Source of the DNA: Candidatus Kapaibacterium sp.
GTDB lineage: Bacteria > Bacteroidota > Ignavibacteria > Kapaibacteriales > NICIL-2
Direction: 5' to 3'
Length of the DNA: 64,000 bases
NCBI GenBank assembly: GCA_025055755.1
Contig: JANWWF010000001.1
Coordinates: 414,670 to 478,669, forward strand
Shown here piece after piece: positions 1 through 64,000 of the stretch (position 1 is the stretch's first letter; the number at the start of each line of letters is the position of its first letter). The position numbers were made by a program, and so were the translations under genes. The notes under the pieces are model-generated. The model was not told the origin of the DNA and searched no databases. It saw only the letters and a list, made by a program, of their open reading frames with translations.

Positions 1-1
1 A

Positions 2-682
2 CGAGACCGACAAGTGGCTCTCAACATCTGGGGACAACTCGATACAAATATCTCTCTGCCCGCTGCTCAATTGCTGTTGGTGCTCGATATTCCTAATCAG
101 TTGTTTATGCCAACTGGTGTGCGGTCACGAGCAGGGAGAATTCAGTCATTCAATAGCCGTACCCATGACCGTCACATCATTACGATCACAGTGGATACTC
201 TTCTGACAATGATTTCCCCGCAACCAGCTGTTATCCTTCAGCTTATCGGGGATGCAATGCTGGGTGATCGGCAGTGTGATAGCATGTTCATCGTCAATGC
301 ACGCTGGACAAATGCTGGACTGAAGCCGACAACCTGGATCAATCGTGGGACAGGAAATGGTCAACTGTGTGTAACGCTCTGCGGTGCAGGTGGACCTCGG
401 CTGCTCGGTTCAACTCTGGAGCTGCCTCTGCTGACCATTCAACCCAATCCAGCCCAGGAATCTACCACAGTAACGATAGCAGCCGCAGAACGAGGTTCTT
501 ACTCCTTGGAAGTCATTTCCCTTGAAGGCACTGTCATTGATCGCAGAGAACTCGGTGTGCTTACTGCGGGTCAGCAATACACGTATTCGCTCAATCTCTC
601 GTCGGTAGCCAACGGTGTGTATTTGCTTCGGCTGAAAACTCCAACCAGTATCGTTGTACGTCCCTTTGTGCGCCTCGATTAA
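2..682 (+). CDS. Secreted protein with type IX secretion C-terminal sorting domain (5' partial)
   Basis: The reading frame is open to the left edge, so this is only the C-terminal part of a larger protein; a GTG at 14 exists but nothing shows it is the true start. The last ~85 residues read like a T9SS type A sorting domain: a 'LTIQPNPAQE' entry followed by short beta strands, 'YSLEVISLEGTVI' and the closing 'VANGVYLLRLKT...VVRPFVRLD'. In this family (TIGR04183-like) the domain directs export through the outer membrane and is then cleaved or attached at the surface. The part before it is beta-rich and unassigned. Function of the cargo is unknown. The call for the sorting domain is strong by pattern. 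Confidence 0.8.
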   Translation, partial: RDRQVALNIWGQLDTNISLPAAQLLLVLDIPNQLFMPTGVRSRAGRIQSFNSRTHDRHIITITVDTLLTMISPQPAVILQLIGDAMLGDRQCDSMFIVNARWTNAGLKPTTWINRGTGNGQLCVTLCGAGGPRLLGSTLELPLLTIQPNPAQESTTVTIAAAERGSYSLEVISLEGTVIDRRELGVLTAGQQYTYSLNLSSVANGVYLLRLKTPTSIVVRPFVRLD

Positions 683-695
683 CACACATCATGGC

Positions 696-1013
696 ATGAG
701 GAAGCATAAACAGCTGCATCTGTGCATGACTGCTGCAGTAAGTTTATGCACTATTGCACTGCAGCTTGCTATCGTGTGGCACAGCCATGGTGTTTGTACC
801 GGCAATGAACGATGGATTAGCAGCAGTGAGCCTACACACTGCATGCTTTGCCATGCACCAACTTCCACTGAGGCGCCAGATTGCTCATTTGTCTTGTTGC
901 CTCTACCGCGAAGCGACCTACGCCAAATAGAACCAGTATTACTTCTCCCTTTACTGCCTTCTGTACTCCGCCTAACTGATCGCGGCCCACCGACTGCGCA
1001 CCGAATAGGTTGA
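696..1013 (+). CDS. Small Cys/His-containing membrane-anchored protein, DUF2946-like
   Basis: A 105-residue protein directly in front of the TonB receptor. It has a basic N-terminus, a hydrophobic segment at about residues 10-28, an 'HSH' motif at 29-31, a 'CMLCH' motif at 49-53, a second hydrophobic stretch near 78-92 and a terminal 'RGPP' at 96-99. Small proteins with a CxxC-type motif and a terminal R(A/G)PP (DUF2946-like) commonly sit beside copper or zinc TonB receptors, so a metal-related role is inferred. The ATG at 696 was chosen because it begins the signal-like segment; no good Shine-Dalgarno is visible. A minus-strand frame overlaps it but has no such architecture. Confidence 0.55.
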   Translation: MRKHKQLHLCMTAAVSLCTIALQLAIVWHSHGVCTGNERWISSSEPTHCMLCHAPTSTEAPDCSFVLLPLPRSDLRQIEPVLLLPLLPSVLRLTDRGPPTAHRIG

Positions 1014-1056
1014 TACCCCAAGGCTCGTTGCGCAGTGATACCTTTTCTCCCAGCAA

Positions 1057-3405
1057 ATGTTACGAGTATGCTCCATTCTCGTTGTAGTTGCCAACATCAC
1101 ATTGGCACTAAGCGACCATTCGCACATCCATGGTATTGTTCGGGATAGTGTGACGAAGGTACCTATCCCCAACGCAACTGTGATGATCCTGAAAACTGGC
1201 ATTATCCGCCGCACAGCAAGTGATGGACGGTTCGACATCAGCGGTCTGCATCCCGGCATATACCGCTTGGGCATACGTTGCCTGGGCTATTACGACCGCA
1301 TCGTAGAACTTTATATTCACAGTGATACAACAATCGAGATATCTCTCCGCCCGATAGGTTACACTACACATGCAGTGGTTGTTGAAACTCATCGCATTTC
1401 AGGCAGCCCAACTGAACACTCTCTGGTATTGGACGATCGAACGCTTGACCAGCACAGAGGTCTAACATTTGGGGAGCTCATTGAGGAACTACCCGGTGTT
1501 ACTCTTCTGCGCACCGGACCCACGATTGCCAAGCCAGTTGTCCGTGGACTCCACAGTCAGCGTATTGTTATTGCCACCGATGGCATCCAGCACCAAGCGC
1601 AAGAATGGGGACTTGATCATGCTCCCGCCATTGATCCATTCCTGCCCTCGAGCATAGCAGTTGTGCGGGGCGCCGCAAGCATCGAGGATTCATATGCAGC
1701 CATTGGTGGAGTTATTCGCATCGAAAGCTTACCCCTTCGCTATCACACACCTTTTCAGGGCCATTTCTCCGCACTTGGAGCATCGAACAATGGGATGGGG
1801 GGAGCGACGTGCCGACTCAGTGGCAGCGATCTCCTACTGCCCAATACAGCATACTCAGCGCAGCTGAGTGGTATGATTGCAGGCGATAGCCGAACACCTT
1901 CGTATGTGCTTTCCAACACTGGTGCCCGGCAGCTCAGTGGTATGCTCGCTGTAGGGTACGATGCCGCCCCATGGCGACACGAATTGCGCATTAGCGGTTT
2001 TGCCACAGAGCTTGGTATCCTGGCTGCATCACACTTAGGCAACTATGATGACCTTTTGCGTGCTATTGCGACCGGCTCTCCCCTCATTATTCGACCATGG
2101 ACGTATCGCATTAGCAATCCTCGTCAAGAAATACTTCATACAGCCCTTCACTATCAGAGCACGTACTCAGCAGATATCGGTACGTTCGAGCTACGGTATG
2201 GCTGGCAACTGAATGATCGAAAGGAATACGATGCCCATAACGCCCGATATGCTGATAGCGCATTACTGCTGCAGGCGCTAAGCCGTCCTGCAATAGAACT
2301 CGCACTGGCAAGCTATCAACTTGAGGCACGCTACCGTCGCAGCAGTGGAGAATCAAGCCAAGTTTTTGGCTTGCATTTACTACGCCAGGCTAATGCACGC
2401 AGCGGACGTGTGTTTCTTGTCCCTGACTACACGCTCTACGAGGGCGGAATCATTGCAACGCATACCCTTGCACTCGATAATTGGATTGCCAGCGCGGGTA
2501 TTCGAGCAGACTTCCAGTGGCTTACCGTCCGCCCGTACAACAAAGCAACGGGCCGTCGCTTGCCCGACACTGCGATGGTGTTCTTTGGTCCTGCTATCCA
2601 CGTTGGCATCGAAGGCACCCTTAGTAACTCCACTCGGCTACAGCTTAATCTGGCAACACACTGGCGGCCGCCAACCCCCGTAGAGCTATTTGCCGATGAT
2701 CTCCATCACGGCACTGCACAGTACGAAATAGGAGATCGCCGGTTACGAAGCGAACGTGTTTTCGCATTTGACGGTCACCTTCGCACCCAGCTTGGAAGCG
2801 TAACCGTTGATCTCAGCACTTCAGCGATGTACTTTCCTGCATTTACGCTTCTGCTTCCCGATCCCCAACCGACAGTGACCTACCGCGGCGTTTTTCCAAC
2901 AATGCGTTACAGACAGCGCTCTGCTGCAATGGTAGGAGCGGAGGTCATGATAGCTATACCGATGGGCTCTATTGTCCGATGGGATTTCCAGCTTTCGATG
3001 GTGCGGGGATACGATGCTCTCCAGGGAACACCACTGCCTTTTCTCCCTGCAGACCGGGGACAAGTAAACCTCCACTGGCATCTGGATAGAGTTCTTCCCC
3101 TTGCCGGTTTGTACGCAGATTTCACTCTTCAGGCTGTACGGCGGCAGACATTCGTTCCTTCAGGGCTATTTGATTACGCTTCACCTCCAGCGGGATACAT
3201 CCTGATAAACATTCGCACAGGCACTGCACTTTCGCTTGCTCCCACTCCTATTCACGTCGAGTTGGAAATTCAAAATGTTCTCAATACGTCGTACCGCGAC
3301 TACTTAAGTCGCTACCGATACTTTGCTCTTGAACAAGGGCGCAACATCATCCTTCGATTCTCAGTCCCCTTTGATTTGTTTCACCAACAGGAGTACCCAT
3401 CATGA
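1057..3405 (+). CDS. TonB-dependent outer membrane receptor, ZnuD-like (probable metal uptake)
   Basis: A 782-residue protein. It has a signal peptide (~1-19), a 'HSHIHG' patch, a carboxypeptidase-regulatory-like domain (~24-100), a plug domain (~115-225, with 'LPGVTLLRTG', 'KPVVRGL' and 'VVRGAASIEDSYAAIGGVI') and a C-terminal beta-barrel rich in aromatic/alternating strands ending near 'NIILRFSVPF'. The plug stretch 'QEWGLDHAPAIDP' resembles the 'SPDHA' region of zinc receptors of the ZnuD type, which suggests Zn2+ (or another divalent metal) import powered by TonB. It lies 43 bp after a Cys/His small protein and overlaps the His-rich lipoprotein by ATGA, so the three are probably co-expressed. 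Receptor identity is sure; the metal is inferred. Confidence 0.85.
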   Translation: MLRVCSILVVVANITLALSDHSHIHGIVRDSVTKVPIPNATVMILKTGIIRRTASDGRFDISGLHPGIYRLGIRCLGYYDRIVELYIHSDTTIEISLRPIGYTTHAVVVETHRISGSPTEHSLVLDDRTLDQHRGLTFGELIEELPGVTLLRTGPTIAKPVVRGLHSQRIVIATDGIQHQAQEWGLDHAPAIDPFLPSSIAVVRGAASIEDSYAAIGGVIRIESLPLRYHTPFQGHFSALGASNNGMGGATCRLSGSDLLLPNTAYSAQLSGMIAGDSRTPSYVLSNTGARQLSGMLAVGYDAAPWRHELRISGFATELGILAASHLGNYDDLLRAIATGSPLIIRPWTYRISNPRQEILHTALHYQSTYSADIGTFELRYGWQLNDRKEYDAHNARYADSALLLQALSRPAIELALASYQLEARYRRSSGESSQVFGLHLLRQANARSGRVFLVPDYTLYEGGIIATHTLALDNWIASAGIRADFQWLTVRPYNKATGRRLPDTAMVFFGPAIHVGIEGTLSNSTRLQLNLATHWRPPTPVELFADDLHHGTAQYEIGDRRLRSERVFAFDGHLRTQLGSVTVDLSTSAMYFPAFTLLLPDPQPTVTYRGVFPTMRYRQRSAAMVGAEVMIAIPMGSIVRWDFQLSMVRGYDALQGTPLPFLPADRGQVNLHWHLDRVLPLAGLYADFTLQAVRRQTFVPSGLFDYASPPAGYILINIRTGTALSLAPTPIHVELEIQNVLNTSYRDYLSRYRYFALEQGRNIILRFSVPFDLFHQQEYPS

Positions 3406-3947
3406 AGAACTGGATAGTTGGCATAGGTCTTGCCATTCTGCTCAGCGTAAGTGGATGCGAAAAGCATAGCCACGATCACGATGAGCACAAGGTACCTGGT
3501 ACGTTTATTCTCCGTTTGATTCCAGCAAGAGGAACAGATACCATCACAGCTCAGTGGAATGACCCCGATGGACCTGGCGGCAACCAACCCACCGTTACTG
3601 AACTTCGTCTCAAAGGGGGTCTTACGTACACGGGCAGACTTGAAATCCTTGCAACTGATGGCGACACGCTCACTTCGGTTATCCAAGCACAAGGGACCGA
3701 GCATCAATTGTTCTGGTCGGTTACCGGCGCTGCGCAAGGTGTGGTACAGATTAGCGTTTCCGATCGAGACAGTCGTGGTATGCCGCTCGGCTTAGAAACC
3801 TCGTGGCAGGTGCAGACAGTACCAGCAGCCACGCCAGGAAACGTCCGCATGATACTCTACCACTACGAACCGAACAAGAAGGATGGCATCTCGCCCTCGC
3901 CAGAAACGGATGCTGACATCACCATCCCACTGCAGGTAATTCCCTGA
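3402..3947 (+). CDS. Histidine-rich lipoprotein, putative metal-binding partner of the TonB receptor
   Basis: A 181-residue protein with a lipoprotein signal peptide and lipobox 'LSVSGC' (Cys19), then a metal-ligand cluster 'HSHDHDEH' at 22-29. The rest (~30-181) is predicted beta-sandwich-like and has no motif I can name. Its ATG overlaps the receptor stop as ATGA. Such lipidated His-rich proteins encoded after ZnuD/CirA-like receptors are common in Bacteroidota and are thought to hand metal to, or buffer it near, the receptor; the role here is inference from context and the His cluster. No further gene follows on this strand: the next gene is convergent, 18 bp away. Confidence 0.65.
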   Translation: MKNWIVGIGLAILLSVSGCEKHSHDHDEHKVPGTFILRLIPARGTDTITAQWNDPDGPGGNQPTVTELRLKGGLTYTGRLEILATDGDTLTSVIQAQGTEHQLFWSVTGAAQGVVQISVSDRDSRGMPLGLETSWQVQTVPAATPGNVRMILYHYEPNKKDGISPSPETDADITIPLQVIP

Positions 3948-3965
3948 CCGCCGGAGCAAAGGCTG

Positions 3966-4976
3966 CTACACAAATACATTGCGGAATGCCTCTTCCGCAG
4001 GAGGATACGGCTGCTCGAGCGCATAGTCAATCGCTGCAGTGATTTGGGCTGCAATATCGCGATGCCATTGCTCGAGCGTGTCTTTGGTGGCGATCCCCCG
4101 TTCGATAAGAAACGCTTCATACCGCAACAGTGGATCGCGTTTTTCCCAATACTGAAGCAGTTCTCGTGGAACGTAGCGGAAGTCATCGTGTTCTGCATGT
4201 CCACGCATGCGCATCGTAACCGTCTCGATAAGTGCTGGTCCCTCGCCGCGGCGTGCGCGTTCAACAAAGCTCCGAACCGTATCGTAGACTAGTTCGACAT
4301 CGGTTCCATCAATGGTAACGCCAGGGCAACCGTAGCCAATTGCTCGGTCGCTCAATTGGCGGCACGCATACTCAAGCTCTCGAGGAGTTGAGTATGCGTA
4401 CTGATTGTTTTCGATAATCACAATCAGCGGAACGCGCTGGACTGCTGCAAAATTCATTGCTTCGTGGAATTCCCCGACATTTGTACCACCATCACCGATG
4501 GTGGTGAGCACCACGGTAGGTTCATTTTTCATCTTAGCTGCTAAGGCATAGCCTGCAGCAACGGGCATCATTGCTGCTAAGTGAGAAATGTTGCCATAGA
4601 TATGGAGGGCAGGGTCCGCATAGTGCCCTGTGCCGTCAGTGCCGCGCATTTGGCTCCCTTGACGCGCCAGGAAATTCAGCATAAGCTGCTTCAATTGAGC
4701 ACCGAACACAAAATGCATCCCGATATCGCGGTGCATGGGGAAAATAACATCGGTTGTGCGGTCCAGAGCATAACTGGCACCGACGGATGTCGCTTCGTTC
4801 CCTATTTGCGCATAGACTCCCCCGAATGCGCGACCCTGGCGGTAGAGCCGGATCATTGCATGGTCAAACTCGCGTGCCATGATCATAAAGCGCACAAGTT
4901 CCAGCCGATCAGCATCGCTCAAGTGGGATGACACATGGAGGGGAGGTACTGGCGCATTGAGATCGTAGGTAGTCAT
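3966..4976 (-). CDS. Thiamine diphosphate-dependent 2-oxoacid dehydrogenase E1 alpha subunit
   Basis: A 336-residue subunit of the pyruvate or branched-chain 2-oxoacid dehydrogenase type. It carries the ThDP/Mg2+ signature 'GDGGTNVGEFHEAMNFAA' running to 'IIENN', the 'GHYADPALH' region and the phosphorylation-loop-like 'RMRGHAEHDD'. E1 alpha pairs with E1 beta to decarboxylate the 2-oxoacid and pass the acyl group to E2 lipoate; no E1 beta or E2 gene is adjacent, so the substrate is undetermined. The start at 4976 was preferred because its ATG overlaps the era stop exactly (ATGA); an in-frame ATG at 5042 would lengthen it by 22 unconserved residues inside era. It is the last gene of a wecB-era-E1 run. 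Confidence 0.85.
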   Translation of the reverse strand: MTTYDLNAPVPPLHVSSHLSDADRLELVRFMIMAREFDHAMIRLYRQGRAFGGVYAQIGNEATSVGASYALDRTTDVIFPMHRDIGMHFVFGAQLKQLMLNFLARQGSQMRGTDGTGHYADPALHIYGNISHLAAMMPVAAGYALAAKMKNEPTVVLTTIGDGGTNVGEFHEAMNFAAVQRVPLIVIIENNQYAYSTPRELEYACRQLSDRAIGYGCPGVTIDGTDVELVYDTVRSFVERARRGEGPALIETVTMRMRGHAEHDDFRYVPRELLQYWEKRDPLLRYEAFLIERGIATKDTLEQWHRDIAAQITAAIDYALEQPYPPAEEAFRNVFV

Positions 4977-5896
4977 CGTTTCTGCGACTTCTGTGGAACT
5001 GGATAGCCAAAGGCACGGAGGTATGTCGGATTGTTTCGCCATCGCTCGCGCACCTTGACATAGAGATCAAGGTACACAGGCACACCCAGGTGCGCCTCAA
5101 TTCGCTTCCGTGCTGCTTCTCCGATGCGCTTTATCATCGAACCGCCATGGCCGATAAGAATTTTCTTCTGTGAATGCCGCTCAACGATTAGCTCAGCTGC
5201 AATGTACCATGGCGCATCCTCACGCTCATCGAAATCGGTAACAATTACTTCGACTGCATAGGGGATTTCATGGTGGCAGAAGCGATATACTTGTTCACGG
5301 ACGTATTCTGCGACAAAAAAGCGCTCTTGTTGAGTAGAAAGTTGCTCTGGATCATAAAGAAACTCGCTTTCGGGCAAGTGCTCTGTGATAACCTTGACAA
5401 GTTCATCGAGGAATTTGCCCTTGAGCGCCGAGATAGCCACACTGGTGACAAAAAGTCCTGATGCCATCGCATACTCGATTAGGGGAAGTGCTGCTGCTTT
5501 TTCTTCGAGAGCATCCATTTTGGTGAGAACAAGAATCGCTGGCTTGCCACTGGAGCGAACATCTTCCAGAATAGGCTCTGCCAAAAGACGCTCTGCCTCT
5601 GGTATACCTCCGGTTGCATCAAGCAGCACAAGAAGAACATCAGCATCTTCGATAGCCTGGCGGATTTCCGTGAGCATTTGATGGTGAAGCTCAAACTTGG
5701 GATGCTCGACAATCCCTGGTGTATCAAGAAACACCATCTGGGCGTGGTCAGTCGTAAGAATCCCTACCACTGGACGACGTGTGGTTTCAGGCTTCGGCGA
5801 GACTATTGCCAGTGGCTCACCAATCAGTGCGTTCAGAAGCGTGGACTTTCCTGCGTTCGGTTTGCCAAGGATGGCAACAAAACCAGCCCGTTTCAT
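4973..5896 (-). CDS. era: GTPase Era
   Basis: A 307-residue GTPase that binds the 3' end of 16S rRNA during small-subunit maturation. Visible: G1 'GKPNAGKS' (11-18), G3 'DTPG', G4 'TKMD', then a C-terminal KH domain with 'HGGSMIKRIGEAARKRIE'. Length fits the family (~300). Its stop overlaps the E1 alpha start and its ATG overlaps the wecB stop, both as ATGA, so translation is probably coupled across three functionally unrelated genes. Confidence 0.95.
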   Translation of the reverse strand: MKRAGFVAILGKPNAGKSTLLNALIGEPLAIVSPKPETTRRPVVGILTTDHAQMVFLDTPGIVEHPKFELHHQMLTEIRQAIEDADVLLVLLDATGGIPEAERLLAEPILEDVRSSGKPAILVLTKMDALEEKAAALPLIEYAMASGLFVTSVAISALKGKFLDELVKVITEHLPESEFLYDPEQLSTQQERFFVAEYVREQVYRFCHHEIPYAVEVIVTDFDEREDAPWYIAAELIVERHSQKKILIGHGGSMIKRIGEAARKRIEAHLGVPVYLDLYVKVRERWRNNPTYLRAFGYPVPQKSQKR

Positions 5897-7032
5897 CGGA
5901 GAACACGTTCAAGGTGGCTTACAATCCGTTCAGCAGCATGACCATCCCCGTATGGATTTCGTGCCACGGCCATCGCTTGATAGCTGGATTCATCGTAAAG
6001 GAGTGTGCGCACCGCAGAAATGATACGTTCAACATCCGTGCCCACAAGACGCGCAGTGCCAGCCTCGATTGCTTCCGGACGCTCAGTAACCTCGCGAAGA
6101 ACGAGAACAGGCTTGCCCAATGCCGGTGCTTCCTCTTGAATGCCTCCAGAATCGGTCAGGATAAGGTATGCGCATCGCATCAAGTATGCAAATTCCCGAT
6201 ACGGGAGTGGATCAAGTAAACGAATGTTTGGATATTGGCCAAGCATGTGAAAGACAGTCTGGCGGACCCGAGGATTTAGATGCACCGGATACACAAATGT
6301 GACATGTGGTTCTTGTTCTGCAAGACGAGCAAGCGCAGTACAAATCCGTTCGAATCCTGCTCCAAAGTTTTCCCTCCGATGACCTGTGACGAGAATCATC
6401 CGACCTTGCTGGCACAGCTCGATTAGGTCTTCCGGAAGAGCGGAGAGCAGCTTTTTAAGCTCGTCAGCTGAACGCACATCGAGCTGCTCGACAACCCAAC
6501 GCAGGGCATCAATTGCTGTATTTCCTGTTACCAGCACATGGTCGGCTGGGATCCCCTCTCTAAGCAGGTTCTGGCGTGCACGCTCTGTTGGTGCATAGTG
6601 CCAATCAGCAATGTGCGTTGTAAGAACACGGTTGATCTCCTCCGGGAATGGAGCATACTTGGTGTGAGTGCGTAATCCTGCTTCCACATGTGCAACTGGA
6701 ATTTGATGATAAAACGCAGCTAATGCTGTCACGAAGGTTGTGGTCGTGTCTCCCTGGACAATGACTAAATCTGACTTGTGCTGGCGAAACTCTGCGTCCA
6801 GACCTTCGAGCGCACGTGTAGTCACATCGCACAGGCTTTGGTCAGGGCGCATGATGTCCAAATTCCGGTGGGGGACGATGCCGAACACCTCGAGCACTTG
6901 CTTGAGCATCGTGTCGTGCTGTCCAGTAACAACAACTCGCACCGCACACCACTGGACTTCAAGTAGGCGCATAATAACTGGTGCAAGTTTTATTGCTTCA
7001 GGCCGTGTACCAAACACAATGCTAACCTTCAC
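5893..7032 (-). CDS. wecB: UDP-N-acetylglucosamine 2-epimerase (non-hydrolysing)
   Basis: A 379-residue enzyme converting UDP-GlcNAc to UDP-ManNAc for surface polysaccharide synthesis. Motifs: N-terminal 'FGTRPEAIKLAPV', 'VQGDTTT', 'HVEAGLRT', 'TGHRRENF', 'LTDSGGIQEEAP' and 'REVTERPEA'. The GTG at 7032 places the start just before the beta-strand preceding the TRPE motif as in homologues; an ATG at 7101 would add 23 extra residues and run into the promoter region. A TAnnTTTG element at 7076-7083 lies 43 bp upstream on the same strand. It is the first gene of the wecB-era-E1 unit and divergent from the heparinase-like gene, which fits a polysaccharide context. Confidence 0.93.
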   Translation of the reverse strand: MKVSIVFGTRPEAIKLAPVIMRLLEVQWCAVRVVVTGQHDTMLKQVLEVFGIVPHRNLDIMRPDQSLCDVTTRALEGLDAEFRQHKSDLVIVQGDTTTTFVTALAAFYHQIPVAHVEAGLRTHTKYAPFPEEINRVLTTHIADWHYAPTERARQNLLREGIPADHVLVTGNTAIDALRWVVEQLDVRSADELKKLLSALPEDLIELCQQGRMILVTGHRRENFGAGFERICTALARLAEQEPHVTFVYPVHLNPRVRQTVFHMLGQYPNIRLLDPLPYREFAYLMRCAYLILTDSGGIQEEAPALGKPVLVLREVTERPEAIEAGTARLVGTDVERIISAVRTLLYDESSYQAMAVARNPYGDGHAAERIVSHLERVLR

Positions 7033-7075
7033 CGTACCGCTGAGACGTTTGCACTTTTGTACTGGACCAAGAACG

Positions 7076-7083
7076 CAAAGATA
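7076..7083 (-). promoter_or_regulatory. TAnnTTTG-type -7 promoter element before wecB
   Basis: Read on the minus strand this is TATCTTTG, matching the Bacteroidota-type -7 box TAnnTTTG. It sits 43 bp before the GTG of wecB in the intergenic region shared with the divergent heparinase-like gene. Functional assignment is inferred from position and motif. Confidence 0.45.
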
Positions 7084-7117
7084 GCCGTGCTGGTGTGCCA
7101 ACCATCAGTCAAAGTGC

Positions 7118-9208
7118 ATGAATGAGCTTCGATTGTATCAACTTCGTACTCTTCCTTTGTCTGTCTCTGTACGCAAGATATTTCGCCGCTTAGCTCGGCC
7201 ATTGACCAAGGCATATCACAGGCAACGTAGTCAACGTACTTGTCCTTATTCAACTGCACAGCAACTACCATGGTCAGGTACGTGGAAGCTCCCCTCGATT
7301 CTCCAGCCACCGTCAAGCACATTGCTTGACGAGTATGCACAACAACTTTCTCAGCTTGCCCAGCATTGTATCGAGGGTCGATGGAATGTCCTTGGATGCG
7401 GATGGATAGCGCCCCATTATGGAATTGACGTGCCTGGATTTGAGCAATATCGTTACAGTAGCGAGCCCATTCCATCTTCAAGCTTGCAGGGGGGACAATG
7501 GCTTGCCACGGAGCTTCCCCCTGCTGCCCTACCACGGGCACAATGGCTCTGGAACATGATTGAACAGCCTCATATGCCAATTGACTGGCAACGGGACTTT
7601 CGTAGTGGCTACCGATGGAACACGCATCAATGGTTTGGCGATATACGCCTTGATGCTGCAGAAGGAGCTGATCCAAAAGTTCCCTGGGAGCTGGGACGGC
7701 TTCAACTGTTGCCCTTACTTGCATTGGAGGCATGGCGTAGCAGTAGTGACCCCTATCGCCGCACCATAATGTGCACTATCGAAAATCATCTGTTGGATTT
7801 TGCTGCTCAGAACCCGCCAGGCTATGGCATCCAATGGGCATCACCAATGGATGTAGCAATTCGACTCGCTACGATATTAGTCACTCTTGACCTTTGCCAG
7901 CAGCTTGGATTGCGTCGCAGCGTCCTTGATGCAATGCTTCTGTACGCATTTGACCACTTCAAATTCGTTGCTTCGAATCTTGAGTGGTCAGAAGGAATGC
8001 GGGCGAATCACTACCTGGCATGCATTGGCGGCTTAGCGATAGCGGCAGCATACTTTCCCCTTTCTCGATGGACTTCCTCTCTACGTCGCTGGTGTACTGC
8101 CCAGCTGATCCAGGAAGCAGCCTACCAGTTTTTGCCTGACGGGGGCAATTTTGAAGCCTCACTTGCTTACCACCGCTTAAGTGCAGAAATTCTTGGCTGG
8201 AGTACTTGGTTCCTCGGACAAACAGAGGAGGGAGCGGCATTGGTGCACAATAAGGCATTCGCCCAACACTTCCGTGTGATCGCAGAGTTCACACAGCAAA
8301 CAATCTACCGCAGCGGCGATGCTCCACAAATCGGCGACAATGATAGCGGAAGATTTCTTTGGCTTCTCCCCCTGGTCGAGAACAATGCTCTCCCTCATGC
8401 ATGGGTACATGAACCCGATCCGTACTGCTCTCAGCGAAGCCATCTTGAGTGCTGCCGCTTGCTTGCTGGCGTAATATCTTCTCAAGTACCAGACCTTGCC
8501 AGGATTTATACGGACAACAGCCGAGAGCACCGAGAGTACTACTGTGCCCCCCATTTTGGATTGGCAGTAGCACGCTCCGAGCGGGCTGAAGTATTTGTGC
8601 GTGCAGGTTCAATAGGACAGCGCGGTAAAGGAGGTCACGCCCATAACGACCAACTATCACTCACGTTCACTTTCGATGGTCAAGAAATTCTCTGTGATCC
8701 AGGAACATATGTGTACCTGCCATCTGCCAAATGGCGAAATCATTTTCGCTCCACCCGTATGCACAACACGCTCTGCTATGAGGACGTGGAACAGAATAAA
8801 TGGGCATCAGGGGGCAGTGAAGCACTCTTTTGGTTGACCACCGACCGCGCATATGCTCGGATAGTTGCAGCGTCGCAGGATAACATTGTTGCAGAACATT
8901 ATGCATACGGGATACCACACCGTCGTATCGTCGAGCTCCTGCCTGATGCTTTGCTGATCACTGACTACTTTCCCGCCCCAAGCAAGGCAATACTTTATTT
9001 CCATCTCCACCCCCTTGTCAATGCAGAATGTCACGGCGCAGCTATTGTCTTGCATGCTCAGAACATAAAAATCACGTGTACAACTCAGACAGGAAACATC
9101 ACCATCAAGGACTCCTACTATAGCCACTCCTACGGTGTGTGCACCCGAACAACCGCTCTTGCCGTGCACCCCTCTCAATCATGCATTCGAACAGAATTCC
9201 ACTGGTAA
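7118..9208 (+). CDS. Heparinase II/III family protein (polysaccharide lyase-like)
   Basis: A 696-residue protein. The central part (~150-430) is an alpha-toroid-like domain ('RWNTHQWFGDIRL', 'WASPMDVAIRLATILVTL', 'NHYLACIGGLAIAAAYFP'), followed by a C-terminal heparinase II/III beta-sandwich domain with the signature 'GGHAHNDQLSLTF' and 'LCDPGTYVY'. The family includes alginate, heparin and related uronate-polysaccharide lyases; members inside biosynthetic clusters often trim or edit the cell's own exopolysaccharide. No signal peptide is evident at the N-terminus. It is followed by a flippase and divergent from wecB, which supports a role in polysaccharide assembly; the substrate is unknown. 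Confidence 0.8.
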   Translation: MNELRLYQLRTLPLSVSVRKIFRRLARPLTKAYHRQRSQRTCPYSTAQQLPWSGTWKLPSILQPPSSTLLDEYAQQLSQLAQHCIEGRWNVLGCGWIAPHYGIDVPGFEQYRYSSEPIPSSSLQGGQWLATELPPAALPRAQWLWNMIEQPHMPIDWQRDFRSGYRWNTHQWFGDIRLDAAEGADPKVPWELGRLQLLPLLALEAWRSSSDPYRRTIMCTIENHLLDFAAQNPPGYGIQWASPMDVAIRLATILVTLDLCQQLGLRRSVLDAMLLYAFDHFKFVASNLEWSEGMRANHYLACIGGLAIAAAYFPLSRWTSSLRRWCTAQLIQEAAYQFLPDGGNFEASLAYHRLSAEILGWSTWFLGQTEEGAALVHNKAFAQHFRVIAEFTQQTIYRSGDAPQIGDNDSGRFLWLLPLVENNALPHAWVHEPDPYCSQRSHLECCRLLAGVISSQVPDLARIYTDNSREHREYYCAPHFGLAVARSERAEVFVRAGSIGQRGKGGHAHNDQLSLTFTFDGQEILCDPGTYVYLPSAKWRNHFRSTRMHNTLCYEDVEQNKWASGGSEALFWLTTDRAYARIVAASQDNIVAEHYAYGIPHRRIVELLPDALLITDYFPAPSKAILYFHLHPLVNAECHGAAIVLHAQNIKITCTTQTGNITIKDSYYSHSYGVCTRTTALAVHPSQSCIRTEFHW

Positions 9209-9274
9209 GATGCTTGTAAGTTTGCGACATTGTCTTGGTTTTGATAGTTCAACGTCGGATAAGCTTCAGTTCGA

Positions 9275-10606
9275 ATGCAGCTCCGTAACCATGTTTCTCT
9301 CCTTATCTGGACGGTGGGCGATAAGCTCCTTTTCTTGGGTTACGGAGTTATCACATGGATACAAATTCGCGCACTACCGCCCGAAGAGTATGCTCTTGCC
9401 GCGCAACTTCTGACGCTTCAAGCCTGGATTGCAATCGTTGCAGAAGGATCATTCCTCCAGGGAATTATCCAATACGGACATGACCATCGCCACCGAGAAC
9501 ACGCAAACTTCCTGGCAGCGATATTGCACACTGCATTCACGCTGGGAGTTGCTTTGATAATTGCAGGATTTGGTTTACCTCTTGCAGCCCTCTTCAATGA
9601 AGCACGTTTTCACGATGTTGCTCTACTTCTGCCCCTTTACTGTGCTCTGGGCATACCACGGTCGTATGCTCTAAAGCTTTTGCAACGTGAACTTCGTGTT
9701 CGCCATGTTTTTACAACGAACGCTGCGTGGCTTGGAACGAGCGCACTTCTGACGATCATCTTTCTTGCTCGTGGGACACTTCGCACATTCGAAGACATGG
9801 TGCTGATTGCATGCAGTGGCATGACAGCAGGATCAATAGTTGCTCTGGCGTTAGGACGTGACCTTCTTCGATGGTCGCCCCACGGTACGCTCTCTTACCG
9901 AGCCGTGCTCCGCTTCACTATGCCTCAAACCATCATGATGGCCCTGGCAACAAGTATCCGTCAGCTGGATGTATTCCTCGTGCAACTATTTTTTTCTACT
10001 CGTGCGGCAGGGGTTTATACCGCCGCAAAGATGCTCTACCGTGTATTCGAAACAGGAGCAGATGCGACGGTGTGGCTAATGTACCCTGCTGCGGTCCGTT
10101 TACTTGCCCAAGAACGCCGTGATTCTCTCCGTCAATTGATTGCAAAGGCATTTGTTGTCCAGCTTATTATTGCAGCAACTGCTGTTTGCGCTTTAGAATT
10201 TGGGGGAACAGCACTCATTGTCCGCTTCTTTGGCAACAGGTACAGCGAAACAGCCGTTATTTTCAACATTATGGCGATCGGAGCGTTATTCCTTCCCTTG
10301 GCAATGCTGCAATCGGTAATCCTTGCACTTCATCGTGTCGATCGTCTGTTGCTTATCATTAGCACAAGTGTTTTTGCTGCCTGCGCTGTATATGTAACGG
10401 TTGGCATACTTGATATCTTTTGGCTGATGGGAAGCGGAGTCGTTGTATTTGCAGCAGTCAGTGCTGTGTTAATGGGATGGACACTTTCTCAAGAAGGGCT
10501 TTTTCACATCAGGGACATTCCTCCTGCATTCAACGATATTCGCACTCGGCTTGGTGTTTCCCTCAAGCAATGGAAGCAACATCTTGTAACACGTTCGGAT
10601 TTGTGA
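9275..10606 (+). CDS. Polysaccharide flippase, Wzx/RfbX-like (MOP superfamily)
   Basis: A 443-residue integral membrane protein with about 12 hydrophobic segments, a typical MOP-superfamily start 'WTVGDKLLFLGYGVITW', and the mid-protein 'TSIRQLDVFLVQLFFSTRAAGVYTAA' that is characteristic of lipid-linked oligosaccharide flippases (loss and gain of charges around TM7). It would move undecaprenyl-linked repeat units across the inner membrane. It lies between a heparinase-like gene and ftsX; a second, distinct flippase is encoded at 16576-17787. Confidence 0.8.
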   Translation: MQLRNHVSLLIWTVGDKLLFLGYGVITWIQIRALPPEEYALAAQLLTLQAWIAIVAEGSFLQGIIQYGHDHRHREHANFLAAILHTAFTLGVALIIAGFGLPLAALFNEARFHDVALLLPLYCALGIPRSYALKLLQRELRVRHVFTTNAAWLGTSALLTIIFLARGTLRTFEDMVLIACSGMTAGSIVALALGRDLLRWSPHGTLSYRAVLRFTMPQTIMMALATSIRQLDVFLVQLFFSTRAAGVYTAAKMLYRVFETGADATVWLMYPAAVRLLAQERRDSLRQLIAKAFVVQLIIAATAVCALEFGGTALIVRFFGNRYSETAVIFNIMAIGALFLPLAMLQSVILALHRVDRLLLIISTSVFAACAVYVTVGILDIFWLMGSGVVVFAAVSAVLMGWTLSQEGLFHIRDIPPAFNDIRTRLGVSLKQWKQHLVTRSDL

Positions 10607-10609
10607 TGC

Positions 10610-11446
10610 ATGGTTAATGCGCGCCTGGCATGGCTCCTGTGGAAACAGCGTATATGGCTATCCTTCCAGCATGCAATACTGAGCGCAGTGCTTATTGTTG
10701 CTGCCGTTGCAATAAGCGCCTGGCTTAGCTCTCGTTATCATGAACTATCCACGGAGAAAGAGCAAATAGCAGTATCACTGGTGATAGATCCTTCTGTCTC
10801 CACAACCCAAGCTCATGTGCTCGCAAAGGATTTGCAGGCAATTGCCCCGGAGCTTATCCGCAGAATAGACGTCATGAGTGACTCAGCACTGGCAGCACGT
10901 TTGCAATCGCGATACGGTATTATGCTCAGCGACATTGCCCAAGATAGCCTTCTTCCTCGTCTTTTGAGGGTGCAGTTGGTTCCTGCCCAGGTTAACCGAC
11001 ACAGCTTTACGGCATTCATTGAGCAATGCCAAATGCTACCGGAAGTAGTGAGCATTCACTACCCGATAAGCAGGGTCACCGAGGTGTTTGAGCACGAGCA
11101 GCAGCTACGAGTGCTCACCTTAGGAGCAGGAATAGGTTGGCTGCTGATAAGTGGCGTTATCCTTTGGCTCCATCTGCGAGCTACTCTGCCTCTCGACCGA
11201 CGGGAGAGCCGTACAGTCCAGCTGCTTGGGGCAACACCATTTGGTCCCCGCCGTGTGCGCACTCTTTACACCCTACTAAGTCTTGCTATAGGGGTGTGCA
11301 TCGCAGCTGCTGTCGTAAGTACGGCTTGGGCGCTCCACTTACCGCTTGGTATGGGTAGCTCTACTATGGTTCAGACAGTCCTTTTTTCCTCAGGTGCTGT
11401 CGTTGTTGTAAGCTGCACCGCAAGTTTGCTTATAGAGCCCTCCTAA
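10610..11446 (+). CDS. ftsX: Cell division protein FtsX-like permease
   Basis: A 278-residue protein with FtsX architecture: one N-terminal transmembrane segment (~22-42), an extracytoplasmic domain of ~120 residues, then three more transmembrane segments (about 165-190, 217-240 and 250-272) with a short 'RRESRTVQLLGATPFGPRR' cytoplasmic loop. FtsX works with the ATPase FtsE to activate septal peptidoglycan hydrolases. No ftsE is adjacent here. The gene starts 4 bp after the flippase stop, indicating co-transcription. Confidence 0.75.
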   Translation: MVNARLAWLLWKQRIWLSFQHAILSAVLIVAAVAISAWLSSRYHELSTEKEQIAVSLVIDPSVSTTQAHVLAKDLQAIAPELIRRIDVMSDSALAARLQSRYGIMLSDIAQDSLLPRLLRVQLVPAQVNRHSFTAFIEQCQMLPEVVSIHYPISRVTEVFEHEQQLRVLTLGAGIGWLLISGVILWLHLRATLPLDRRESRTVQLLGATPFGPRRVRTLYTLLSLAIGVCIAAAVVSTAWALHLPLGMGSSTMVQTVLFSSGAVVVVSCTASLLIEPS

Positions 11447-11488
11447 CTTAGCACATCAAGAAGCGAGCAGCGGAGCGCCCATCCTTAT

Positions 11489-11926
11489 TTAGCGCTTTTT
11501 ATCCTGTTGTGCTTGCTGCGGCGATGCAGAGGCATAGAGTGCCTGTTTGACAGCTTGGAAACGCTCTGCTGCAGAGCCAGGGATGCTTGCCCGCTGAAAG
11601 AGCGTAAGGAAATTATTGGCAGTGAGCAAATTCATTTCAATGGTAACAGGATCGGACTCTCCTTTCTTGTCTTTTTGTGCTTGCTGTGCGGCTTTGACAA
11701 GCACGTTCTTAACATCGAGAAAAGCCTCGACCTCGTTGCCCTTGATCTCCACAGTATTGAGCACGTTGATTGCAAACAGTACATCCCCCAGCGTCATGGT
11801 GGGCTTCAAAATGGTATTCTGCGGTGACGACTGGTCGCTACCAGAGCCCTGTTGTTGAGCCGTAGCGAATGAATGTAAACTAATGCCCATAGCGGCAATC
11901 ACGACAAATGTGCGGATAAGGTGCAT
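11489..11926 (-). CDS. Small secreted protein of unknown function
   Basis: A 145-residue protein with a signal peptide ('FVVIAAMGISLHSFATA' then 'QQQ'). The mature part is hydrophilic, with a Gln-rich beginning and end ('GSGSDQSSPQN', 'SPQQAQQDKKR') and a helical middle ('VLFAINVLNTVEIKGNEVEAF', in part). I do not recognise the family. The start at 11926 is preferred because a GGAG lies 8 bp upstream; ATGs at 11932 and 11953 are in frame. It is 57 bp downstream of the PorQ-like gene on the same strand, so it may be part of that transcript. Confidence 0.6.
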   Translation of the reverse strand: MHLIRTFVVIAAMGISLHSFATAQQQGSGSDQSSPQNTILKPTMTLGDVLFAINVLNTVEIKGNEVEAFLDVKNVLVKAAQQAQKDKKGESDPVTIEMNLLTANNFLTLFQRASIPGSAAERFQAVKQALYASASPQQAQQDKKR

Positions 11927-11983
11927 GGACATAACTCCAGGATAGTGAAACAAACTCGATATGCCCGCAATTGCGGGATTTAT

Positions 11984-12946
11984 CTATCGTTCTTTCAATA
12001 CCGTATCAAGCGCTAAACCACAGCTTAGGCGATGCACCAACGCAGGTGCACTGAGCGTGGTCAGGGTATAATCCAGCGTTAGGGAAGGGAATACAAGTCC
12101 TGCCCCAACGCCGAAGCCACTTAATGGTGAAGCACTCACCGATGACTGTCCTGAACGAACTCCATTATCGTAGCCTAGGCGAAGCTGCACGCTTTTGCCC
12201 AGGTAAAGCTCTCCAGCTATAGCAAAATTGCGAAGACGCTCAGTAAGTGACATCCGATCCTCGACCAACCGCGTCAAACTAAAGTTAACCATCAACGGTA
12301 GCCCTCGCAGACGATGACTAACGCCCAGGCGAATATCTGTCGGGAGTGCAGCACTTTCGCCATTCATCCTCGCAAGTTGCACTCCAAAATATCGAATTGA
12401 GCCACCTATCGAAGTGCGAATCAAAGGAAATTGGTAAAACAACCCAACAGTGGCAATGAGCGCACTTGCAGCACCGCGATCGATAGCCGTATGAACATAC
12501 CCAAGGGACACTCCGTAAAAAACATTCGTGTCAAGCTGATTTGCATATGATACTTGCAACGCAAAATGAGCAGCACCAAATGTTCCTATTGCATTCCCCA
12601 GCGCATCGGTACGAGTAAACTGCCCATAGCTGGTATATGCAGCTGTTGCTCCCCACCATCCTGCTCCCATCTGTCCGCAGTATGCAGCTACTCCAGAGTT
12701 AATGTCGAGCACATGCTTGATAAAGGTTAGCGACAACGCATCAGGAGGAACAGTTGGAATCGTTGCAGGATTGTATAGTTGAGCCGATGCATCACCAGCG
12801 ATTGCAACAAATGCACCAGCTAAACCTGCTGCACGTGCGCTCTCCGCTGTTCGGAGAAAATCAAATGGAGAAAGTGTCTGCCCCCAGCACAGCCTGCTTA
12901 GGGTCGCAACGCATACAAGTACTTTTCCAACACCTTTTATGCACAT
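11984..12946 (-). CDS. PorQ/PorV-family outer membrane beta-barrel protein (type IX secretion associated)
   Basis: A 320-residue protein with a signal peptide (to about residue 22) and the hallmark N-terminal segment 'PFDFLRTAESARAAGLAGAF' followed by 'ASAQLYNPA', typical of PorV/PorQ-type barrels. The remainder alternates strands (e.g. 'SIRYFGVQLARMNG', 'LGYDNGVRSGQSSVSASP'). In Bacteroidota PorV and PorQ support release or attachment of T9SS cargo at the cell surface. The T9SS sorting domain at the left edge and the GldL/GldM-like genes at 49-51 kb support this reading. It overlaps the thioesterase gene by 10 bp. Confidence 0.7.
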   Translation of the reverse strand: MCIKGVGKVLVCVATLSRLCWGQTLSPFDFLRTAESARAAGLAGAFVAIAGDASAQLYNPATIPTVPPDALSLTFIKHVLDINSGVAAYCGQMGAGWWGATAAYTSYGQFTRTDALGNAIGTFGAAHFALQVSYANQLDTNVFYGVSLGYVHTAIDRGAASALIATVGLFYQFPLIRTSIGGSIRYFGVQLARMNGESAALPTDIRLGVSHRLRGLPLMVNFSLTRLVEDRMSLTERLRNFAIAGELYLGKSVQLRLGYDNGVRSGQSSVSASPLSGFGVGAGLVFPSLTLDYTLTTLSAPALVHRLSCGLALDTVLKER

Positions 12947-13371
12947 GCAGCATGCTCAAGACGTTCAAAAAACCATCGGGGCGGGCGTGTCGCCCGCCGA
13001 GTGTCGCGAGAAACAAAGCTGTGAATCGTATAGCCTTCGGCAATCAAGGCTTTGTCTCGTAAAATACGATACTCGAGCCGAAGAGTCGGCGCATAGCGGA
13101 GTTCGCAGCATGTTTCAATCGTTAGTAAGTCATCGTAGAAGGCAGGAGCATGGTAGATCACATGTGCTTCCAACACCGGCAGAAAGTAGCCCTTTGCTTC
13201 AATCTCAACGTATGGCAAGCCAGCTTGCCGTAATAGCTCCGTTCGTCCTATCTCGAACAGTCGTAGATAGTGACCATTGTACATGTACTCCATGCGGTCA
13301 GTGTCTGCATACCGAACACGATACGGAAATTCACTCCGAATCATCGGTATGGAAGCGGGAAAATCCTTCAT
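12937..13371 (-). CDS. Acyl-CoA thioesterase, hotdog fold (YbgC/FadM type)
   Basis: A 144-residue single hotdog domain. The motif 'YRVRYADTDRMEYMYNGHYLRLFEIGR' region (residues ~17-43) contains the catalytic Asp-type position 'YADTD' and the 'NGHYLRLFE' helix seen in 4-hydroxybenzoyl-CoA thioesterase-like enzymes; 'GYTIHSFVSRDTRRATRPP' closes the fold. The acyl substrate cannot be told from sequence. An internal ATG at residue 10 is a possible alternative start. It precedes the PorQ-like gene with a 10 bp overlap and follows parB after 14 bp, so all are probably in one minus-strand transcript. Confidence 0.8.
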   Translation of the reverse strand: MKDFPASIPMIRSEFPYRVRYADTDRMEYMYNGHYLRLFEIGRTELLRQAGLPYVEIEAKGYFLPVLEAHVIYHAPAFYDDLLTIETCCELRYAPTLRLEYRILRDKALIAEGYTIHSFVSRDTRRATRPPRWFFERLEHAACA

Positions 13372-13385
13372 GGCAAGCAGTCAAG

Positions 13386-14357
13386 TTAGAGAGAACGTTC
13401 AATGAGGATGAATAAGTCGAGGAGGCGTTCGAGGTCTTCAATGGAGTAAAAATCAATTTCTATCGTGCCTGCTCCAGAGCTGGATTTTGTCTTCACTCGC
13501 ACGTTCGTTGCAAAAATTGCACGCAATTGGCGTTCTATTTCTGCAAGTGTTCGCTGGATATCAGGATTTTCCACAGCAGATGGTGCTTTCTTGAGGACCT
13601 GTTTCCCGTTATCGTAGCGCACTTTCCCCAGCTCAACATCACGCACAAGTGCTTCCGTTGCTCGCACGGATAGATCTTTGGTGATGATGTCCTCCAGCAC
13701 GCGTGCTTGGAGGTTGTGATCCTGGATTGCCAACAGTGCCCGTGCATGTCCCATGGTAATTTTCTTTGTGCGGAGCGCTTCTTGCACCGGCTCACTAAGT
13801 TTGAGCAGACGAAGGAAATTAGTAATCGTCGTCCGATCCTTCCCCACTTTTGCTGCAACTTCTTCTTGAGTGAGATGACATTCCTCGATCAGCCGCTGGT
13901 ATCCAAGAGCAACTTCGATTGGGTTGAGATTTTCGCGTTGAACGTTCTCAATGAGTGCAAGCTCGAGCATATCAGTATCGCGCTCGACATCGAGGATGTA
14001 GGCTGGGATCATCGTCAATCCAGCCTCGATAGATGCGCGCACTCGACGCTCCCCGGCAATCAGTTCGTAACCATCGTCAACTCGACGCACTGTGATAGGC
14101 TGAATAACCCCTTTTTCTTTGATGCTCCGCGTAAGCTCCTCAAGAGCGCTTGCATCAAAGTCTTGTCGCGGCTGATAGCGATTTGGGCGAACTTTTGTGA
14201 TTTCAATCAATGCGGTTGCGCCGGTAATAGTACCATCGTCCACGCGGAGCGTGCCTATACTTTCAGCAGTAGGTAGTTCACGAGGAATCAGTGCTCCCAG
14301 CCCTTTTCCTAAGCCTATCGGTTTACTCTTTTTCATGGCAGACGACTGCTCCATCAT
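13386..14357 (-). CDS. parB: Chromosome partitioning protein ParB
   Basis: A 323-residue ParB/Spo0J. '[14 protein letters not shown]' near the N-terminus, CTP-binding ParB/Srx boxes 'NRYQPRQDF' and '[13 protein letters not shown]', then helix-turn-helix '[24 protein letters not shown]' region, and a C-terminal dimerisation segment. It binds parS sites and with ParA segregates the chromosome origin. The first ATG overlaps the parA stop (ATGA). I found no convincing parS in this window. Confidence 0.94.
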
Positions 14358-15160
14358 TGTTGAACGTGCACTGGTCGGTGAGACGACTGGTGAAGCTGTG
14401 AATTCCGCTCCATGATTTCACGCGCAAGATCTAAATAGTTCCGCGCACCCAAACTTAGTGCATCGTAGAGGAGCACCGGCTTGCCATGACTCGGCGCTTC
14501 AGAAAGCCGAACGTTGCGGCTGATAATCGTCGTGCATGCTTTCTCCTGAAAGTGCTTGCGAACCTCCTCGACCACTTGATTGGACAGGCGCAATCGGCTA
14601 TCATACATTGTCAAAAGGACACCCTCGATTTCTAATTGCGGGTTCAAATGACGCCGAACTATCGAGATCGTATGGAGCAGCTGTCCCAGCCCTTCCAACG
14701 CGTAGTACTCACACTGAACGGGAATGAGCACAGAATCAGCTGCGGTAAGGGCATTCAACGTCAACAGCCCAAGGGATGGAGGACAATCAATGAGAATGTA
14801 TGTGTACTTCCGCCGTACATGTTCAAGAGCTTGGCGAAGGATATTTTCACGCCGAGGAAAATCCACCAGCTCAATTTCAGCACCAACTAAGTTGATGTGT
14901 GAAGGTACTAACTCTAAAAATGGCATCTCTGTCGGAATAATGACATCTTCCACGGTCGCATTCCCAACTAGGAGGTCATACACGGTTCGTTCAAGCTGCC
15001 GGGTATCTATTCCTAAGCCCGTGGAAGCATTCGCTTGCGGATCAATGTCAATAAGCAGTGTTGGCTGTTCTGCGGCAGCCAACGATGCGGCTAAATTGAC
15101 AGCGGTGGTCGTCTTACCGACTCCGCCTTTCTGATTAGCGATCGTGACAACTTTGCCCAT
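14354..15160 (-). CDS. parA: Chromosome partitioning ATPase ParA (Soj)
   Basis: A 268-residue deviant Walker ATPase: '[20 protein letters not shown]' at residues 8-27, '[16 protein letters not shown]', and '[18 protein letters not shown]'. It forms DNA-bound dimers that drive ParB-parS segregation. The start overlaps the Nudix gene by 26 bp and the stop overlaps parB by ATGA, so nudix-parA-parB are read as one unit from a promoter near 15790. Confidence 0.95.
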
Positions 15161-15761
15161 TAGGACCTCCTATGCTTGGTTCGACAGCAAGGGCACGCAA
15201 ACGAAACAGCGTCCATGCTGCAATGATAATCGAATGCTGAATGTCACCTCCGGCAATCATCGGCTCGATACGGCTGAGGGGAACCTCCACTACTTCGAGA
15301 ATCTCATGGGTGTCCCACCGAGGTTGCTGTGATGCCACACAATCATACCAGGCATAGGTGTAACATCGCGTAGCCATGAATGCCGGATTGGGTAGTTGCT
15401 CACCGACCAGTACTAACTTGTCCGGTGTACTCGCATAACCAGTCTCTTCAGTGCACTCACGCATTGCAGCAGCTGCAGGCTCTTCGCCGTGGGCAACTAC
15501 TCCACCAGGAAATTCTAATGTTACCAAATCCGATCCATGCCGATATTGCCGAACCATGACGACCTTCCCATCAGCCGTCAAAGGCAAAACGTTGACCCAC
15601 ACTGGCGTATGAAGGACAACAAATTCTCCACGGACATTCTTCCGCGGATGTACACGCTCTACCCACTCGAGATCGAAAATGCGAAAATGCCCACCAGGTC
15701 TTTGCTGCAATGTCGTCCAGCGGAGGAAAGCATCGTGATCGTGACTATCGGTTATATCCAT
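15135..15761 (-). CDS. Nudix hydrolase, ADP-ribose pyrophosphatase-like
   Basis: A 208-residue protein with a full Nudix box: '[20 protein letters not shown]' continuing into 'ETGY' (GX5EX7REUXEEXGU pattern). Before it come '[40 protein letters not shown]' strands typical of NudF-type ADP-ribose pyrophosphatases. Substrate is inferred only from this resemblance. It is first in a nudix-parA-parB run, 28 bp after a TAnnTTTG box. Confidence 0.85.
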
Positions 15762-15789
15762 CGGGTGAGCATGAGCACGTTCGGCACTT

Positions 15790-15797
15790 CAAATTTA
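15790..15797 (-). promoter_or_regulatory. TAnnTTTG-type -7 promoter element before the nudix-parAB unit
   Basis: On the minus strand it reads TAAATTTG, matching TAnnTTTG. It lies 28 bp before the ATG of the Nudix gene in a 68 bp intergenic gap and would serve nudix-parA-parB. Confidence 0.45.
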
Positions 15798-15829
15798 CTG
15801 TAGCTTAGTTCCTATTGACAAACACCCCA

Positions 15830-16543
15830 TTATTCGGCATACAGAGTAAGGGATTCGTTGCATTCCTTCTCGTACAGAGTGACATACCGTCGGTGTGCCG
15901 AGACTGCAGGCGAATCTGGATCGAAAAACCGAAGGAGCAGTTCCACTGCTGCAGAGATACCAATTCGACCGGACACGCCAATACTCCGAGGTTGCGCGAA
16001 GGCAGGAAGAATCCATACGCCATTGCCACAGCAAGAACGAAAATTATCCGCAACCGAAAAACCAAGCCCACGAGCCAAATTAGCAGGACCCGAAAGCAAG
16101 CGTGTGGGAGGAACAGGGCGTCCTCGGAATGCAGCAATTGTGTCCTTCCCTGCAACAACCTCTGCAGCTCGGAGTAACACTGCAGCACCAATCCCTTCAG
16201 TCTCTGTGACGATATTAATGCACTCGTGTACCCCGTAAATGCGATACACGTAGAGACATCCGCCGTGTGCAAACATTGCCTTATTCCGCTGAGTCATACC
16301 TCGCCACGAATGACTCGCAGGATCATCGGGTGTATATGCTTCTGTTTCAACAATACGAGCTGCCAATCGCTCCCCCGAGGGCAGCTGGTGCACTAAGATA
16401 GTCCCAATAAGCTCCTTTGCTACTGTAGCCGTTTCACGAGCAAACCATTTGCATGGTAACGCCATGCGGTCCAAGTCGGCCTTCGAACAATTGGCAATCC
16501 ACTGCTGCAATCTATCGTTGCCTAACTCTACCCTAACTTGCAT
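15830..16543 (-). CDS. 3-methyladenine DNA glycosylase (AAG/MPG family)
   Basis: A 237-residue enzyme of the AAG/MPG fold that removes alkylated purines from DNA. Motifs seen: 'LIGTILVHQLPSGERLAARIVETEAY' region, 'ASHSWRGMTQRNKAMFAHGG', 'YVYRIYGVHECINIVT', and 'LLSGPANLARGLG'. The E in 'VETEAY' is the catalytic glutamate position of the family. It is divergently transcribed from a flippase gene with only 32 bp between the two starts. Confidence 0.9.
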   Translation of the reverse strand: MQVRVELGNDRLQQWIANCSKADLDRMALPCKWFARETATVAKELIGTILVHQLPSGERLAARIVETEAYTPDDPASHSWRGMTQRNKAMFAHGGCLYVYRIYGVHECINIVTETEGIGAAVLLRAAEVVAGKDTIAAFRGRPVPPTRLLSGPANLARGLGFSVADNFRSCCGNGVWILPAFAQPRSIGVSGRIGISAAVELLLRFFDPDSPAVSAHRRYVTLYEKECNESLTLYAE

Positions 16544-16575
16544 GTGGGAAGCTTACCATTTGTTCTGTTAACTAC

Positions 16576-17787
16576 GTGGCAATTTTACGAAGCACTCTAT
16601 GGCTGTCGCTGAGCGATGGTATCGTTCTTATTGCATCTGCTGTAGTGTCCATTCTGATAGCTCGGTATTTAGGCGCTGATGCATTGGGAGAGTATTCAAT
16701 TGCCATCACGTTGGGAACGATTGTGCAAATGATTGCTGATGCAGGATACTCCATCGGCTTGGCTCGGAAAGTGGCTGCAATGCCAGAAGCTATTATCTCC
16801 ATCGTTAGTGCAGCGATCGGGACGAAAATCACCTTGTGGCTTATAGCATTGCCTGGAGCTATCACCACAGCGCTTCTGCAGAGTGTTCCTACATCTCTAT
16901 TGACAGCTATTGTACTGTGCGATGTTGGTGCAAGCTGCGTGACCTTTTCTATCCTTGGTGCATTGCGAGGTATTGGCAATTTTGTCATGCCACAACTTCT
17001 CAGTAGCGCCTATCAGATACTTGCTACAGTTGCTATGGGAGCTTTATTGGTGTACACAAGCACTCTGCCTCTGGTTCTTGGTGCTATGGTAGCAATCGGT
17101 TTCCTCCGTGCTGTGCACCTTCACCAACTTTTTCGCAAACAGACTGGGCGTTCAATCCCTCTTGCTACTGTAGCTCGCCATATTTCCCTTCGTGCTATAG
17201 CACACGAGCTTGGGGCACACTGGCGCTTGTGGGTCATCAACATTGCCAGCATGGCAATTCATCGGCTTCCGCTGGTAATACTTGGGCTTCGCAGTAGTAG
17301 CACTGAAGTTGGATACTTCTCTGCTGCATTTCGTATTTACAGTGCTGCTCGAATCGTGCCAGGGGCATTGTTCACAGTAAGTGTTCCCGAAATGGCAACC
17401 CTATCCGCTCGACCCAAGATTGCAAGAAAAATTCTGGTGGTAGGTGCTGGATTGTCATTTGTCCTTGCTGGCATGATGTGGATTAGTGCCCCGTGGGTCA
17501 TTACTGCAACATTTCAATTTGATGCTTCGATCTTTCCGTTACGAATAATGGCGCTGGCTTTTGGTGGATTATCCCTGAAAACCACACTTGAAGCAATTCT
17601 TATAGGGCGTATGCACGACAGCGTCGTAGCCTGGATAGTGAGCATCGTTGCTTTCCTCACCATTTTCGCGACATGGATTGTTCCTGCCTCAGCAGTGTGG
17701 TATTCATTCGTACTTGCTGGCAGCGAATGGCTGCTCTGCATACTCTTTTGGTGGTTTGGTGTACACCGACACTTGTTCTCTTCCTGA
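16576..17787 (+). CDS. Polysaccharide biosynthesis flippase (MOP superfamily), second copy
   Basis: A 403-residue membrane protein with ~10-12 hydrophobic segments. The N-terminus 'WLSLSDGIVLIASAVVSILIARYLG' and 'LGEYSIAITLGTIVQMIADAG' are typical of Wzx/O-antigen flippases. It has little visible similarity to the flippase at 9275-10606, so it is not a recent duplicate. The start is GTG at 16576; no in-frame ATG is available upstream. The downstream lipoprotein gene starts inside its 3' end. Confidence 0.75.
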   Translation: MAILRSTLWLSLSDGIVLIASAVVSILIARYLGADALGEYSIAITLGTIVQMIADAGYSIGLARKVAAMPEAIISIVSAAIGTKITLWLIALPGAITTALLQSVPTSLLTAIVLCDVGASCVTFSILGALRGIGNFVMPQLLSSAYQILATVAMGALLVYTSTLPLVLGAMVAIGFLRAVHLHQLFRKQTGRSIPLATVARHISLRAIAHELGAHWRLWVINIASMAIHRLPLVILGLRSSSTEVGYFSAAFRIYSAARIVPGALFTVSVPEMATLSARPKIARKILVVGAGLSFVLAGMMWISAPWVITATFQFDASIFPLRIMALAFGGLSLKTTLEAILIGRMHDSVVAWIVSIVAFLTIFATWIVPASAVWYSFVLAGSEWLLCILFWWFGVHRHLFSS

Positions 17788-19400
17788 GCGGATGTGCAGT
17801 TGTACTTCCCCCCTCGGGCGGACCGGAGGACCGCATACCCCCTACAGTGCTTAGTTGCAACGTTCCTAATGGCGCTGTTGGAATGAGCCGTCGTGTTGCT
17901 GTTGTGCTTACCTTAAGCGAATACGTTGAGCGAAGTGAATTTACTCGGAGCATTGTCGTCACTCCTCGTGCCCCTTTTCAGCTCGACTGGAGCGGACAAC
18001 GCGTGACCATTCTTCTTGACAGTCTCGGCCCTGCGACGACATATAGACTGAGTGTTGCTCCATCGTACCGTGATCTGCGAGGCAATCGTGCAACGGCATC
18101 ATTTTCCCTGGTTTTTTCCACAGGTAACCAAATTGACAGTTGTCAGGTCACTGGCACAATTGTATCGAGTGCTACTGCCAGCGTCCAAGCTCCTCTCTTT
18201 GTGCTCCTTAAGCCGAAAGATTCGCTGGAGCGTAAGACCGAGTATGTTCTCCCTGCCTCCTCGAACGGAGCATTCACTGTAGATGCTCTTCCATGTGACA
18301 CATTCATTGTTGCTGCTTTTGCGGATGCAAACGGGAATACTATTTGGGATGCAACGGAAGACGGAGCGGTCGCAGCTCTGCCGGTTGTTACCCAACACGG
18401 AATGCTCCAGGCACCAGTTCGCCTGTGGATTGCACCTGCACTTCCTCAAACACCTGTGGAAGTAGTCACCGCTCGTGCACTAAGCAACAGGCGAGTCGAG
18501 GTGCGAATAACACGACCACTGGTGCGGATTACTCCCCAAGACTGGCTCATACAGACTATCTCGACACAACGAACGATACCAATTTTTGCAGCATTTGCAG
18601 CTGATCCAGAACGGCTCATTCTCATTACGGAAGATTCTCTTCTTGCAAGTGAGCGATATGTTCTTCTTCCATCGCCTGATGCCACGATAACTGATTCTCT
18701 CGGTAATCGGTTATCTGTTGCATCTCCGTTGGTCTTTGAGGGAACAAGCACACCAGATGCTGTTCCGTTAGGCCTTGTATCGGTTATTCCCTCTCGGGAT
18801 ACCATTTTCCAGGCGCCGCTTCGCCCCTTCATAGAACTTCAGTGGAGCGATGCACTTGGGGAACTTCCTCCCATTACCTTGTACGAAAGTACAAGTGCAA
18901 AGCCGGTTCCTCTCATAATAAACCGGCTCGACGCTGCACGACTACGCGCAATCCCTTCGGATTCCCTGATGCCAGGAAAAATGTACACATGGTCTGTCAT
19001 TCTGGGCGCCACACGTTCATGGAATGGCAACACAAGTATTGACACAAACCGCCTAATGCGGACAATTGTGACACTTGACACTCGGAATGGTGGTTCGGTC
19101 CGTGGAATAATCCAAGATTCGTGTTGCCAGTGCATGCAGGCTATTGTTGTTGTACGCCGCACAAATGGAACACCAATTCAATTAGTCCCAGCAGACGCAG
19201 AGCGACGCTTTTTCATACCTTACCTTCCAGAGGGTGATTACTTGTTGGATGCTTTCTGCGATACCAATAACAACGGTCGCTACGACGGCGGTAGTCTTCA
19301 ACCTATGCGCTACGGAGAGCGTGTCACACATGCTCCCGTCCGTGTCTCTGTCAAAGCGCGGTGGGAGGTTGATGGTGTTATCCTCATGCTCCAGCAATGA
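17727..19400 (+). CDS. Lipoprotein with N-terminal Ig-like (Big_5) domain
   Basis: About 557 residues. A hydrophobic signal ends in lipobox 'LFLSGC', followed by 'PPSGGPEDRIPPTVL', the standard opening of Bacteroidota Ig-like (Big_5/SbsA-type) lipoproteins ('P.GGP.D..PP'). Two later segments 'DANGNTIWDATEDG' and 'DTNNNGRYDGG' are Asp/Asn-rich calcium-loop-like turns. The role is unknown; such proteins are probably outer-membrane associated. ATG 17727 was chosen for the signal peptide, giving a 61 bp overlap with the flippase; TTG 17748 and GTG 17751 are alternatives. Its stop overlaps pdxB by ATGA. Confidence 0.7.
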   Translation: MAALHTLLVVWCTPTLVLFLSGCAVVLPPSGGPEDRIPPTVLSCNVPNGAVGMSRRVAVVLTLSEYVERSEFTRSIVVTPRAPFQLDWSGQRVTILLDSLGPATTYRLSVAPSYRDLRGNRATASFSLVFSTGNQIDSCQVTGTIVSSATASVQAPLFVLLKPKDSLERKTEYVLPASSNGAFTVDALPCDTFIVAAFADANGNTIWDATEDGAVAALPVVTQHGMLQAPVRLWIAPALPQTPVEVVTARALSNRRVEVRITRPLVRITPQDWLIQTISTQRTIPIFAAFAADPERLILITEDSLLASERYVLLPSPDATITDSLGNRLSVASPLVFEGTSTPDAVPLGLVSVIPSRDTIFQAPLRPFIELQWSDALGELPPITLYESTSAKPVPLIINRLDAARLRAIPSDSLMPGKMYTWSVILGATRSWNGNTSIDTNRLMRTIVTLDTRNGGSVRGIIQDSCCQCMQAIVVVRRTNGTPIQLVPADAERRFFIPYLPEGDYLLDAFCDTNNNGRYDGGSLQPMRYGERVTHAPVRVSVKARWEVDGVILMLQQ

Positions 19401-20476
19401 TATTCGTAGATGAATCCATTCCTCTCCTTGCAGAGCTTCTGGCACCGTTAGGAGAAGTGTATCGTTTTCGCCCTCAAGCTCTTGATCGCGCGTTATTAAT
19501 CCAGATGAATTGCCATGCACTTTTTTTTCGTTCTTCACTTCGTGTTACTCCTGCTCTGCTGGAGGGTACAACTGTAGAATTTCTCGGTTCTGTAACCAGC
19601 GGAAGTGATCACATTGCAGAGAGTCTCTTTCGCTCTGACCGTTACACTATTGCCCTGGCACAGGGAGCAAATGCTAATGCAGTAGCAGAATATGTTCTTG
19701 CAAGTATCCTTGAATGGAGCTACCGTATGAACATTTCTCCCGCAGGAATATCAATCGGCATCATTGGATTCGGCAACATTGGTCGCCGTGTTGCAGAGTA
19801 TTGCCACCAGCTTGGCATGCAGGTTATCGTAAGCGATCCACCTCTTCAAGACCAAGGATTTCTTTTCCCGTCTTATGTCACCACGGGGACTCTTGCACAA
19901 CTTCTCGACGCAAGCACCATCATCACTGCCCACGTACCGCTTATCCTTAGCGGTCCTTATCGAACCACGCGCTTGTTAACAACCAGCATGCTCGCCGGAA
20001 CACCGGTGAAGCTCCTTATCAATACCTCGCGGGGACAGGTAATTCCAAACCGCGTTCTCCTGGATGCAACACGCCGTGGCGTAGCAGTCTCGATTGATGT
20101 TTGGGAAAATGAACCCAACATTTCTCCTACTGTAGCCCGACGAGCAATTTTTGCGACTTGTCATATTGCTGGACATTCCATCAATGCTAAGCTTGCCGCA
20201 TCGGTGCAAGTAGCGCGTCAGTATTACGCTTTCTGTAAGCATCCCTTTACTCTGCCACTGCTAAATCTCCCTCCACGCATTCTTTTTGAGCAATCGCTAC
20301 CGCTGGACCAAGTGCGAAAAGTACTCTTGCGTTCTCGACAATTCGACCGTGATAGTGCCGCGCTCCGACGCTTTTCCCGGCTGCCAGTTCATAAACGAAT
20401 CCCAGCGATTGAGCATTTTCGCGTTACCTATCCTCCCCGTTTCGAAACATATCGAACACACTATGACAGCGACTAA
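19397..20476 (+). CDS. pdxB: 4-phosphoerythronate dehydrogenase PdxB-like
   Basis: A 359-residue D-2-hydroxyacid dehydrogenase family protein. Rossmann motif 'GIIGFGNIGRRVAEYC', 'NANAVAEYVLASILEWS' and 'AHVPLILSGPYRTTRLL' follow the PdxB pattern rather than SerA; catalytic R in 'NTSRGQVI', E in 'DVWENEP', H in 'CHIAGHS'. A ~90-residue C-terminal extension also fits PdxB. It would oxidise 4-phosphoerythronate in DXP-independent-of-salvage (deoxyxylulose 5-phosphate type) vitamin B6 synthesis. SerA-like or other hydroxyacid dehydrogenases remain possible. Both ends overlap neighbours (ATGA before, 14 bp after). Confidence 0.75.
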   Translation: MIFVDESIPLLAELLAPLGEVYRFRPQALDRALLIQMNCHALFFRSSLRVTPALLEGTTVEFLGSVTSGSDHIAESLFRSDRYTIALAQGANANAVAEYVLASILEWSYRMNISPAGISIGIIGFGNIGRRVAEYCHQLGMQVIVSDPPLQDQGFLFPSYVTTGTLAQLLDASTIITAHVPLILSGPYRTTRLLTTSMLAGTPVKLLINTSRGQVIPNRVLLDATRRGVAVSIDVWENEPNISPTVARRAIFATCHIAGHSINAKLAASVQVARQYYAFCKHPFTLPLLNLPPRILFEQSLPLDQVRKVLLRSRQFDRDSAALRRFSRLPVHKRIPAIEHFRVTYPPRFETYRTHYDSD

Positions 20477-21062
20477 GCCCCAATGTGAGATAGAAACTAC
20501 TGCACTTGATGGTATTGTTGTCATCCGCTCGACAGTACATTACGACGATCGTGGTTATTTCTTTGAAAGTTTCAACGCGCGCGATTTCGCTACTCTTGGT
20601 CTCCCAACTCATTTTGTCCAGGACAACGTGTCGCTGTCGAAACGTGGAGTCCTCCGTGGCTTGCACTTCCAGTGGAACGAGCCCATGGGGAAATTCCTTC
20701 GTGTGTGTGTGGGGCGTATTCAGCTTGTCGAGCTGGACATTCGACCCGACTCACCCTTTTGTGGGAAGCATTGGAGCATCGAGCTTACAGCTGAGGAACA
20801 CCGCGCAGTGTGGATTCCTCCCGGTTTTGCCAATGGATTCTTAGTACTCAGTGATGTTGCAATCGTCATGTATAAGTGCACAGCTTTCTACAACCCTGCG
20901 GGAGAGGGAGTAATTCGTTGGGATGACCCTGCCTTAGGTATTCCCTGGATGACAAATGGTACTCCTCTTACCAGTCCCAAAGATGCCCAGGGAATGACAT
21001 TGGCAGAGTGGCTTGTACAACCGCACGCACGAGTGTTTTCATATTACCACCCGCCCCAATGA
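20463..21062 (+). CDS. rfbC: dTDP-4-dehydrorhamnose 3,5-epimerase
   Basis: A 199-residue RmlC cupin. Motifs: 'DDRGYFFESFN', 'FVQDNVSLSKRGVLRGLHFQ' with the catalytic His, 'GRIQLVELDIR', 'WIPPGFANGFLVLSD' and 'RWDDPALGIPW'. It makes dTDP-L-lyxo-hexulose for rhamnose in surface polysaccharide; the other rml genes are not in the window. The ATG at 20463 was chosen because it begins the conserved domain and overlaps pdxB by 14 bp. Its stop overlaps the endonuclease start as ATGA. Confidence 0.93.
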   Translation: MTATKPQCEIETTALDGIVVIRSTVHYDDRGYFFESFNARDFATLGLPTHFVQDNVSLSKRGVLRGLHFQWNEPMGKFLRVCVGRIQLVELDIRPDSPFCGKHWSIELTAEEHRAVWIPPGFANGFLVLSDVAIVMYKCTAFYNPAGEGVIRWDDPALGIPWMTNGTPLTSPKDAQGMTLAEWLVQPHARVFSYYHPPQ

Positions 21063-21994
21063 TAATGCCAACGCCATACACTCGTGGTCTTCGACGCACA
21101 CGGCATCGCAATCGGAGGCAGTTTCTCTGGAGCCTACTGGTACTGGCAATCGGACTTGGAATCCTGTGGTGGCAGCAGCAGAGCTCTTTGCATCACCCCG
21201 AATTGCTTTCCCCCTCCTCTGCGATCGATACAAGCGCGTACATTGCGGAACGGTTTCCAGGGAGCCCTGCAATCCATGTCATGTTCGGGGTACCACGCGA
21301 CGCTAACTCCGACGACGATATCCTTATACAACGGCCTCAGTACGTTCTTTCCTACAATCCCTCGACACGATGTGCGAACTGGGTATGCTGGAATCTTAGT
21401 GCATGGTGGTATGGCTCTGCCCCTCGGCACCGAGGACCCTTTTTGCCCGATCCTCTCTTACCACCTTCTATTGTTCCTGTCTATCATCGGGACTATACCA
21501 ACTCGGGTTATGACCGTGGGCACTTGGTGCGCTCGGAGGAGAGAACTCGTTCTATAGAAGACAACATCACAACATTCTATACTACCAACATCATACCTCA
21601 ACACCGAGCACTCAATGCAGGACCATGGCTTCGTTTCGAAGAATACATTGAACAGCTTTGCAAGCGCAGTGAGCGTGAGCTATACATCATCGCAGGACCA
21701 ATTTATCATGATACAGCCCGAACGACGATAGGGAGTGGAATCCGCGTTCCATCAGAATGTTTCAAGATTGTCGTTCTACTACCGAAAGGGCGAGGAAAAG
21801 AATCGGTAACCTCCACCACAGAAGTTATTGCGGTCCGTATGCCTAATCGTGCAAATGTGAGTGGTACATGGGAGCAGTTTGTCTGTAGCGTTGCCGACAT
21901 AGAAAAAGCTACAGGCTATCGTTTTTTTACGGCAATACCCGATTCGATTGCTCAGGCATGGCGGTATCGCCGTCCAATAGTCCCAGCCCTGTAA
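21059..21994 (+). CDS. Membrane-anchored DNA/RNA non-specific endonuclease (NUC1/EndA type)
   Basis: A 311-residue protein with an Arg-rich N-terminus and one hydrophobic segment (~22-38, 'FLWSLLVLAIGLGILWW'), then a beta-beta-alpha-metal nuclease domain with the 'DRGHLVRSEER' motif (DRGH, His general base), 'NIIPQHRALNAGPWLRFEEYI' with the metal-binding Asn helix, and 'LYIIAGPIY'. The nuclease is likely periplasmic, for nucleic acid degradation or scavenging. ATG 21059 overlaps the rfbC stop; a second ATG 6 bp later is also possible. It is the last gene before a strong hairpin. Confidence 0.88.
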   Translation: MIMPTPYTRGLRRTRHRNRRQFLWSLLVLAIGLGILWWQQQSSLHHPELLSPSSAIDTSAYIAERFPGSPAIHVMFGVPRDANSDDDILIQRPQYVLSYNPSTRCANWVCWNLSAWWYGSAPRHRGPFLPDPLLPPSIVPVYHRDYTNSGYDRGHLVRSEERTRSIEDNITTFYTTNIIPQHRALNAGPWLRFEEYIEQLCKRSERELYIIAGPIYHDTARTTIGSGIRVPSECFKIVVLLPKGRGKESVTSTTEVIAVRMPNRANVSGTWEQFVCSVADIEKATGYRFFTAIPDSIAQAWRYRRPIVPAL

Positions 21995-21998
21995 CAGC

Positions 21999-22027
21999 GA
22001 TGGGCGACTGCACAACAGTCGCCCATC
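21999..22027. terminator. 12-bp hairpin between the endonuclease gene and tRNA-Pro
   Basis: A perfect inverted repeat (GATGGGCGACTG / CAGTCGCCCATC) with a 5-nt loop lies 4 bp after the endonuclease stop and ends 3 bp before the 3' end of the convergent tRNA-Pro. There is no U tract on either strand, so it may be a processing or Rho-independent-like stop serving both directions; function is inferred. Confidence 0.5.
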
Positions 22028-22030
22028 GTG

Positions 22031-22104
22031 TCGGGGTGGTGTGATTCGAACACACGACCCCCTGCTCCCAAAGCAGGTGCGCTACCAGGCTGCGCTACAC
22101 CCCG
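22031..22104 (-). tRNA. tRNA-Pro (anticodon TGG)
   Basis: The minus strand folds into a 74-nt cloverleaf: acceptor CGGGGTG/CACCCCG with discriminator A, D stem GCGC/GCGC around AGCCTGGTA, anticodon stem CCTGC/GCAGG with loop TTTGGGA (anticodon TGG), variable GGGTC, T arm GTGTG-TTCGAAT-CACAC. No CCA is encoded. A TAnnTTTG box sits 9 bp upstream. Confidence 0.96.
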
Positions 22105-22113
22105 ATGCAATCG

Positions 22114-22121
22114 CAAAAATA
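22114..22121 (-). promoter_or_regulatory. TAnnTTTG-type -7 element directly before tRNA-Pro
   Basis: Minus-strand TATTTTTG, 9 bp before the mature 5' end of tRNA-Pro, which would put the transcription start almost at the tRNA. The same octamer precedes tRNA-Val, rpsA, mfd and the M20 peptidase gene. Confidence 0.6.
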
Positions 22122-22198
22122 CGCCGCACTGGACTTATGGTGAAACAAACTGCGTAACTTTCGTGTTATTCAACCAGTAAGTTCGGGATGGAGGAACC

Positions 22199-22666
22199 AT
22201 GGCATATATCGCATACAATAACACGTACTGCGTTTTACTTAGGCGCACTCTTAAAATTCCCCTCGATCGTGTTATCCGAGCTGTAGAAAGCGAGGCAGAG
22301 CGTGTACTGTGGCTCGATCCACCGCTCATGTTTGAATTTCGGGAAGGTGGGCATATTTATACCGCAGAAGGAACTCCCATTGCGGAGTTTATCGAATATA
22401 TCCGCGGTCAGCGTTGGATGCTTCGCTGGATTAGCCCACTGAATCATTCCCAGAGCAAGGTATCAGTGGAATTCATTCGTGCAAGCCGCATTACGACGCG
22501 AATCGCCATTCGCCACTGGCAAATCACCACTGAAAAAGATTACCGCGAGCTCCAAGCTGGATGGCTCTGGTTTCTTGACAGTCTCGAGCGCTACTTTACC
22601 AGTGGGAAATACCTTGAGTACGACTATCCTGATGTATTCGGCACGACGAGTAACCTCTCACGCTGA
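22199..22666 (+). CDS. SRPBCC / AHSA1-like domain protein
   Basis: A 155-residue single-domain protein of the START/AHSA1-like fold: N-terminal 'LRRTLKIPLDRVIRAVESEAERVLWLDPPLMFEFREGG', central strands, and a C-terminal helix 'ELQAGWLWFLDSLERYFTSGK' typical of the family. These proteins bind hydrophobic ligands or modulate partners; no specific function can be given. The start is supported by GGAGG 4-5 bp before the ATG. Its 3' end overlaps the convergent ferritin gene by 9 bp. Confidence 0.65.
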   Translation: MAYIAYNNTYCVLLRRTLKIPLDRVIRAVESEAERVLWLDPPLMFEFREGGHIYTAEGTPIAEFIEYIRGQRWMLRWISPLNHSQSKVSVEFIRASRITTRIAIRHWQITTEKDYRELQAGWLWFLDSLERYFTSGKYLEYDYPDVFGTTSNLSR

Positions 22667-23146
22667 TCGTTTGCCGAGCTCTTGGTCGAGCAAGTAGAGA
22701 CTTGAGCCGCTTTCTCCTACCATTGCAATTTTATCCAGGATCGTTCGCACCGTCTCCTCCTCTTCAACCTGCTCCATGATAAACCATTCGAGCAGGGGAA
22801 GAATAGGATAGTCCTTTTCTTGATGCGCCAACTCATACAGCGCATGAATACGCCCGCTGATGTACTGCTCATGCTCGAGAACTGCTCGGAACAATTCACC
22901 AACGGTATTCCATTCAACGCGCTTGATGCGGATATCCTCCAATCGTACAGATTGTCCCCGCGCGTGGGCATGTTCTATAAACTTCATTGCATGCTCTCGC
23001 TCTTCATCATGTTGAACTGTTAGCCAGTGTGCAATTCCAGGTAGCCCACGGTCCCTGCACACAAGTCCAAGAGCAAAGTACAAGTATGCTGACTCTAACT
23101 CAGCCTGAATTTGGGCTTGTACTGCTTGGAGCACTGTAGCTTTCAT
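22658..23146 (-). CDS. ftn: Ferritin (non-heme, FtnA-like)
   Basis: A 162-residue four-helix-bundle iron-storage protein. Ferroxidase-centre positions are visible: E in 'QAELESAYLYFAL' (Glu17-type), 'HDEEREHAMKFIEHA' (Glu/His pair), E in 'LEHEQYISGRIHALYELA', and Q in 'IMEQVEEEETV'. It oxidises Fe2+ and stores Fe3+. The start at 23146 begins the first helix and has a GGAG-like site 6-7 bp upstream; a longer frame from 23245 would add 33 unconserved residues overlapping the ABC permease. Confidence 0.93.
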   Translation of the reverse strand: MKATVLQAVQAQIQAELESAYLYFALGLVCRDRGLPGIAHWLTVQHDEEREHAMKFIEHAHARGQSVRLEDIRIKRVEWNTVGELFRAVLEHEQYISGRIHALYELAHQEKDYPILPLLEWFIMEQVEEEETVRTILDKIAMVGESGSSLYLLDQELGKRSA

Positions 23147-23189
23147 TGTCGTCTCCGCGATGGTTCTACTAATTCCTAACTCCACGGTG

Positions 23190-24032
23190 CTATGACCGTA
23201 TGTCTTTCCGTTGCAACACCAGAGCGGTGACGAAACAGAAGACAACGCAGTGCATCACTAAAACCACTGCTGAATTGCGAATTGTGTCGAATGGTACCGG
23301 ATCATCGAAAAACAGACGCCATGCTGCCGCATGCGTTGTAAAAAAGCCATCCGCAAGGCTCTCAATAAGCGGCACATCCAATAGTGAAACAGCTGTCATC
23401 ACAATCACGATAGCCATCGTCCCCACAACAGGGGCAAGGGCATTGTCAGCAAAGCATCCTAACAAAAGCGCAAGGGAGGCTGGTACAAGCAATCCTAACC
23501 AATTGAACGCGTATGCTCCAGCAAACCGCCAGAGAATGTCATCCCGCCCGAGTACAACAACACCGTTTGTTTTGAGCACAACTAAGTCTCCAACATCGAA
23601 CAATGCGACACCTACTCCTAACGATACCACTGCAAGGAAAAGCATCACACTTCCGACATATCCGACGAGCGCAAAAAACTTTGCCAGGACGAATTTCCAC
23701 CGTGCTACTGGCTGAAGAAAGAGAAGACGGAGTGTCCCGTATGCAGCTTCACCGGCGATAAGGTCCCCTGCAACAAGCGTTACCAGAAATGGCAAATGAA
23801 CAAGTAGCAAGCCCTGGATAATGAATGCTACAAGGTAGCCATGCAAATAGTCTCCCTCGATGCTTAGCTGCTGTTTAATGTTCTGCAACACCATTTCTGC
23901 TAACTGCTCACCCTGCAGCGCCATGACACTATGCACTATGCCCACCAGCACTGCTATAGCGATGAACACGATCCATGACCGCGGCTTGCGATAGATGCGC
24001 CAAAGCTCCAGTCGAACGATTGTCGGTATCAT
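23190..24032 (-). CDS. ABC transporter permease (ABC-2 type, NosY/GldF-like)
   Basis: A 280-residue membrane protein with six predicted transmembrane segments, starting 'IPTIVRLELWRIYRKPRSWIVFIAIAVLVGI' region and containing 'DLIAGEAAYGTLRLLFLQPVARWKFVLAKF', the conserved loop of ABC-2 permeases. It pairs with the ATPase encoded immediately upstream, whose stop overlaps this ATG (ATGA). The exported substrate is unknown; in T9SS bacteria such pairs can be GldA/GldF-like, but no GldG is adjacent. ATG 24041 is an alternative start. Confidence 0.8.
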   Translation of the reverse strand: MIPTIVRLELWRIYRKPRSWIVFIAIAVLVGIVHSVMALQGEQLAEMVLQNIKQQLSIEGDYLHGYLVAFIIQGLLLVHLPFLVTLVAGDLIAGEAAYGTLRLLFLQPVARWKFVLAKFFALVGYVGSVMLFLAVVSLGVGVALFDVGDLVVLKTNGVVVLGRDDILWRFAGAYAFNWLGLLVPASLALLLGCFADNALAPVVGTMAIVIVMTAVSLLDVPLIESLADGFFTTHAAAWRLFFDDPVPFDTIRNSAVVLVMHCVVFCFVTALVLQRKDIRS

Positions 24033-24919
24033 TGCTGGCATGTCGCTGCAAAGTAAAACTGTTCCAGGGAGCGCTCGGGGATGACAGCAGTTACTCTTAC
24101 TCCTGCATTTGCAAGTCGCATAACAACGAGCGGAACATCTGCACTTGCAACTCGGATCGCATTGCTTCGCACTTGCACTGCTGAACATACCGGCTCAAGG
24201 AGTGCACAAAGCTCAGCGGCCGAATGTTCTGCTTCGATAATTGTCGTTGTCCCATACGATGCAAGAACCTGTTCAATTTTTCCTTCAGCGATCAACTTGC
24301 CCTTATGAAGGACCAGCAGGTGCGTTGCTACCTGTTCGACTTCTGCAAGCAAGTGCGATGAAACAATAACTGTCCTTCCCTCCTGCTGCAGCTCTGTGAT
24401 GAGGCGTCGTGTATCAGCGATTCCTTCCGGATCAAGACCGTTGAGTGGCTCGTCGAGAATGATAAGCTCGGGCTCTCCTACTAAGGTCAACGCAAGCCCC
24501 AAGCGCTGCTTCATCCCGTATGAGTATGTTCGAACATGCTGGTGTGCGACCGACGCAAGACCCACACGCTCAAGAAGCTGCTCCATAGCTGCTTTTGTTG
24601 GCTTTAGTCCTTTGAGCTGGGATACGAGGCCTATATGCTCAGCAGCAGTTAAGTACGGATAAAGGTCCGCCCGCTCGATCAGTGCACCAACGAAGCGAAG
24701 AAGCGATGGCTCAAGTAGCTTTCCAAACAGCCGCACCTGGCCCCTCGATGGCTTGACCAGTCCAACCATTGCTCGCAATGTTGTGCTTTTGCCTGCCCCA
24801 TTTGCTCCCAGCAATCCAACGATTTCGCCACGTCCAATGCGGAATGTTACGTCGGAAACCACTGCTTGATTACGGTAGAACTTCGTCAGTCCGCAAACCT
24901 CAACTACTACATCCTGCAC
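24029..24919 (-). CDS. ABC transporter ATP-binding protein
   Basis: A 296-residue ATPase: Walker A 'GANGAGKS', Q-loop region, signature 'YSYGMKQRLGLALTL', Walker B 'LIILDEPLNGLDPEG', and switch His 'IVSSHLL'. The ~85-residue C-terminal tail after 'LVLHKGKLIAEG' is typical of ABC-2 exporters. A GTG at 24919 is taken as the start because it precedes the first strand by the usual few residues and leaves 64 bp after the aminopeptidase gene; no ATG is available there. It forms a two-gene unit with the permease. Confidence 0.88.
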   Translation of the reverse strand: MQDVVVEVCGLTKFYRNQAVVSDVTFRIGRGEIVGLLGANGAGKSTTLRAMVGLVKPSRGQVRLFGKLLEPSLLRFVGALIERADLYPYLTAAEHIGLVSQLKGLKPTKAAMEQLLERVGLASVAHQHVRTYSYGMKQRLGLALTLVGEPELIILDEPLNGLDPEGIADTRRLITELQQEGRTVIVSSHLLAEVEQVATHLLVLHKGKLIAEGKIEQVLASYGTTTIIEAEHSAAELCALLEPVCSAVQVRSNAIRVASADVPLVVMRLANAGVRVTAVIPERSLEQFYFAATCQQ

Positions 24920-24983
24920 TGTGATTCCTGCCCAGAGTGGTTGATTGATCGGACATGCAACGCAAACGGCACGCGCGAAAGTT

Positions 24984-27443
24984 TCACCGCAGATGCTGGA
25001 GCAGTTGCTCCCGTTGCCATTGCTCTGGAAGGGTAGCCATAGAACGGCGAAAAAGCTCGCGATAGCGGCTATTTTGTGTAAACTGTGCAATTGCCTCTCG
25101 GGCAGCATTTACAAGCCGGCTGTTGAAATGGAAGCGCGCATCGAGCAAATACCGCACCAAGAGTGTATCACACCAGTTGAGCGCCCGGAGCGCAGCAATG
25201 GCATTTTCGCGCGTGATGAATTCATAGCTTGGCGATGCATAATCCACCAGCCGGGCAAGTGCGGCAGTATCCCCTCGTTCTGCACGGATTCGCTCGCATG
25301 CAATCCGGACTCGATAGTGTGCTCCCTCGCAGTCACGCACTCTTTCGACGTACTCGAGTGCAGCCGAAGGAAATGACTCCGCAAGCAACTCTACTGCCCG
25401 CCCAACGATCTGGTAGGATGAATCCTGTAAGCAGCGCTCAACATCTGTTCGCAGCCAACCAGGAACAGTGCGCAGTGCTGTAACTACCGCACGGCGAACT
25501 TCGACATCGTTATCATGAAGTGCCTGCGAAAGAGTACGGCGAGCAATCGCAAAGCGATGTAGGCGTTCGTCGCCTGCAAGCGTTCGCACAATGAGAGCAC
25601 GGACAGCAAAAAAACGCTCTGCAGCAAAACGCTCACCGAGGAAATGCGCTTTCACCGAATCGCTAAGTGTGCTATCCTGAATGAGCGCTTCTATAGCATC
25701 GTAGCGGTCAATGGCAAACTGCGCGAGCCGCGCCTGTGCCATAAGCTCAGGAGTGGACTTCTCAAATTCAACACGCTTGAGTATCACCGAACCGGGATCA
25801 AACAGAGCAAAGAGCATGGGCTGCTTTTTCGGATTGGGTACGCGCACGATGTGGAAGCGGTCGCTAATCCACTGCCGAACCCTTTGCCGCGAGCCATCTT
25901 GATAGTACACCTCAAAGTTGATCGGCATACGAAAAAGTGGCTGCAGCGCATCGCTGGTCTGCGTTTGTTCAACGGTAAACTCTATCCACTGTTCACCAGT
26001 ACGCGGATCGGCAACAGGTGTCGTCCGAACGCGATAGGTAGGCTCTCCCCCACGGTAAAGCCACTGGTCAAAAAACCAATGCAAATTCATCCCAAGGGTG
26101 TCAGCAAAAGCTCGTTCGAAATCTCGCGTTTCTACTCGACCGTATGCATGGGTGCGAAGGTAGTGCCGGACAGCTCGGTGAAATTGCTCTTCCCCCACAA
26201 CATCGACAAGCATATCGAGCACTGCTGAGCCTTTCGAATAAATGCGCGCAGTTCCAGCGTTGCGGTGGAGAATAGGAAGCTGGTTGTTCTGTGCCGCAGT
26301 AAGTGCTGCTCGCTGCTCACTTCGTCGCATCCAGTGGTGGTAGTCCTCCCCAAATAGGTGTCGGTAAAAAAGTTTCGGGTAAAATGTTGCAAAGCTCTCG
26401 TGAAGCCAGATGCTGCGTTCATCCCGCTGAGTGACAAAATCTCCAAACCATTGGTGGGTCAGTTCATGCATGTTGACGCCTACATACGATCGATCAAGTG
26501 CTGCCCGTTCATCGCCGTGGAAGAAATCCCCAAAAACTGTAGCTGTTGTATTCTCCATGGCACCAGCAATGTAGTCCTGTACTGGCACCTGTGCATACGA
26601 TTCCCACGGGAATGGCACGCCAAGCCTCTGCTCGAGAAAATCCACCATTTCTGCTGAGTAGCGATAGGTTGGTTCTGCCCACTCTGGCTTATCAGCATAG
26701 TAGTAAAGACGCAGAGGCACTCCACTTCGGCTGCGACGCTCGAGAACTCCATACTTACCAATTGCAATCATGATAAGGTACGTAGCATGTGGTTTTGTCA
26801 TCGAGTAGTGCCATGTGACTGTTCCATCAGGATTTTGCCGTTTTTCTCGGAGTGTTCCATTTGAGAGCACAGTATAGGCAGAATCAAAGGTTATAATCGT
26901 TTCGGTGATTGCTTTGTCATTGGGATAGTCGTAGATCGGCACCCAGTGGCGCGTATCAAATGGCTGCCCTTGTGTCCATATTTGCTTGCGTTTACGTCCT
27001 GTTGGATCGTCCCAGCCGGGGAAGTACATTCCCCGCTTCGGCGAGCATTCATAGTCAATGGTAAATGAGTCACGGCTTGGATATCGCCATGTTCCGTAGA
27101 TGACCACTGTGGAATCCGTGGTGCGGAAACGATACATGGTATCCCCGCGGTACACACGCTGCACCATCATTCCGATGCCATCGAGCACAATCGAGTCCAC
27201 TCTATCGCGCAACGGAGTGAACACGTGTGTCACTTGCCCTATCACACGCTTTGCAGGGGGATCGAAGCGGACAGCAATCCGAATATGCTCAAAGTCCACC
27301 AGGCGCTCGCGTTCTGTCGAAGGCAGTTCAAAGCGTGTCACAATGCGTTCCGGCTCAGTGGACTGCCCAAGCTGCGCAACGAGCAGCAGGGGACACAAAG
27401 CAAGCCAAAGAAGAAAGCCAGTTGCTGTAGTTTTGCGCATCAT
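24984..27443 (-). CDS. M1 family aminopeptidase with C-terminal HEAT-like repeats
   Basis: An 819-residue secreted zinc metallopeptidase. A signal peptide (to ~23) is followed by the M1 N-terminal beta domain, exopeptidase motif 'AGAMENTT', zinc motif 'HELTHQWFGDF' with third ligand E in 'WLHESFATFY', and a catalytic-domain Tyr region. From about residue 570 the helical tail ('VEVRRAVVTALRTVPGW', 'FITRENAIAALRALNW') looks like HEAT repeats, as in M1 enzymes and ERAP-like C-terminal domains. It should trim N-terminal residues from peptides in the periplasm. It is divergent from a peroxiredoxin gene whose start is 29 bp away. Confidence 0.9.
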   Translation of the reverse strand: MMRKTTATGFLLWLALCPLLLVAQLGQSTEPERIVTRFELPSTERERLVDFEHIRIAVRFDPPAKRVIGQVTHVFTPLRDRVDSIVLDGIGMMVQRVYRGDTMYRFRTTDSTVVIYGTWRYPSRDSFTIDYECSPKRGMYFPGWDDPTGRKRKQIWTQGQPFDTRHWVPIYDYPNDKAITETIITFDSAYTVLSNGTLREKRQNPDGTVTWHYSMTKPHATYLIMIAIGKYGVLERRSRSGVPLRLYYYADKPEWAEPTYRYSAEMVDFLEQRLGVPFPWESYAQVPVQDYIAGAMENTTATVFGDFFHGDERAALDRSYVGVNMHELTHQWFGDFVTQRDERSIWLHESFATFYPKLFYRHLFGEDYHHWMRRSEQRAALTAAQNNQLPILHRNAGTARIYSKGSAVLDMLVDVVGEEQFHRAVRHYLRTHAYGRVETRDFERAFADTLGMNLHWFFDQWLYRGGEPTYRVRTTPVADPRTGEQWIEFTVEQTQTSDALQPLFRMPINFEVYYQDGSRQRVRQWISDRFHIVRVPNPKKQPMLFALFDPGSVILKRVEFEKSTPELMAQARLAQFAIDRYDAIEALIQDSTLSDSVKAHFLGERFAAERFFAVRALIVRTLAGDERLHRFAIARRTLSQALHDNDVEVRRAVVTALRTVPGWLRTDVERCLQDSSYQIVGRAVELLAESFPSAALEYVERVRDCEGAHYRVRIACERIRAERGDTAALARLVDYASPSYEFITRENAIAALRALNWCDTLLVRYLLDARFHFNSRLVNAAREAIAQFTQNSRYRELFRRSMATLPEQWQREQLLQHLR
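27428..27435 (+). promoter_or_regulatory. TAnnTTTG-type -7 element for the peroxiredoxin gene
   Basis: Plus-strand TAGTTTTG, 37 bp before the peroxiredoxin ATG. It lies inside the first codons of the divergent aminopeptidase gene, because only 29 bp separate the two starts. Confidence 0.4.
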
Positions 27444-27472
27444 TGTTCAATCAATCCACGGGAAACGAACCA

Positions 27473-27961
27473 ATGGCACTTACAGTAGGCGACCGTGCAC
27501 CACGCTTTGCGCTCTACGACCAAGATCGCACCAAGCGCACACTCGAGGAATTCCTCGGACAGCCGGTGGTGCTTGCATTCTTTCCAGGTGCTTTCACGGG
27601 TGTGTGCGACACAGAAATGTGCACACTGCGTGACTCAATGCATCGCTTTAGTGAAGCCAATGCCCGCGTCATTGGCATCAGCGTGGATCCACCCTTTGTG
27701 CTCAAAGAATTTGCTGCAAAGTACTCTTTGCCGTTTGTGTTGCTGTCGGATTACACCCGCGAGGTTTCGCAACAGTACGGCGTTTTGTTTGAGAATTTGG
27801 CAGGGCTGGAAGGATACAACACCAGCAACCGTGCCGTGTTCATTCTCGATGCAGATGGTGTCATTCGGTACATGTGGACTGCCACGCCGACACCCGCAGT
27901 CGAGCCACCATACGACGAAGTTATTGCACAGACACGTGCGCTGACCTCTACGGGCACGTAA
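27473..27961 (+). CDS. Peroxiredoxin (AhpE/Bcp-like)
   Basis: A 162-residue thioredoxin-fold peroxidase: 'GDRAPRFALYDQD', then the peroxidatic site 'FPGAFTGVCDTEMC' (TxxC motif with the peroxidatic Cys and a second Cys four residues later), 'LRDSMHRF' and a conserved Arg-containing strand 'SNRAVFILDADGVIRY'. It reduces H2O2 or organic peroxides using an external thiol donor. ATG 27473 starts the canonical N-terminus; an in-frame ATG 30 bp earlier adds unconserved residues. Its 3' end overlaps the convergent beta-propeller gene by 14 bp. Confidence 0.9.
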   Translation: MALTVGDRAPRFALYDQDRTKRTLEEFLGQPVVLAFFPGAFTGVCDTEMCTLRDSMHRFSEANARVIGISVDPPFVLKEFAAKYSLPFVLLSDYTREVSQQYGVLFENLAGLEGYNTSNRAVFILDADGVIRYMWTATPTPAVEPPYDEVIAQTRALTSTGT

Positions 27962-29168
27962 GTAAGTACAAGCGTCCCTGCACAATTCCTAACGCTTCGT
28001 AGCGGTTGCGTTGGCGATTGTAGAACGCAGGCAGTACAGCGTCGCACATACGGCTGTAGGTGAATGTTGCTTTGTCAACGCGGCGGACGAAAAGGTTTGT
28101 TGGTGTGCTGTAGGCAAACGTTTGCGAGGAGGGGCGTCGGGCAATAACCAGTTTCGTGCTGAGGTCCTGCCCAAGTGGAAAGCGCTGCCCGTTGAGCACC
28201 AAAAAACAATCCACATCGCAACCGATGCCATACAGTTCGCTGCCATCGGCAGTGAAAGAAATTGCCTCCAGCGGAAAGCGGCCAATCCCGTATTCTGTGC
28301 CTGTGTGCAACACGTAGTAGGTGTTCTGCCGCATTGCCAATGCACCATACTGCGGTAAGTAGGGATGCAGGACAAGTGACCAGATGTTCTCGTATAACTG
28401 GCTTGCCAGCGGTTGGCTGTAGTCATCGCTTATGAGCAAAACCGAATGCCATGGCTCTTGAATAACATGGGCAACGGCACACGTCCCAAAGCGATTGACC
28501 AGCAGCGAACCAAGAGCGAAATAAGGACCACCGAGGTCTTCTGTACCGCGACGAATGCGCCACTGTCCTCCAGAGCGAGCAGCATAGAGGGGCTGCCCAT
28601 CATGCCAAAACCCTGCCAGACGGATCTCCTCTGCTGTTGCAAGCTCTTTACCGTTGACGACAAGCCGATGGATGCGCTCTACCTGCTCAACCCATGCAAC
28701 CTGCGTACCGTCCGGCGAAATCGCCAGCGGTCCTACTCTGCGAATAGCACTGTACTGTGCAGAGCCAATAGCGATCAGCTCAGCTCCGGCATCGTAACAT
28801 GAGAGCACAAGAATTGGCGCCACTGGAGCAAATGCCAGGACCCCAGGAGCAGTGCACACGATGGGCACCATCATTGTATCCACAAGCAAATACCATGCTC
28901 CCGATCGTTTCGCCCAGGCTGTCCAATGCCTGCCATCGGGAGAAATCACAGGAGGCAGAATTTGGTCATACGACGCAGTCCGCATTCCACCAACAATAAG
29001 CCGTTGCTGTCCTGCAAATGGTACCGTTATTGCCCACCATACGCCGGTTGTATCAATTGCAGCACGCTCAACGGGCTCGCTACCATCGAGCAAAAGTTCG
29101 TCGGTGCAATATTGCGCCCGTGCGCCTGCTAAGACAACACTGACCATCAGCACAACAACTTTCACCAT
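27948..29168 (-). CDS. Secreted protein, beta-propeller-like, function unknown
   Basis: A 406-residue protein with a signal peptide (~1-18, 'VVVLMVSVVLAGARAQ'). It contains repeated strands of the TolB/WD40-like type: 'ISPDGRHWTAWAKRSGAWYLLVD', 'ISPDGTQVAWVEQVERIHRLVVNGKE', 'FTADGSELYGIGC', each 'SPDG/TADG' marking a blade. No catalytic motif is seen. A periplasmic beta-propeller is inferred. Its ATG overlaps the 5-formyltetrahydrofolate cyclo-ligase stop by 7 bp, so it is the last gene of an operon running from the M20 peptidase. Confidence 0.6.
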   Translation of the reverse strand: MVKVVVLMVSVVLAGARAQYCTDELLLDGSEPVERAAIDTTGVWWAITVPFAGQQRLIVGGMRTASYDQILPPVISPDGRHWTAWAKRSGAWYLLVDTMMVPIVCTAPGVLAFAPVAPILVLSCYDAGAELIAIGSAQYSAIRRVGPLAISPDGTQVAWVEQVERIHRLVVNGKELATAEEIRLAGFWHDGQPLYAARSGGQWRIRRGTEDLGGPYFALGSLLVNRFGTCAVAHVIQEPWHSVLLISDDYSQPLASQLYENIWSLVLHPYLPQYGALAMRQNTYYVLHTGTEYGIGRFPLEAISFTADGSELYGIGCDVDCFLVLNGQRFPLGQDLSTKLVIARRPSSQTFAYSTPTNLFVRRVDKATFTYSRMCDAVLPAFYNRQRNRYEALGIVQGRLYLLTCP

Positions 29169-29728
29169 CGCCGCAGGACTCCGTGCTCTGTTACAACAGC
29201 GTCCAGTGGAACATCGTGAGCATCTGGCTGGAATTCGGCATGCTGCATCGCATAAGCAAGCCCAATGCGCCGATAGGGGACCGTTGAAAGAAAGCGGTCG
29301 TAGTATCCTTTTCCATAGCCTATGCGGTAGAGAGCACTGTTGAATGCGACGACTGGCACCAGGATAAGCGGTGCAAGGATGGCAATTTCCTCCGCTGAAA
29401 GCAGCGCTGCATTGACTGGCTGCGGAATGCCGTAAGGACCAGATGCCAAAACTGTCCCTTTGGTAAACACCGCATGACGCAGCTCAGATTGATGGGGCTC
29501 TACAAGCGGAACAATCACTGTTTTCCCTTCCTCCCAAGCACGCTCGATGATATGCTCCGTTTCCACTTCCTCACGGATAGCCAGGTACACGTGAATAGCG
29601 CCACTCATGATGTACTCCGGCATTGCCCACAGGTGTTCTGCGATCGCAACTGAGTAATCATGCCGCTGCTGTTCTGTCAGGGCTGCGCGTTCCGAGAGTT
29701 TCGCTGCTCGTATCTCTGCCTTAGTCAT
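29162..29728 (-). CDS. 5-formyltetrahydrofolate cyclo-ligase
   Basis: A 188-residue enzyme (YgfA/MTHFS) making 5,10-methenyl-THF from 5-formyl-THF with ATP. Signature 'GYGKGYYDRFL' with the preceding 'LILVPVVAFN...LYRI' is diagnostic; N-terminal 'KAEIRAAKLSERAAL' is the usual basic helix. The ATG at 29728 fits the family start and overlaps the EamA gene by 8 bp. A longer frame upstream lies inside that gene and is not supported. Confidence 0.92.
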   Translation of the reverse strand: MTKAEIRAAKLSERAALTEQQRHDYSVAIAEHLWAMPEYIMSGAIHVYLAIREEVETEHIIERAWEEGKTVIVPLVEPHQSELRHAVFTKGTVLASGPYGIPQPVNAALLSAEEIAILAPLILVPVVAFNSALYRIGYGKGYYDRFLSTVPYRRIGLAYAMQHAEFQPDAHDVPLDAVVTEHGVLRRW

Positions 29729-30623
29729 TGCGTTTTGCCCGCTGGTAGGTAATTGTTGGAACAACGGCAGCAGCAACAATACATCCTGCACCAAGTGCTT
29801 CCATAGGGCGCAACTGTTCACCTTCGACGACTGCTCCCAGCAATGCTGCAAAAACAGGCTCCAGAGCAAATATCAGTGCAGCCCGAACGGCCGAAACACC
29901 AGGCTGCACACGAGTTTGAATGTATGTTGTCACAACAGTTGCCACAATGCTGGTATAGACAAGTGCTGCGACAACAGTGGGATTCCACTCAATGCTCAGC
30001 CTTTTCCAGGCAAAACTTGAAGAATATGCCAGCTGCATTCCGCTGAAGTACAGGATACCGATGACAGTGGTTACAACGCACTGGAGCACTACCAGCGGAC
30101 CTGTGCCAATCGCTCCAAGACGTTCAATGCCTGTGTAGCTAAGGTAACCCATGTAGTAGGACCACACCACTGCACTCAACAAGGTTGCGACATCTCCAGC
30201 GTTGAGACTTCCTGCATCCGGAGAGGACATAAGCCCAATGCCGATACTGCCGAGAAAAACACCCCACCACTCCCGCGGCGAGGGAGAACGGCGCCATATT
30301 AGTCGCTGAAGCAGAGGGACAAAAACAACAAACGTCCCCGTAAAAAAAGCGCTTCGTGTAATAGTAGTGTGCTGCAGTCCCCATGTTTGCAAGTAGAATC
30401 CTATCCCGTAGGCGGTTCCCAGTACAAGTCCATATTGCCACACACTGGGCTGGCGTAGATGACGTAGCGACCGGGACCAGACAACAAGTGCAGCGCCCGA
30501 TGCGAGAGCAAACCGGCATGTTACAAAGGCAATTGGATCGGCATACGGGAGGGCACGCTTGACAAGGAGAAACGTCCCTGCCCAGAGCAGTGCAACAATC
30601 GCCAAAAGCAGCTCACGGAGCAT
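29721..30623 (-). CDS. EamA/DMT-family transporter
   Basis: A 300-residue membrane protein with ten transmembrane segments in two EamA halves: first half with 'ALLWAGTFLLVKRALPYADPIAFVTCRFALAS', second with 'VYTSIVATVVTTYIQTRVQPGVSAVRAALIFALEPVFAALLG' region. A metabolite exporter/importer (amino acid, nucleotide or sugar) cannot be specified. ATG 30623 is chosen over 30653 because the latter adds ten basic residues inside the M20 gene; the overlap with that gene is then 11 bp. Confidence 0.82.
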   Translation of the reverse strand: MLRELLLAIVALLWAGTFLLVKRALPYADPIAFVTCRFALASGAALVVWSRSLRHLRQPSVWQYGLVLGTAYGIGFYLQTWGLQHTTITRSAFFTGTFVVFVPLLQRLIWRRSPSPREWWGVFLGSIGIGLMSSPDAGSLNAGDVATLLSAVVWSYYMGYLSYTGIERLGAIGTGPLVVLQCVVTTVIGILYFSGMQLAYSSSFAWKRLSIEWNPTVVAALVYTSIVATVVTTYIQTRVQPGVSAVRAALIFALEPVFAALLGAVVEGEQLRPMEALGAGCIVAAAVVPTITYQRAKRND

Positions 30624-32001
30624 ATAATGCCGCCCTTTGCGATAGCTCGGCAAAAAAGCGCACCACAGCCTCGATGCCGCGGGAGAAATTCTTCAGGTGA
30701 AAATGCTCGTTGGGAGAATGTGCTCCATCGGTGTGCAAGCCAAACCCCATAAGCACTACTGGCACGCCGAATATTCGTTGAAATTCCGTCACGACGGGGA
30801 TAGAACCACCTTCTCGCTGCCAAACTGCCGGACGCCCAAATGTCGCTTCCAGCGCCTGCGCTGCTGCCTCCATGGCAAATGAGCGGCGGTCAATGATAAC
30901 CGGATCTGCCCCATGGAGCAAACGCACCTGAACCCGAACACCCGTGGGTGCAAGCTGCTCAATGCGTTGAGCTACAAGGTGAGCAATGTGGTCTGCCCGC
31001 TGATTCGGAACAAGTCGCATGGAAATTTTTGCATGAGCCACAGCAGGGAGCACGGTCTTAGCACCTTCTCCAATAAATCCACTCCACATGCCATTGACGT
31101 CCAGCGTTGGTCGTGCACCGATGCGTTCAACAACGGTGTACCCTTTTTCCCCACCGAGTGCATCAACACCAAGTTCTGTGCGGAATGCTTCTTCGTCGAA
31201 GGGCAACATTCTAAGCAGTGCACGTTCTTCCTCGCTCAAAGGAACAACGTCATCATAAAATCCAGGAACAGCCACTCGGCCTTGCTCATCATGCAATGCT
31301 GCAATGATCCCCGCCAAGGCATTTGCTGGATTGACCACTGCTCCACCATACGAGCCGCTATGCAAATCCCGACGCGGACCGTACACGCTTAGCTCAAGGT
31401 AAGCTAATCCCCGCAAACCATATACCAACGAGGGCACATCCTCTGCTGCCATTGCAGTATCGCAGATGAGCACCGCGTCGCAGGATAAGCGTTCAGTATT
31501 CGCACGTAGAAAATCCGGTAGATTCGGCGATCCGATTTCTTCCTCGCCCTCCAAGAGCAGCTTTACATTGCAAGGAAGTGCCCCTTTGGTTGCTAACCAT
31601 GCTTCGATCGCTTTGAGCACCAGAAAGACTTGCCCTTTATCATCGGTTGCACCACGAGCGAAAATTTTTCCTTCTTGCACCACCGGCTCAAAAGGTGGAC
31701 TATGCCATTGGTCGAGAGGATCGACTGGCTGTACATCGTAATGACCATAAAAGAGCAGTGTCGGGGCTTCCGGCACACCGCACCATTCCCCATAGACTAT
31801 AGGATGTCCATCTGTGGAATAAACTGCAACATTTTGTAGTCCGATTGCCTGAAGATGATTCTCCAGCCACTTAGCTGCGCGGCTAACATCTTCGGCATAC
31901 TCGCTCAGCGTACTGATGCTGGGGATACGGAGAAACTGCTCAAGTTCAGTGATGAAACGCTCATTATGAGCACGAGCAAATTCAAAAGGAGTCACACTCA
32001 T
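30613..32001 (-). CDS. M20 family dipeptidase (CNDP/PepV-like)
   Basis: A 462-residue zinc peptidase: 'LFYGHYDVQP' (metal His/Asp), 'ARGATDDKGQ' (bridging Asp), 'LLEGEEEIGS' (catalytic Glu and metal Glu), dimerisation lid domain ~200-330, and C-terminal 'HSPNEHFHLKNF' with the last metal His. It hydrolyses dipeptides. The start 32001 is preferred over ATG 32019 because a TAnnTTTG box at 32024-32031 would put the transcription start almost at 32019. Confidence 0.9.
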   Translation of the reverse strand: MSVTPFEFARAHNERFITELEQFLRIPSISTLSEYAEDVSRAAKWLENHLQAIGLQNVAVYSTDGHPIVYGEWCGVPEAPTLLFYGHYDVQPVDPLDQWHSPPFEPVVQEGKIFARGATDDKGQVFLVLKAIEAWLATKGALPCNVKLLLEGEEEIGSPNLPDFLRANTERLSCDAVLICDTAMAAEDVPSLVYGLRGLAYLELSVYGPRRDLHSGSYGGAVVNPANALAGIIAALHDEQGRVAVPGFYDDVVPLSEEERALLRMLPFDEEAFRTELGVDALGGEKGYTVVERIGARPTLDVNGMWSGFIGEGAKTVLPAVAHAKISMRLVPNQRADHIAHLVAQRIEQLAPTGVRVQVRLLHGADPVIIDRRSFAMEAAAQALEATFGRPAVWQREGGSIPVVTEFQRIFGVPVVLMGFGLHTDGAHSPNEHFHLKNFSRGIEAVVRFFAELSQRAALYAP

Positions 32002-32023
32002 GGTAATACTCTGAAACATGCAG

Positions 32024-32031
32024 CAAAAATA
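32024..32031 (-). promoter_or_regulatory. TAnnTTTG-type -7 element before the M20 peptidase operon
   Basis: Minus-strand TATTTTTG, 22 bp before the chosen ATG at 32001. It would drive M20 peptidase, EamA transporter, cyclo-ligase and beta-propeller genes, which all overlap. Confidence 0.5.
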
Positions 32032-32060
32032 TCAGCAGTTACTCTCCCCTCTTAGCAGTG

Positions 32061-33245
32061 TTAGTGCTGCAATCGCTCATGGTGTCCTGAGCCTGTGGTA
32101 CCCTCAACAACATCGGATTGCACACCAAGTTGCACTAGAAAGTATCGAACATCCTCTGCCTTCAGGATATTCCCTGTGGCTTGGTATGCTTCAATCAGCG
32201 TAGAGCACATCAGTTTCATGTACTGCTCGCGCATGTATTCATCGGGCAACTGAAGCCAAGCGCGTTGTGCATAGGGACGCTCCAACACAGCAATTGCATA
32301 ACGAGCATTGCCACGATCCAATGCATGAGCGGCAGTAATAAGCATGCGGTGGAGACGCTGCTGGTATCTATGGGGGCGAAATGTCGGCACCGAGGGCATT
32401 ACCTTAGCTTTTTGCATTCGGCGGTCTAGCACTTTTGCAAGTGCTGTCACCTTCTCCGGCGATGACAGATCAAACTCTTGTACCCGCACACGCCGCGGAC
32501 ACAGCTCAACAGTAACATCCTGCGGACCTCGGGGAAATCCTTTCGCTCGCAGTGCTGCTATAATCATCTGCACAACATCATAGCGAAGATTCGTCTCAGC
32601 AATTGCAAGGGCAGCACGAAGGCTAAGGGCATCGAGCATGCCCTCCCGGCGGGGAAAATGCTTCAGGAGCATTTGGCGGATAAACTGTGCCTGATTGTAA
32701 CAACGCTGGTGGTCTCCTGTCCCAAATGCCTTTCGTGTTCGTAATAGGTGCAATGTTGTGACCGCTGATCCTTTGAAGCCTAGCAGCTCAAAGATTCCGA
32801 TAGCCTGGGAGAATCCTACTTCCACGTAATAGTCAATTTTCCCTACCCCTGTTATTTCTGCCAGCTTCGCCAAGTAGGCACTACGCCCCTTGCGGGCACG
32901 ATAATTGGCAAGAATATTGAGTGCTTTCGAGGAAAAACCAGCATCGGCATAAGTGCCGCGTGGTACACTCAGAATCTTGATAGTTCCACGATCAAGCGAG
33001 ATTCGGAGTACATGATTGGCATCTGCACGTGCCTGTTGCACACCCAAACGAGAGTCAACTCCCACAATCGCAATCGTTATCGTTCCCTTTCCTACAAGTT
33101 CGTACCTGTCATAGTATGGAGAAGATTCCTCCAATAGGGACTTGCCCCACAGTTGCATGCAATGGACTACAGCGAACCACACGCATAGCGCCGGCATGAA
33201 CACGTGCTGCGGAATTAATCGTTGTGTTTTGCTTCGTTCCACCAC
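32061..33245 (-). CDS. LytR-CpsA-Psr (LCP) family protein with helical C-terminal extension
   Basis: A 394-residue protein: N-terminal membrane anchor (~17-36), then an LCP domain (~50-200) with 'IAIVGVDSRLGVQQARADANHVLRISLDRGTIKILSVPRGTY', the conserved D and R positions that bind polyprenyl phosphate and pyrophosphate, and a region 'KALNILANYRARKG'. After about 280 the protein is helical and repeat-like ('ALDRGNARYAIAVLERPYAQRAW'), perhaps TPR-like. LCP enzymes attach glycopolymers to the cell wall; in a Gram-negative setting the acceptor is unclear. The start is GTG 33245, keeping basic residues before the anchor; ATG 33197 is the alternative. Confidence 0.75.
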   Translation of the reverse strand: MVERSKTQRLIPQHVFMPALCVWFAVVHCMQLWGKSLLEESSPYYDRYELVGKGTITIAIVGVDSRLGVQQARADANHVLRISLDRGTIKILSVPRGTYADAGFSSKALNILANYRARKGRSAYLAKLAEITGVGKIDYYVEVGFSQAIGIFELLGFKGSAVTTLHLLRTRKAFGTGDHQRCYNQAQFIRQMLLKHFPRREGMLDALSLRAALAIAETNLRYDVVQMIIAALRAKGFPRGPQDVTVELCPRRVRVQEFDLSSPEKVTALAKVLDRRMQKAKVMPSVPTFRPHRYQQRLHRMLITAAHALDRGNARYAIAVLERPYAQRAWLQLPDEYMREQYMKLMCSTLIEAYQATGNILKAEDVRYFLVQLGVQSDVVEGTTGSGHHERLQH

Positions 33246-34009
33246 GCGTCCATCTGCTCGAGTGTGAATGACTCCAGTGATTGTCCCCGCAGCCGTGCTT
33301 GTTGCTCGATATAGGTAAAGCGGCGCTGGAATTTGTCGTTTGCCTGTTGGAGTGCTGTCTCAGCAATAATTCCAACATGGCGTGCTGCATTGACCAATGC
33401 AAATAGGAGATCACCGAACTCTGCGTGTGCACTGGGACTACCAGTATCAAGAGCATGCTTGAATTCTGCGAGCTCTTCTTCGACTTTTTGCCAGACGTCG
33501 TTCGCCGTCTGCCAATCGAAACCAACATGGGCAGCTTTTTCTTGCATGCGTTGTGCCCGAAGTAATGCAGGCAAGTGTTTTGGTACACCCGAAAGGATTG
33601 ATTCGCGTCCCTCCTCCATTTTGAGCCGTTCCCAGTTCTGCATTACTTGCTCTGGCTGCGTTGCTTCAACCGTACCAAACACATGGGGATGCCGACGCAC
33701 CAGCTTTGCAGCAACTTGCTCAATAACCTCACGCAGGGTGAATGCCCCCCGTTGTTCGGCAATGACTGAATGCATCAGGACATGGAGAAGCAAGTCGCCC
33801 AACTCTTTTTTGAATTCGACATCGTCTCCCTGCGCTATAGCATCGAGGGTCTCATAGGACTCCTCGATAAGAAGGTGAGAAATACTCTCGTGGGTTTGTT
33901 CTCGATCCCACGGACACTCTCGCCGTAATAGACGTACAATTTCAACCAGCGCGAGAAATTGATCCTCGACTGCCGCAGGATTCTCCGGTGTCGGTACAGG
34001 ATGTGGCAT
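33215..34009 (-). CDS. mazG: Nucleoside triphosphate pyrophosphohydrolase MazG
   Basis: A 264-residue protein with two MazG domains: 'CPWDREQTHESISHLLIEESYETLDAI' and 'KKELGDLLLHVLMHS' in the first, 'KVEEELAEFKHAL' and 'EFGDLLFALVN' in the second; the paired E-E-x-x-E and ExxD motifs bind Mg2+. It hydrolyses NTPs and dNTPs to monophosphates, protecting against aberrant nucleotides. The ATG at 34009 has GGAAG about 6 bp upstream; a GTG/ATG at 34024 adds five residues. It overlaps the LCP gene by 31 bp. Confidence 0.92.
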   Translation of the reverse strand: MPHPVPTPENPAAVEDQFLALVEIVRLLRRECPWDREQTHESISHLLIEESYETLDAIAQGDDVEFKKELGDLLLHVLMHSVIAEQRGAFTLREVIEQVAAKLVRRHPHVFGTVEATQPEQVMQNWERLKMEEGRESILSGVPKHLPALLRAQRMQEKAAHVGFDWQTANDVWQKVEEELAEFKHALDTGSPSAHAEFGDLLFALVNAARHVGIIAETALQQANDKFQRRFTYIEQQARLRGQSLESFTLEQMDAWWNEAKHND

Positions 34010-34160
34010 AGTGACTTCCACCAATGATGCATACTACTACACATGCCGGCACCTTACTGCAAAGCTCTCCTGCAGCAGGCACCTATGCAATACGCAATTG
34101 TACGGATATGTTCTCCGTCCATTGCATTCCGTTTGTTGGACTTATTCCGAACTCGCCTCT

Positions 34161-35216
34161 ATGTCTGCCGATCTTCTTCGCACACTCTGCGCTCTTCCCG
34201 CTCCCCCAGGACGTGAGGATGAATTCCGCACATTTTTGATTGAGCATCTATCGCCCTATGCAGACCAGGTACGCACCGATCCAATGGGAAATGTTTTCTT
34301 CATTCGAAAGGGTAAGGGCACAGCACCGCGAACTATCATGCTCGCTGCTCATATGGATGAAATCGCATTTCTGGTGCGGCACATCACCAAAGAAGGATTT
34401 CTTTACGTGCAACCACTGGGAGGATTTGATCCGCGCGTCCTTGATGCGCAACGAGTTTGGGTTCATGGTCGCCAGCGTTTGCCTGGAGTATTTGGTACAA
34501 AACCAGCGCACTTTACTACCCCAGAGGAGCGAACAAAGGCAGTACCACTGGAAGATATGTTCATCGATCTTGGTTTGCCTGCGGAAACAGTAACAGAACT
34601 TGTGCGCATCGGCGATCCTGTTACTTTGGATCGCGACCTTATCACCATGGGCAATTGCTACACGGGCAAAACCCTCGACGACCGAGTCGGTGTTTATGTG
34701 ATGATCGAAGCCTTCAAGCAATTCGAAGCCAGCCAAGATACTATTGTCGCAGTTGCAACGGTTCAGGAGGAAGTTGGGGTACGCGGAGCAAAAGCTGCTG
34801 CGTTTGGGTTAGAGCCCGATATCGGTATCGCTGTGGATATTACCATCGCAGCTGACATCCCCGGCATTGAAGAACGCAACTGGTGCGTCCGTCTCGGCAG
34901 TGGCACAGCGATTAAAATCATGGACACGTATTCCATTTCAGACCCACGGCTGGTAGAATTTCTGCGAACACTCGCAGAAGAACAGGGCATCAAGTACCAA
35001 ATGGAGATTCTCCCTCGTGGCGGCACCGATGCTGGTGGTATGCAGCTTGCACGGAGCGGGATTCCTGTGTGCACGCTCTCTATTCCCTGCCGCTACGCGC
35101 ACTCAGTAGTAGAAACAGTTCATCAGGACGATGTTGCTGCCAGTATTGCTCTTCTCCGCTCCTTTTGCGAGCAGTCTCACCGCTTCCCAACAACCGCAAA
35201 CAGTGTTGCCAAATAG
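34161..35216 (+). CDS. M42 family metallopeptidase (TET/glutamyl aminopeptidase type)
   Basis: A 351-residue di-zinc peptidase: 'LAAHMDEIAFLV' (metal His, catalytic Asp), 'GKTLDDRVGVYVMIEA' (bridging Asp), 'TVQEEVGVRGA' (catalytic/metal Glu), 'VDITIA' (metal Asp) and 'YAHSVVETVHQDD' (metal His). Such enzymes assemble into dodecameric aminopeptidases or endoglucanase-like cellulase M proteins. ATG 34161 begins the conserved 'LLRTLCALPAPPGRED' region. It is a single gene between intergenic gaps of 151 bp before and 185 bp after. Confidence 0.9.
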   Translation: MSADLLRTLCALPAPPGREDEFRTFLIEHLSPYADQVRTDPMGNVFFIRKGKGTAPRTIMLAAHMDEIAFLVRHITKEGFLYVQPLGGFDPRVLDAQRVWVHGRQRLPGVFGTKPAHFTTPEERTKAVPLEDMFIDLGLPAETVTELVRIGDPVTLDRDLITMGNCYTGKTLDDRVGVYVMIEAFKQFEASQDTIVAVATVQEEVGVRGAKAAAFGLEPDIGIAVDITIAADIPGIEERNWCVRLGSGTAIKIMDTYSISDPRLVEFLRTLAEEQGIKYQMEILPRGGTDAGGMQLARSGIPVCTLSIPCRYAHSVVETVHQDDVAASIALLRSFCEQSHRFPTTANSVAK

Positions 35217-35401
35217 GTAGCAGCCATCTTCACAATTATTGCACCAAGACAAGTTGCGTTGCCGTAACATCGCAACTCTGCAGGTGAAAATGACAAAGCA
35301 ACATCAGAGCCCTGCCTGCCGGGTACGTGTTGAGCCAAGACTTTTTCATTCTGGTGAGTGACAGGCAAGGACGGCATTCGTAGTTTGGCTATGGTCACCT
35401 T
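35217..35401. other. Intergenic region with an imperfect hairpin
   Basis: A 185 bp gap with no plausible coding frame. An inverted repeat AGTTGCG/CGCAACT (35252-35258 and 35271-35277) flanked by CACC/GGTG could form an extended imperfect stem but has no U tract, so it is not a clear terminator. No TAnnTTTG element was found. Confidence 0.4.
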
Positions 35402-36637
35402 GTGAAGTGCACAGTGCGAAGACTTGCTGCCTGGTTTGCTCTGCGGTATATCCGCAATCGCCGGTCGGTCCAATTTAGTGGACTTATTGCAGGGCTTGGC
35501 CTTGTTGGCATTACTATTGGGGTAGCGGCGGTAATCTGTGTTGCATCCATCTTTTTAGGCTTCCGCGTATTGTTCGAGGACTTGATGCTCCGCGTCGATC
35601 CACACGTACGCATTGTTAGCAAAAGTGGGAAATATCTGCCCTCACCTGATAGCCTGCGCCAGCGCGTTATGAAAAGCGATCCATCTGCTATTGTTGCCTT
35701 GGTCACCGATGGAAAGGCAATAGCACTCTTCCGACGCTCCCTCCACGTAGTGCACGTTCGCGGATACGACGCGTCCACTCTTGGGCGCATCCATAAACTT
35801 GCCCAGACGATTATCGTAGGCACTATGCCACGCAATCCTACCGACGTGGTAATTGGGGCAGGAGCAGCAGAGCGGCTCGGTGTTTTGCCGGGAGACACAA
35901 TTACGTTGATTTCACCAGAATACTTACGCGTTGCTGCTTTGGGCATTGGTTTGCCCTCATCACTACCGGTCCGGATTGCAGGCATTGCTATCACAAATGA
36001 CCGTACCTACGATAACACGCTGGTTCTCACCTCGCAGCATGTTGCGCACATGTTATTTGCAGCCATGCCCCATGCAGCAACGCAGCTGGATGTGTTTTGT
36101 ACCACCACTACCAACGGCGAGCGTCTTGCTGCGTTGTTGCGCGCAGACCTTGACCAGCAATACCGCATTCTCACATGGCGCGATTTACACCGTGCGATGT
36201 ATGCGGTTATGGAATGGGAACGAGTGACATCGTTTCTGGTGCTTTCCCTGATTGTCCTGCTGGCGGTGTTCAATATTGTCGCAATGCTGACAATGACAGT
36301 AGTATCCAAACAGCGGGACATTGCTGTCTTGCTCACTCTTGGAGCAACAGCAACATTTATCGGCACTGTGTTTCGTTACCAAGGACTGATAGTGGGGGCT
36401 ATTGGAACATTACTCGGTGCGATACTCGGCATTGGGCTTTGCTTGGGGCAACAGCAATTTCACTGGATTTTGTTGAATACCGATCAGTATATCATGCAGG
36501 AACTTCCCGTTGAGCTTGATTGGACTGCCGCAATTGCCGTAGCCATTGTCAGCATTGGCGCATCGTTTCTTGCATCCTTGCCGCCGGCGCGGCGTGCTAT
36601 GCGGACCTCGATTGCAGACTCTCTTCGGTTTGAATGA
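35402..36637 (+). CDS. ABC transporter permease of the LolC/LolE (MacB/FtsX-fold) family
   Basis: A 411-residue protein with an N-terminal TM ('GLIAGLGLVGITIGVAAVICVASIFLGF'), a ~210-residue periplasmic domain, and three C-terminal TMs containing 'VVSKQRDIAVLLTLGATATFIGTVFRYQG', the signature loop of LolC/E-type permeases ('RDIAILKTLGA'). It probably extracts lipoproteins from the inner membrane with a LolD ATPase that is not in the window. The start is GTG at 35402; the stop overlaps yraN by ATGA. Confidence 0.82.
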   Translation: MKCTVRRLAAWFALRYIRNRRSVQFSGLIAGLGLVGITIGVAAVICVASIFLGFRVLFEDLMLRVDPHVRIVSKSGKYLPSPDSLRQRVMKSDPSAIVALVTDGKAIALFRRSLHVVHVRGYDASTLGRIHKLAQTIIVGTMPRNPTDVVIGAGAAERLGVLPGDTITLISPEYLRVAALGIGLPSSLPVRIAGIAITNDRTYDNTLVLTSQHVAHMLFAAMPHAATQLDVFCTTTTNGERLAALLRADLDQQYRILTWRDLHRAMYAVMEWERVTSFLVLSLIVLLAVFNIVAMLTMTVVSKQRDIAVLLTLGATATFIGTVFRYQGLIVGAIGTLLGAILGIGLCLGQQQFHWILLNTDQYIMQELPVELDWTAAIAVAIVSIGASFLASLPPARRAMRTSIADSLRFE

Positions 36638-36993
36638 TGAACAGAACAAATCTGGGCAGGTACGGCGAACGTCTTGCTGAAGAGTACTTGCAGCAACAAG
36701 GCTATCAAATTATTGCCCGAAACTTTCGCCTCGGGCGGCATGGAGAAATAGATCTTGTTGCTCTTGATGGAGAAACATTAGTTTTTGTCGAGGTCAAAAT
36801 CCGCCGTACCCCGAAGTTTGGCTCTCCCGAAGACGCAGTAACGCATGCAAAACGTTACCAACTGCGCCGAATTGCAGAAGGCTTTCTTCACTGCACAATG
36901 GTAGAAGCTACTGCATACCGATTCGATGTTATTGCAATCGAGCTGCATGGTGCAGCACCTTCTATTCGGCATTGGAAGAATGCCTTTTGGTAG
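36634..36993 (+). CDS. yraN: YraN/UPF0102 family endonuclease-fold protein
   Basis: A 119-residue protein: 'GRYGERLAEEYLQQQGYQIIARNFRLGRHGEIDLVALDG' and 'LVFVEVKIRR' show the PD-(D/E)XK-like E...D...ExK arrangement of UPF0102. The family is widespread and its function is unsettled. Its ATGA overlap with the LolC/E-like gene indicates translational coupling; the stop is 3 bp from the convergent RsbW-like gene. Confidence 0.88.
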   Translation: MMNRTNLGRYGERLAEEYLQQQGYQIIARNFRLGRHGEIDLVALDGETLVFVEVKIRRTPKFGSPEDAVTHAKRYQLRRIAEGFLHCTMVEATAYRFDVIAIELHGAAPSIRHWKNAFW

Positions 36994-36996
36994 GAT

Positions 36997-37404
36997 TCAA
37001 CGGTAGATGGTGATAACTACCTCCATACCTGGGTCTCGGGGAATAAACTCAACTGCATCTGCAAGAGCGCGCATCAGAAACACGCCACGCCCTCCATCGC
37101 GAAGGATATTCTCTTGAAGTCGTGGATCAGGAAGTGCATCTGGATCAAAGCCTCCCCCATGATCGCGGATATGGACGCAGATTGCATCGTCGGTCACCTC
37201 TACCCACAGCTGGACATCCTTGCTAACGTCCGATTGATTACCGTGGACTATTGCATTGGTTACGGCCTCCATTGTAGCGACGACGAGATTGAAACGCTTT
37301 TCTGGCTTGAGCTCCTCGACCGCAGGAATACTTCGGAGAAAAGGTTCGATCCGTTCAATGATCGATCGATCGCTGTGCGCAACAAATTCGTAACGATTCA
37401 TCAC
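36997..37404 (-). CDS. RsbW/SpoIIAB-like anti-sigma factor kinase (HATPase_c_2)
   Basis: A 135-residue GHKL ATPase domain: N-box 'VATMEAVTNAIVHGN', G1 'IRDHGGGFDPD', G2 'RDGGRGVFLMRALADAVEF'. Proteins of this size phosphorylate anti-anti-sigma factors or directly bind sigma factors in partner-switching pathways. No sigma factor, STAS protein or PP2C phosphatase gene is adjacent, so partners are unknown. The gene is alone, convergent with yraN and divergent from merR. Confidence 0.8.
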   Translation of the reverse strand: MMNRYEFVAHSDRSIIERIEPFLRSIPAVEELKPEKRFNLVVATMEAVTNAIVHGNQSDVSKDVQLWVEVTDDAICVHIRDHGGGFDPDALPDPRLQENILRDGGRGVFLMRALADAVEFIPRDPGMEVVITIYR

Positions 37405-37451
37405 TGTGGTGACGATACTGAGTACTTACAGCCTACCATGCAAAAGACGTG

Positions 37452-37459
37452 TATATTTG
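37452..37459 (+). promoter_or_regulatory. TAnnTTTG-type -7 element before the merR operon
   Basis: Plus-strand TATATTTG, 38 bp before the MerR ATG, in the 93 bp gap between the divergent RsbW-like and MerR genes. No MerR-type spacer dyad was recognised. Confidence 0.45.
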
Positions 37460-37497
37460 CGGCATACGGTAAGTGCACGCTACAGGTATAGTCAACA

Positions 37498-37938
37498 ATG
37501 GCGAAGAACTCGGCGGTACCAAAGCTGTACTACTCAATCCGCGAGGTCTGCGAGATGTTTGACGAGCAGCAGCACGTCCTTCGCCACTGGGAGCGTGAGT
37601 TCGACCTGCTTCGCCCAAACAAAAACCGAGCCGGGAATCGAGTCTATACAGAGCGAGACCTACGTGTTCTTCGCGTGTTGAAAGTGCTTCTCCGCGAACA
37701 ACACAAAACTACCGCAGAGGTGCGCCAAATTCTGGCAAACGGCATTCCCGAGAGCTTAGAGCCTATTGCCTCCGACACAAGTATAGAACAGCGATATGCA
37801 GAAAAGCGGCGCAATGCTATTCGCAATACCCCACTCCATAGCAGTGAAGACGCCATTGTTCTTTCTCGGAAAGATGCCGAAGCTCTTCTGGCGACCCTCC
37901 GCCGCCTTGAAGAATTGTTGGGAGACAACAGCCAATGA
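37498..37938 (+). CDS. MerR-family transcriptional regulator
   Basis: A 146-residue protein with a MerR winged helix-turn-helix near the N-terminus: 'YYSIREVCEMFDEQQHVLRHWEREFDLLRPNKN' region followed by 'NRVYTERDLRVLRVLKVLL'. There is no C-terminal Cys metal motif; the tail ends in a helix 'AEALLATLRRLEELLG', likely a dimerisation coil. It resembles the small MerR-like regulators common in FCB bacteria, whose targets are unknown. It overlaps the WD40 gene by ATGA and so is co-translated with secreted proteins, which is unusual for a regulator. Confidence 0.85.
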   Translation: MAKNSAVPKLYYSIREVCEMFDEQQHVLRHWEREFDLLRPNKNRAGNRVYTERDLRVLRVLKVLLREQHKTTAEVRQILANGIPESLEPIASDTSIEQRYAEKRRNAIRNTPLHSSEDAIVLSRKDAEALLATLRRLEELLGDNSQ

Positions 37939-38948
37939 CACAACTTTTTCATCCCTTGCGAGGGTGGATTGTTTGTCTTCTGTCCATCCCTGCTATCGCA
38001 CAACCAGTCCGAATAATCCCCAACGCGCATGCAGGGGACGTTTTAGGAGTGTTCATTGATAAATCTGACACCACCGTTGCCACCTGTGGCATTGACGGTA
38101 CAATTAAGCTCTGGCAATTACCGGCGATGGCTCTCCGTTGTACCCTTACGGGACATCGGAGCATGATCAATAACATTTCCTTCGCTGGAAGTGATACGTT
38201 GGTAGCCAGTGTCAGTAGTGACCGCACCCTGCGGGTGTGGTCGTCCCGCCACTGCTCGCAGTTACGTCAGCTCACTGGACATCTCGACGACATTCTTTGC
38301 GTGTACTACAGTCAAAGCGACACTGGCCGGTATATCATCACTGGCAGCGCCGACCGTACTATCAAAATTTGGGAATGGCAAACAGGAGCAGAATTGAAAA
38401 CCCTTCGAGGTCATACGGGGGCAGTCACCGGCGTCGCTTATAGCTACAACGATAGCCTCATTGCCTCGTGTGGCGATGATATGCAAGTTCTGGTATGGTC
38501 TCCAGCGCACACCACTCCCATAATCCCTTTAATTGGACAGCCTCACACGGCACCATGCACAGCAGTTCTTTTCTCTTTCGATAGTCGGTACCTGGCATCG
38601 GCAGACCGTGAAGGCTTCATCAAAATATGGAGCATTCCGCAGGGATACCTTGTTCGAACAATTGACGCGCACGACGGCTATATCAGCGACATTACCTTTG
38701 CCGGGGATAACGCAACATTGATTAGCGCAGGCCACGACGGAATGATCCGTGTATGGAATATCCAGACAGGCACTTGTACCGATAGCGTTATGACCGGGAC
38801 ACCGATTTGGAGTGTTGATGTCACCAGCGACGGTGGCTATATCGTTGCGGGCGGCAGTGATGGCTCCATTCGGATTTGGAGACGTGACAAACAAACCGAC
38901 ATTGATCAGCAACGACTACAAAAACCATCTGGACAGCGCAAGCGATGA
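37935..38948 (+). CDS. Secreted WD40-repeat protein (seven-bladed propeller)
   Basis: A 337-residue protein with a signal peptide (~'GWIVCLLSIPAIAQP') and about seven WD40 repeats, recognisable by the blade ends 'GTIKLWQLP', 'RTLRVWSSR', 'RTIKIWEWQ', 'MQVLVWSPA', 'GFIKIWSIP', 'GMIRVWNIQ' and 'GSIRIWRRD'. That makes one complete propeller. It probably acts as a periplasmic or surface scaffold. Its ATG and stop overlap the neighbouring genes as ATGA on both sides. Confidence 0.85.
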   Translation: MTQLFHPLRGWIVCLLSIPAIAQPVRIIPNAHAGDVLGVFIDKSDTTVATCGIDGTIKLWQLPAMALRCTLTGHRSMINNISFAGSDTLVASVSSDRTLRVWSSRHCSQLRQLTGHLDDILCVYYSQSDTGRYIITGSADRTIKIWEWQTGAELKTLRGHTGAVTGVAYSYNDSLIASCGDDMQVLVWSPAHTTPIIPLIGQPHTAPCTAVLFSFDSRYLASADREGFIKIWSIPQGYLVRTIDAHDGYISDITFAGDNATLISAGHDGMIRVWNIQTGTCTDSVMTGTPIWSVDVTSDGGYIVAGGSDGSIRIWRRDKQTDIDQQRLQKPSGQRKR

Positions 38949-39346
38949 TCATGGGTTTTCTCATGTGGCTGGTAGTAGCCGGTAGCTCAGTGCAGCTGGA
39001 ACCGGTCGTCTTAGTTCGTGGCGTTGTGCGTAACAGCGGTCAACCAGAGCAAGTAGAAATACTTTTCCGCGATGAGACAGGGAAAAGTGTTCGTGTTCGC
39101 AGTGCTGCAGATGGTTCCTATCAAGCCGTTCTTGCGCCAGGACGTAAATACGCCGTCACAGTCGTTAGGGAAAACTTGGAACGGTACACCTTTGCATACA
39201 CCACGCCACCTTCTCGCACGTATGTGGAACTCGCCCAGGACTTCACTCTCAACCCACCCTCCTCTTCCCAAACACTAATGCCGGCTACGACGACAAGTTC
39301 ATCAAAGAAAGTGTCCCCATCAAAGAAAGGCAAGCGGAAAAAATGA
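38945..39346 (+). CDS. Secreted carboxypeptidase-regulatory-like domain protein, short paralogue
   Basis: A 133-residue protein: signal segment ('GFLMWLVVAGSS'), a CarboxypepD_reg-like beta-sandwich ('VVLVRGVVRNSG', 'GSYQAVLAPGRKYAVTVVRENLERY', 'YVELAQDFTLNP') and a Ser/Lys-rich tail ending 'KKGKRKK'. The domain closely parallels that of the following gene, whose copy reads 'ILLQGVVLDAQ', 'GAYQCILKPGNRYTVELRAERY', 'YTELSRDFVLQP', so the two arose by tandem duplication; here the OmpA-like domain is missing. Function unknown. Confidence 0.65.
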   Translation: MIMGFLMWLVVAGSSVQLEPVVLVRGVVRNSGQPEQVEILFRDETGKSVRVRSAADGSYQAVLAPGRKYAVTVVRENLERYTFAYTTPPSRTYVELAQDFTLNPPSSSQTLMPATTTSSSKKVSPSKKGKRKK

Positions 39347-40047
39347 ACGGTGGCTTTTGCTGCGCAGTTGGATTGCTCGTTATAGGAGTTGGTGCATGGG
39401 CACAAGTTGCCCCGACAATTCTCCTTCAAGGTGTTGTTCTTGATGCGCAAACACGGAAACCAATCGGAGCGACATTGGTATTTTTCGACCAGACAGGGAC
39501 AAAGGTCACCGAAACGCGGTCCAATCAAAGCGAAGGAGGCGCTTACCAATGCATACTCAAACCAGGGAATCGCTATACTGTCGAACTTCGCGCTGAGCGA
39601 TACATGCGTCGTCGCGAAATAGTTGAGCTCCCGCCGGTCAAAGGATACACTGAACTGTCTCGCGATTTTGTGCTACAGCCTAAAGCAGTCGGACAGCGGC
39701 TGATTGTTAGCGTACCACTTTTTGAACTCAACAGCTCTACATTTCGAGTCGGTGCCGATGAAGAGCTTTCTCGCTATGTTCAACTTCTTCGCGATAATCC
39801 CGACGTCCACCTATCGATTGAATGCTACCCCGACCGTGCGGAAAGGAAAGATCTCATGCTTCGCATCGCACAAGAGCGCGCCACTGCGATCAAAAAGTTT
39901 TTCACAGATGCTGGTATTACCGAGCAACGGATTACAACTGCTGAGATAAACACCACTGACCCCTATAACCCACCACCGCGCAAACTCCGACCAAAGGGAC
40001 GCTTTTACTACGGCGGGACCTACTTCGTCATAACCAAAGTGGATTGA
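39343..40047 (+). CDS. CarboxypepD_reg-like domain plus OmpA-like C-terminal domain protein
   Basis: A 234-residue protein with a signal peptide (~1-19), a carboxypeptidase-regulatory-like domain (~25-110) and an OmpA-like domain (~115-215): 'SVPLFELNSSTFRVGADEELSRYVQLLRDNPDVHLSIECYPDRAERKD' region and 'AQERATAIKKFFTDAGITEQRI'. The canonical 'GHTD' is replaced by 'CYPD', while the Asp and Arg that bind peptidoglycan appear retained. It likely links outer-membrane or periplasmic proteins to the wall. It closes the MerR-WD40-CarboxypepD operon, with ATGA at its start. Confidence 0.75.
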   Translation: MNGGFCCAVGLLVIGVGAWAQVAPTILLQGVVLDAQTRKPIGATLVFFDQTGTKVTETRSNQSEGGAYQCILKPGNRYTVELRAERYMRRREIVELPPVKGYTELSRDFVLQPKAVGQRLIVSVPLFELNSSTFRVGADEELSRYVQLLRDNPDVHLSIECYPDRAERKDLMLRIAQERATAIKKFFTDAGITEQRITTAEINTTDPYNPPPRKLRPKGRFYYGGTYFVITKVD

Positions 40048-40093
40048 ATAGCGTCGTGGTAGCTCATATAGTGTCACCGATGCGAAAATTCTA

Positions 40094-41656
40094 ATGCCAT
40101 CACGCCGCGATGTACTCCGAATATTGCTGCTGGGCTCAGGAACACTCTATTGGAGTGCACCGCTGGGGAGCTGTCACCATACCCGGTTGCAACGCGATGA
40201 AGACCAGGAAAATGCGCCCGGCATTATGCACCAACGCTATTCGGCAGCTCACCGCTACCTGCGCGATCACCGCCCTATCAATCTCGATAGCAGAAACGCA
40301 GAGCATCACCAAGCCGATGTCGTCATTGTTGGCAGCGGACCAGCAGGCCTGACCGCTGCAACTATGCTCACGCTGGAAGGATATGAGGTTTTTCTGATCG
40401 AAAATGAGCCGATTGGAGGAGGGGCTGCTCGAGCAGCGACGTACCATGACATCCACTATCCTCTTGCGGCAATCTACTTTGTTGAACAGACTGAAACGAT
40501 CAAGCAGTTGTGCAATTTTGCTGGTGTTGTGCCACACCAAGTCGGCGAAGATGCAATCATCGTAGATGGCACTTCATTTTCACCCTTATGGAGTAATGGA
40601 GACGATGCCTTGTTACCACTTTCTCCCCCGGAAAAGGACGCTCTTAGGCGATTCCGAGACGATCTTTTAGCACTGCGAGAACGTGATGCATTGCCATCGT
40701 ACCCTTTACCCGAGACGCTACCGCCAGATAGCGCTGAATTGGACGGCATTAGTGCTGCGACATACCTCCAGCGCTATCGTTCTCCTTTCCTTACCTCCCT
40801 GCTTGACATGTACGCTCGTTCCTCGATGGGCGGTACTCTTGAACAAATCAATGCGTACGCACTGCTGAACTTTTACGGTAGCGAAATCTTAGCTCCACGC
40901 TTTACATTCCGTGGTGGTATGGCAGGGCTTGCTCAACCGATTCTCGAAAAACTGGGAGACCGCGTTTATCGAGGACAAACATGTATCCGCGTAGAATCAG
41001 CAGTAAACAGCCCGACAGTCTGGGCTATCGACCAGCGCGGGAGACTCCATCGCTATCAAAGCCGGGTAGCAATTGTAACAGTACAAAAATTCATGCTACC
41101 ATGGATGATCCCAGAGCTACCGGAGGCACAAAAAGCTGCTATGCACTCATTGCAGTATGCGCCGTTCTTGACCGTTCACTTATGCAGTCGAGAGCACATA
41201 CCACTAATGGCATTTGACACCTGGGTTCCTGCCGGAGGAAAATTGTTTACCGATATCATCTCAGCAGCACAAACAGCACAGCCTCGCTCAAGTGCGAACG
41301 TTGTCAGCATCTATGCTCCACGCTCTCCTGAGGAACGATGGATACTCCAAAGCGATGATGTGCTTGCCGCTTATGCTCGACGCATCGCAGATCTTGCATA
41401 CCAAAGTGTCCCTTCGCTTCGCGGCGCACCAATTGATGAAGTACACGTTTTCGGGTGGGGTCATGCAGTAGTTGTGCCCACTGTAGGATCACACAGCGGC
41501 ATTGCCCAAACAGCCCGACAGCGATTTGGACGCGTCTTGTTCGCCAATACAGACAACGACAGCGCCCCTGCATTTGAGAATGCGGTGGCTGCGGGAGCCC
41601 GTGCTGCTGAAAAGGCTACTGAGATACTGAAGCAGGAACAAACCGCTCGAGGATAA
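40094..41656 (+). CDS. FAD-dependent oxidoreductase with Tat-like lipoprotein signal
   Basis: A 520-residue protein. The N-terminus has 'SRRDVLRILLLGSG', a twin-arginine-like motif, and 'APLGSC', a possible lipobox. An FAD/NAD(P)-binding Rossmann motif 'VVIVGSGPAGLTAATMLTLEGYEVFLIENE' begins near residue 75, and a C-terminal flavin-binding segment 'VLFANTDNDSAPAFENAVAAGARAAE' is typical of amine oxidase/phytoene-desaturase-like enzymes. The substrate is unknown. The folded flavoprotein would explain the Tat signal. The 3' end overlaps the convergent ispH by 41 bp. Confidence 0.7.
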   Translation: MPSRRDVLRILLLGSGTLYWSAPLGSCHHTRLQRDEDQENAPGIMHQRYSAAHRYLRDHRPINLDSRNAEHHQADVVIVGSGPAGLTAATMLTLEGYEVFLIENEPIGGGAARAATYHDIHYPLAAIYFVEQTETIKQLCNFAGVVPHQVGEDAIIVDGTSFSPLWSNGDDALLPLSPPEKDALRRFRDDLLALRERDALPSYPLPETLPPDSAELDGISAATYLQRYRSPFLTSLLDMYARSSMGGTLEQINAYALLNFYGSEILAPRFTFRGGMAGLAQPILEKLGDRVYRGQTCIRVESAVNSPTVWAIDQRGRLHRYQSRVAIVTVQKFMLPWMIPELPEAQKAAMHSLQYAPFLTVHLCSREHIPLMAFDTWVPAGGKLFTDIISAAQTAQPRSSANVVSIYAPRSPEERWILQSDDVLAAYARRIADLAYQSVPSLRGAPIDEVHVFGWGHAVVVPTVGSHSGIAQTARQRFGRVLFANTDNDSAPAFENAVAAGARAAEKATEILKQEQTARG

Positions 41657-42527
41657 CGGACCGAACATACTGCATGTACCACTGGGGGGTGCTGGTCGCT
41701 CCGGTAATTCCTACTCGTTCGACACCATCAAACCACTCGGCTTGCAGTTCGCTGACGTCCTCGATAAAGTAGGTACGCGGATTTTCTGAGCGAGCAACTT
41801 CAAAGAGCACTTTACCATTCGAAGATTGCCTACCGGCAACAAAAATCACAATGTCCTGTTCTCGGGCAAACTGACGTAAGTCATTCTCGCGACCCGCAAC
41901 TTGTCCGCAGATGGTGTCTTTTGCGTGGAATTCAGTGGCAATTGCTCCCATTTCTTCAACAACCAGCTCCGCAATTCGCTCCTTGAGCGCATCACGGAGC
42001 CGTAAGAAAGCTGGGCGATCCATAGTAGTCTGGGAAAAGAGCACAGTCTTCCGCCGCAGATCTACTCGCTCCAGTGCTTCCTCGACGCCTTGGACGACAA
42101 TGCACTCATCATTGCAGACTCCCCGCACCCCCATAACTTCTGCATGAGTTGGTTTGCCAAAGATTACGATTTGATAGCCAAGGTCATAGAACTTTCGAAC
42201 TCGCTCCTGAAGTTTTGTTACAACAGGACACGTTGCGTCAATGATTTCGACCCCGTGCTGGCGGGCTAATCGGTATGTCTCGGGTGGCTCTCCATGAGCG
42301 CGCACAATGACCTTAGATCCTGGTGGAAGAGTCGAAATGTCTTCTCGTTGAATTGTCCGTAATCCCTGTGCTTCAAGTCGCTCGATCTCTCGGGGATTGT
42401 GAATGATGTGTCCGAGCACGTATACGGTTCCCTTTGGATTTGCCTCAAGCGTCTCTTCGGCAATCTGGACTGTTCGCACAACGCCCCAACAGAAGCCAGC
42501 GCGTGGATCAATTGTGACGTGCATCAC
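41616..42527 (-). CDS. ispH: 4-hydroxy-3-methylbut-2-enyl diphosphate reductase
   Basis: A 303-residue [4Fe-4S] enzyme finishing the MEP isoprenoid pathway, making IPP and DMAPP. The three cluster cysteines are visible: 'GFCWGV' (Cys13), 'DATCPVV' (~Cys100) and 'DTICGQV' (~Cys200); the catalytic Glu region 'HAEVMGV' and 'TGATSTPQW' are also present. It overlaps the HAD-Cmk fusion gene start-to-stop by ~20 bp, matching the common cmk-ispH-rpsA neighbourhood; here rpsA lies 5 kb upstream on the same strand. Confidence 0.94.
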   Translation of the reverse strand: MMHVTIDPRAGFCWGVVRTVQIAEETLEANPKGTVYVLGHIIHNPREIERLEAQGLRTIQREDISTLPPGSKVIVRAHGEPPETYRLARQHGVEIIDATCPVVTKLQERVRKFYDLGYQIVIFGKPTHAEVMGVRGVCNDECIVVQGVEEALERVDLRRKTVLFSQTTMDRPAFLRLRDALKERIAELVVEEMGAIATEFHAKDTICGQVAGRENDLRQFAREQDIVIFVAGRQSSNGKVLFEVARSENPRTYFIEDVSELQAEWFDGVERVGITGATSTPQWYMQYVRSVILERFVPASVSQ

Positions 42528-43905
42528 TGAGCGTGGGAGAGTTTGACATCATAAGCCGATGACGGATAAAGCGAAGAATTGATTCAACCTGCTCGTCGAT
42601 GGTAAGAGCGGTTGTATCAACAACAAGTGCATCCTCCGCTTTGCGGAGAGGATTATACTGTCGTGTCGAATCGAGCATGTCGCGCTGTTGGAGCTGTTGC
42701 TTCACTTGCTCGAAAGTTAACGTCGGATTGCTTTGGTGAAGTTCCGCCAGTCGCCGCTGCGCTCGAACGTCCAAATCTGCTGTCATGAATACTTTCACGT
42801 CTGCGTCAGGGAAAACAGCCGTCCCAATGTCGCGTCCATCCATGACAATACCACCGTGCTGCCCAAGCTGTTGCTGAATCCGTACCATCGCATCGCGCAC
42901 TGACGGATATGAGCTCACCTGACTGACGAGGGCTGTTACATCTGGCTGGCGAATCCGCTCAGTAACATCTCTTCCATCAAGGTATGTACGCTGGCTGCCT
43001 CCCTCATTCCGCAACTCAATACGGACACGTTCCGCCAGTGCAGCCAGAGCGTCGTTGGTAAGAGGAATTTGCTGTTCCAGGGCAGCAAGGGTCAAGGCAC
43101 GGTACATCGCTCCTGTGTCAATGTAGGTATAGCCGAGACGTTCGGCAAGGAGGCGGGCAGTTGTGGTTTTGCCCGATCCAGCTGGTCCATCAATTGCAAT
43201 AATCAAGCGCCGTTCCATCACAGAGGTCGTAACAATACGGCGCAAACTTACAGCTCCTTCACCCAGATGGCGCACACACTCTGTTGGGCGAAACTCGAGT
43301 AGCTTTTCGTATGAATACGGACCAGTAGCTACTGCTATTGAACGAAGCCCATGCACTCGTGCAGCGATCACATCATTCGGGGTATCTCCTACAACAACAG
43401 CAGTGATGTGATCACGGCTACGCCCGAGATACTGCTGAGCCCATTGCAGCGCTCGAGCAGGTATAAGCAACCGCTCAACCGCATCGCAACCGAAGAAACC
43501 CGTTGTAAAGTAACCTTCAAGCTCTACTGCACGTAGTTTATGCCAGCCGCATCGCCTTTCGTTACCAGAAAGGACCGCCAAATGCATTCCATAATCTCGA
43601 GCAAAGCGAAGAAATTCAAGCGCTTCTGTGTACAGAGTGATAGCCGATGGCTCGATAAGGTACTCTCCGTGTTTGGCAAGCGCATCAAAAAATTGTTGAC
43701 GTATCTCCCACGCTACTTTTGAACTGCCAAGAAGTTGGGACAGGATTTGGAAATCCGTTTTTCCTGCCGCTGTATCAAGTCGCTCCCATGGTACAGAACC
43801 GCCAACTACTTCCTCCCATGCATTCGACCAAACCTGTCGAGTAACTTTACGATCCACACGTAGAAGTGTGCCGTCAATGTCAACAAGTAGTAGCACTGTG
43901 TTCAT
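42508..43905 (-). CDS. cmk: HAD phosphatase-CMP kinase fusion protein
   Basis: A single uninterrupted frame of 465 codons. Residues 1-~213 are a HAD-superfamily phosphatase (motif I 'DIDGT' 9-13, motif II Ser 'LSGNERR' ~112-118, motif IV 'GDTPND' 173-178); residues ~231-465 are cytidylate kinase (P-loop 'GPAGSGKT' 240-247, 'IDTGAMYRALT', 'DGRDIGTAVFPDADVKVF', 'LAELHQSNP', 'RDMLDSTR'). The junction is short and in frame with no stop, frameshift or second promoter seen. Internal starts inside the linker (TTG at codon 221 after AAGGAG, and ATG at 43218) could also release a stand-alone kinase of normal size. CMP kinase is expected to phosphorylate CMP and dCMP; the HAD substrate is unknown. ATG 43905 overlaps pnuC by 26 bp; 43935 is a less likely start. 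Confidence 0.85.
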   Translation of the reverse strand: MNTVLLLVDIDGTLLRVDRKVTRQVWSNAWEEVVGGSVPWERLDTAAGKTDFQILSQLLGSSKVAWEIRQQFFDALAKHGEYLIEPSAITLYTEALEFLRFARDYGMHLAVLSGNERRCGWHKLRAVELEGYFTTGFFGCDAVERLLIPARALQWAQQYLGRSRDHITAVVVGDTPNDVIAARVHGLRSIAVATGPYSYEKLLEFRPTECVRHLGEGAVSLRRIVTTSVMERRLIIAIDGPAGSGKTTTARLLAERLGYTYIDTGAMYRALTLAALEQQIPLTNDALAALAERVRIELRNEGGSQRTYLDGRDVTERIRQPDVTALVSQVSSYPSVRDAMVRIQQQLGQHGGIVMDGRDIGTAVFPDADVKVFMTADLDVRAQRRLAELHQSNPTLTFEQVKQQLQQRDMLDSTRQYNPLRKAEDALVVDTTALTIDEQVESILRFIRHRLMMSNSPTLSDARHN

Positions 43906-44458
43906 TCGTCGTTTCGTTCCACAGGAGCCATCCACGCCATGCCATTAGGACGAAAAGAGCGTACAGAAAGGTGTAGAGATAAAGCGCACGTGACCAGTAC
44001 ACCAGCGCATAAGCAGTATCAATGCCTATCCACAAGAGCCAATTTTCTGCATATCGTTGCGCTTGCATCCAGGTAGCAATAAGACTTGCCGTTGCCAGCG
44101 TCGCATCAATTTCAGGAAGTGCAGCATCGGTCCAATAAATAAGCACAGTTGCCCACACGACACTCCCGAAAAGCCATATACCGCATAACTTACCCCATAA
44201 GGACCACTTCTGAATTCTCTTTGCGGGGGATACTTTTGTTTCTTGGGGATGTTTCCACCATCGCCAAAATCCATAGCATCCCAACACAAAGTATATGCCT
44301 TGCAACACCATATCTGCATATAGTCGAGCCGTGTAAAATGACACCGCCTGAAGTGTAACCCCTATATTACCCGCTATCCATGAAAGGATATTTCGGCGTA
44401 TCATGAGCAATACGTACGCAATTCCAAGCGCTGTCGCGAGCCATTCAACAATTGTCAT
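43880..44458 (-). CDS. pnuC: Nicotinamide mononucleotide/riboside transporter PnuC
   Basis: A 192-residue membrane protein with about seven transmembrane segments; 'ILSWIAGNIGVTLQAVSFYTARLYADMVLQGIYFVLGCYGFWRW' region is the PnuC core (W and N residues around 'GCYGFWRWW'), and 'AENWLLWIGIDTAYALVYW' is a second hallmark. It imports nicotinamide riboside or NMN. It lies 148 bp downstream of cinA, whose C-terminal domain is an NMN deamidase in many bacteria, and both may serve NAD salvage. No TPP, NAD or other known riboswitch could be matched to the leader. Confidence 0.88.
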   Translation of the reverse strand: MTIVEWLATALGIAYVLLMIRRNILSWIAGNIGVTLQAVSFYTARLYADMVLQGIYFVLGCYGFWRWWKHPQETKVSPAKRIQKWSLWGKLCGIWLFGSVVWATVLIYWTDAALPEIDATLATASLIATWMQAQRYAENWLLWIGIDTAYALVYWSRALYLYTFLYALFVLMAWRGWLLWNETTNEHSATTC

Positions 44459-44606
44459 AAATCCTTTCCTTGCCCATAGGTGACAGACTTCACTCTGATG
44501 TGAGGTGCGGATAGCAGGCTTCCTTCCACTGGTAAATTTCCTTCGATGATGGGTACAGGTGTTTAGTCCAGACTACTCACTACATGCTGGTATGATTCCC
44601 CTTCCA
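44459..44606 (-). other. 148 bp non-coding leader between cinA and pnuC
   Basis: No coding frame and no TAnnTTTG element on the minus strand were found. The RNA would carry a small hairpin CAGA-GTGAAG-TCTG and an AAGGAAAGG Shine-Dalgarno-like run before the pnuC ATG. I did not recognise a TPP 'CTGAGA' motif or other riboswitch core, so regulation is unassigned. Confidence 0.35.
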
Positions 44607-45872
44607 TCAATCACTTTGCAACCGCTCCAATACCATGAGAATGGCAGCTGCACATGCCCGTGTACGATTGGTCTGCCGGTCAGTGGTAAAGAGAAACTTG
44701 CGAGCTTGGACACCGTGCCTATCAGCAACAGCAATCCACACTGTCCCAACAGGCTTTTCCACTGTGCCTCCGCCTGGACCTGCAACCCCTGAGATTGCAA
44801 CTGCAATATCACTACCATACGCAGCGCGGATGTACCGCGATAGCTCCTCCACTGTTTGTTGACTCACTGCACCATATGTACTGAGTGTTTCGGGACGAAC
44901 ACCCCCAAAGTGAATCTTTACAGCATCGGAATAGCAGATAAGACCACCCAAGAAATACGCCGAACTACCAGGTACTGATGTAATTTCAGCCCCCAGCATT
45001 CCACCAGTGCATGATTCTGCAACGGCAAGAGTTTTTTGCTGCTCAATACAGCGTCGTTGGAGGACTTCAACTAAGCGTTCGTTTCGGTCGCTGAGCAAAG
45101 AGGTGCCAAGAAGTGGCGTTAGTAGGGCAGTTGCATGATCGAGGGTTTTCTCTACCGAATCAACATTACCGCGCGCGCGAAGCCGAAGCCGGACCGTCAT
45201 TGCACCGGGTAAAAATGCAATATCCACCTCTGCAGGAAGCTGGGAACGAATTGGTTCTATACGATCAGCTAATTCCGACTCTGGCACACCTGCGGTAAGA
45301 AGCACACGCTCACGCACCACGGAGTAGCCACCTGTTCCAATCTGCTCCGTAAGCCATGGAATAACGCTTTCTGTCATGATCGCTTCCATTTCGCGCGGAA
45401 CCCCGGGCAACACAACCACCGATGCCCCCTCTCTCCGAGCAAACAGCAGTCCAGGTGCAGTTCCAACTCGGTTCGGTAATACCCGTGCACTTGAAGGAAC
45501 AAGTGCCTGCTTCCGTAAGCGTTCGGTCATGTTTCGCCCCCGGGCAGCTGCATATTGATGAAGATATTCCAGCGTTGAAATATCTTCGACAAGTTCATCT
45601 CCGAAAAATTCCGCCAGTGCTGCCACGGTCAAGTCGTCGTGAGTTGGTCCTAATCCCCCGGTTGTGATAATTAGCTCGACTGATGGATTGAGAGAGGTAA
45701 GAGTTGCAGTAATAGCTGACACGCTATCAGGTATTGTGCGCTGCTCAACTACATGGGCACCAAGACGTGTACACTGGGTAGCAATCCACTGTGCATTCGT
45801 ATTGAGCGTATCACCGTTGAGAACTTCATCGCCTATCGAGACAATTGCAACACGGTAGCTATGCATATGCAT
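44607..45872 (-). CDS. cinA: CinA family protein / NMN deamidase (PncC) fusion
   Basis: A 421-residue protein with an N-terminal MoCF-type domain ('IVSIGDEVLNGDTLNTNAQWIA', 'IITTGGLGPTHDDLTVAALAEFF', 'VVVLPGVPREMEAIM') and a C-terminal CinA domain (~255-415: 'VAESCTGGMLGAEITSVPGSSAYFLGG' region, 'AISGVAGPGGGTVEKPVGTVWIA'). The N-domain has ADP-ribose pyrophosphatase-like activity and the C-domain converts NMN to NaMN in characterised homologues. With pnuC next to it, NAD salvage is the simplest role; 'competence' naming is historical. rpsA's terminator lies just upstream. Confidence 0.92.
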   Translation of the reverse strand: MHMHSYRVAIVSIGDEVLNGDTLNTNAQWIATQCTRLGAHVVEQRTIPDSVSAITATLTSLNPSVELIITTGGLGPTHDDLTVAALAEFFGDELVEDISTLEYLHQYAAARGRNMTERLRKQALVPSSARVLPNRVGTAPGLLFARREGASVVVLPGVPREMEAIMTESVIPWLTEQIGTGGYSVVRERVLLTAGVPESELADRIEPIRSQLPAEVDIAFLPGAMTVRLRLRARGNVDSVEKTLDHATALLTPLLGTSLLSDRNERLVEVLQRRCIEQQKTLAVAESCTGGMLGAEITSVPGSSAYFLGGLICYSDAVKIHFGGVRPETLSTYGAVSQQTVEELSRYIRAAYGSDIAVAISGVAGPGGGTVEKPVGTVWIAVADRHGVQARKFLFTTDRQTNRTRACAAAILMVLERLQSD

Positions 45873-45881
45873 CAGAGAAAC

Positions 45882-45915
45882 AAAAAAACCCGACGCGAAA
45901 TTAGGTGCGTCGGGT
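45882..45915 (-). terminator. Intrinsic terminator of rpsA
   Basis: On the minus strand an ACCCGACGC/GCGTCGGGT stem (9 bp) with a 10-nt loop is followed at once by seven T residues (45888-45882). It lies 33 bp after the rpsA stop and before cinA, so it separates rpsA from the cinA-pnuC-cmk-ispH run. Confidence 0.85.
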
Positions 45916-45947
45916 GTTGCGAAGTTTGTGTTTGCGATTAGTTAGGG

Positions 45948-48041
45948 TTAGGAAGTCAATCCGTCTCGACCTTCCTCCGCAGTTGTTTCATCTGCTGGAG
46001 GGGAAGACAGCTCAACGCCTGGTTGTGAAGTTTCTTGGAGTGCTGGTTCGACACTATTTTGTACCGAAGTGGCACTGGGCGAGTCTTGACCAATCTGCTG
46101 TTCTGCGGGACTACTTACTTGGTCAGACGAAGCAGCCTCAACGACGGGGACATTAACATCGACAGTTGGTATAGCCGCTTCGACCGATGGTATAGTTGGC
46201 GAGCCAGCATTAGGCAAACTACTTAGCGTATCGGGGGAAACAAATGCGTATTGATCTGCCCCTGGAACAGGGTGTGCTTCGTTATATTGACGAATTGCAT
46301 CCTCTCCTTTCTCCCGTAATGCATCTACTGCAGAGAGAACAATGCGTTTATCCTCGTCATGGAACTCGATGATTTTCAATGGCAATACATCGCCAATCGC
46401 AAAGTAATCAGCGATTGTTTTAACTGGGGCAAACGACAGATGCGAAGCTGGCACAAATCCCTCGACCCCCTCCGGCAATTCAACGATAACGCCCTTGTCA
46501 ACAATGCGGATGATTTTCCCTTCTGTTAATACGCCTGGCTTGAAACGGTCAGCATAGACCTCCCACGGGTTTTCTGTAACCTGCTTGTGCCCCAGAGATA
46601 TACGCCGCTGTTCGGAATCTATCCCAAGAACGACCACATCGAGTGGATCGCCGCGCTTGACTAATTCGCCAGGGTGACGAATCTTCTTAGTCCACGACAG
46701 ATCGCTGATATGCACCAACCCTTCCACTCCTGGTTCCAGCTCAACAAAGACACCATAGTTAGTAATGTTACGGACAATGCCCCTGTGAATAGAGCCAACA
46801 GAATACTTCTTGATAATCTCATTCCATGGATCCGGCTGTAGCTGTTTTATACCGAGTGCGAGCCTACGATTTTCTCTGTCAATACTCAGTACAACCGCCT
46901 CAATTTCTTGTCCGAGAGACACCAGCTGCGATGGGTGCTTAATATGCTGTGTCCAGGACATCTCGCTTATGTGAATAAGCCCCTCAATACCTCTTTCGAT
47001 TTCGACAAATGCGCCATACTCCGTGATGCTCACCACACGTCCGCGAACCTTTGTGCCAGGCTGGTATTTATCGCCGATACGCTCCCATGGATGCGGAGTA
47101 AGTTGTTTCATACCGAGGGAAATACGCTTTTTCGCCTCATCGAAATCAAGCACGACAACTTTCACCTTCTCATCAAGACTCACTACCTCAGAAGGATGAT
47201 TGACTCGTCCCCATGACAAATCGGTAATGTGCACAAGACCGTCAACACCTCCAAGATCAATAAAGACACCAAAGTCTGCAATGGCTTTCACGTGTCCTTC
47301 AAGTACCAGTCCCCGTTCCAACATGTCAAGAATACGTTGGCGCTGCTCCTGAATCTGTTCCTCCAGCAACACTTTATGACTTACGACAACATTTTCACTT
47401 GGGTCGTTGACCTTTACAACCCGAACATCAAGCGTCTTTCCTATCCAAGCATCGAAATCCCGCACTGGACGCATGTCAACCTGTGAGCCCGGCAAAAATG
47501 CCTCGATGCCTAGAAGGTCAACGACGAATCCCCCCTTGATACGCCGGAGGATACGGACGTTGACAACCTCTTGTTTTTCATAAAGCTCCACTATCTGTTG
47601 CCAGGTCTTCATGAAATCTGCACGGCGGCGGGACAGCACCAGTCGCCCTTGACTGTCTTCTAAGCGATCGACAAATACATCTATTTCATCTCCAACCTTA
47701 AGTGTTTCAGCGGCTTCGCTAAACTCGGCTCGCGGTATAACCCCTAAGGACTTAAATCCAACATCCACCCAGATTTCATCCTTGGTAATCGCGGTTATCT
47801 TGCCATGAACCATTTCATCTTGCTTAATCTGGCGAGTTCGTTGCTCGATTAGCTGCCCAAATTGGGCATCATCTATCGGTGGCAACGGCACATCACCCTC
47901 TAATACTGCTGCAATGACAGACTTTGAAATACGACGCCCCGGAGCAATCCCCTTCAGCTCCTCACCTGTTGTTGCAGCAGTATTTTCCATCGGTGGTGCA
48001 ATATCTTGTCCAGCCATAGCAATATCGGTAGTTTCAGTCAT
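45948..48041 (-). CDS. rpsA: 30S ribosomal protein S1
   Basis: A 697-residue protein with six S1 (OB-fold) domains between about residues 80 and 600; typical repeats are 'FGVFIDLGGVDGLVHITDLSW', 'YGAFVEIERGIEGLIHISEMSW', 'YGVFVELEPGVEGLVHISDLSW' (each shortened here), 'GVIVELPEGVEGFVPASHLSF'. S1 recruits mRNA to the small subunit. The N-terminal ~60 residues and ~110-residue acidic, Ser/Pro/Val-rich tail are lineage extensions. The start 48041 has AAAGGAG 6 bp upstream; ATG 48047 and 48095 are less likely. A TAnnTTTG box lies ~96 bp upstream. Confidence 0.95.
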   Translation of the reverse strand: MTETTDIAMAGQDIAPPMENTAATTGEELKGIAPGRRISKSVIAAVLEGDVPLPPIDDAQFGQLIEQRTRQIKQDEMVHGKITAITKDEIWVDVGFKSLGVIPRAEFSEAAETLKVGDEIDVFVDRLEDSQGRLVLSRRRADFMKTWQQIVELYEKQEVVNVRILRRIKGGFVVDLLGIEAFLPGSQVDMRPVRDFDAWIGKTLDVRVVKVNDPSENVVVSHKVLLEEQIQEQRQRILDMLERGLVLEGHVKAIADFGVFIDLGGVDGLVHITDLSWGRVNHPSEVVSLDEKVKVVVLDFDEAKKRISLGMKQLTPHPWERIGDKYQPGTKVRGRVVSITEYGAFVEIERGIEGLIHISEMSWTQHIKHPSQLVSLGQEIEAVVLSIDRENRRLALGIKQLQPDPWNEIIKKYSVGSIHRGIVRNITNYGVFVELEPGVEGLVHISDLSWTKKIRHPGELVKRGDPLDVVVLGIDSEQRRISLGHKQVTENPWEVYADRFKPGVLTEGKIIRIVDKGVIVELPEGVEGFVPASHLSFAPVKTIADYFAIGDVLPLKIIEFHDEDKRIVLSAVDALREKGEDAIRQYNEAHPVPGADQYAFVSPDTLSSLPNAGSPTIPSVEAAIPTVDVNVPVVEAASSDQVSSPAEQQIGQDSPSATSVQNSVEPALQETSQPGVELSSPPADETTAEEGRDGLTS

Positions 48042-48130
48042 GCACATCTCCTTTGGTGCACTTATACAGCACCGCACCAACTGTACAACGTGCACCTAAA
48101 ATAGGTGAAACAATACCTTGTGCGGTTGCA
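48042..48130 (-). promoter_or_regulatory. rpsA 5' leader with mutually exclusive helices
   Basis: The ~89-nt leader (minus strand) can form either P1 (CACCTA/TAGGTG, 48107-48093) plus P3 (TTGGTGC/GCACCAA, 48080-48074 with 48059-48053), or P2 (GGTGCAC/GTGCACC, 48096-48090 with 48061-48055). P2 competes with both. P3 ends at the Shine-Dalgarno (48048-48054), which suggests translational control of S1; structure is inferred from complementarity only. Confidence 0.5.
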
Positions 48131-48136
48131 AGCGTG

Positions 48137-48144
48137 CAAAAATA
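48137..48144 (-). promoter_or_regulatory. TAnnTTTG-type -7 element of rpsA
   Basis: Minus-strand TATTTTTG. An inverted-repeat partner, TATTTTTA on the plus strand at 48155-48162, faces the divergent LptF/G gene, so the region looks like a back-to-back promoter pair. Confidence 0.5.
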
Positions 48145-48189
48145 CGATTGCACTGTATTTTTATGTACAAGCTACTCCCAGAGTACAGG

Positions 48190-49278
48190 ATGCGCATCTT
48201 AGATCGTTATATTCTCCGCGGTTTTGTGGTTAGCATGGCGTTTGCTTTGCTTGCATTTTCTCTGGTATTTATTGTTGTTAACTTGATTGAGAGCTTAGAT
48301 AAGTTTATTGATCGGCAAGCAGATGCAGCTACGGTGATTTTGTATTACTTTTACTACCTACCCGAAATTTTTAAGCTCTTAGTACCGATTACTGTTTTGG
48401 TTTCTGCACTTTTTGTTGTCGGGAAAATGACTGATAACTACGAAACAACTGCAATGAAAAGTGCAGGGGTAAGTCTGTATCGTTCACTATTGCCTCTGGT
48501 AATCTTAAGTGGTTGTATTGCCACTGCCCACTTGTACTTTAATGGCTGGATTGTCCCACGGGCGCTCAGCAAAAAATTTGCAATTGAGCGCCAATACTTT
48601 GGTAGGAATGTTGGAGGTATCCAAGAACAACTATACGGACTGTATTTACGCGACACTCCTACTCGTGTAGTGACAATCGGCTTTTATGATGTACGAGCAC
48701 AATCAGGTACAGACATTACCATAGAGGAGTACACCGATCCACTGCTCCCCCGAACATATCGCTATGTGCAGGCGCAACACTTTGGATGGGACTCGGTGCA
48801 ACAATGCTGGATGGGTAGGGACTGCATCGTCCGCACCATTACCGCTGAAAAGGTAGTATCAAGCTACCATCCCCAACTACCGTTAGCACTTTCAACGAGC
48901 CATCAGCAGCTTGCCACCCTGCAGCGCTCGCTCGAGGAAATGACCTTCCCCGAACGAAGTACCTATATTACTTTTCTTCAAAATGGTGGTCGCAATACGC
49001 GACAACTCGATATTGCCCAAGCAGGGGACTATGCATTTCCATTTGCAAACATTATTGTCATACTGATTGCTGTACCGTTTGCGTGGGTAAAAAAGCGTAG
49101 TGGTTTGGCTGCAAACATTGCCGCGGCAATGTCTATAACTTTTCTTTATCTTGTCTTGACAAAAGTGAGCCAGGCAGTTGGAAGCGGAGCACCTTTAGCT
49201 CCAGCCTTGGTAGGATGGAGTGCAAACATCGTGTTCCTCATCGTCGGGATTATCATCCTTGCTCGAACACCAACATAA
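48190..49278 (+). CDS. LptF/LptG family permease (LPS transport)
   Basis: A 362-residue protein with two N-terminal transmembrane segments ('RYILRGFVVSMAFALLAFSLVFIVV', 'KLLVPITVLVSALFVVGKM') and 'NYETTAMKSAGVSLYRSLLPL', a ~170-residue periplasmic beta-jellyroll, then C-terminal TMs from 'AFPFANIIVILIAVPFAWVKKRSGLAANIA'. It is a subunit of the LptB2FG exporter of lipopolysaccharide to the outer membrane. ATG 48190 gives the family start 'MRILDRYI'; ATG 48163 would add nine residues. The GldL-like gene begins 10 bp after its stop. Confidence 0.88.
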   Translation: MRILDRYILRGFVVSMAFALLAFSLVFIVVNLIESLDKFIDRQADAATVILYYFYYLPEIFKLLVPITVLVSALFVVGKMTDNYETTAMKSAGVSLYRSLLPLVILSGCIATAHLYFNGWIVPRALSKKFAIERQYFGRNVGGIQEQLYGLYLRDTPTRVVTIGFYDVRAQSGTDITIEEYTDPLLPRTYRYVQAQHFGWDSVQQCWMGRDCIVRTITAEKVVSSYHPQLPLALSTSHQQLATLQRSLEEMTFPERSTYITFLQNGGRNTRQLDIAQAGDYAFPFANIIVILIAVPFAWVKKRSGLAANIAAAMSITFLYLVLTKVSQAVGSGAPLAPALVGWSANIVFLIVGIIILARTPT

Positions 49279-49288
49279 TGTCCGGCCA

Positions 49289-50098
49289 ATGGCAGAAATT
49301 GCTTCTCTTGCTACGGCGGAAGGTCGCGAATATTTCCGCAGTCTGTACATGATCCTGCGCTACGAACAACAACGCGGAGCGTGGGAAACCTTGCGTCTGC
49401 TCTGGCTGATTGCCACGCGCGAGCGTTCACTTCAGTCTTATGGGCTTGATGTTACAATACGTCACCGTTTAGGCATTACGGCAGGAACACGCCTATGGCT
49501 CGAGGAAATCGTTAGCCGTTATTACTATTCGACGGTGCTATCATTTGTGTACGGAGGGGCAGCAATATTGTTGGTCGTTGTGGGAATGCGTCGATTCTCG
49601 GCCGGCATAAGCGATACGATCGTGCTATTGAGCATTGGGCTGGAAGCACTTTTGCTTTTGGTTCTCTTCATAGTATTATTCGTTACACCCGGCGAGGATC
49701 CCTCTGCCCCTGTTACAGAAAAACTCGAAGAAATTGTCCGCGAAATTGGGGAAATCAGCCGCGAGCATGCAGCCAGCACAACGGCTCTCGAAGAAGCAGT
49801 ACGGCAGTTAAGAGTGCTCACCCAAGAAATCAACAAATTGTCCGATTCTACCGCTCAAGCTGTTGCAGTAGCAACCCAAGCAGTTTCCCCTGCACCAGAA
49901 ACAATTCAACGCATATCCCAAGTTAGCCAGGCACTCGATAACCTGCGACAGAGCATCGAGCATTTGACCGCTGCCGCTCGCGCTCTTGAGCGTGAGAATA
50001 TCTCGGCAGCGGTTCGCACAGAACTTGAGAAACTACTTTCTCTCCGAGTAGAAAGTATTACAAATCCACCACGCAATGACACAACGACGGGGAATTGA
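49289..50098 (+). CDS. GldL-like inner membrane protein with cytoplasmic coiled coil
   Basis: A 269-residue protein. After an unusual ~90-residue N-terminal extension come two transmembrane helices: 'VLSFVYGGAAILLVVVGM' and 'IVLLSIGLEALLLLVLFIVLFV', then a coiled coil ('KLEEIVREIGEISREHAASTTALEEAVRQLRVL' ... 'QALDNLRQSIEHLTAAARALE', quoted in part). GldL of the T9SS motor has the same two-helix plus coiled-coil plan with a 'FVYGxGAAxVIxGA' first helix and a Glu-containing second helix ('GLxxEAL'); here 'GLEALLL' retains a Glu. Called GldL-like by architecture, with low sequence identity expected. It overlaps the next gene by 23 bp. Confidence 0.5.
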   Translation: MAEIASLATAEGREYFRSLYMILRYEQQRGAWETLRLLWLIATRERSLQSYGLDVTIRHRLGITAGTRLWLEEIVSRYYYSTVLSFVYGGAAILLVVVGMRRFSAGISDTIVLLSIGLEALLLLVLFIVLFVTPGEDPSAPVTEKLEEIVREIGEISREHAASTTALEEAVRQLRVLTQEINKLSDSTAQAVAVATQAVSPAPETIQRISQVSQALDNLRQSIEHLTAAARALERENISAAVRTELEKLLSLRVESITNPPRNDTTTGN

Positions 50099-51557
50099 AA
50101 TCTACTTTGTTCTTTACTTGGCAGCATTGATGCTGCTGGTGTCTGATTCACCCCGTAGAGAAACTGACATCGCAAGTACAGCGCTACGGAATCTTCTTCG
50201 CTCAACATTTTCCCTTTTGTCGGAGAAACAAACGCTCTTATGCCGCGTGCACTTTATCGCTGACTCCTTTCGCATTGTACTGTTCGATAGCGTCAACACA
50301 ATTATCCCGACTGGACTTATTGATAGCCTTCGATACTCACTTGTAGCTGAAGACCAGTCTAATGGGAATACTTTTCCCCTCCCGATAGATGGCAGTACCC
50401 GCATCGGTGCATTTGAGTTTACTACCGAAACAGTCCAACAAGCTCTCCGCATTCGGTGGCAGATGCGTGCAACTGAACTGCAACCTCGACTGTTTCGTGT
50501 GCGTGTTCAGGCAACTGCTGTGCCACGCCTACCCCCTGCACTGGAAGGAGAGCAGCGCCGTCAGCTTGAGTCCCTCCTTGCCACTCAAGAGCCAATACTT
50601 GAGAGCGAAACAACATTTCTGGTGGGCTATCTTCCAGAATTTGTACCTCCCCCACTTGGCTCCCCTTCGACAATAGATACTACGCTCGAACGGCGCTTAC
50701 GTACTTTGCTCACACAACGTCAGGAAGCAGTTAAAGCACCGGATGCTTTTACTCTTGTGCCCGAATACACTACCGTTTACACTATCCCCTACTTACAGTG
50801 GGAAAATCGCATCATGATTTATGGAGCATCACTCGAACAGGACCTTCAGCGTCCCCCTCAAGTTATTGGGATTCCGTCGCCCCAGGTCATTATCGAACGC
50901 AATACTCTCATCATTCGAAGCACAAGCACTCAAGCTTCCTCTGCAAATGTGCGCGTTCTCCTCACACGCCGCGACGGTTTCGAAGCAACCGCAACATTTG
51001 TGGTTATCACCCAAGCGTTAGAAATGCCCAACGTTCCTGCCATGATGCATCCTGGAGTGGTGTACCATTTTGTTCCTAATCTGCCTGTCGTTAGTGGTAC
51101 ATCAACACGTGCTGTGCTACGTGACGGAGATGTTGTCCGCACAGTGAGCAATGGCGAGCCCTTCACATTTGTACCCACACTTAGTGATACTGGCCATACC
51201 TTTTACTTCGAACGATTCGTTGGCACCGATCGTATCGGGCAAACGATTCCCATCCCCTGTGCAATGTTTCCTCCACCAGAGATCCTCAGTATTCGACGAG
51301 AAAGCGAGCGAACCTACATTGTTCAGTGTCGGGGTTATGGTCTTCGTTCCGACCCTCGTGCCCGTTTGCGACTGGAATTAGAGCCGCCTGCTACAGGGAA
51401 AGTCCAGGAACTCTATGGCGATACTTCCTACGATGACGACATCCATGCACGACTGCAACAATTCCGCGTTACTCTTAGTAGCAGCGTGTCCCCTGTTATT
51501 CGCGCAGTGAATGGATATCAACAGCGTTCTGCTGCTCGAGAGCTATCGAGTCGATAG
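50076..51557 (+). CDS. GldM-like protein: N-terminal membrane anchor with periplasmic Ig-like domains
   Basis: A 493-residue protein with a single N-terminal TM ('IEIYFVLYLAALMLLVSD', ~8-25) and a long beta-rich periplasmic region with repeated Ig-like strands ('IVVRSTST', 'NVRVLLTRRDGFEATATFVVI', 'RLELEPPATGKV'). GldM pairs with GldL, has one TM that threads into GldL and four periplasmic Ig-like domains, and is encoded directly after gldL. Position, size and topology match; no conserved GldM motif was recognised, so this is inference. Its end overlaps the convergent mltG by 15 bp. Confidence 0.45.
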   Translation: MTQRRGIEIYFVLYLAALMLLVSDSPRRETDIASTALRNLLRSTFSLLSEKQTLLCRVHFIADSFRIVLFDSVNTIIPTGLIDSLRYSLVAEDQSNGNTFPLPIDGSTRIGAFEFTTETVQQALRIRWQMRATELQPRLFRVRVQATAVPRLPPALEGEQRRQLESLLATQEPILESETTFLVGYLPEFVPPPLGSPSTIDTTLERRLRTLLTQRQEAVKAPDAFTLVPEYTTVYTIPYLQWENRIMIYGASLEQDLQRPPQVIGIPSPQVIIERNTLIIRSTSTQASSANVRVLLTRRDGFEATATFVVITQALEMPNVPAMMHPGVVYHFVPNLPVVSGTSTRAVLRDGDVVRTVSNGEPFTFVPTLSDTGHTFYFERFVGTDRIGQTIPIPCAMFPPPEILSIRRESERTYIVQCRGYGLRSDPRARLRLELEPPATGKVQELYGDTSYDDDIHARLQQFRVTLSSSVSPVIRAVNGYQQRSAARELSSR

Positions 51558-52610
51558 TAGCGCTCGTTGGCGCTCCTGTAATAAGCGATGGTAATACCGG
51601 ACATTTCGTTGGTGCTCGGCGTAAGTGGTTGCAAAGCGGTGCATCCCTGTACTATCACCTCGATTGCAAAAGTAAAAGAAAGAATGTTTCTCTGGATCAA
51701 GCACAGCTTCAATCGCCTGGATACTGGGAGCTTTGATGGGACCGGGGGGTAGCCCTGTGATGCGATAGGTGTTATACGGATGTTCTATCAAGTAATCACG
51801 GAATACCAAACGCCGAGGTGGGAAGCCCAATGCATACTGTACAGTTGGATCAGCCTGCAGCTTCATGCCAGATCGCAGACGATTCCAATATACTCCTGCA
51901 ATGCGACGATACTCGCTTGGATGGATCACCTCTCCTTCAACGATACTTGCAAGTGTTACCACCTGATGTCGGGATAATCCAGCCTTTGCGGCTTTTGCTG
52001 CAAACCGCTCCTGCCAAGTCCGCTCAAAAACACGAACGATTCGTCGTAAAGCATGCTCGACTGGTTCTTCTTCGTACAGGGTATAAGTCGCAGGCAATAG
52101 ATATCCTTCCAGCGAACGCGCTCCTTCAATTCCCCACATGCGCACTAAGCTGTCTCCGCAGATGAGCTGAATAACCCGCGATGAATCCTCATTGAGCGTC
52201 CGAGCAAGTGCCCCCGCCAAGTGGGGAAAAGTTTCCCCTTCGTAAATCGTCAAATGTCGCACAAGGCGATTGCGTCCACGAAGAATGTTTTCAAACAGTT
52301 CCCCGTGTGTTACCATAGGGGACAATTCATAGGATCCTATCTTGATTGACAGTGGTACAAATCGCCCTATTACGCGTACCGCCACCTTCCATGCCCACGG
52401 AGCAACAAGCACTGATCGCTGTTCCAACCGATTGAGAACATCATCCATTGTTGCCCCTTCTGGAATAAAAAGCACTTGTCGGCTTGGTACACTAAGAGGC
52501 ATGCGAAGCAAAAGCGCTATTCCCCCAATTGCTCCTGTTACAACAAGCAATGCACCCAAAAGCACCAGATGTATTGTCTTTAGCTTACCTATCGCCACAG
52601 TAGAAAGCAA
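51543..52610 (-). CDS. mltG: Endolytic peptidoglycan transglycosylase MltG
   Basis: A 355-residue protein: one N-terminal TM (~13-34), LysM-like/YceG core ('FIPEGATMDDVLNRLEQRSVL'), then the catalytic region 'LASIVEGEVIHPSEYRRIAGVYWNRL' with the conserved Glu, and 'LQADPTVQYALG', 'HPYNTYRITGLPPGPI', 'ALLSTR'. It cleaves nascent glycan strands and sets chain length. The start at 52610 has no strong Shine-Dalgarno. The gene is convergent with the GldM-like gene and divergent from citrate synthase. Confidence 0.92.
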   Translation of the reverse strand: MLSTVAIGKLKTIHLVLLGALLVVTGAIGGIALLLRMPLSVPSRQVLFIPEGATMDDVLNRLEQRSVLVAPWAWKVAVRVIGRFVPLSIKIGSYELSPMVTHGELFENILRGRNRLVRHLTIYEGETFPHLAGALARTLNEDSSRVIQLICGDSLVRMWGIEGARSLEGYLLPATYTLYEEEPVEHALRRIVRVFERTWQERFAAKAAKAGLSRHQVVTLASIVEGEVIHPSEYRRIAGVYWNRLRSGMKLQADPTVQYALGFPPRRLVFRDYLIEHPYNTYRITGLPPGPIKAPSIQAIEAVLDPEKHSFFYFCNRGDSTGMHRFATTYAEHQRNVRYYHRLLQERQRALLSTR

Positions 52611-52640
52611 GAATTTTCAATTTGGTAGCAAACCGTGCCG

Positions 52641-52648
52641 TAGTTTTG
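52641..52648 (+). promoter_or_regulatory. TAnnTTTG-type -7 element upstream of citrate synthase
   Basis: Plus-strand TAGTTTTG, 113 bp before the citrate synthase ATG in the mltG-gltA intergenic region. It implies a long untranslated leader, or the match may be chance. Confidence 0.3.
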
Positions 52649-52761
52649 CAACAGCATGCAGAATGTTCACGTGATAGTTTTATTTGCATACTTGAATACG
52701 TAGCGCACCGCAACGCTACAGACTAAAGCATCTCATTTCGTATCACCTTCAGCAACGACCT

Positions 52762-54054
52762 ATGGATGTTCTAAAGACGAAGCTTGAGCAGGTATTGCCA
52801 CGCTTCCGGAGTAAGCGTGCACGGCTATTAGAAGAGTACGGCGATACTGCTATCGCAAATGTAACAGTTGAGCAAGTGATTGGAGGAATGCGCGGGGTAC
52901 CTTCGGTTTTATGCGATACATCCTCGGTTTCTCCCTCAGAGGGTTTGCGAATCCGCGGCATTCCTATTCTCGAGCTGACCGAGGCAACACCGGAAGAGAT
53001 TTTCTTTCTGCTTGTCACTGGTGAACGTCCAACCGCAGATGAGCGCCAGCAATTATCGAGGCTCCTCAGCACAGGAGCCTCCGTGCCCCCAGAAGCTCTT
53101 GCAGTCCTGCAAACAATGCATCAGACTGCCCATCCTATGGCTATGCTGTCAGCAGGATTGTTGGCGATCGAGCATCGGTCCGCATTTCGGAAAGCATACG
53201 AAGAGGGAGCGCCAAAAGACCGGCTATGGGAGTACACCTTAGCGGATTGTATACTCCTTTTGTCAAGCATCACCAGTATTGCTGCGGCAATTTACCGACT
53301 CAAATTCCGCGATGGTACCTTGATAGAGCCAGACCCTGCGCTCGATTGGAGCACTAACTTCGCTCGAATGTTGGGTGTAAGCAACGATCCAGCGTGGGCT
53401 GATTTGGTGCGTTTGTATTTAGTTCTTCACGCCGATCACGAAGGGGGAAATGTCAGCGCTCTTACGGGGATTACAGTCGCTTCCGCTCTTTCCGACGTGT
53501 TTTACGCAGTGAGTGCGGCCCTCAACGGGTTAGCTGGTCCTCTCCATGGCTTAGCTAATCAAGAATGCTTAGCTTTTATTTTGGATATTCGCGATCGTTT
53601 CGGCGGTGTTCCAACTGAGGATCAACTTCGGGAACTATGTTGGGAGCGCCTGCGGAATGGTCAAGTCATCCCAGGCTACGGTCATGCAGTGCTGCGGGTT
53701 ACCGATCCCCGTTTTATTGCATTCTACAACTTCGCAGAGAAATATCAATTGCATGACGATTGTATTGCTATCGCAAAGCACCTATACAACGTTGTTCCTG
53801 ACGTTCTCCGTGAGCACGGAAAAGCGAAAAATCCGTATCCCAATGTTGATGCCATCAGCGGGTCATTGCTTTACGATCTCGGCATGACAGAGTTCACTTT
53901 CTACACGGTCATGTTCGGAGTGTCGCGTGCATTGGGGATTTGTGCACAAATTCTCTTCCATCGGATGGTAGGTTCCCCGATTGTTCGTCCAAAATCTGTT
54001 ACGCTCGACGAGCTTGAACAATTAGCTCAGCGTGCAACAACTGTTCCCATGTAA
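52762..54054 (+). CDS. gltA: Citrate synthase, mitochondrial/eukaryotic-like type
   Basis: A 430-residue enzyme condensing acetyl-CoA and oxaloacetate. Catalytic positions are visible: 'GPLHGLANQE' (His274-type), 'PGYGHAVLR' (His320-type) and 'NVDAISG' (Asp375-type), with 'LHADHEGGNVSALTG' and 'LSDVFYAVSAALNGLAGP'. These sequences resemble mitochondrial citrate synthase more than E. coli GltA, which is known in Bacteroidota/Chlorobiota. It would feed the oxidative or reductive TCA cycle; presence alone does not set direction. A strong terminator follows 22 bp after the stop. Confidence 0.93.
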   Translation: MDVLKTKLEQVLPRFRSKRARLLEEYGDTAIANVTVEQVIGGMRGVPSVLCDTSSVSPSEGLRIRGIPILELTEATPEEIFFLLVTGERPTADERQQLSRLLSTGASVPPEALAVLQTMHQTAHPMAMLSAGLLAIEHRSAFRKAYEEGAPKDRLWEYTLADCILLLSSITSIAAAIYRLKFRDGTLIEPDPALDWSTNFARMLGVSNDPAWADLVRLYLVLHADHEGGNVSALTGITVASALSDVFYAVSAALNGLAGPLHGLANQECLAFILDIRDRFGGVPTEDQLRELCWERLRNGQVIPGYGHAVLRVTDPRFIAFYNFAEKYQLHDDCIAIAKHLYNVVPDVLREHGKAKNPYPNVDAISGSLLYDLGMTEFTFYTVMFGVSRALGICAQILFHRMVGSPIVRPKSVTLDELEQLAQRATTVPM

Positions 54055-54076
54055 GTTCTTGTTGCCCACAATACGC

Positions 54077-54110
54077 CAAGCCCCCCATCACTTGATGGGG
54101 GGCTTTCTGT
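54077..54110 (+). terminator. Intrinsic terminator of citrate synthase
   Basis: A GC-rich perfect inverted repeat AAGCCCCCCATCA/TGATGGGGGGCTT with a very short loop, followed by TTTCTGTT, lies 22 bp after the stop and just before the convergent tRNA-Val. It is a classic rho-independent terminator. Confidence 0.85.
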
Positions 54111-54112
54111 TG

Positions 54113-54186
54113 TGCGGTCTAGTGGACTCGAACCACTGGCCTTCACGATGTCAACGTGACGCTCTAACCAGCTGAGCTAAGACCGC
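54113..54186 (-). tRNA. tRNA-Val (anticodon GAC)
   Basis: Minus strand: acceptor GCGGTCT/AGACCGC with discriminator A, D stem GCTC/GAGC, anticodon stem TCACG/CGTGA with loop TTGACAT (anticodon GAC), variable AGGCC, T arm AGTGG-TTCGAGT-CCACT. CCA is not encoded. It is preceded by a TAnnTTTG box 14 bp upstream. Confidence 0.95.
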
Positions 54187-54200
54187 AGAATGACCGATTG

Positions 54201-54208
54201 CAAAAATA
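54201..54208 (-). promoter_or_regulatory. TAnnTTTG-type -7 element before tRNA-Val
   Basis: Minus-strand TATTTTTG, 14 bp upstream of the tRNA 5' end. With a TTG 20 bp further upstream, this fits a Bacteroidota-type promoter. The 54209-54358 gap has no further feature beyond the hppA leader. Confidence 0.6.
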
Positions 54209-54358
54209 CATGCACGCCAACAACTCCGCAACTCAGCATGCATAGTATATTGCAAAATCAGTAACTTTTCAACACTATCGTCCTGCATTGTGCTGGACGA
54301 GGGAGGCTTATAGTTTTATGTCACTTTTCCGTATGTCTAACTACTCTCAACAGTAAGT

Positions 54359-56461
54359 ATGGTCATTGCTGCAATCATCGCGTGCGGAGTTTTTGCAGTC
54401 CTTATTGCGGTATTTTTCACCCGTTCAATTCGTGCTATTCCGATCGCCGAAGGTGCTGCCTCGCCCGAGGAAGCACAGCGGGTCGAAGAAGTGACAGCTG
54501 CAATAGCAGAGGGAGCAATGGCATTCATTGCTCGTGAGTATCGAACACTGGGTTTGTTTATGCTCGTCTTTGGCTTCCTCATCTGGATGGCAGTAGATAA
54601 TGGCTTCTTCACAATGCTAAGCTTCTTCATCGGGGCTGGCTGTTCAATGCTGGCAGGATATATTGGAATGCGCATTGCCACAATTGGCAACGGCAGAGCA
54701 GCAGCGGGAGCACGAATTTCCCTTCAACGCGCCTTTAGCATTGCCTTCCGCTCAGGGGCAGTGATGGGATTTGGTCTTACGGGAATTGCTATCCTGGGTC
54801 TGATCGGCGTCTACATAGGATTAGACGCGCTCCTGCCCACTATTGAACGCCATGTCCTGATGGAGATACTCTCCGGCTTTGCATTGGGTGGGTCTTCGGT
54901 TGCTCTTTTTGGTCGCGTCGGTGGAGGTATTTACACCAAAGCCGCAGACGTCGGTGCGGACCTGGTAGGAAAAGTCGAGGCAGGCATCCCAGAAGATGAT
55001 CCCCGAAATCCAGCGGTTATTGCCGATAACGTCGGGGATAACGTTGGGGACATTGCGGGGATGGGTGCAGACCTATTTGGGTCTGTTGCGGAATCAACGT
55101 GTGCGGCACTAGTCATAGGTGCCTCGGCATTCCGTGTTGTGCCTTCCCACATGCAAGAAGGAGCACTGTTATTCCCAATTCTGGTCAATGCGCTAGGGGT
55201 ACTGGGGAGCTTTGTTGCTCTCTTTTTTGCACGTCCCAAATCTGAAGAACACATCGAAAATGCTCTCAAGACCGTTCTGATTGTTGCGACCATCATCATG
55301 GCCATCGTTTTGTATCCAATCACTGTTGCACTCCTGCCGCCCACATTTACTCTCGAAGGGAGCACAAGACTTTACACTAACACTGGTGTGTATTGGTCGC
55401 TCCTTGTCGGTTTGCTCTCAGGAATGCTGGTTGGCATTGTCACCGAGTACTACACTGCCCACCGGTATCGAACTGTACGGGCAGTAGCAGAGTCCTCCCA
55501 AACTGGAGCTGCAACAAACATCATCTACGGTCTGGCTCTTGGCTATAATTCTGCGGTGGTGCCTATGCTCCTGCTGGCACTGACTGTAGTGGTGGGAATT
55601 TCATTTGCGGGAATGTATGGCATTGCTATCGGAGCGTTAGGCATGCTTTCGACAATTGCTATTGGTTTGACTATTGATGCTTACGGTCCAGTATCCGACA
55701 ATGCAGGGGGTATTGCAGAAATGTCGCATATGGGTAAAGAAATTCGTAGTCGCACCGATGCACTCGACGCCGCTGGTAACACCACTGCCGCTATTGGCAA
55801 GGGATTTGCCATTGGTTCTGCTGCATTAACGTCACTGGCCCTAACGTCAGCGTTTTTGACCCGAGCAAAGATTTCACCTGAGCAAATAGGTCTTACAACG
55901 CCACCGGTCTTAGCGGGACTGCTCATTGGGGGAGCATTACCATTTGCCTTCTCAGCACTGACAATGCGCGCGGTAGGAAAAGCTGCGTTCGACATGATCG
56001 CCGAAGTGCGACGGCAGTTTCGAGAAATTCAAGGACTGCTCGAAGGAAAAGCCCGAGCAGATTATCGCCGTTGCGTGGATATATCAACACAGGCGTCACT
56101 GCGCCAAATGGTTGCGCCCGGTTTGCTTGTTATTCTCACCCCGCTTGTTGTCGGCTTCTTGTTCGGTGTTCACACATTAGCGGGCGTGTTAATTGGTGCG
56201 CTCGTTTGTGGTGTGATGCTGGCAACCTCGATGGCAAATGCTGGTGCAGCGTGGGACAATGCGAAAAAGTACATCGAGAAAGGAAACTACGGCGGGAAAG
56301 GTTCTGATGCCCACAAAGCAGCAGTTGTAGGCGATACGGTGGGGGATCCGTTCAAGGACACAGCCGGTCCATCGCTTAACATACTCATCAAGCTCATGGC
56401 GATTATCAGCCTGGTTTTCGTGCCATTTTTTGTCAAGTACGGAGGCGTGCTGCTCAAGTGA
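54359..56461 (+). CDS. hppA: Membrane-bound pyrophosphatase, K+-dependent type
   Basis: A 700-residue protein with about 16 transmembrane helices that couples PPi hydrolysis to H+ or Na+ pumping. Core motifs: '[49 protein letters not shown]' region with the acidic PPi/Mg2+ sites, '[16 protein letters not shown]', and '[25 protein letters not shown]'. The stretch '[18 protein letters not shown]' has Ala where K+-independent enzymes have Lys, so this is a K+-dependent member, possibly Na+-pumping. A terminator lies inside the downstream convergent obg gene. Confidence 0.95.
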
Positions 56462-56468
56462 GAGAGCA

Positions 56469-57524
56469 CTACTGCCCTGTCAGCATAGGTGTAGCGGGCG
56501 ACACAGTGGAGGTGTCGCCCGCATAGTTTTCTTTCCGGCTGTCCTCAAGCGCAGACCACATCATCGAGCACAAAACACCAATGTTCTCCCCACTAACCGA
56601 CGAAATAAGCAGCGGCTTTCCAAAACCAGGAAAGGTCAACTCCTCGTACTGGGAGCGTTCTTCAGGTGTAAGGGTATCTGCCTTGCTAATGCAAATAATG
56701 CGGCGCTTGCGGGCCAAGGCGGGATTGTGCTGGTAAAGCTCTTGCTCAAGGATTGCATAGGCTCGTATTGGTGGAAGCTCATGCGGATCGAGCAAAAAAA
56801 CCAGCACCTGTGTCCGTTCGATATGACGGAGAAAATCTGTTCCCAGTCCCTTGCCTTTACTAGCACCCTCGATGATGCCAGGGATATCAGCAACTACAAA
56901 GCTTCGCTCGTCGTCAAGCCGCACCATTCCCAGCACTGGGACTAAGGTAGTAAAGGGGTAATCGGCTATCTTCGGTTTAGCTGCAGAGATTGTAGAAATT
57001 AGGGTTGATTTCCCTGCATTGGGAAATCCCACCAATCCGACATCAGCAAGCAGCTTAAGTTCCAGCATAAGCCATCCCTGTTGACCGGGCATCCCTTTCT
57101 CTGCTGTGCGAGGAGTGCGATTCGTTGGGGTAGCAAATGCAGCATTGCCACGACCTCCTTGCCCTCCCTGAAAAATGACTACTCGCTCTCCCGGCTTTGT
57201 CAGTTCTGCTAAAACTTTCCCTGTCGCATCATCAAAAATTACCGTCCCTGGTGGGACACGGAGAATGACATCTTTTCCCTTTCTGCCGCTGCGACGATTT
57301 GTACCACCAGGTGCTCCATTGCCCGCAATGTAATGCCGTTTATAGCGGAAATGGAGAAGGGTGTTCAAATGCGAATCAGCAACAGCAACAACATTCCCAC
57401 CCCGACCACCATCTCCCCCATCGGGACCTCCCTTTGGCACATACTTTTCACGATGAAAACTTACCATGCCATTGCCACCATCGCCAGCCTTGGCATAGAT
57501 ACGCACTTGGTCAACAAAGTTCAT
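56469..57524 (-). CDS. obg: Obg GTPase (ObgE/CgtA)
   Basis: A 351-residue GTPase for 50S ribosome assembly. Gly-rich Obg fold (~1-158, 'GGPDGGDGGRGGNVV'), G1 'GFPNAGKS' (~165), G3 'DIPGIIEGA', G4 'SKAD', G5 'SSVSGENI'. The usual Obg C-terminal (OCT) domain is absent. The last 25 codons include a perfect inverted repeat that also acts as the hppA terminator. The gene is convergent with hppA, only 7 bp apart. Confidence 0.95.
   Translation of the reverse strand: MNFVDQVRIYAKAGDGGNGMVSFHREKYVPKGGPDGGDGGRGGNVVAVADSHLNTLLHFRYKRHYIAGNGAPGGTNRRSGRKGKDVILRVPPGTVIFDDATGKVLAELTKPGERVVIFQGGQGGRGNAAFATPTNRTPRTAEKGMPGQQGWLMLELKLLADVGLVGFPNAGKSTLISTISAAKPKIADYPFTTLVPVLGMVRLDDERSFVVADIPGIIEGASKGKGLGTDFLRHIERTQVLVFLLDPHELPPIRAYAILEQELYQHNPALARKRRIICISKADTLTPEERSQYEELTFPGFGKPLLISSVSGENIGVLCSMMWSALEDSRKENYAGDTSTVSPATPMLTGQ
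56494..56534 (+). terminator. Terminator of hppA embedded in the obg 3' coding region
   Basis: GCGGGCGACAC (56494-56504) pairs with GTGTCGCCCGC (56512-56522) around a 7-nt loop; on the plus strand it is followed by ATAGTTTTCTTT. The plus-strand hppA transcript would stop here, while the same bases encode the tail of Obg. On the minus strand no U tract follows. Confidence 0.6.
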
Positions 57525-57568
57525 GTTTGCATCATTGCAGAGTGATAACGGAAGGCTTTAGCACTCAC

Positions 57569-59551
57569 TTACGCCAAGGTGTAGCGTTTGACGAGCACCA
57601 AACGAAGTTCTTGTACTGCCTTGTTGGAAGGGTCTATTCCATACTCTGCGCAGTACCGATCCAGCTCATTGAGTGCGGCACGCATTGTTGGTGCAGCATC
57701 TAATCGTGCCAATAGCCCCTCAAAGCGAAAACGATCTCGATCGCAGAGTTTTTTCAACATGACTTCCTTTGTATTCTCATCGAGTACCAATGATAGGGAA
57801 CAAAGCGAACGAGATTGTACTTCTGCTTTGACCCGCACCCGATGCAGTCCGCTTTCCAGCAACGTATCGTAGCCTGTCGGGAGAGAGAGTTCTTTTTCAG
57901 GAGAAGCAGCCACCTCACTTTTGATCGTATGAGCCTCTTGCTCTTGGAGAGGTGCACTCTCTGGTGGCGCAAGTACTCCACCTCCTGCTGGTTCTTGGGA
58001 ATTGTTAGGACTTGCTACGGGAGCTAACGCAAACTCGCGTTCCAATGCGGATTGTATATCTGCCGATGACGTATGGAAATGCCCGCTAACATTATGCTGC
58101 TCTTCCAGCATTGCACGGAGCAGTGCTATAGTCTCTGCATCGGCCTCCTCTGAGTCTACCCCATTGCCAACATCGCCTTGGGTATCTTTCTCCCTAGATG
58201 CTTGCACAGGTGTTTCTGCAGTCTGCGGTGGAAGGTCCCTGTTCTCACCAGCAGTATCCTCGCCTGTCAGCCCTGCCCTTCCGTAGTCCTCGACGGTGCT
58301 CGTGATCTCCTCTGTCTGTGAAGTTAGGGAGGCAGATTGTGATTCCTTCCCCAAGGATGAGACATCGAATGAGACTGGCTCCTCAATATGAGCAGGGGAT
58401 TGGGAAGGTATGGTTGTGTTTGCTTGCTGGGACTCCTCCGAACTAACCATTGCTTGATGCCCAGGAATGCTACTCCCTGGCGCCGTCACTTTTTCCTGCT
58501 CCAAAGGTGGCGCGATCTGTTCTTCTGGTGATAAGCTGGCAAACTCTGGCATTATGCCAGAGGCTGTTTGCTCTCTCAAGTCAGCTTCAACGCTCGAGGT
58601 TTCATCCGGCGATTGTGCTACTGCGGTGTCTTCAAGTGCGTACTCAACTTGCACAGTACCTGCTACTGATGCAGATGGGGCAGCTTCCTGGGGGCGAGCT
58701 GAAGACTCATCGCTTGGCGGAAGAGAGTGTTCCGGCTGTGCGTGCTGCTCGGCTTGTTCGAGTTCTTGGAGTACCTGGTCAACAACCCGGAGTACCATCT
58801 CGCGGGTCACCGCACGCACTCCATCGTGGTAAAGCATTCGCTCAAACTTTTGTGCGATGATTTGGATTCCTTTGTCGTCGAGAAATACTATGAGCGCTTC
58901 TATTGGCAGTGCTTGTGCCGCTTTCGGTGTTGTGAGGTCGTTGAAGAATGCAAACAGAGGATCAAGCAAGTCTATAAACTCTGTCGTGGACAAATCAAGG
59001 ATGTAGTCGTCATCGAGCTGTTTGACCAGACGCTCAAATTCGAACACAGGCATAATGTGCGCGCTGTCGCTATCAAGCGAACGCTCATGCATCCACTGCT
59101 CAAATCCCGAGCGGAAGTAAGGATAGTCAGCAAAGTACTTCATCCGGAGAGCAATTTCACAGACAGGTTTTGTTGGTTCGCCCCGATAGACAAACCACTT
59201 GAGCGTTACACGGGGACGTATGCGGTAGTTGAGAACGCTCTTGACCGCAGTATCTATCACGCCCAGAGCGTGCATGCGCTCGAAATAAGCATGGGTTCGC
59301 ACGTATTGCTCGAACTGATCCCAAATGTGTCGAAAGAGAGGATCAGCAGGATCAATAGGCAAATTGGCTTTGCGCTGCATGCGGTCGTGGTAGAGGAGCC
59401 ACTCTACTTCTGCACGGAAGAATTCCTTGTAGGCACGGTCCACGTGAGGATGATCTATCACCGTGCTCAAGTGTAGTCCGGATGCACTTGCTCGTGGGAG
59501 AAGCAGTTCGACTAAACGCAGCTTTGTGCTTTCAATTTCAGCTTCAAACAT
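57569..59551 (-). CDS. Protein of unknown function with a 290-residue disordered linker
   Basis: A 660-residue protein. Residues 1-~270 form a compact domain ('LRLVELLLPRASASGLH', 'YFADYPYFRSGFEQWMHERSL', 'LDPLFAFFNDLTTPKAAQALPIEALIVFLDDKGIQ'); ~276-565 are low-complexity, rich in Ser, Glu, Gln, Pro and Ala; ~570-660 form a second domain ('LLESGLHRVRVKAEVQSRS', 'ALNELDRYCAEYGIDPSN'). No signal peptide, TM or known motif is seen. It is likely cytoplasmic and structural, perhaps lineage-specific. It is 73 bp downstream of mutS2 on the same strand. Confidence 0.6.
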   Translation of the reverse strand: MFEAEIESTKLRLVELLLPRASASGLHLSTVIDHPHVDRAYKEFFRAEVEWLLYHDRMQRKANLPIDPADPLFRHIWDQFEQYVRTHAYFERMHALGVIDTAVKSVLNYRIRPRVTLKWFVYRGEPTKPVCEIALRMKYFADYPYFRSGFEQWMHERSLDSDSAHIMPVFEFERLVKQLDDDYILDLSTTEFIDLLDPLFAFFNDLTTPKAAQALPIEALIVFLDDKGIQIIAQKFERMLYHDGVRAVTREMVLRVVDQVLQELEQAEQHAQPEHSLPPSDESSARPQEAAPSASVAGTVQVEYALEDTAVAQSPDETSSVEADLREQTASGIMPEFASLSPEEQIAPPLEQEKVTAPGSSIPGHQAMVSSEESQQANTTIPSQSPAHIEEPVSFDVSSLGKESQSASLTSQTEEITSTVEDYGRAGLTGEDTAGENRDLPPQTAETPVQASREKDTQGDVGNGVDSEEADAETIALLRAMLEEQHNVSGHFHTSSADIQSALEREFALAPVASPNNSQEPAGGGVLAPPESAPLQEQEAHTIKSEVAASPEKELSLPTGYDTLLESGLHRVRVKAEVQSRSLCSLSLVLDENTKEVMLKKLCDRDRFRFEGLLARLDAAPTMRAALNELDRYCAEYGIDPSNKAVQELRLVLVKRYTLA

Positions 59552-59623
59552 ACCCCCGCTGGGTGAGTAATTGATGGACTCAATGCCAACATGTGCAACT
59601 TACAAAACCGCTGGCACAGCATG

Positions 59624-61981
59624 TTAGCGGAGCGTAATGTACGTCACACCTGCATCGCCCTGACCTGGTGTACCAGTTTGAAAGGAAGCCACCAGGGGGT
59701 GCTCGCGCAAGTACTCATGAACAGCGTTACGGAGCTGACCACTGCCAGTGCCATGCACTACTGCTAAGCGCAAAACGCCGCCGACAACGGCATCGTTGAG
59801 CGCGCGTTCTATTATTGGCAGTGCCTCATTGACACGCAATCCCCGAATATCAAGTTGCGTGGGAGCGTCGAGTTTAAGTGGACGGGTTGCTGTGCTCTGC
59901 TTTGGCAATGCTGCTGGAGCGTGAACTCGACGTACTGCATCAGGGGATACACTAATCCGCACTGCACCTACTTCAAGGACAACCTTTTTCGGTGTTACCT
60001 CGACAACGGTCCCCTGTTGACGTGTGCCAATTATTTCTGCGGTATCCCCCACCGAAACAGGTTCAGCTGTCGTTGCGCTTTCTGAGGTCCCTGGCATTGT
60101 ACGGGCAACTTCTTCTTGCAGCTTTTGCAAGGCTACCCGCGCTGCTTCAAGCGATCCTTGCTGCGCCTGTGCGCGGATTTGCCGCAATTCCTCCTTGAGC
60201 TGTGCGATAAGATCAGCAGCCTCCTGGCGGGCAGCATTCATGAGCGCAGTGTACTTGCTCTTGAATTGTTGGAATTTGGCTTCGTATTGCTCCTTGTATT
60301 GCTTTGCTTGAAGCTCATGTTGTGCAGCCATCGCCGAACGTTCTTCCATCGTTTTGCGGAGCTCATGCAGCTGTTGAATGCTCTCCTCAATGCGCGCATG
60401 AGCAGAGCCAAGATACTGGCGTGCCCGCTCGATCACTGGTTCAGGCAGCGCTAATGCATGTGCCAGCTCTATAGCGTATGAATTGCCGGGTACACCCGGC
60501 AAAAAGCGATATGTTGGCTCTAAGCGCTCAGTGTCGAATTCCATGGAGGCATTGAGCAAATGGGGCCGAGTCAACGCGTATGTTTTGAGAGTAAACTGGT
60601 GTGTCGTAGCAACTATGTATCCACCACGGTCGAGAACTTCATCAATGATTGCAGCGGCTAATGCGCTTCCCTCGCTTGGATCTGTCCCCGCACAGATTTC
60701 ATCAACAATTGCAAGCGTAGTCTCGTCACACCGCGCAATAATATCACGCAATCGAACAAGCTGCGAGGAGAACGTCGAAAGATTACTCTCGATGCTCTGG
60801 TGATCCCCAATTGCCGCAAGAAGAGTCACTGGCGACACCTTCATTTGTCCCAATGGGAATATACCCGCCAGTGCCATCGCGACACTTACACCGATTGTCT
60901 TAATTGCAATCGATTTCCCACCCGCATTCGGACCGCTGATGAGGTATCCGCGATGCTCACGGTCAAAGCTGACACTCAACGGAACAACCTTGTTGTGCCC
61001 TTTAGTAGCAACAAGGAGAGGGTGGTAGACCTTGTACAGCTCAATAGTGCCATCGCTGACAATCTCCGGACGCATGCACTGATATTGTTCAGCAAAGAGG
61101 GCACGCGCTCGCAGAGAATCGAGCAATGTCAGTGCTTGGTCCGCTGCAGCGATTTGCGATGCATACGCCCCAACCTCGGCTGTCAATGCCTGTAAAATGC
61201 GGATGATTTCGCGCTCTTCGGCACTGCGAAGCTCAGCAAGTTGGTTGTTGAGTTCGAACACCTCGCTGGGTTCAAAAAAGACCGTTGCCCCGCTTTGGGA
61301 AATGCCGTGAATAATACCTGGTAGTGCCCGTTTGTATTCAACCTTAAGCGGCACCACCATGCGACCATCGCGAATGGTATAAAACTCATCCTGTAGCAGC
61401 TCTTCATCTCCCAGTCGCTGAACAATACGCCGCAGCTTATTGCGAAGTGTGTAACTGACACTTGCGATCTCCGTCCGAATACGCCGCAACTCCTGCGAGG
61501 CATCATCACGGACGCTCGCGGTTGGATCGATCGCATCATGGATATGACGCTCAAGCACGCGGAGGTCAACCAGCGATGTAGCAATAGCAGCAAGTTCAGG
61601 AAGGTCCTGGCTTCGCTCCCGCAGAAAATGGAGCATGCGTCTGCTCACGCCAAGGAGCTCTGCTATCGTAAGTAGCTCGGAGGCGCTCAAATATGCTCCT
61701 GCAATTGTTGCGCGATGGAGAAGCCTGGTCGGATCATCCGTGCGATCGAGGGGTAAATCCTTCCCCTGCTGTCGCAAAGAGAGAATCTCCGCAATTGCTG
61801 CATGGAGAGCATTGCATCGCTCACCATCCCGCATCGGTCGTAACTCTCGAATCAATGCAGCTGCGCGTTCGGTCAATGCAAATGGGGTTACAAGCTCAAG
61901 TACTTTGTCGAATTCCAGCTCGACAAGTGAGCGCTCCTCCAGCGTGGTGTGGACAATTTTACTCTGCACGGCTGCGGTCAT
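59624..61981 (-). CDS. mutS2: Endonuclease MutS2
   Basis: A 785-residue protein: clamp/core region, ABC-type ATPase with Walker A 'GPNAGGKSIAIKTIGV' and 'LAIVDEICAGTDPSEG', 'VATTHQF', a helical coil, and a C-terminal Smr domain 'LDIRGLRVNEALPIIERAL' with 'VVHGTGSGQLRNAVHEYL'. MutS2 lacks the mismatch-binding domain and limits recombination or rescues stalled ribosomes. The ATG at 61981 gives the family start 'HTTLEERSLVELEFDKVLELV'; a frame from 62116 would add 45 residues of unlikely sequence. It is divergent from mfd. Confidence 0.92.
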   Translation of the reverse strand: MTAAVQSKIVHTTLEERSLVELEFDKVLELVTPFALTERAAALIRELRPMRDGERCNALHAAIAEILSLRQQGKDLPLDRTDDPTRLLHRATIAGAYLSASELLTIAELLGVSRRMLHFLRERSQDLPELAAIATSLVDLRVLERHIHDAIDPTASVRDDASQELRRIRTEIASVSYTLRNKLRRIVQRLGDEELLQDEFYTIRDGRMVVPLKVEYKRALPGIIHGISQSGATVFFEPSEVFELNNQLAELRSAEEREIIRILQALTAEVGAYASQIAAADQALTLLDSLRARALFAEQYQCMRPEIVSDGTIELYKVYHPLLVATKGHNKVVPLSVSFDREHRGYLISGPNAGGKSIAIKTIGVSVAMALAGIFPLGQMKVSPVTLLAAIGDHQSIESNLSTFSSQLVRLRDIIARCDETTLAIVDEICAGTDPSEGSALAAAIIDEVLDRGGYIVATTHQFTLKTYALTRPHLLNASMEFDTERLEPTYRFLPGVPGNSYAIELAHALALPEPVIERARQYLGSAHARIEESIQQLHELRKTMEERSAMAAQHELQAKQYKEQYEAKFQQFKSKYTALMNAARQEAADLIAQLKEELRQIRAQAQQGSLEAARVALQKLQEEVARTMPGTSESATTAEPVSVGDTAEIIGTRQQGTVVEVTPKKVVLEVGAVRISVSPDAVRRVHAPAALPKQSTATRPLKLDAPTQLDIRGLRVNEALPIIERALNDAVVGGVLRLAVVHGTGSGQLRNAVHEYLREHPLVASFQTGTPGQGDAGVTYITLR

Positions 61982-62136
61982 CGAAAGTTGCTTCGAATGG
62001 TTGTCTAACAGAACACAAGGCGCAGGCAGTTTCTCTGGCATTTTGAAGAGCTGGCTACCATTGTATTGACTGCCAGCAGTAACTGCAATATCGCACTCTC
62101 GCCTCGATTTGCTCATTTGTCATTGGAGAGTGCTGG

Positions 62137-62144
62137 TATTTTTG
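62137..62144 (+). promoter_or_regulatory. TAnnTTTG-type -7 element before mfd
   Basis: Plus-strand TATTTTTG followed by C, 27 bp before the mfd ATG, with a TTTG 17 bp upstream. Confidence 0.5.
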
Positions 62145-62171
62145 CGTGCTTTGTTCACTGCATGTCTTTAT

Positions 62172-64000
62172 ATGCAGCACCGAATTGCCCCTTTAGAGCA
62201 GGTTCTCGAGCGCATCCGCGCAACTGATTGGTACCGCACTCTTTCTACTCGTCTCCGCGCAGACCAAACCACCTCGGTCAAAACGCTCCACGGTTCACTT
62301 GGCGGCTTTGTCATAGCAGCACTGCAACCAGTGCTCAATCGGCAACTTGTCGTCGTTACCGATACAGCAGAGGTGGAGCGCTGGGTACACGATCTTCGCC
62401 AGTTCGACATTCCCGCTCAACAGTGCATTCCAGGGCGTCGCCGCAGAACAGATCCTGAGCACCGCGAGCTTCAGCCTGCTCTCGACGCCCTTTCGGCGTA
62501 TTGGCAGGAGCGCTCCACAGTGCTTGTGCTCAGTCCTCAGTCGTGGCAATTGCGCTTGCCACCACCAGATTGGTTTTCTGCTCATGCCATCGCCATTCGC
62601 CGCGGCGATACCCTGCCGTTTGAGGACTTTTGCCAATACTTGATTCTTGGTGGATACCATCGGAGCGATTATGTAACCGAAGCAGGGGAAATTTCCATAC
62701 GTGGGGGCATCGTGGATGTTTTCCCGTTAGGCTGGCAATTGCCACTACGGTTTGAGTTCCTCGGCGACACGATTGAATCCATCCGCGAATTCGATCCGCT
62801 TTCGCAACGAAGCATTCGCCCGGTGGAGTCTGCCTTTCTGTTTTCTGCGTATCCTCGCGATGAGCATCACTTCACCACTACGGTAGAGGACTTCATCGAA
62901 CCTTCTGCCTTAGTTGTCATCGAGCATCCGGAAGAAGTCCAGCGGCAGTTTAACGAGCAAGGAACCGTTGCGCATCTTGATCGCTTTACGCGGCTTGCTA
63001 TCAATCCCCTGGGGCATGCAGATATCACCGTTCAATCATCTCCGCAACCAGCATGCCGCTCGGCGGTCGCAATGCTATACGACACTTTGCTCGAGTTAGA
63101 GCAAGCAGGTTCGCTGGTGCTCCTGTGTGCTGATAGTAGCATCCACCTGGAGCGTCTGTCGGCCCTCTTGCGCACAATGGCAGAACAGCGCCCAGCCGAG
63201 GAACAGCTTCACCTTGACCGTATTCTCCTTAGCCCACGAACGCCGGATGCGGGATTTCTGCTTGTGCGCGATGGAATTGCTGTCATTACCGAGCATGAAA
63301 TCTTCGAGCGTCGCCGTGCAGTAACAGAACAACAGTCGCGCACAAAGCTCACTCTCCGCCAGCTCCAGCAGCTTCGCCGCGGCGATTACCTGGTGCACAT
63401 TGACAAAGGCATTTGCCAATTCGACGGCTTAGAGACCATCGACATCGGTGGTCATAAGCAAGAGTGTGTACGGCTGCTCTTCGCCGATGGCGATGTGGTG
63501 TATCTGCACCTGAACTACATCACGAAGCTGGAACGTTACTCAGCAGTCGAAGGACAACCTCCTGCGCTCAGCAAACTTGGCACGCGTGAATGGGAGCGGA
63601 AAAAATCCCGCATCAAGCAAAAGCTCAAGGACCTTGCTCGCGATTTGATCGCTCTCTACGCCAAACGTAAAGCAACCCCAGGCTTTGCATTTCCGCCCGA
63701 CACGGTGTGGCAAACCGAGATGGAAGCCTCGTTCATGTATGAGGACACTCCTGACCAAGCGCGTGCAACGCAGGAAGTCAAGCGGGATATGGAATCGCCC
63801 ACGCCAATGGATCGTCTTATCTGCGGGGACGTCGGTTTTGGAAAGACAGAAATTGCCATCCGCGCTGCATTCAAGGCTGTGCAGGCAGGCAAGCAAGTTG
63901 CAGTGCTCGTTCCCACAACCATCTTAGCCCGCCAGCATTACGATACCTTTCGAGAGCGTCTGTCGCGTTACCCCGTGCGGATCGAGCTTCTAAGCCGCAT
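62172..64000 (+). CDS. mfd: Transcription-repair coupling factor Mfd (3' partial)
   Basis: At least 609 residues, running off the right edge. UvrB-like N-terminal part ('IRGGIVDVFPLGW', 'FEFLGDTIESIREFDPLSQRS'), CarD-like RNA polymerase interaction domain ('GDYLVHIDKGICQFDGL'), 'DLARDLIALYAKRKATPGF', then the translocase with Walker A 'GDVGFGKTEIAIRAAFKAV' and 'VPTTILARQHYDTF'. It removes stalled RNA polymerase at lesions and recruits UvrA. Normal length is ~1100, so the C-terminal helicase half is missing only because the window ends. ATG 62172 follows the -7 box at a suitable distance. Confidence 0.95.
   Translation, partial: MQHRIAPLEQVLERIRATDWYRTLSTRLRADQTTSVKTLHGSLGGFVIAALQPVLNRQLVVVTDTAEVERWVHDLRQFDIPAQQCIPGRRRRTDPEHRELQPALDALSAYWQERSTVLVLSPQSWQLRLPPPDWFSAHAIAIRRGDTLPFEDFCQYLILGGYHRSDYVTEAGEISIRGGIVDVFPLGWQLPLRFEFLGDTIESIREFDPLSQRSIRPVESAFLFSAYPRDEHHFTTTVEDFIEPSALVVIEHPEEVQRQFNEQGTVAHLDRFTRLAINPLGHADITVQSSPQPACRSAVAMLYDTLLELEQAGSLVLLCADSSIHLERLSALLRTMAEQRPAEEQLHLDRILLSPRTPDAGFLLVRDGIAVITEHEIFERRRAVTEQQSRTKLTLRQLQQLRRGDYLVHIDKGICQFDGLETIDIGGHKQECVRLLFADGDVVYLHLNYITKLERYSAVEGQPPALSKLGTREWERKKSRIKQKLKDLARDLIALYAKRKATPGFAFPPDTVWQTEMEASFMYEDTPDQARATQEVKRDMESPTPMDRLICGDVGFGKTEIAIRAAFKAVQAGKQVAVLVPTTILARQHYDTFRERLSRYPVRIELLSR

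Follow-up and report, generated by a model that had tools for sequence, protein, structure and literature searches.

What do two overlapping genes encode when they are laid out like gldL and gldM and escape the models built for either family? The 64,000-nucleotide stretch of Candidatus Kapaibacterium sp. DNA analyzed here (the window) comes from a genome of 2.33 Mb in 136 contigs. The original prediction, made from the letters and their reading frames, proposed that it carries diverged homologues of GldL and GldM, the proton-driven motor of the T9SS, behind an LptF/G gene. Our analysis indicates that the pair, P0001 and P0002, is probably an ion-driven inner-membrane motor of the GldLM type that constitutes a separate subfamily and is not the product of a canonical gldKLMN operon. 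A role in the T9SS is plausible. The features of the locus are as follows.

48118–49278, + strand: LptF/LptG-type permease (Pfam LptF_LptG, 2.2e-62)
49289–50098, + strand: P0001, putative GldL-like ring protein, 269 aa (hairpin, C-terminal helices, remote GldL similarity)
49289–49522, + strand: N-terminal extension of P0001, residues 1–78, predicted mixed alpha/beta domain on the cytoplasmic side, without counterpart in GldL (AF2; conservation among 21 aligned homologues)
49526–49681, + strand: TM hairpin of P0001, TM1 80–103 and TM2 109–131 (AF2, conserved Glu)
49550–49552, 49589–49591 and 49643–49645, + strand: hairpin residues Tyr88, Arg101 and Glu119
49709–50062, + strand: C-terminal cytoplasmic helices of P0001, residues 141–258 (AF2 helices; coiled-coil matches in HMM scans)
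50076–51557, + strand: P0002, putative GldM-like axle protein, 493 aa (conserved partner)
50076–50141, + strand: single TM helix of P0002, residues 1–22, RRGIEIYFVLYLAALMLL (AF2 helix 2–22)
50142–51554, + strand: predicted periplasmic, beta-rich, multi-domain Ig-like part of P0002 (AF2, Foldseek)

Architecture of P0001 and its probable relation to GldL

The gene arrangement was as described: the LptF/G stop at 49278 lies 10 bp before the P0001 ATG at 49289, and the P0002 ATG at 50076 precedes the P0001 stop at 50098, giving a 23-bp overlap. The LptF/G gene likely starts at the ATG at 48190 (MRILDRYILRG). AlphaFold 2 (AF2) modeling of P0001 (pLDDT 65, moderate confidence), together with hydropathy, gave the anticipated two-TM hairpin with Glu119 in the second helix, followed by a cytoplasmic tail of long helices (141–197 and 203–258), which is the plan of GldL. 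The N-terminal extension, proposed to be unusual and 90 residues long, proved shorter, with about 78 residues before TM1 (AF2 pLDDT 69–83 per 10-residue block). Because it is conserved throughout the order, we regard it as a real domain and not a wrongly called start. Twenty-eight columns are invariant among 21 aligned P0001 homologues, many of them within the extension, where G12, R13, W39, L61, G62, G66, T67, and W70 are invariant across the order. A longer reading from a GTG at 49220 was rejected, as it is with the ATG at 49289 that the homologues line up.

The hairpin retains the residues expected of a GldL-type protein. The Glu119 position does not vary among the 21 P0001 homologues, nor among the 21 rows of an alignment across the hairpin subgroups. 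A Tyr precedes the GAA motif in every P0001 homologue, one residue nearer to it than in GldL, and a basic residue stands 11 positions after the Gly (Gly90 in P0001) in 19 of the 21, the other two having Asn. The TM2 Glu falls at +29 from the same Gly (+30 in three of the 21); the +11 basic/+29 Glu spacing is that of short-loop GldL members. These three positions correspond to Y13, K27, and E49 of GldL. Secretion by F. johnsoniae requires E49 of GldL, and E59 is needed for gliding only (PMC8986121); Y13A and K27A are given as reducing secretion in the portion of PMC9127263 that cites Hennell James 2021. No acidic residue occurs at E+10, the position of E59, in the P0001 family, the next acids lying ~16–18 residues further on. 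P0001 thus shares with GldL the hairpin, the TM2 Glu, the basic residue ending TM1, the Tyr before GAA, and the long helical tail, but differs in its 78-residue N-terminal domain, its longer TM2, and the missing E59 counterpart.

Curated models do not reach this similarity. The suggested TIGR03513 search returned no match to P0001 by hmmscan or in its own genome, and none across the order; all curated family matches to P0001 were coiled-coil noise, none above chance. Matches to SMC proteins and chemoreceptors were set aside as products of coiled-coil composition, as was a match to the GldL of PDB 7SAX (E = 0.006), which covered the tail only and reflected composition. Foldseek gave no significant match for P0001. 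Comparing the P0001 family profile with canonical GldL, however, hhalign returned E = 7.1e-5 (Prob 63%) and brought hairpin and TM2 Glu of the two families into register. Reversed GldL scored 0.018, four unrelated multi-TM families scored 0.039–0.5, and among 36 unrelated single membrane proteins compared with the pooled hairpin profile the best score was 0.013; the family score is clearly better than these controls, yet modest. The profile similarity and retained residues indicate that P0001 is likely a remote homologue of GldL, at a distance below the curated model.

P0002 resembles GldM in plan

The description of P0002 as a one-TM protein with a large Ig-rich periplasmic part agrees with its AF2 model (pLDDT 68), in which an N-terminal helix (2–22) is followed almost entirely by beta strands, with pLDDT mostly 70–92 over residues 320–485. 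The best Foldseek matches were generic Ig/cadherin-like chains. In GldM, domain D1 is helical, whereas the first periplasmic domain of the modeled P0002 is beta (low confidence). Both proteins follow the ring protein in gene order and have one N-terminal TM helix before a long multi-domain periplasmic rod with Ig-like domains.

Homology to GldM is another matter. P0002 matched neither TIGR03517, the other model suggested, nor any curated or Pfam family; no GldM chain appeared among its top 50 fold matches, and a profile search of PDB sequences returned nothing beyond chance. Against canonical GldM, hhalign returned E = 0.004 (Prob 8%; reversed 0.19), which is not significant, whereas the true diverged GldM of family f28, from an operon with GldL and GldK (L073; TIGR03513 1.5e-7, TIGR03517 8.7e-10, GldK 2.8e-49), scored 6.6e-9. 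Of the proposed remote relationship to GldM, the topology and gene order therefore stand, whereas these scores do not establish homology. P0002 does resemble partner proteins from other orders of the class, at about 2e-4 in both the TM region and the C-terminal part, its TM helix aligning with their YFVLYLVAL helix (1.8e-4).

Distribution and related clusters

P0001 family members were found in all 61 genomes searched in the order, mostly complete or nearly so. Within a 148-genome phylum sample, every one of the 12 genomes of the order has both P0001 and P0002, as does a single genome of a sister order (G179), and P0002 occurs in exactly these 13. The two genes are usually adjacent; in G009 they lie on different contigs, with both still present. 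One homologue of P0001 (L028) lacks an adjacent P0002. At a distance of 20 bp upstream of this homologue is a gene for a CheY-type response regulator (L028 7333–7980), an arrangement that recalls the binding of PorX to GldL (PMC10951265) and possibly represents a PorX-like input to the motor, offered as a lead only.

The wider hairpin family is present in 8/24 other genomes of the class, G179 included, and missing from 16/24, all of which have SprA. Because every class member has SprA and the hairpin is confined to the order and these eight, co-occurrence with SprA cannot assign a role. In a tree of the hairpins (short alignment, long branches), two four-TM paralogues, A and B, group together, P0001 groups with the G179 protein, and all stand apart from GldL.

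Clusters outside the order (L064–L070) encode a ring protein, a GldM-like protein (often split), and then secreted proteins. Their hairpin family matches P0001 at E = 6e-16 by hhalign, and the gene order is shared, but these ring proteins lack an N-terminal extension of the P0001 type. In the f12 clusters separate genes encode the TM and the secreted portions of the GldM-like protein, and upstream lies a DUF2254-like membrane gene. In G179, two secreted proteins come after a pair of the window type; both have homologues behind the GldL/M-like pairs of f13 (hhalign 1e-5 and 8e-5; reversed 0.08–0.1), and these in turn are related to those of f12 (3e-6). Judged by sequence, these secreted proteins are probably outer-membrane proteins and may be barrels; those tested had no Pfam match. 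Neither gldK nor gldN was found in these clusters, and no secreted proteins of this sort neighbor the pair in the family to which the window belongs.

The T9SS of the source genome and the hairpin paralogues

Two T9SS genes noted earlier within the window hold up.

14–682, + strand: protein with a T9SS C-terminal sorting domain (PF18962, Por_Secre_tail, 5.7e-8, over cut-off)
11984–12946, − strand: PorQ-like T9SS gene (NF033711 2.3e-47, below the curated cut-off; PorV/PorQ family NF033709 above cut-off)

SprA, for which a check had been advised, is present (916 bits) and occurs in all genomes of the order. With PorU (NF033707 4e-64, C25 2e-70) and sorting-domain cargo also encoded, this is a T9SS-bearing genome, as in organisms with GldLM. 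What distinguishes it is the pair's locus, which has no linked gldK or gldN, and the order as a whole, in which curated models found no canonical GldL or GldM. The recommended search for GldK and GldN gave a weakly GldK-like PKD/FGE lipoprotein on another contig, beside a FliI-like gene (L094 8998–11038, G000:C70), and no GldN, although PF19841 failed to match its positive control as well. The FliI-like ATPase at this locus matches T3SS_ATPase_C (4.3e-27), a possible FliH also lies near the lipoprotein, and besides its T9SS this genome may also code for a flagellum.

Across the phylum, SprA occurs in 117/148 genomes, curated GldL in 39 (36 over cut-off), and curated GldM in 41 (36 over cut-off). 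Since most SprA-positive genomes outside the groups covered by the models have no recognizable GldL or GldM, the absence of a match here is weak evidence.

The window's genome also encodes paralogues A and B, in which two extra TM helices and a cytoplasmic loop precede a hairpin of the P0001 type. A (442–455 aa) and B (about 325–400 aa) occur in most genomes of the order. A, found at L021 5622–6950 (G000:C48) and at L079–L083, has no Pfam annotation, and its profile search of PDB sequences likewise returned nothing beyond chance. In these six genomes, namely those in which the downstream gene could be read whole, A lies immediately upstream, on the same strand, of a 1740–1942 aa PorU-type gene, confirmed as PorU by HMM in three of the six. 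A, and not P0001, is thus syntenic with the T9SS sortase. No axle gene adjoins A, and P0002 is the sole GldM-like protein found in each genome. B is found at L022 4265–5476 (G000:C125), L024, and L084–L087. In family f2 it adjoins AAA_16 and BNR-repeat genes, and in L086 these are fused into one 1603-aa protein.

Weighing the explanations

The motor reading draws on the downstream partner with one TM helix and an Ig-like part, and on the presence of the pair in 12/12 genomes of the order; the silence of TIGR03513 and TIGR03517 counts against it. For the claim that this motor drives the T9SS, the presence of the system is supported, but the pair is not linked to gldK or gldN, synteny with PorU favors A, and in a sister family the pair keeps company with putative outer-membrane proteins. 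Possibly the pair is a fast-evolving GldLM ortholog and nothing other than the T9SS motor of Kapabacteriales: it accompanies SprA in 12/12 genomes alongside PorU, PorQ, and sorting domains, no other GldL or GldM is recognized by model, and P0001 keeps the functional residues of GldL. Yet there are three hairpin paralogues, the family is patchy in a class where SprA is universal, and the weakness of the GldLM absence cuts against this account as well. A possible alternative, given nearly equal weight, is a separate GldLM-like motor for a dedicated outer-membrane device, the T9SS motor being built from A or from unrecognized parts. The secreted proteins behind the G179 pair, the patchy distribution, and the placement of A before PorU-sized genes speak for it, whereas the lack of secreted-protein neighbors in the window's own family and the lack of an axle gene beside A speak against it.

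It is unlikely that the pair forms a two-gene envelope complex other than an ion-driven motor, such as one that serves LPS export via LptF/G. In the window genome the pair is flanked by LptF/G and YceG, and LptF/G sits next to P0001 both in f1 genomes and in one f3 genome, G009 (L078; spacing 2 bp, LptF/G phmmer 1.3e-84). In f2, f9, and f16, however, other genes flank the pair. Because the adjacency is missing in most families, we rejected a functional tie, and LptF/G is probably just a neighbor. An invariant intramembrane Glu accompanied by a basic residue is, moreover, readily explained by a motor.

Proposed mechanism and implications

In the favored reading of an ion-driven motor of GldLM type, P0001 hairpins, five by analogy, would form a ring enclosing the one TM helix of each subunit of a P0002 dimer. 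Protons would pass via Glu119, with Arg101 and Tyr88 acting alongside, in the roles of GldL E49, K27, and Y13. The Ig-like rod of P0002 would carry the resulting rotation into the periplasm, probably to drive a process at the outer membrane. As its target the T9SS is the foremost candidate, since this genome encodes SprA, PorU, and PorQ and no GldL or GldM is recognizable in it. This way of working would resemble that of the 5:2 motors MotAB, ExbBD, and TolQR, and A and B have the four-TM plan of MotA. No sequence match to these systems was found, and, like GldL, it is the ring protein rather than the axle that holds the putative ion-binding acid.

With SprA in 117 genomes and curated GldL in only 39, the energy source of the T9SS outside the groups covered by the models is an annotation gap, and the P0001/P0002 family is a concrete candidate motor for that gap in one order. 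The conserved Tyr/Arg/Glu triad of P0001 narrows the set of residues that a GldL-type motor needs, and the four-TM paralogues bear on the relation of GldL to MotA/TolQ. We tentatively entertain a second, independent lineage of GldLM-type motors in Kapabacteriales and neighboring orders. Its ring proteins would all come from a single family, with either two TM helices or a MotA-like four-TM plan; some would be coupled to outer-membrane proteins of their own, and one would share a locus with PorU. If correct, this lineage would provide a topological bridge between GldL and motors of the MotA/TolQ type.
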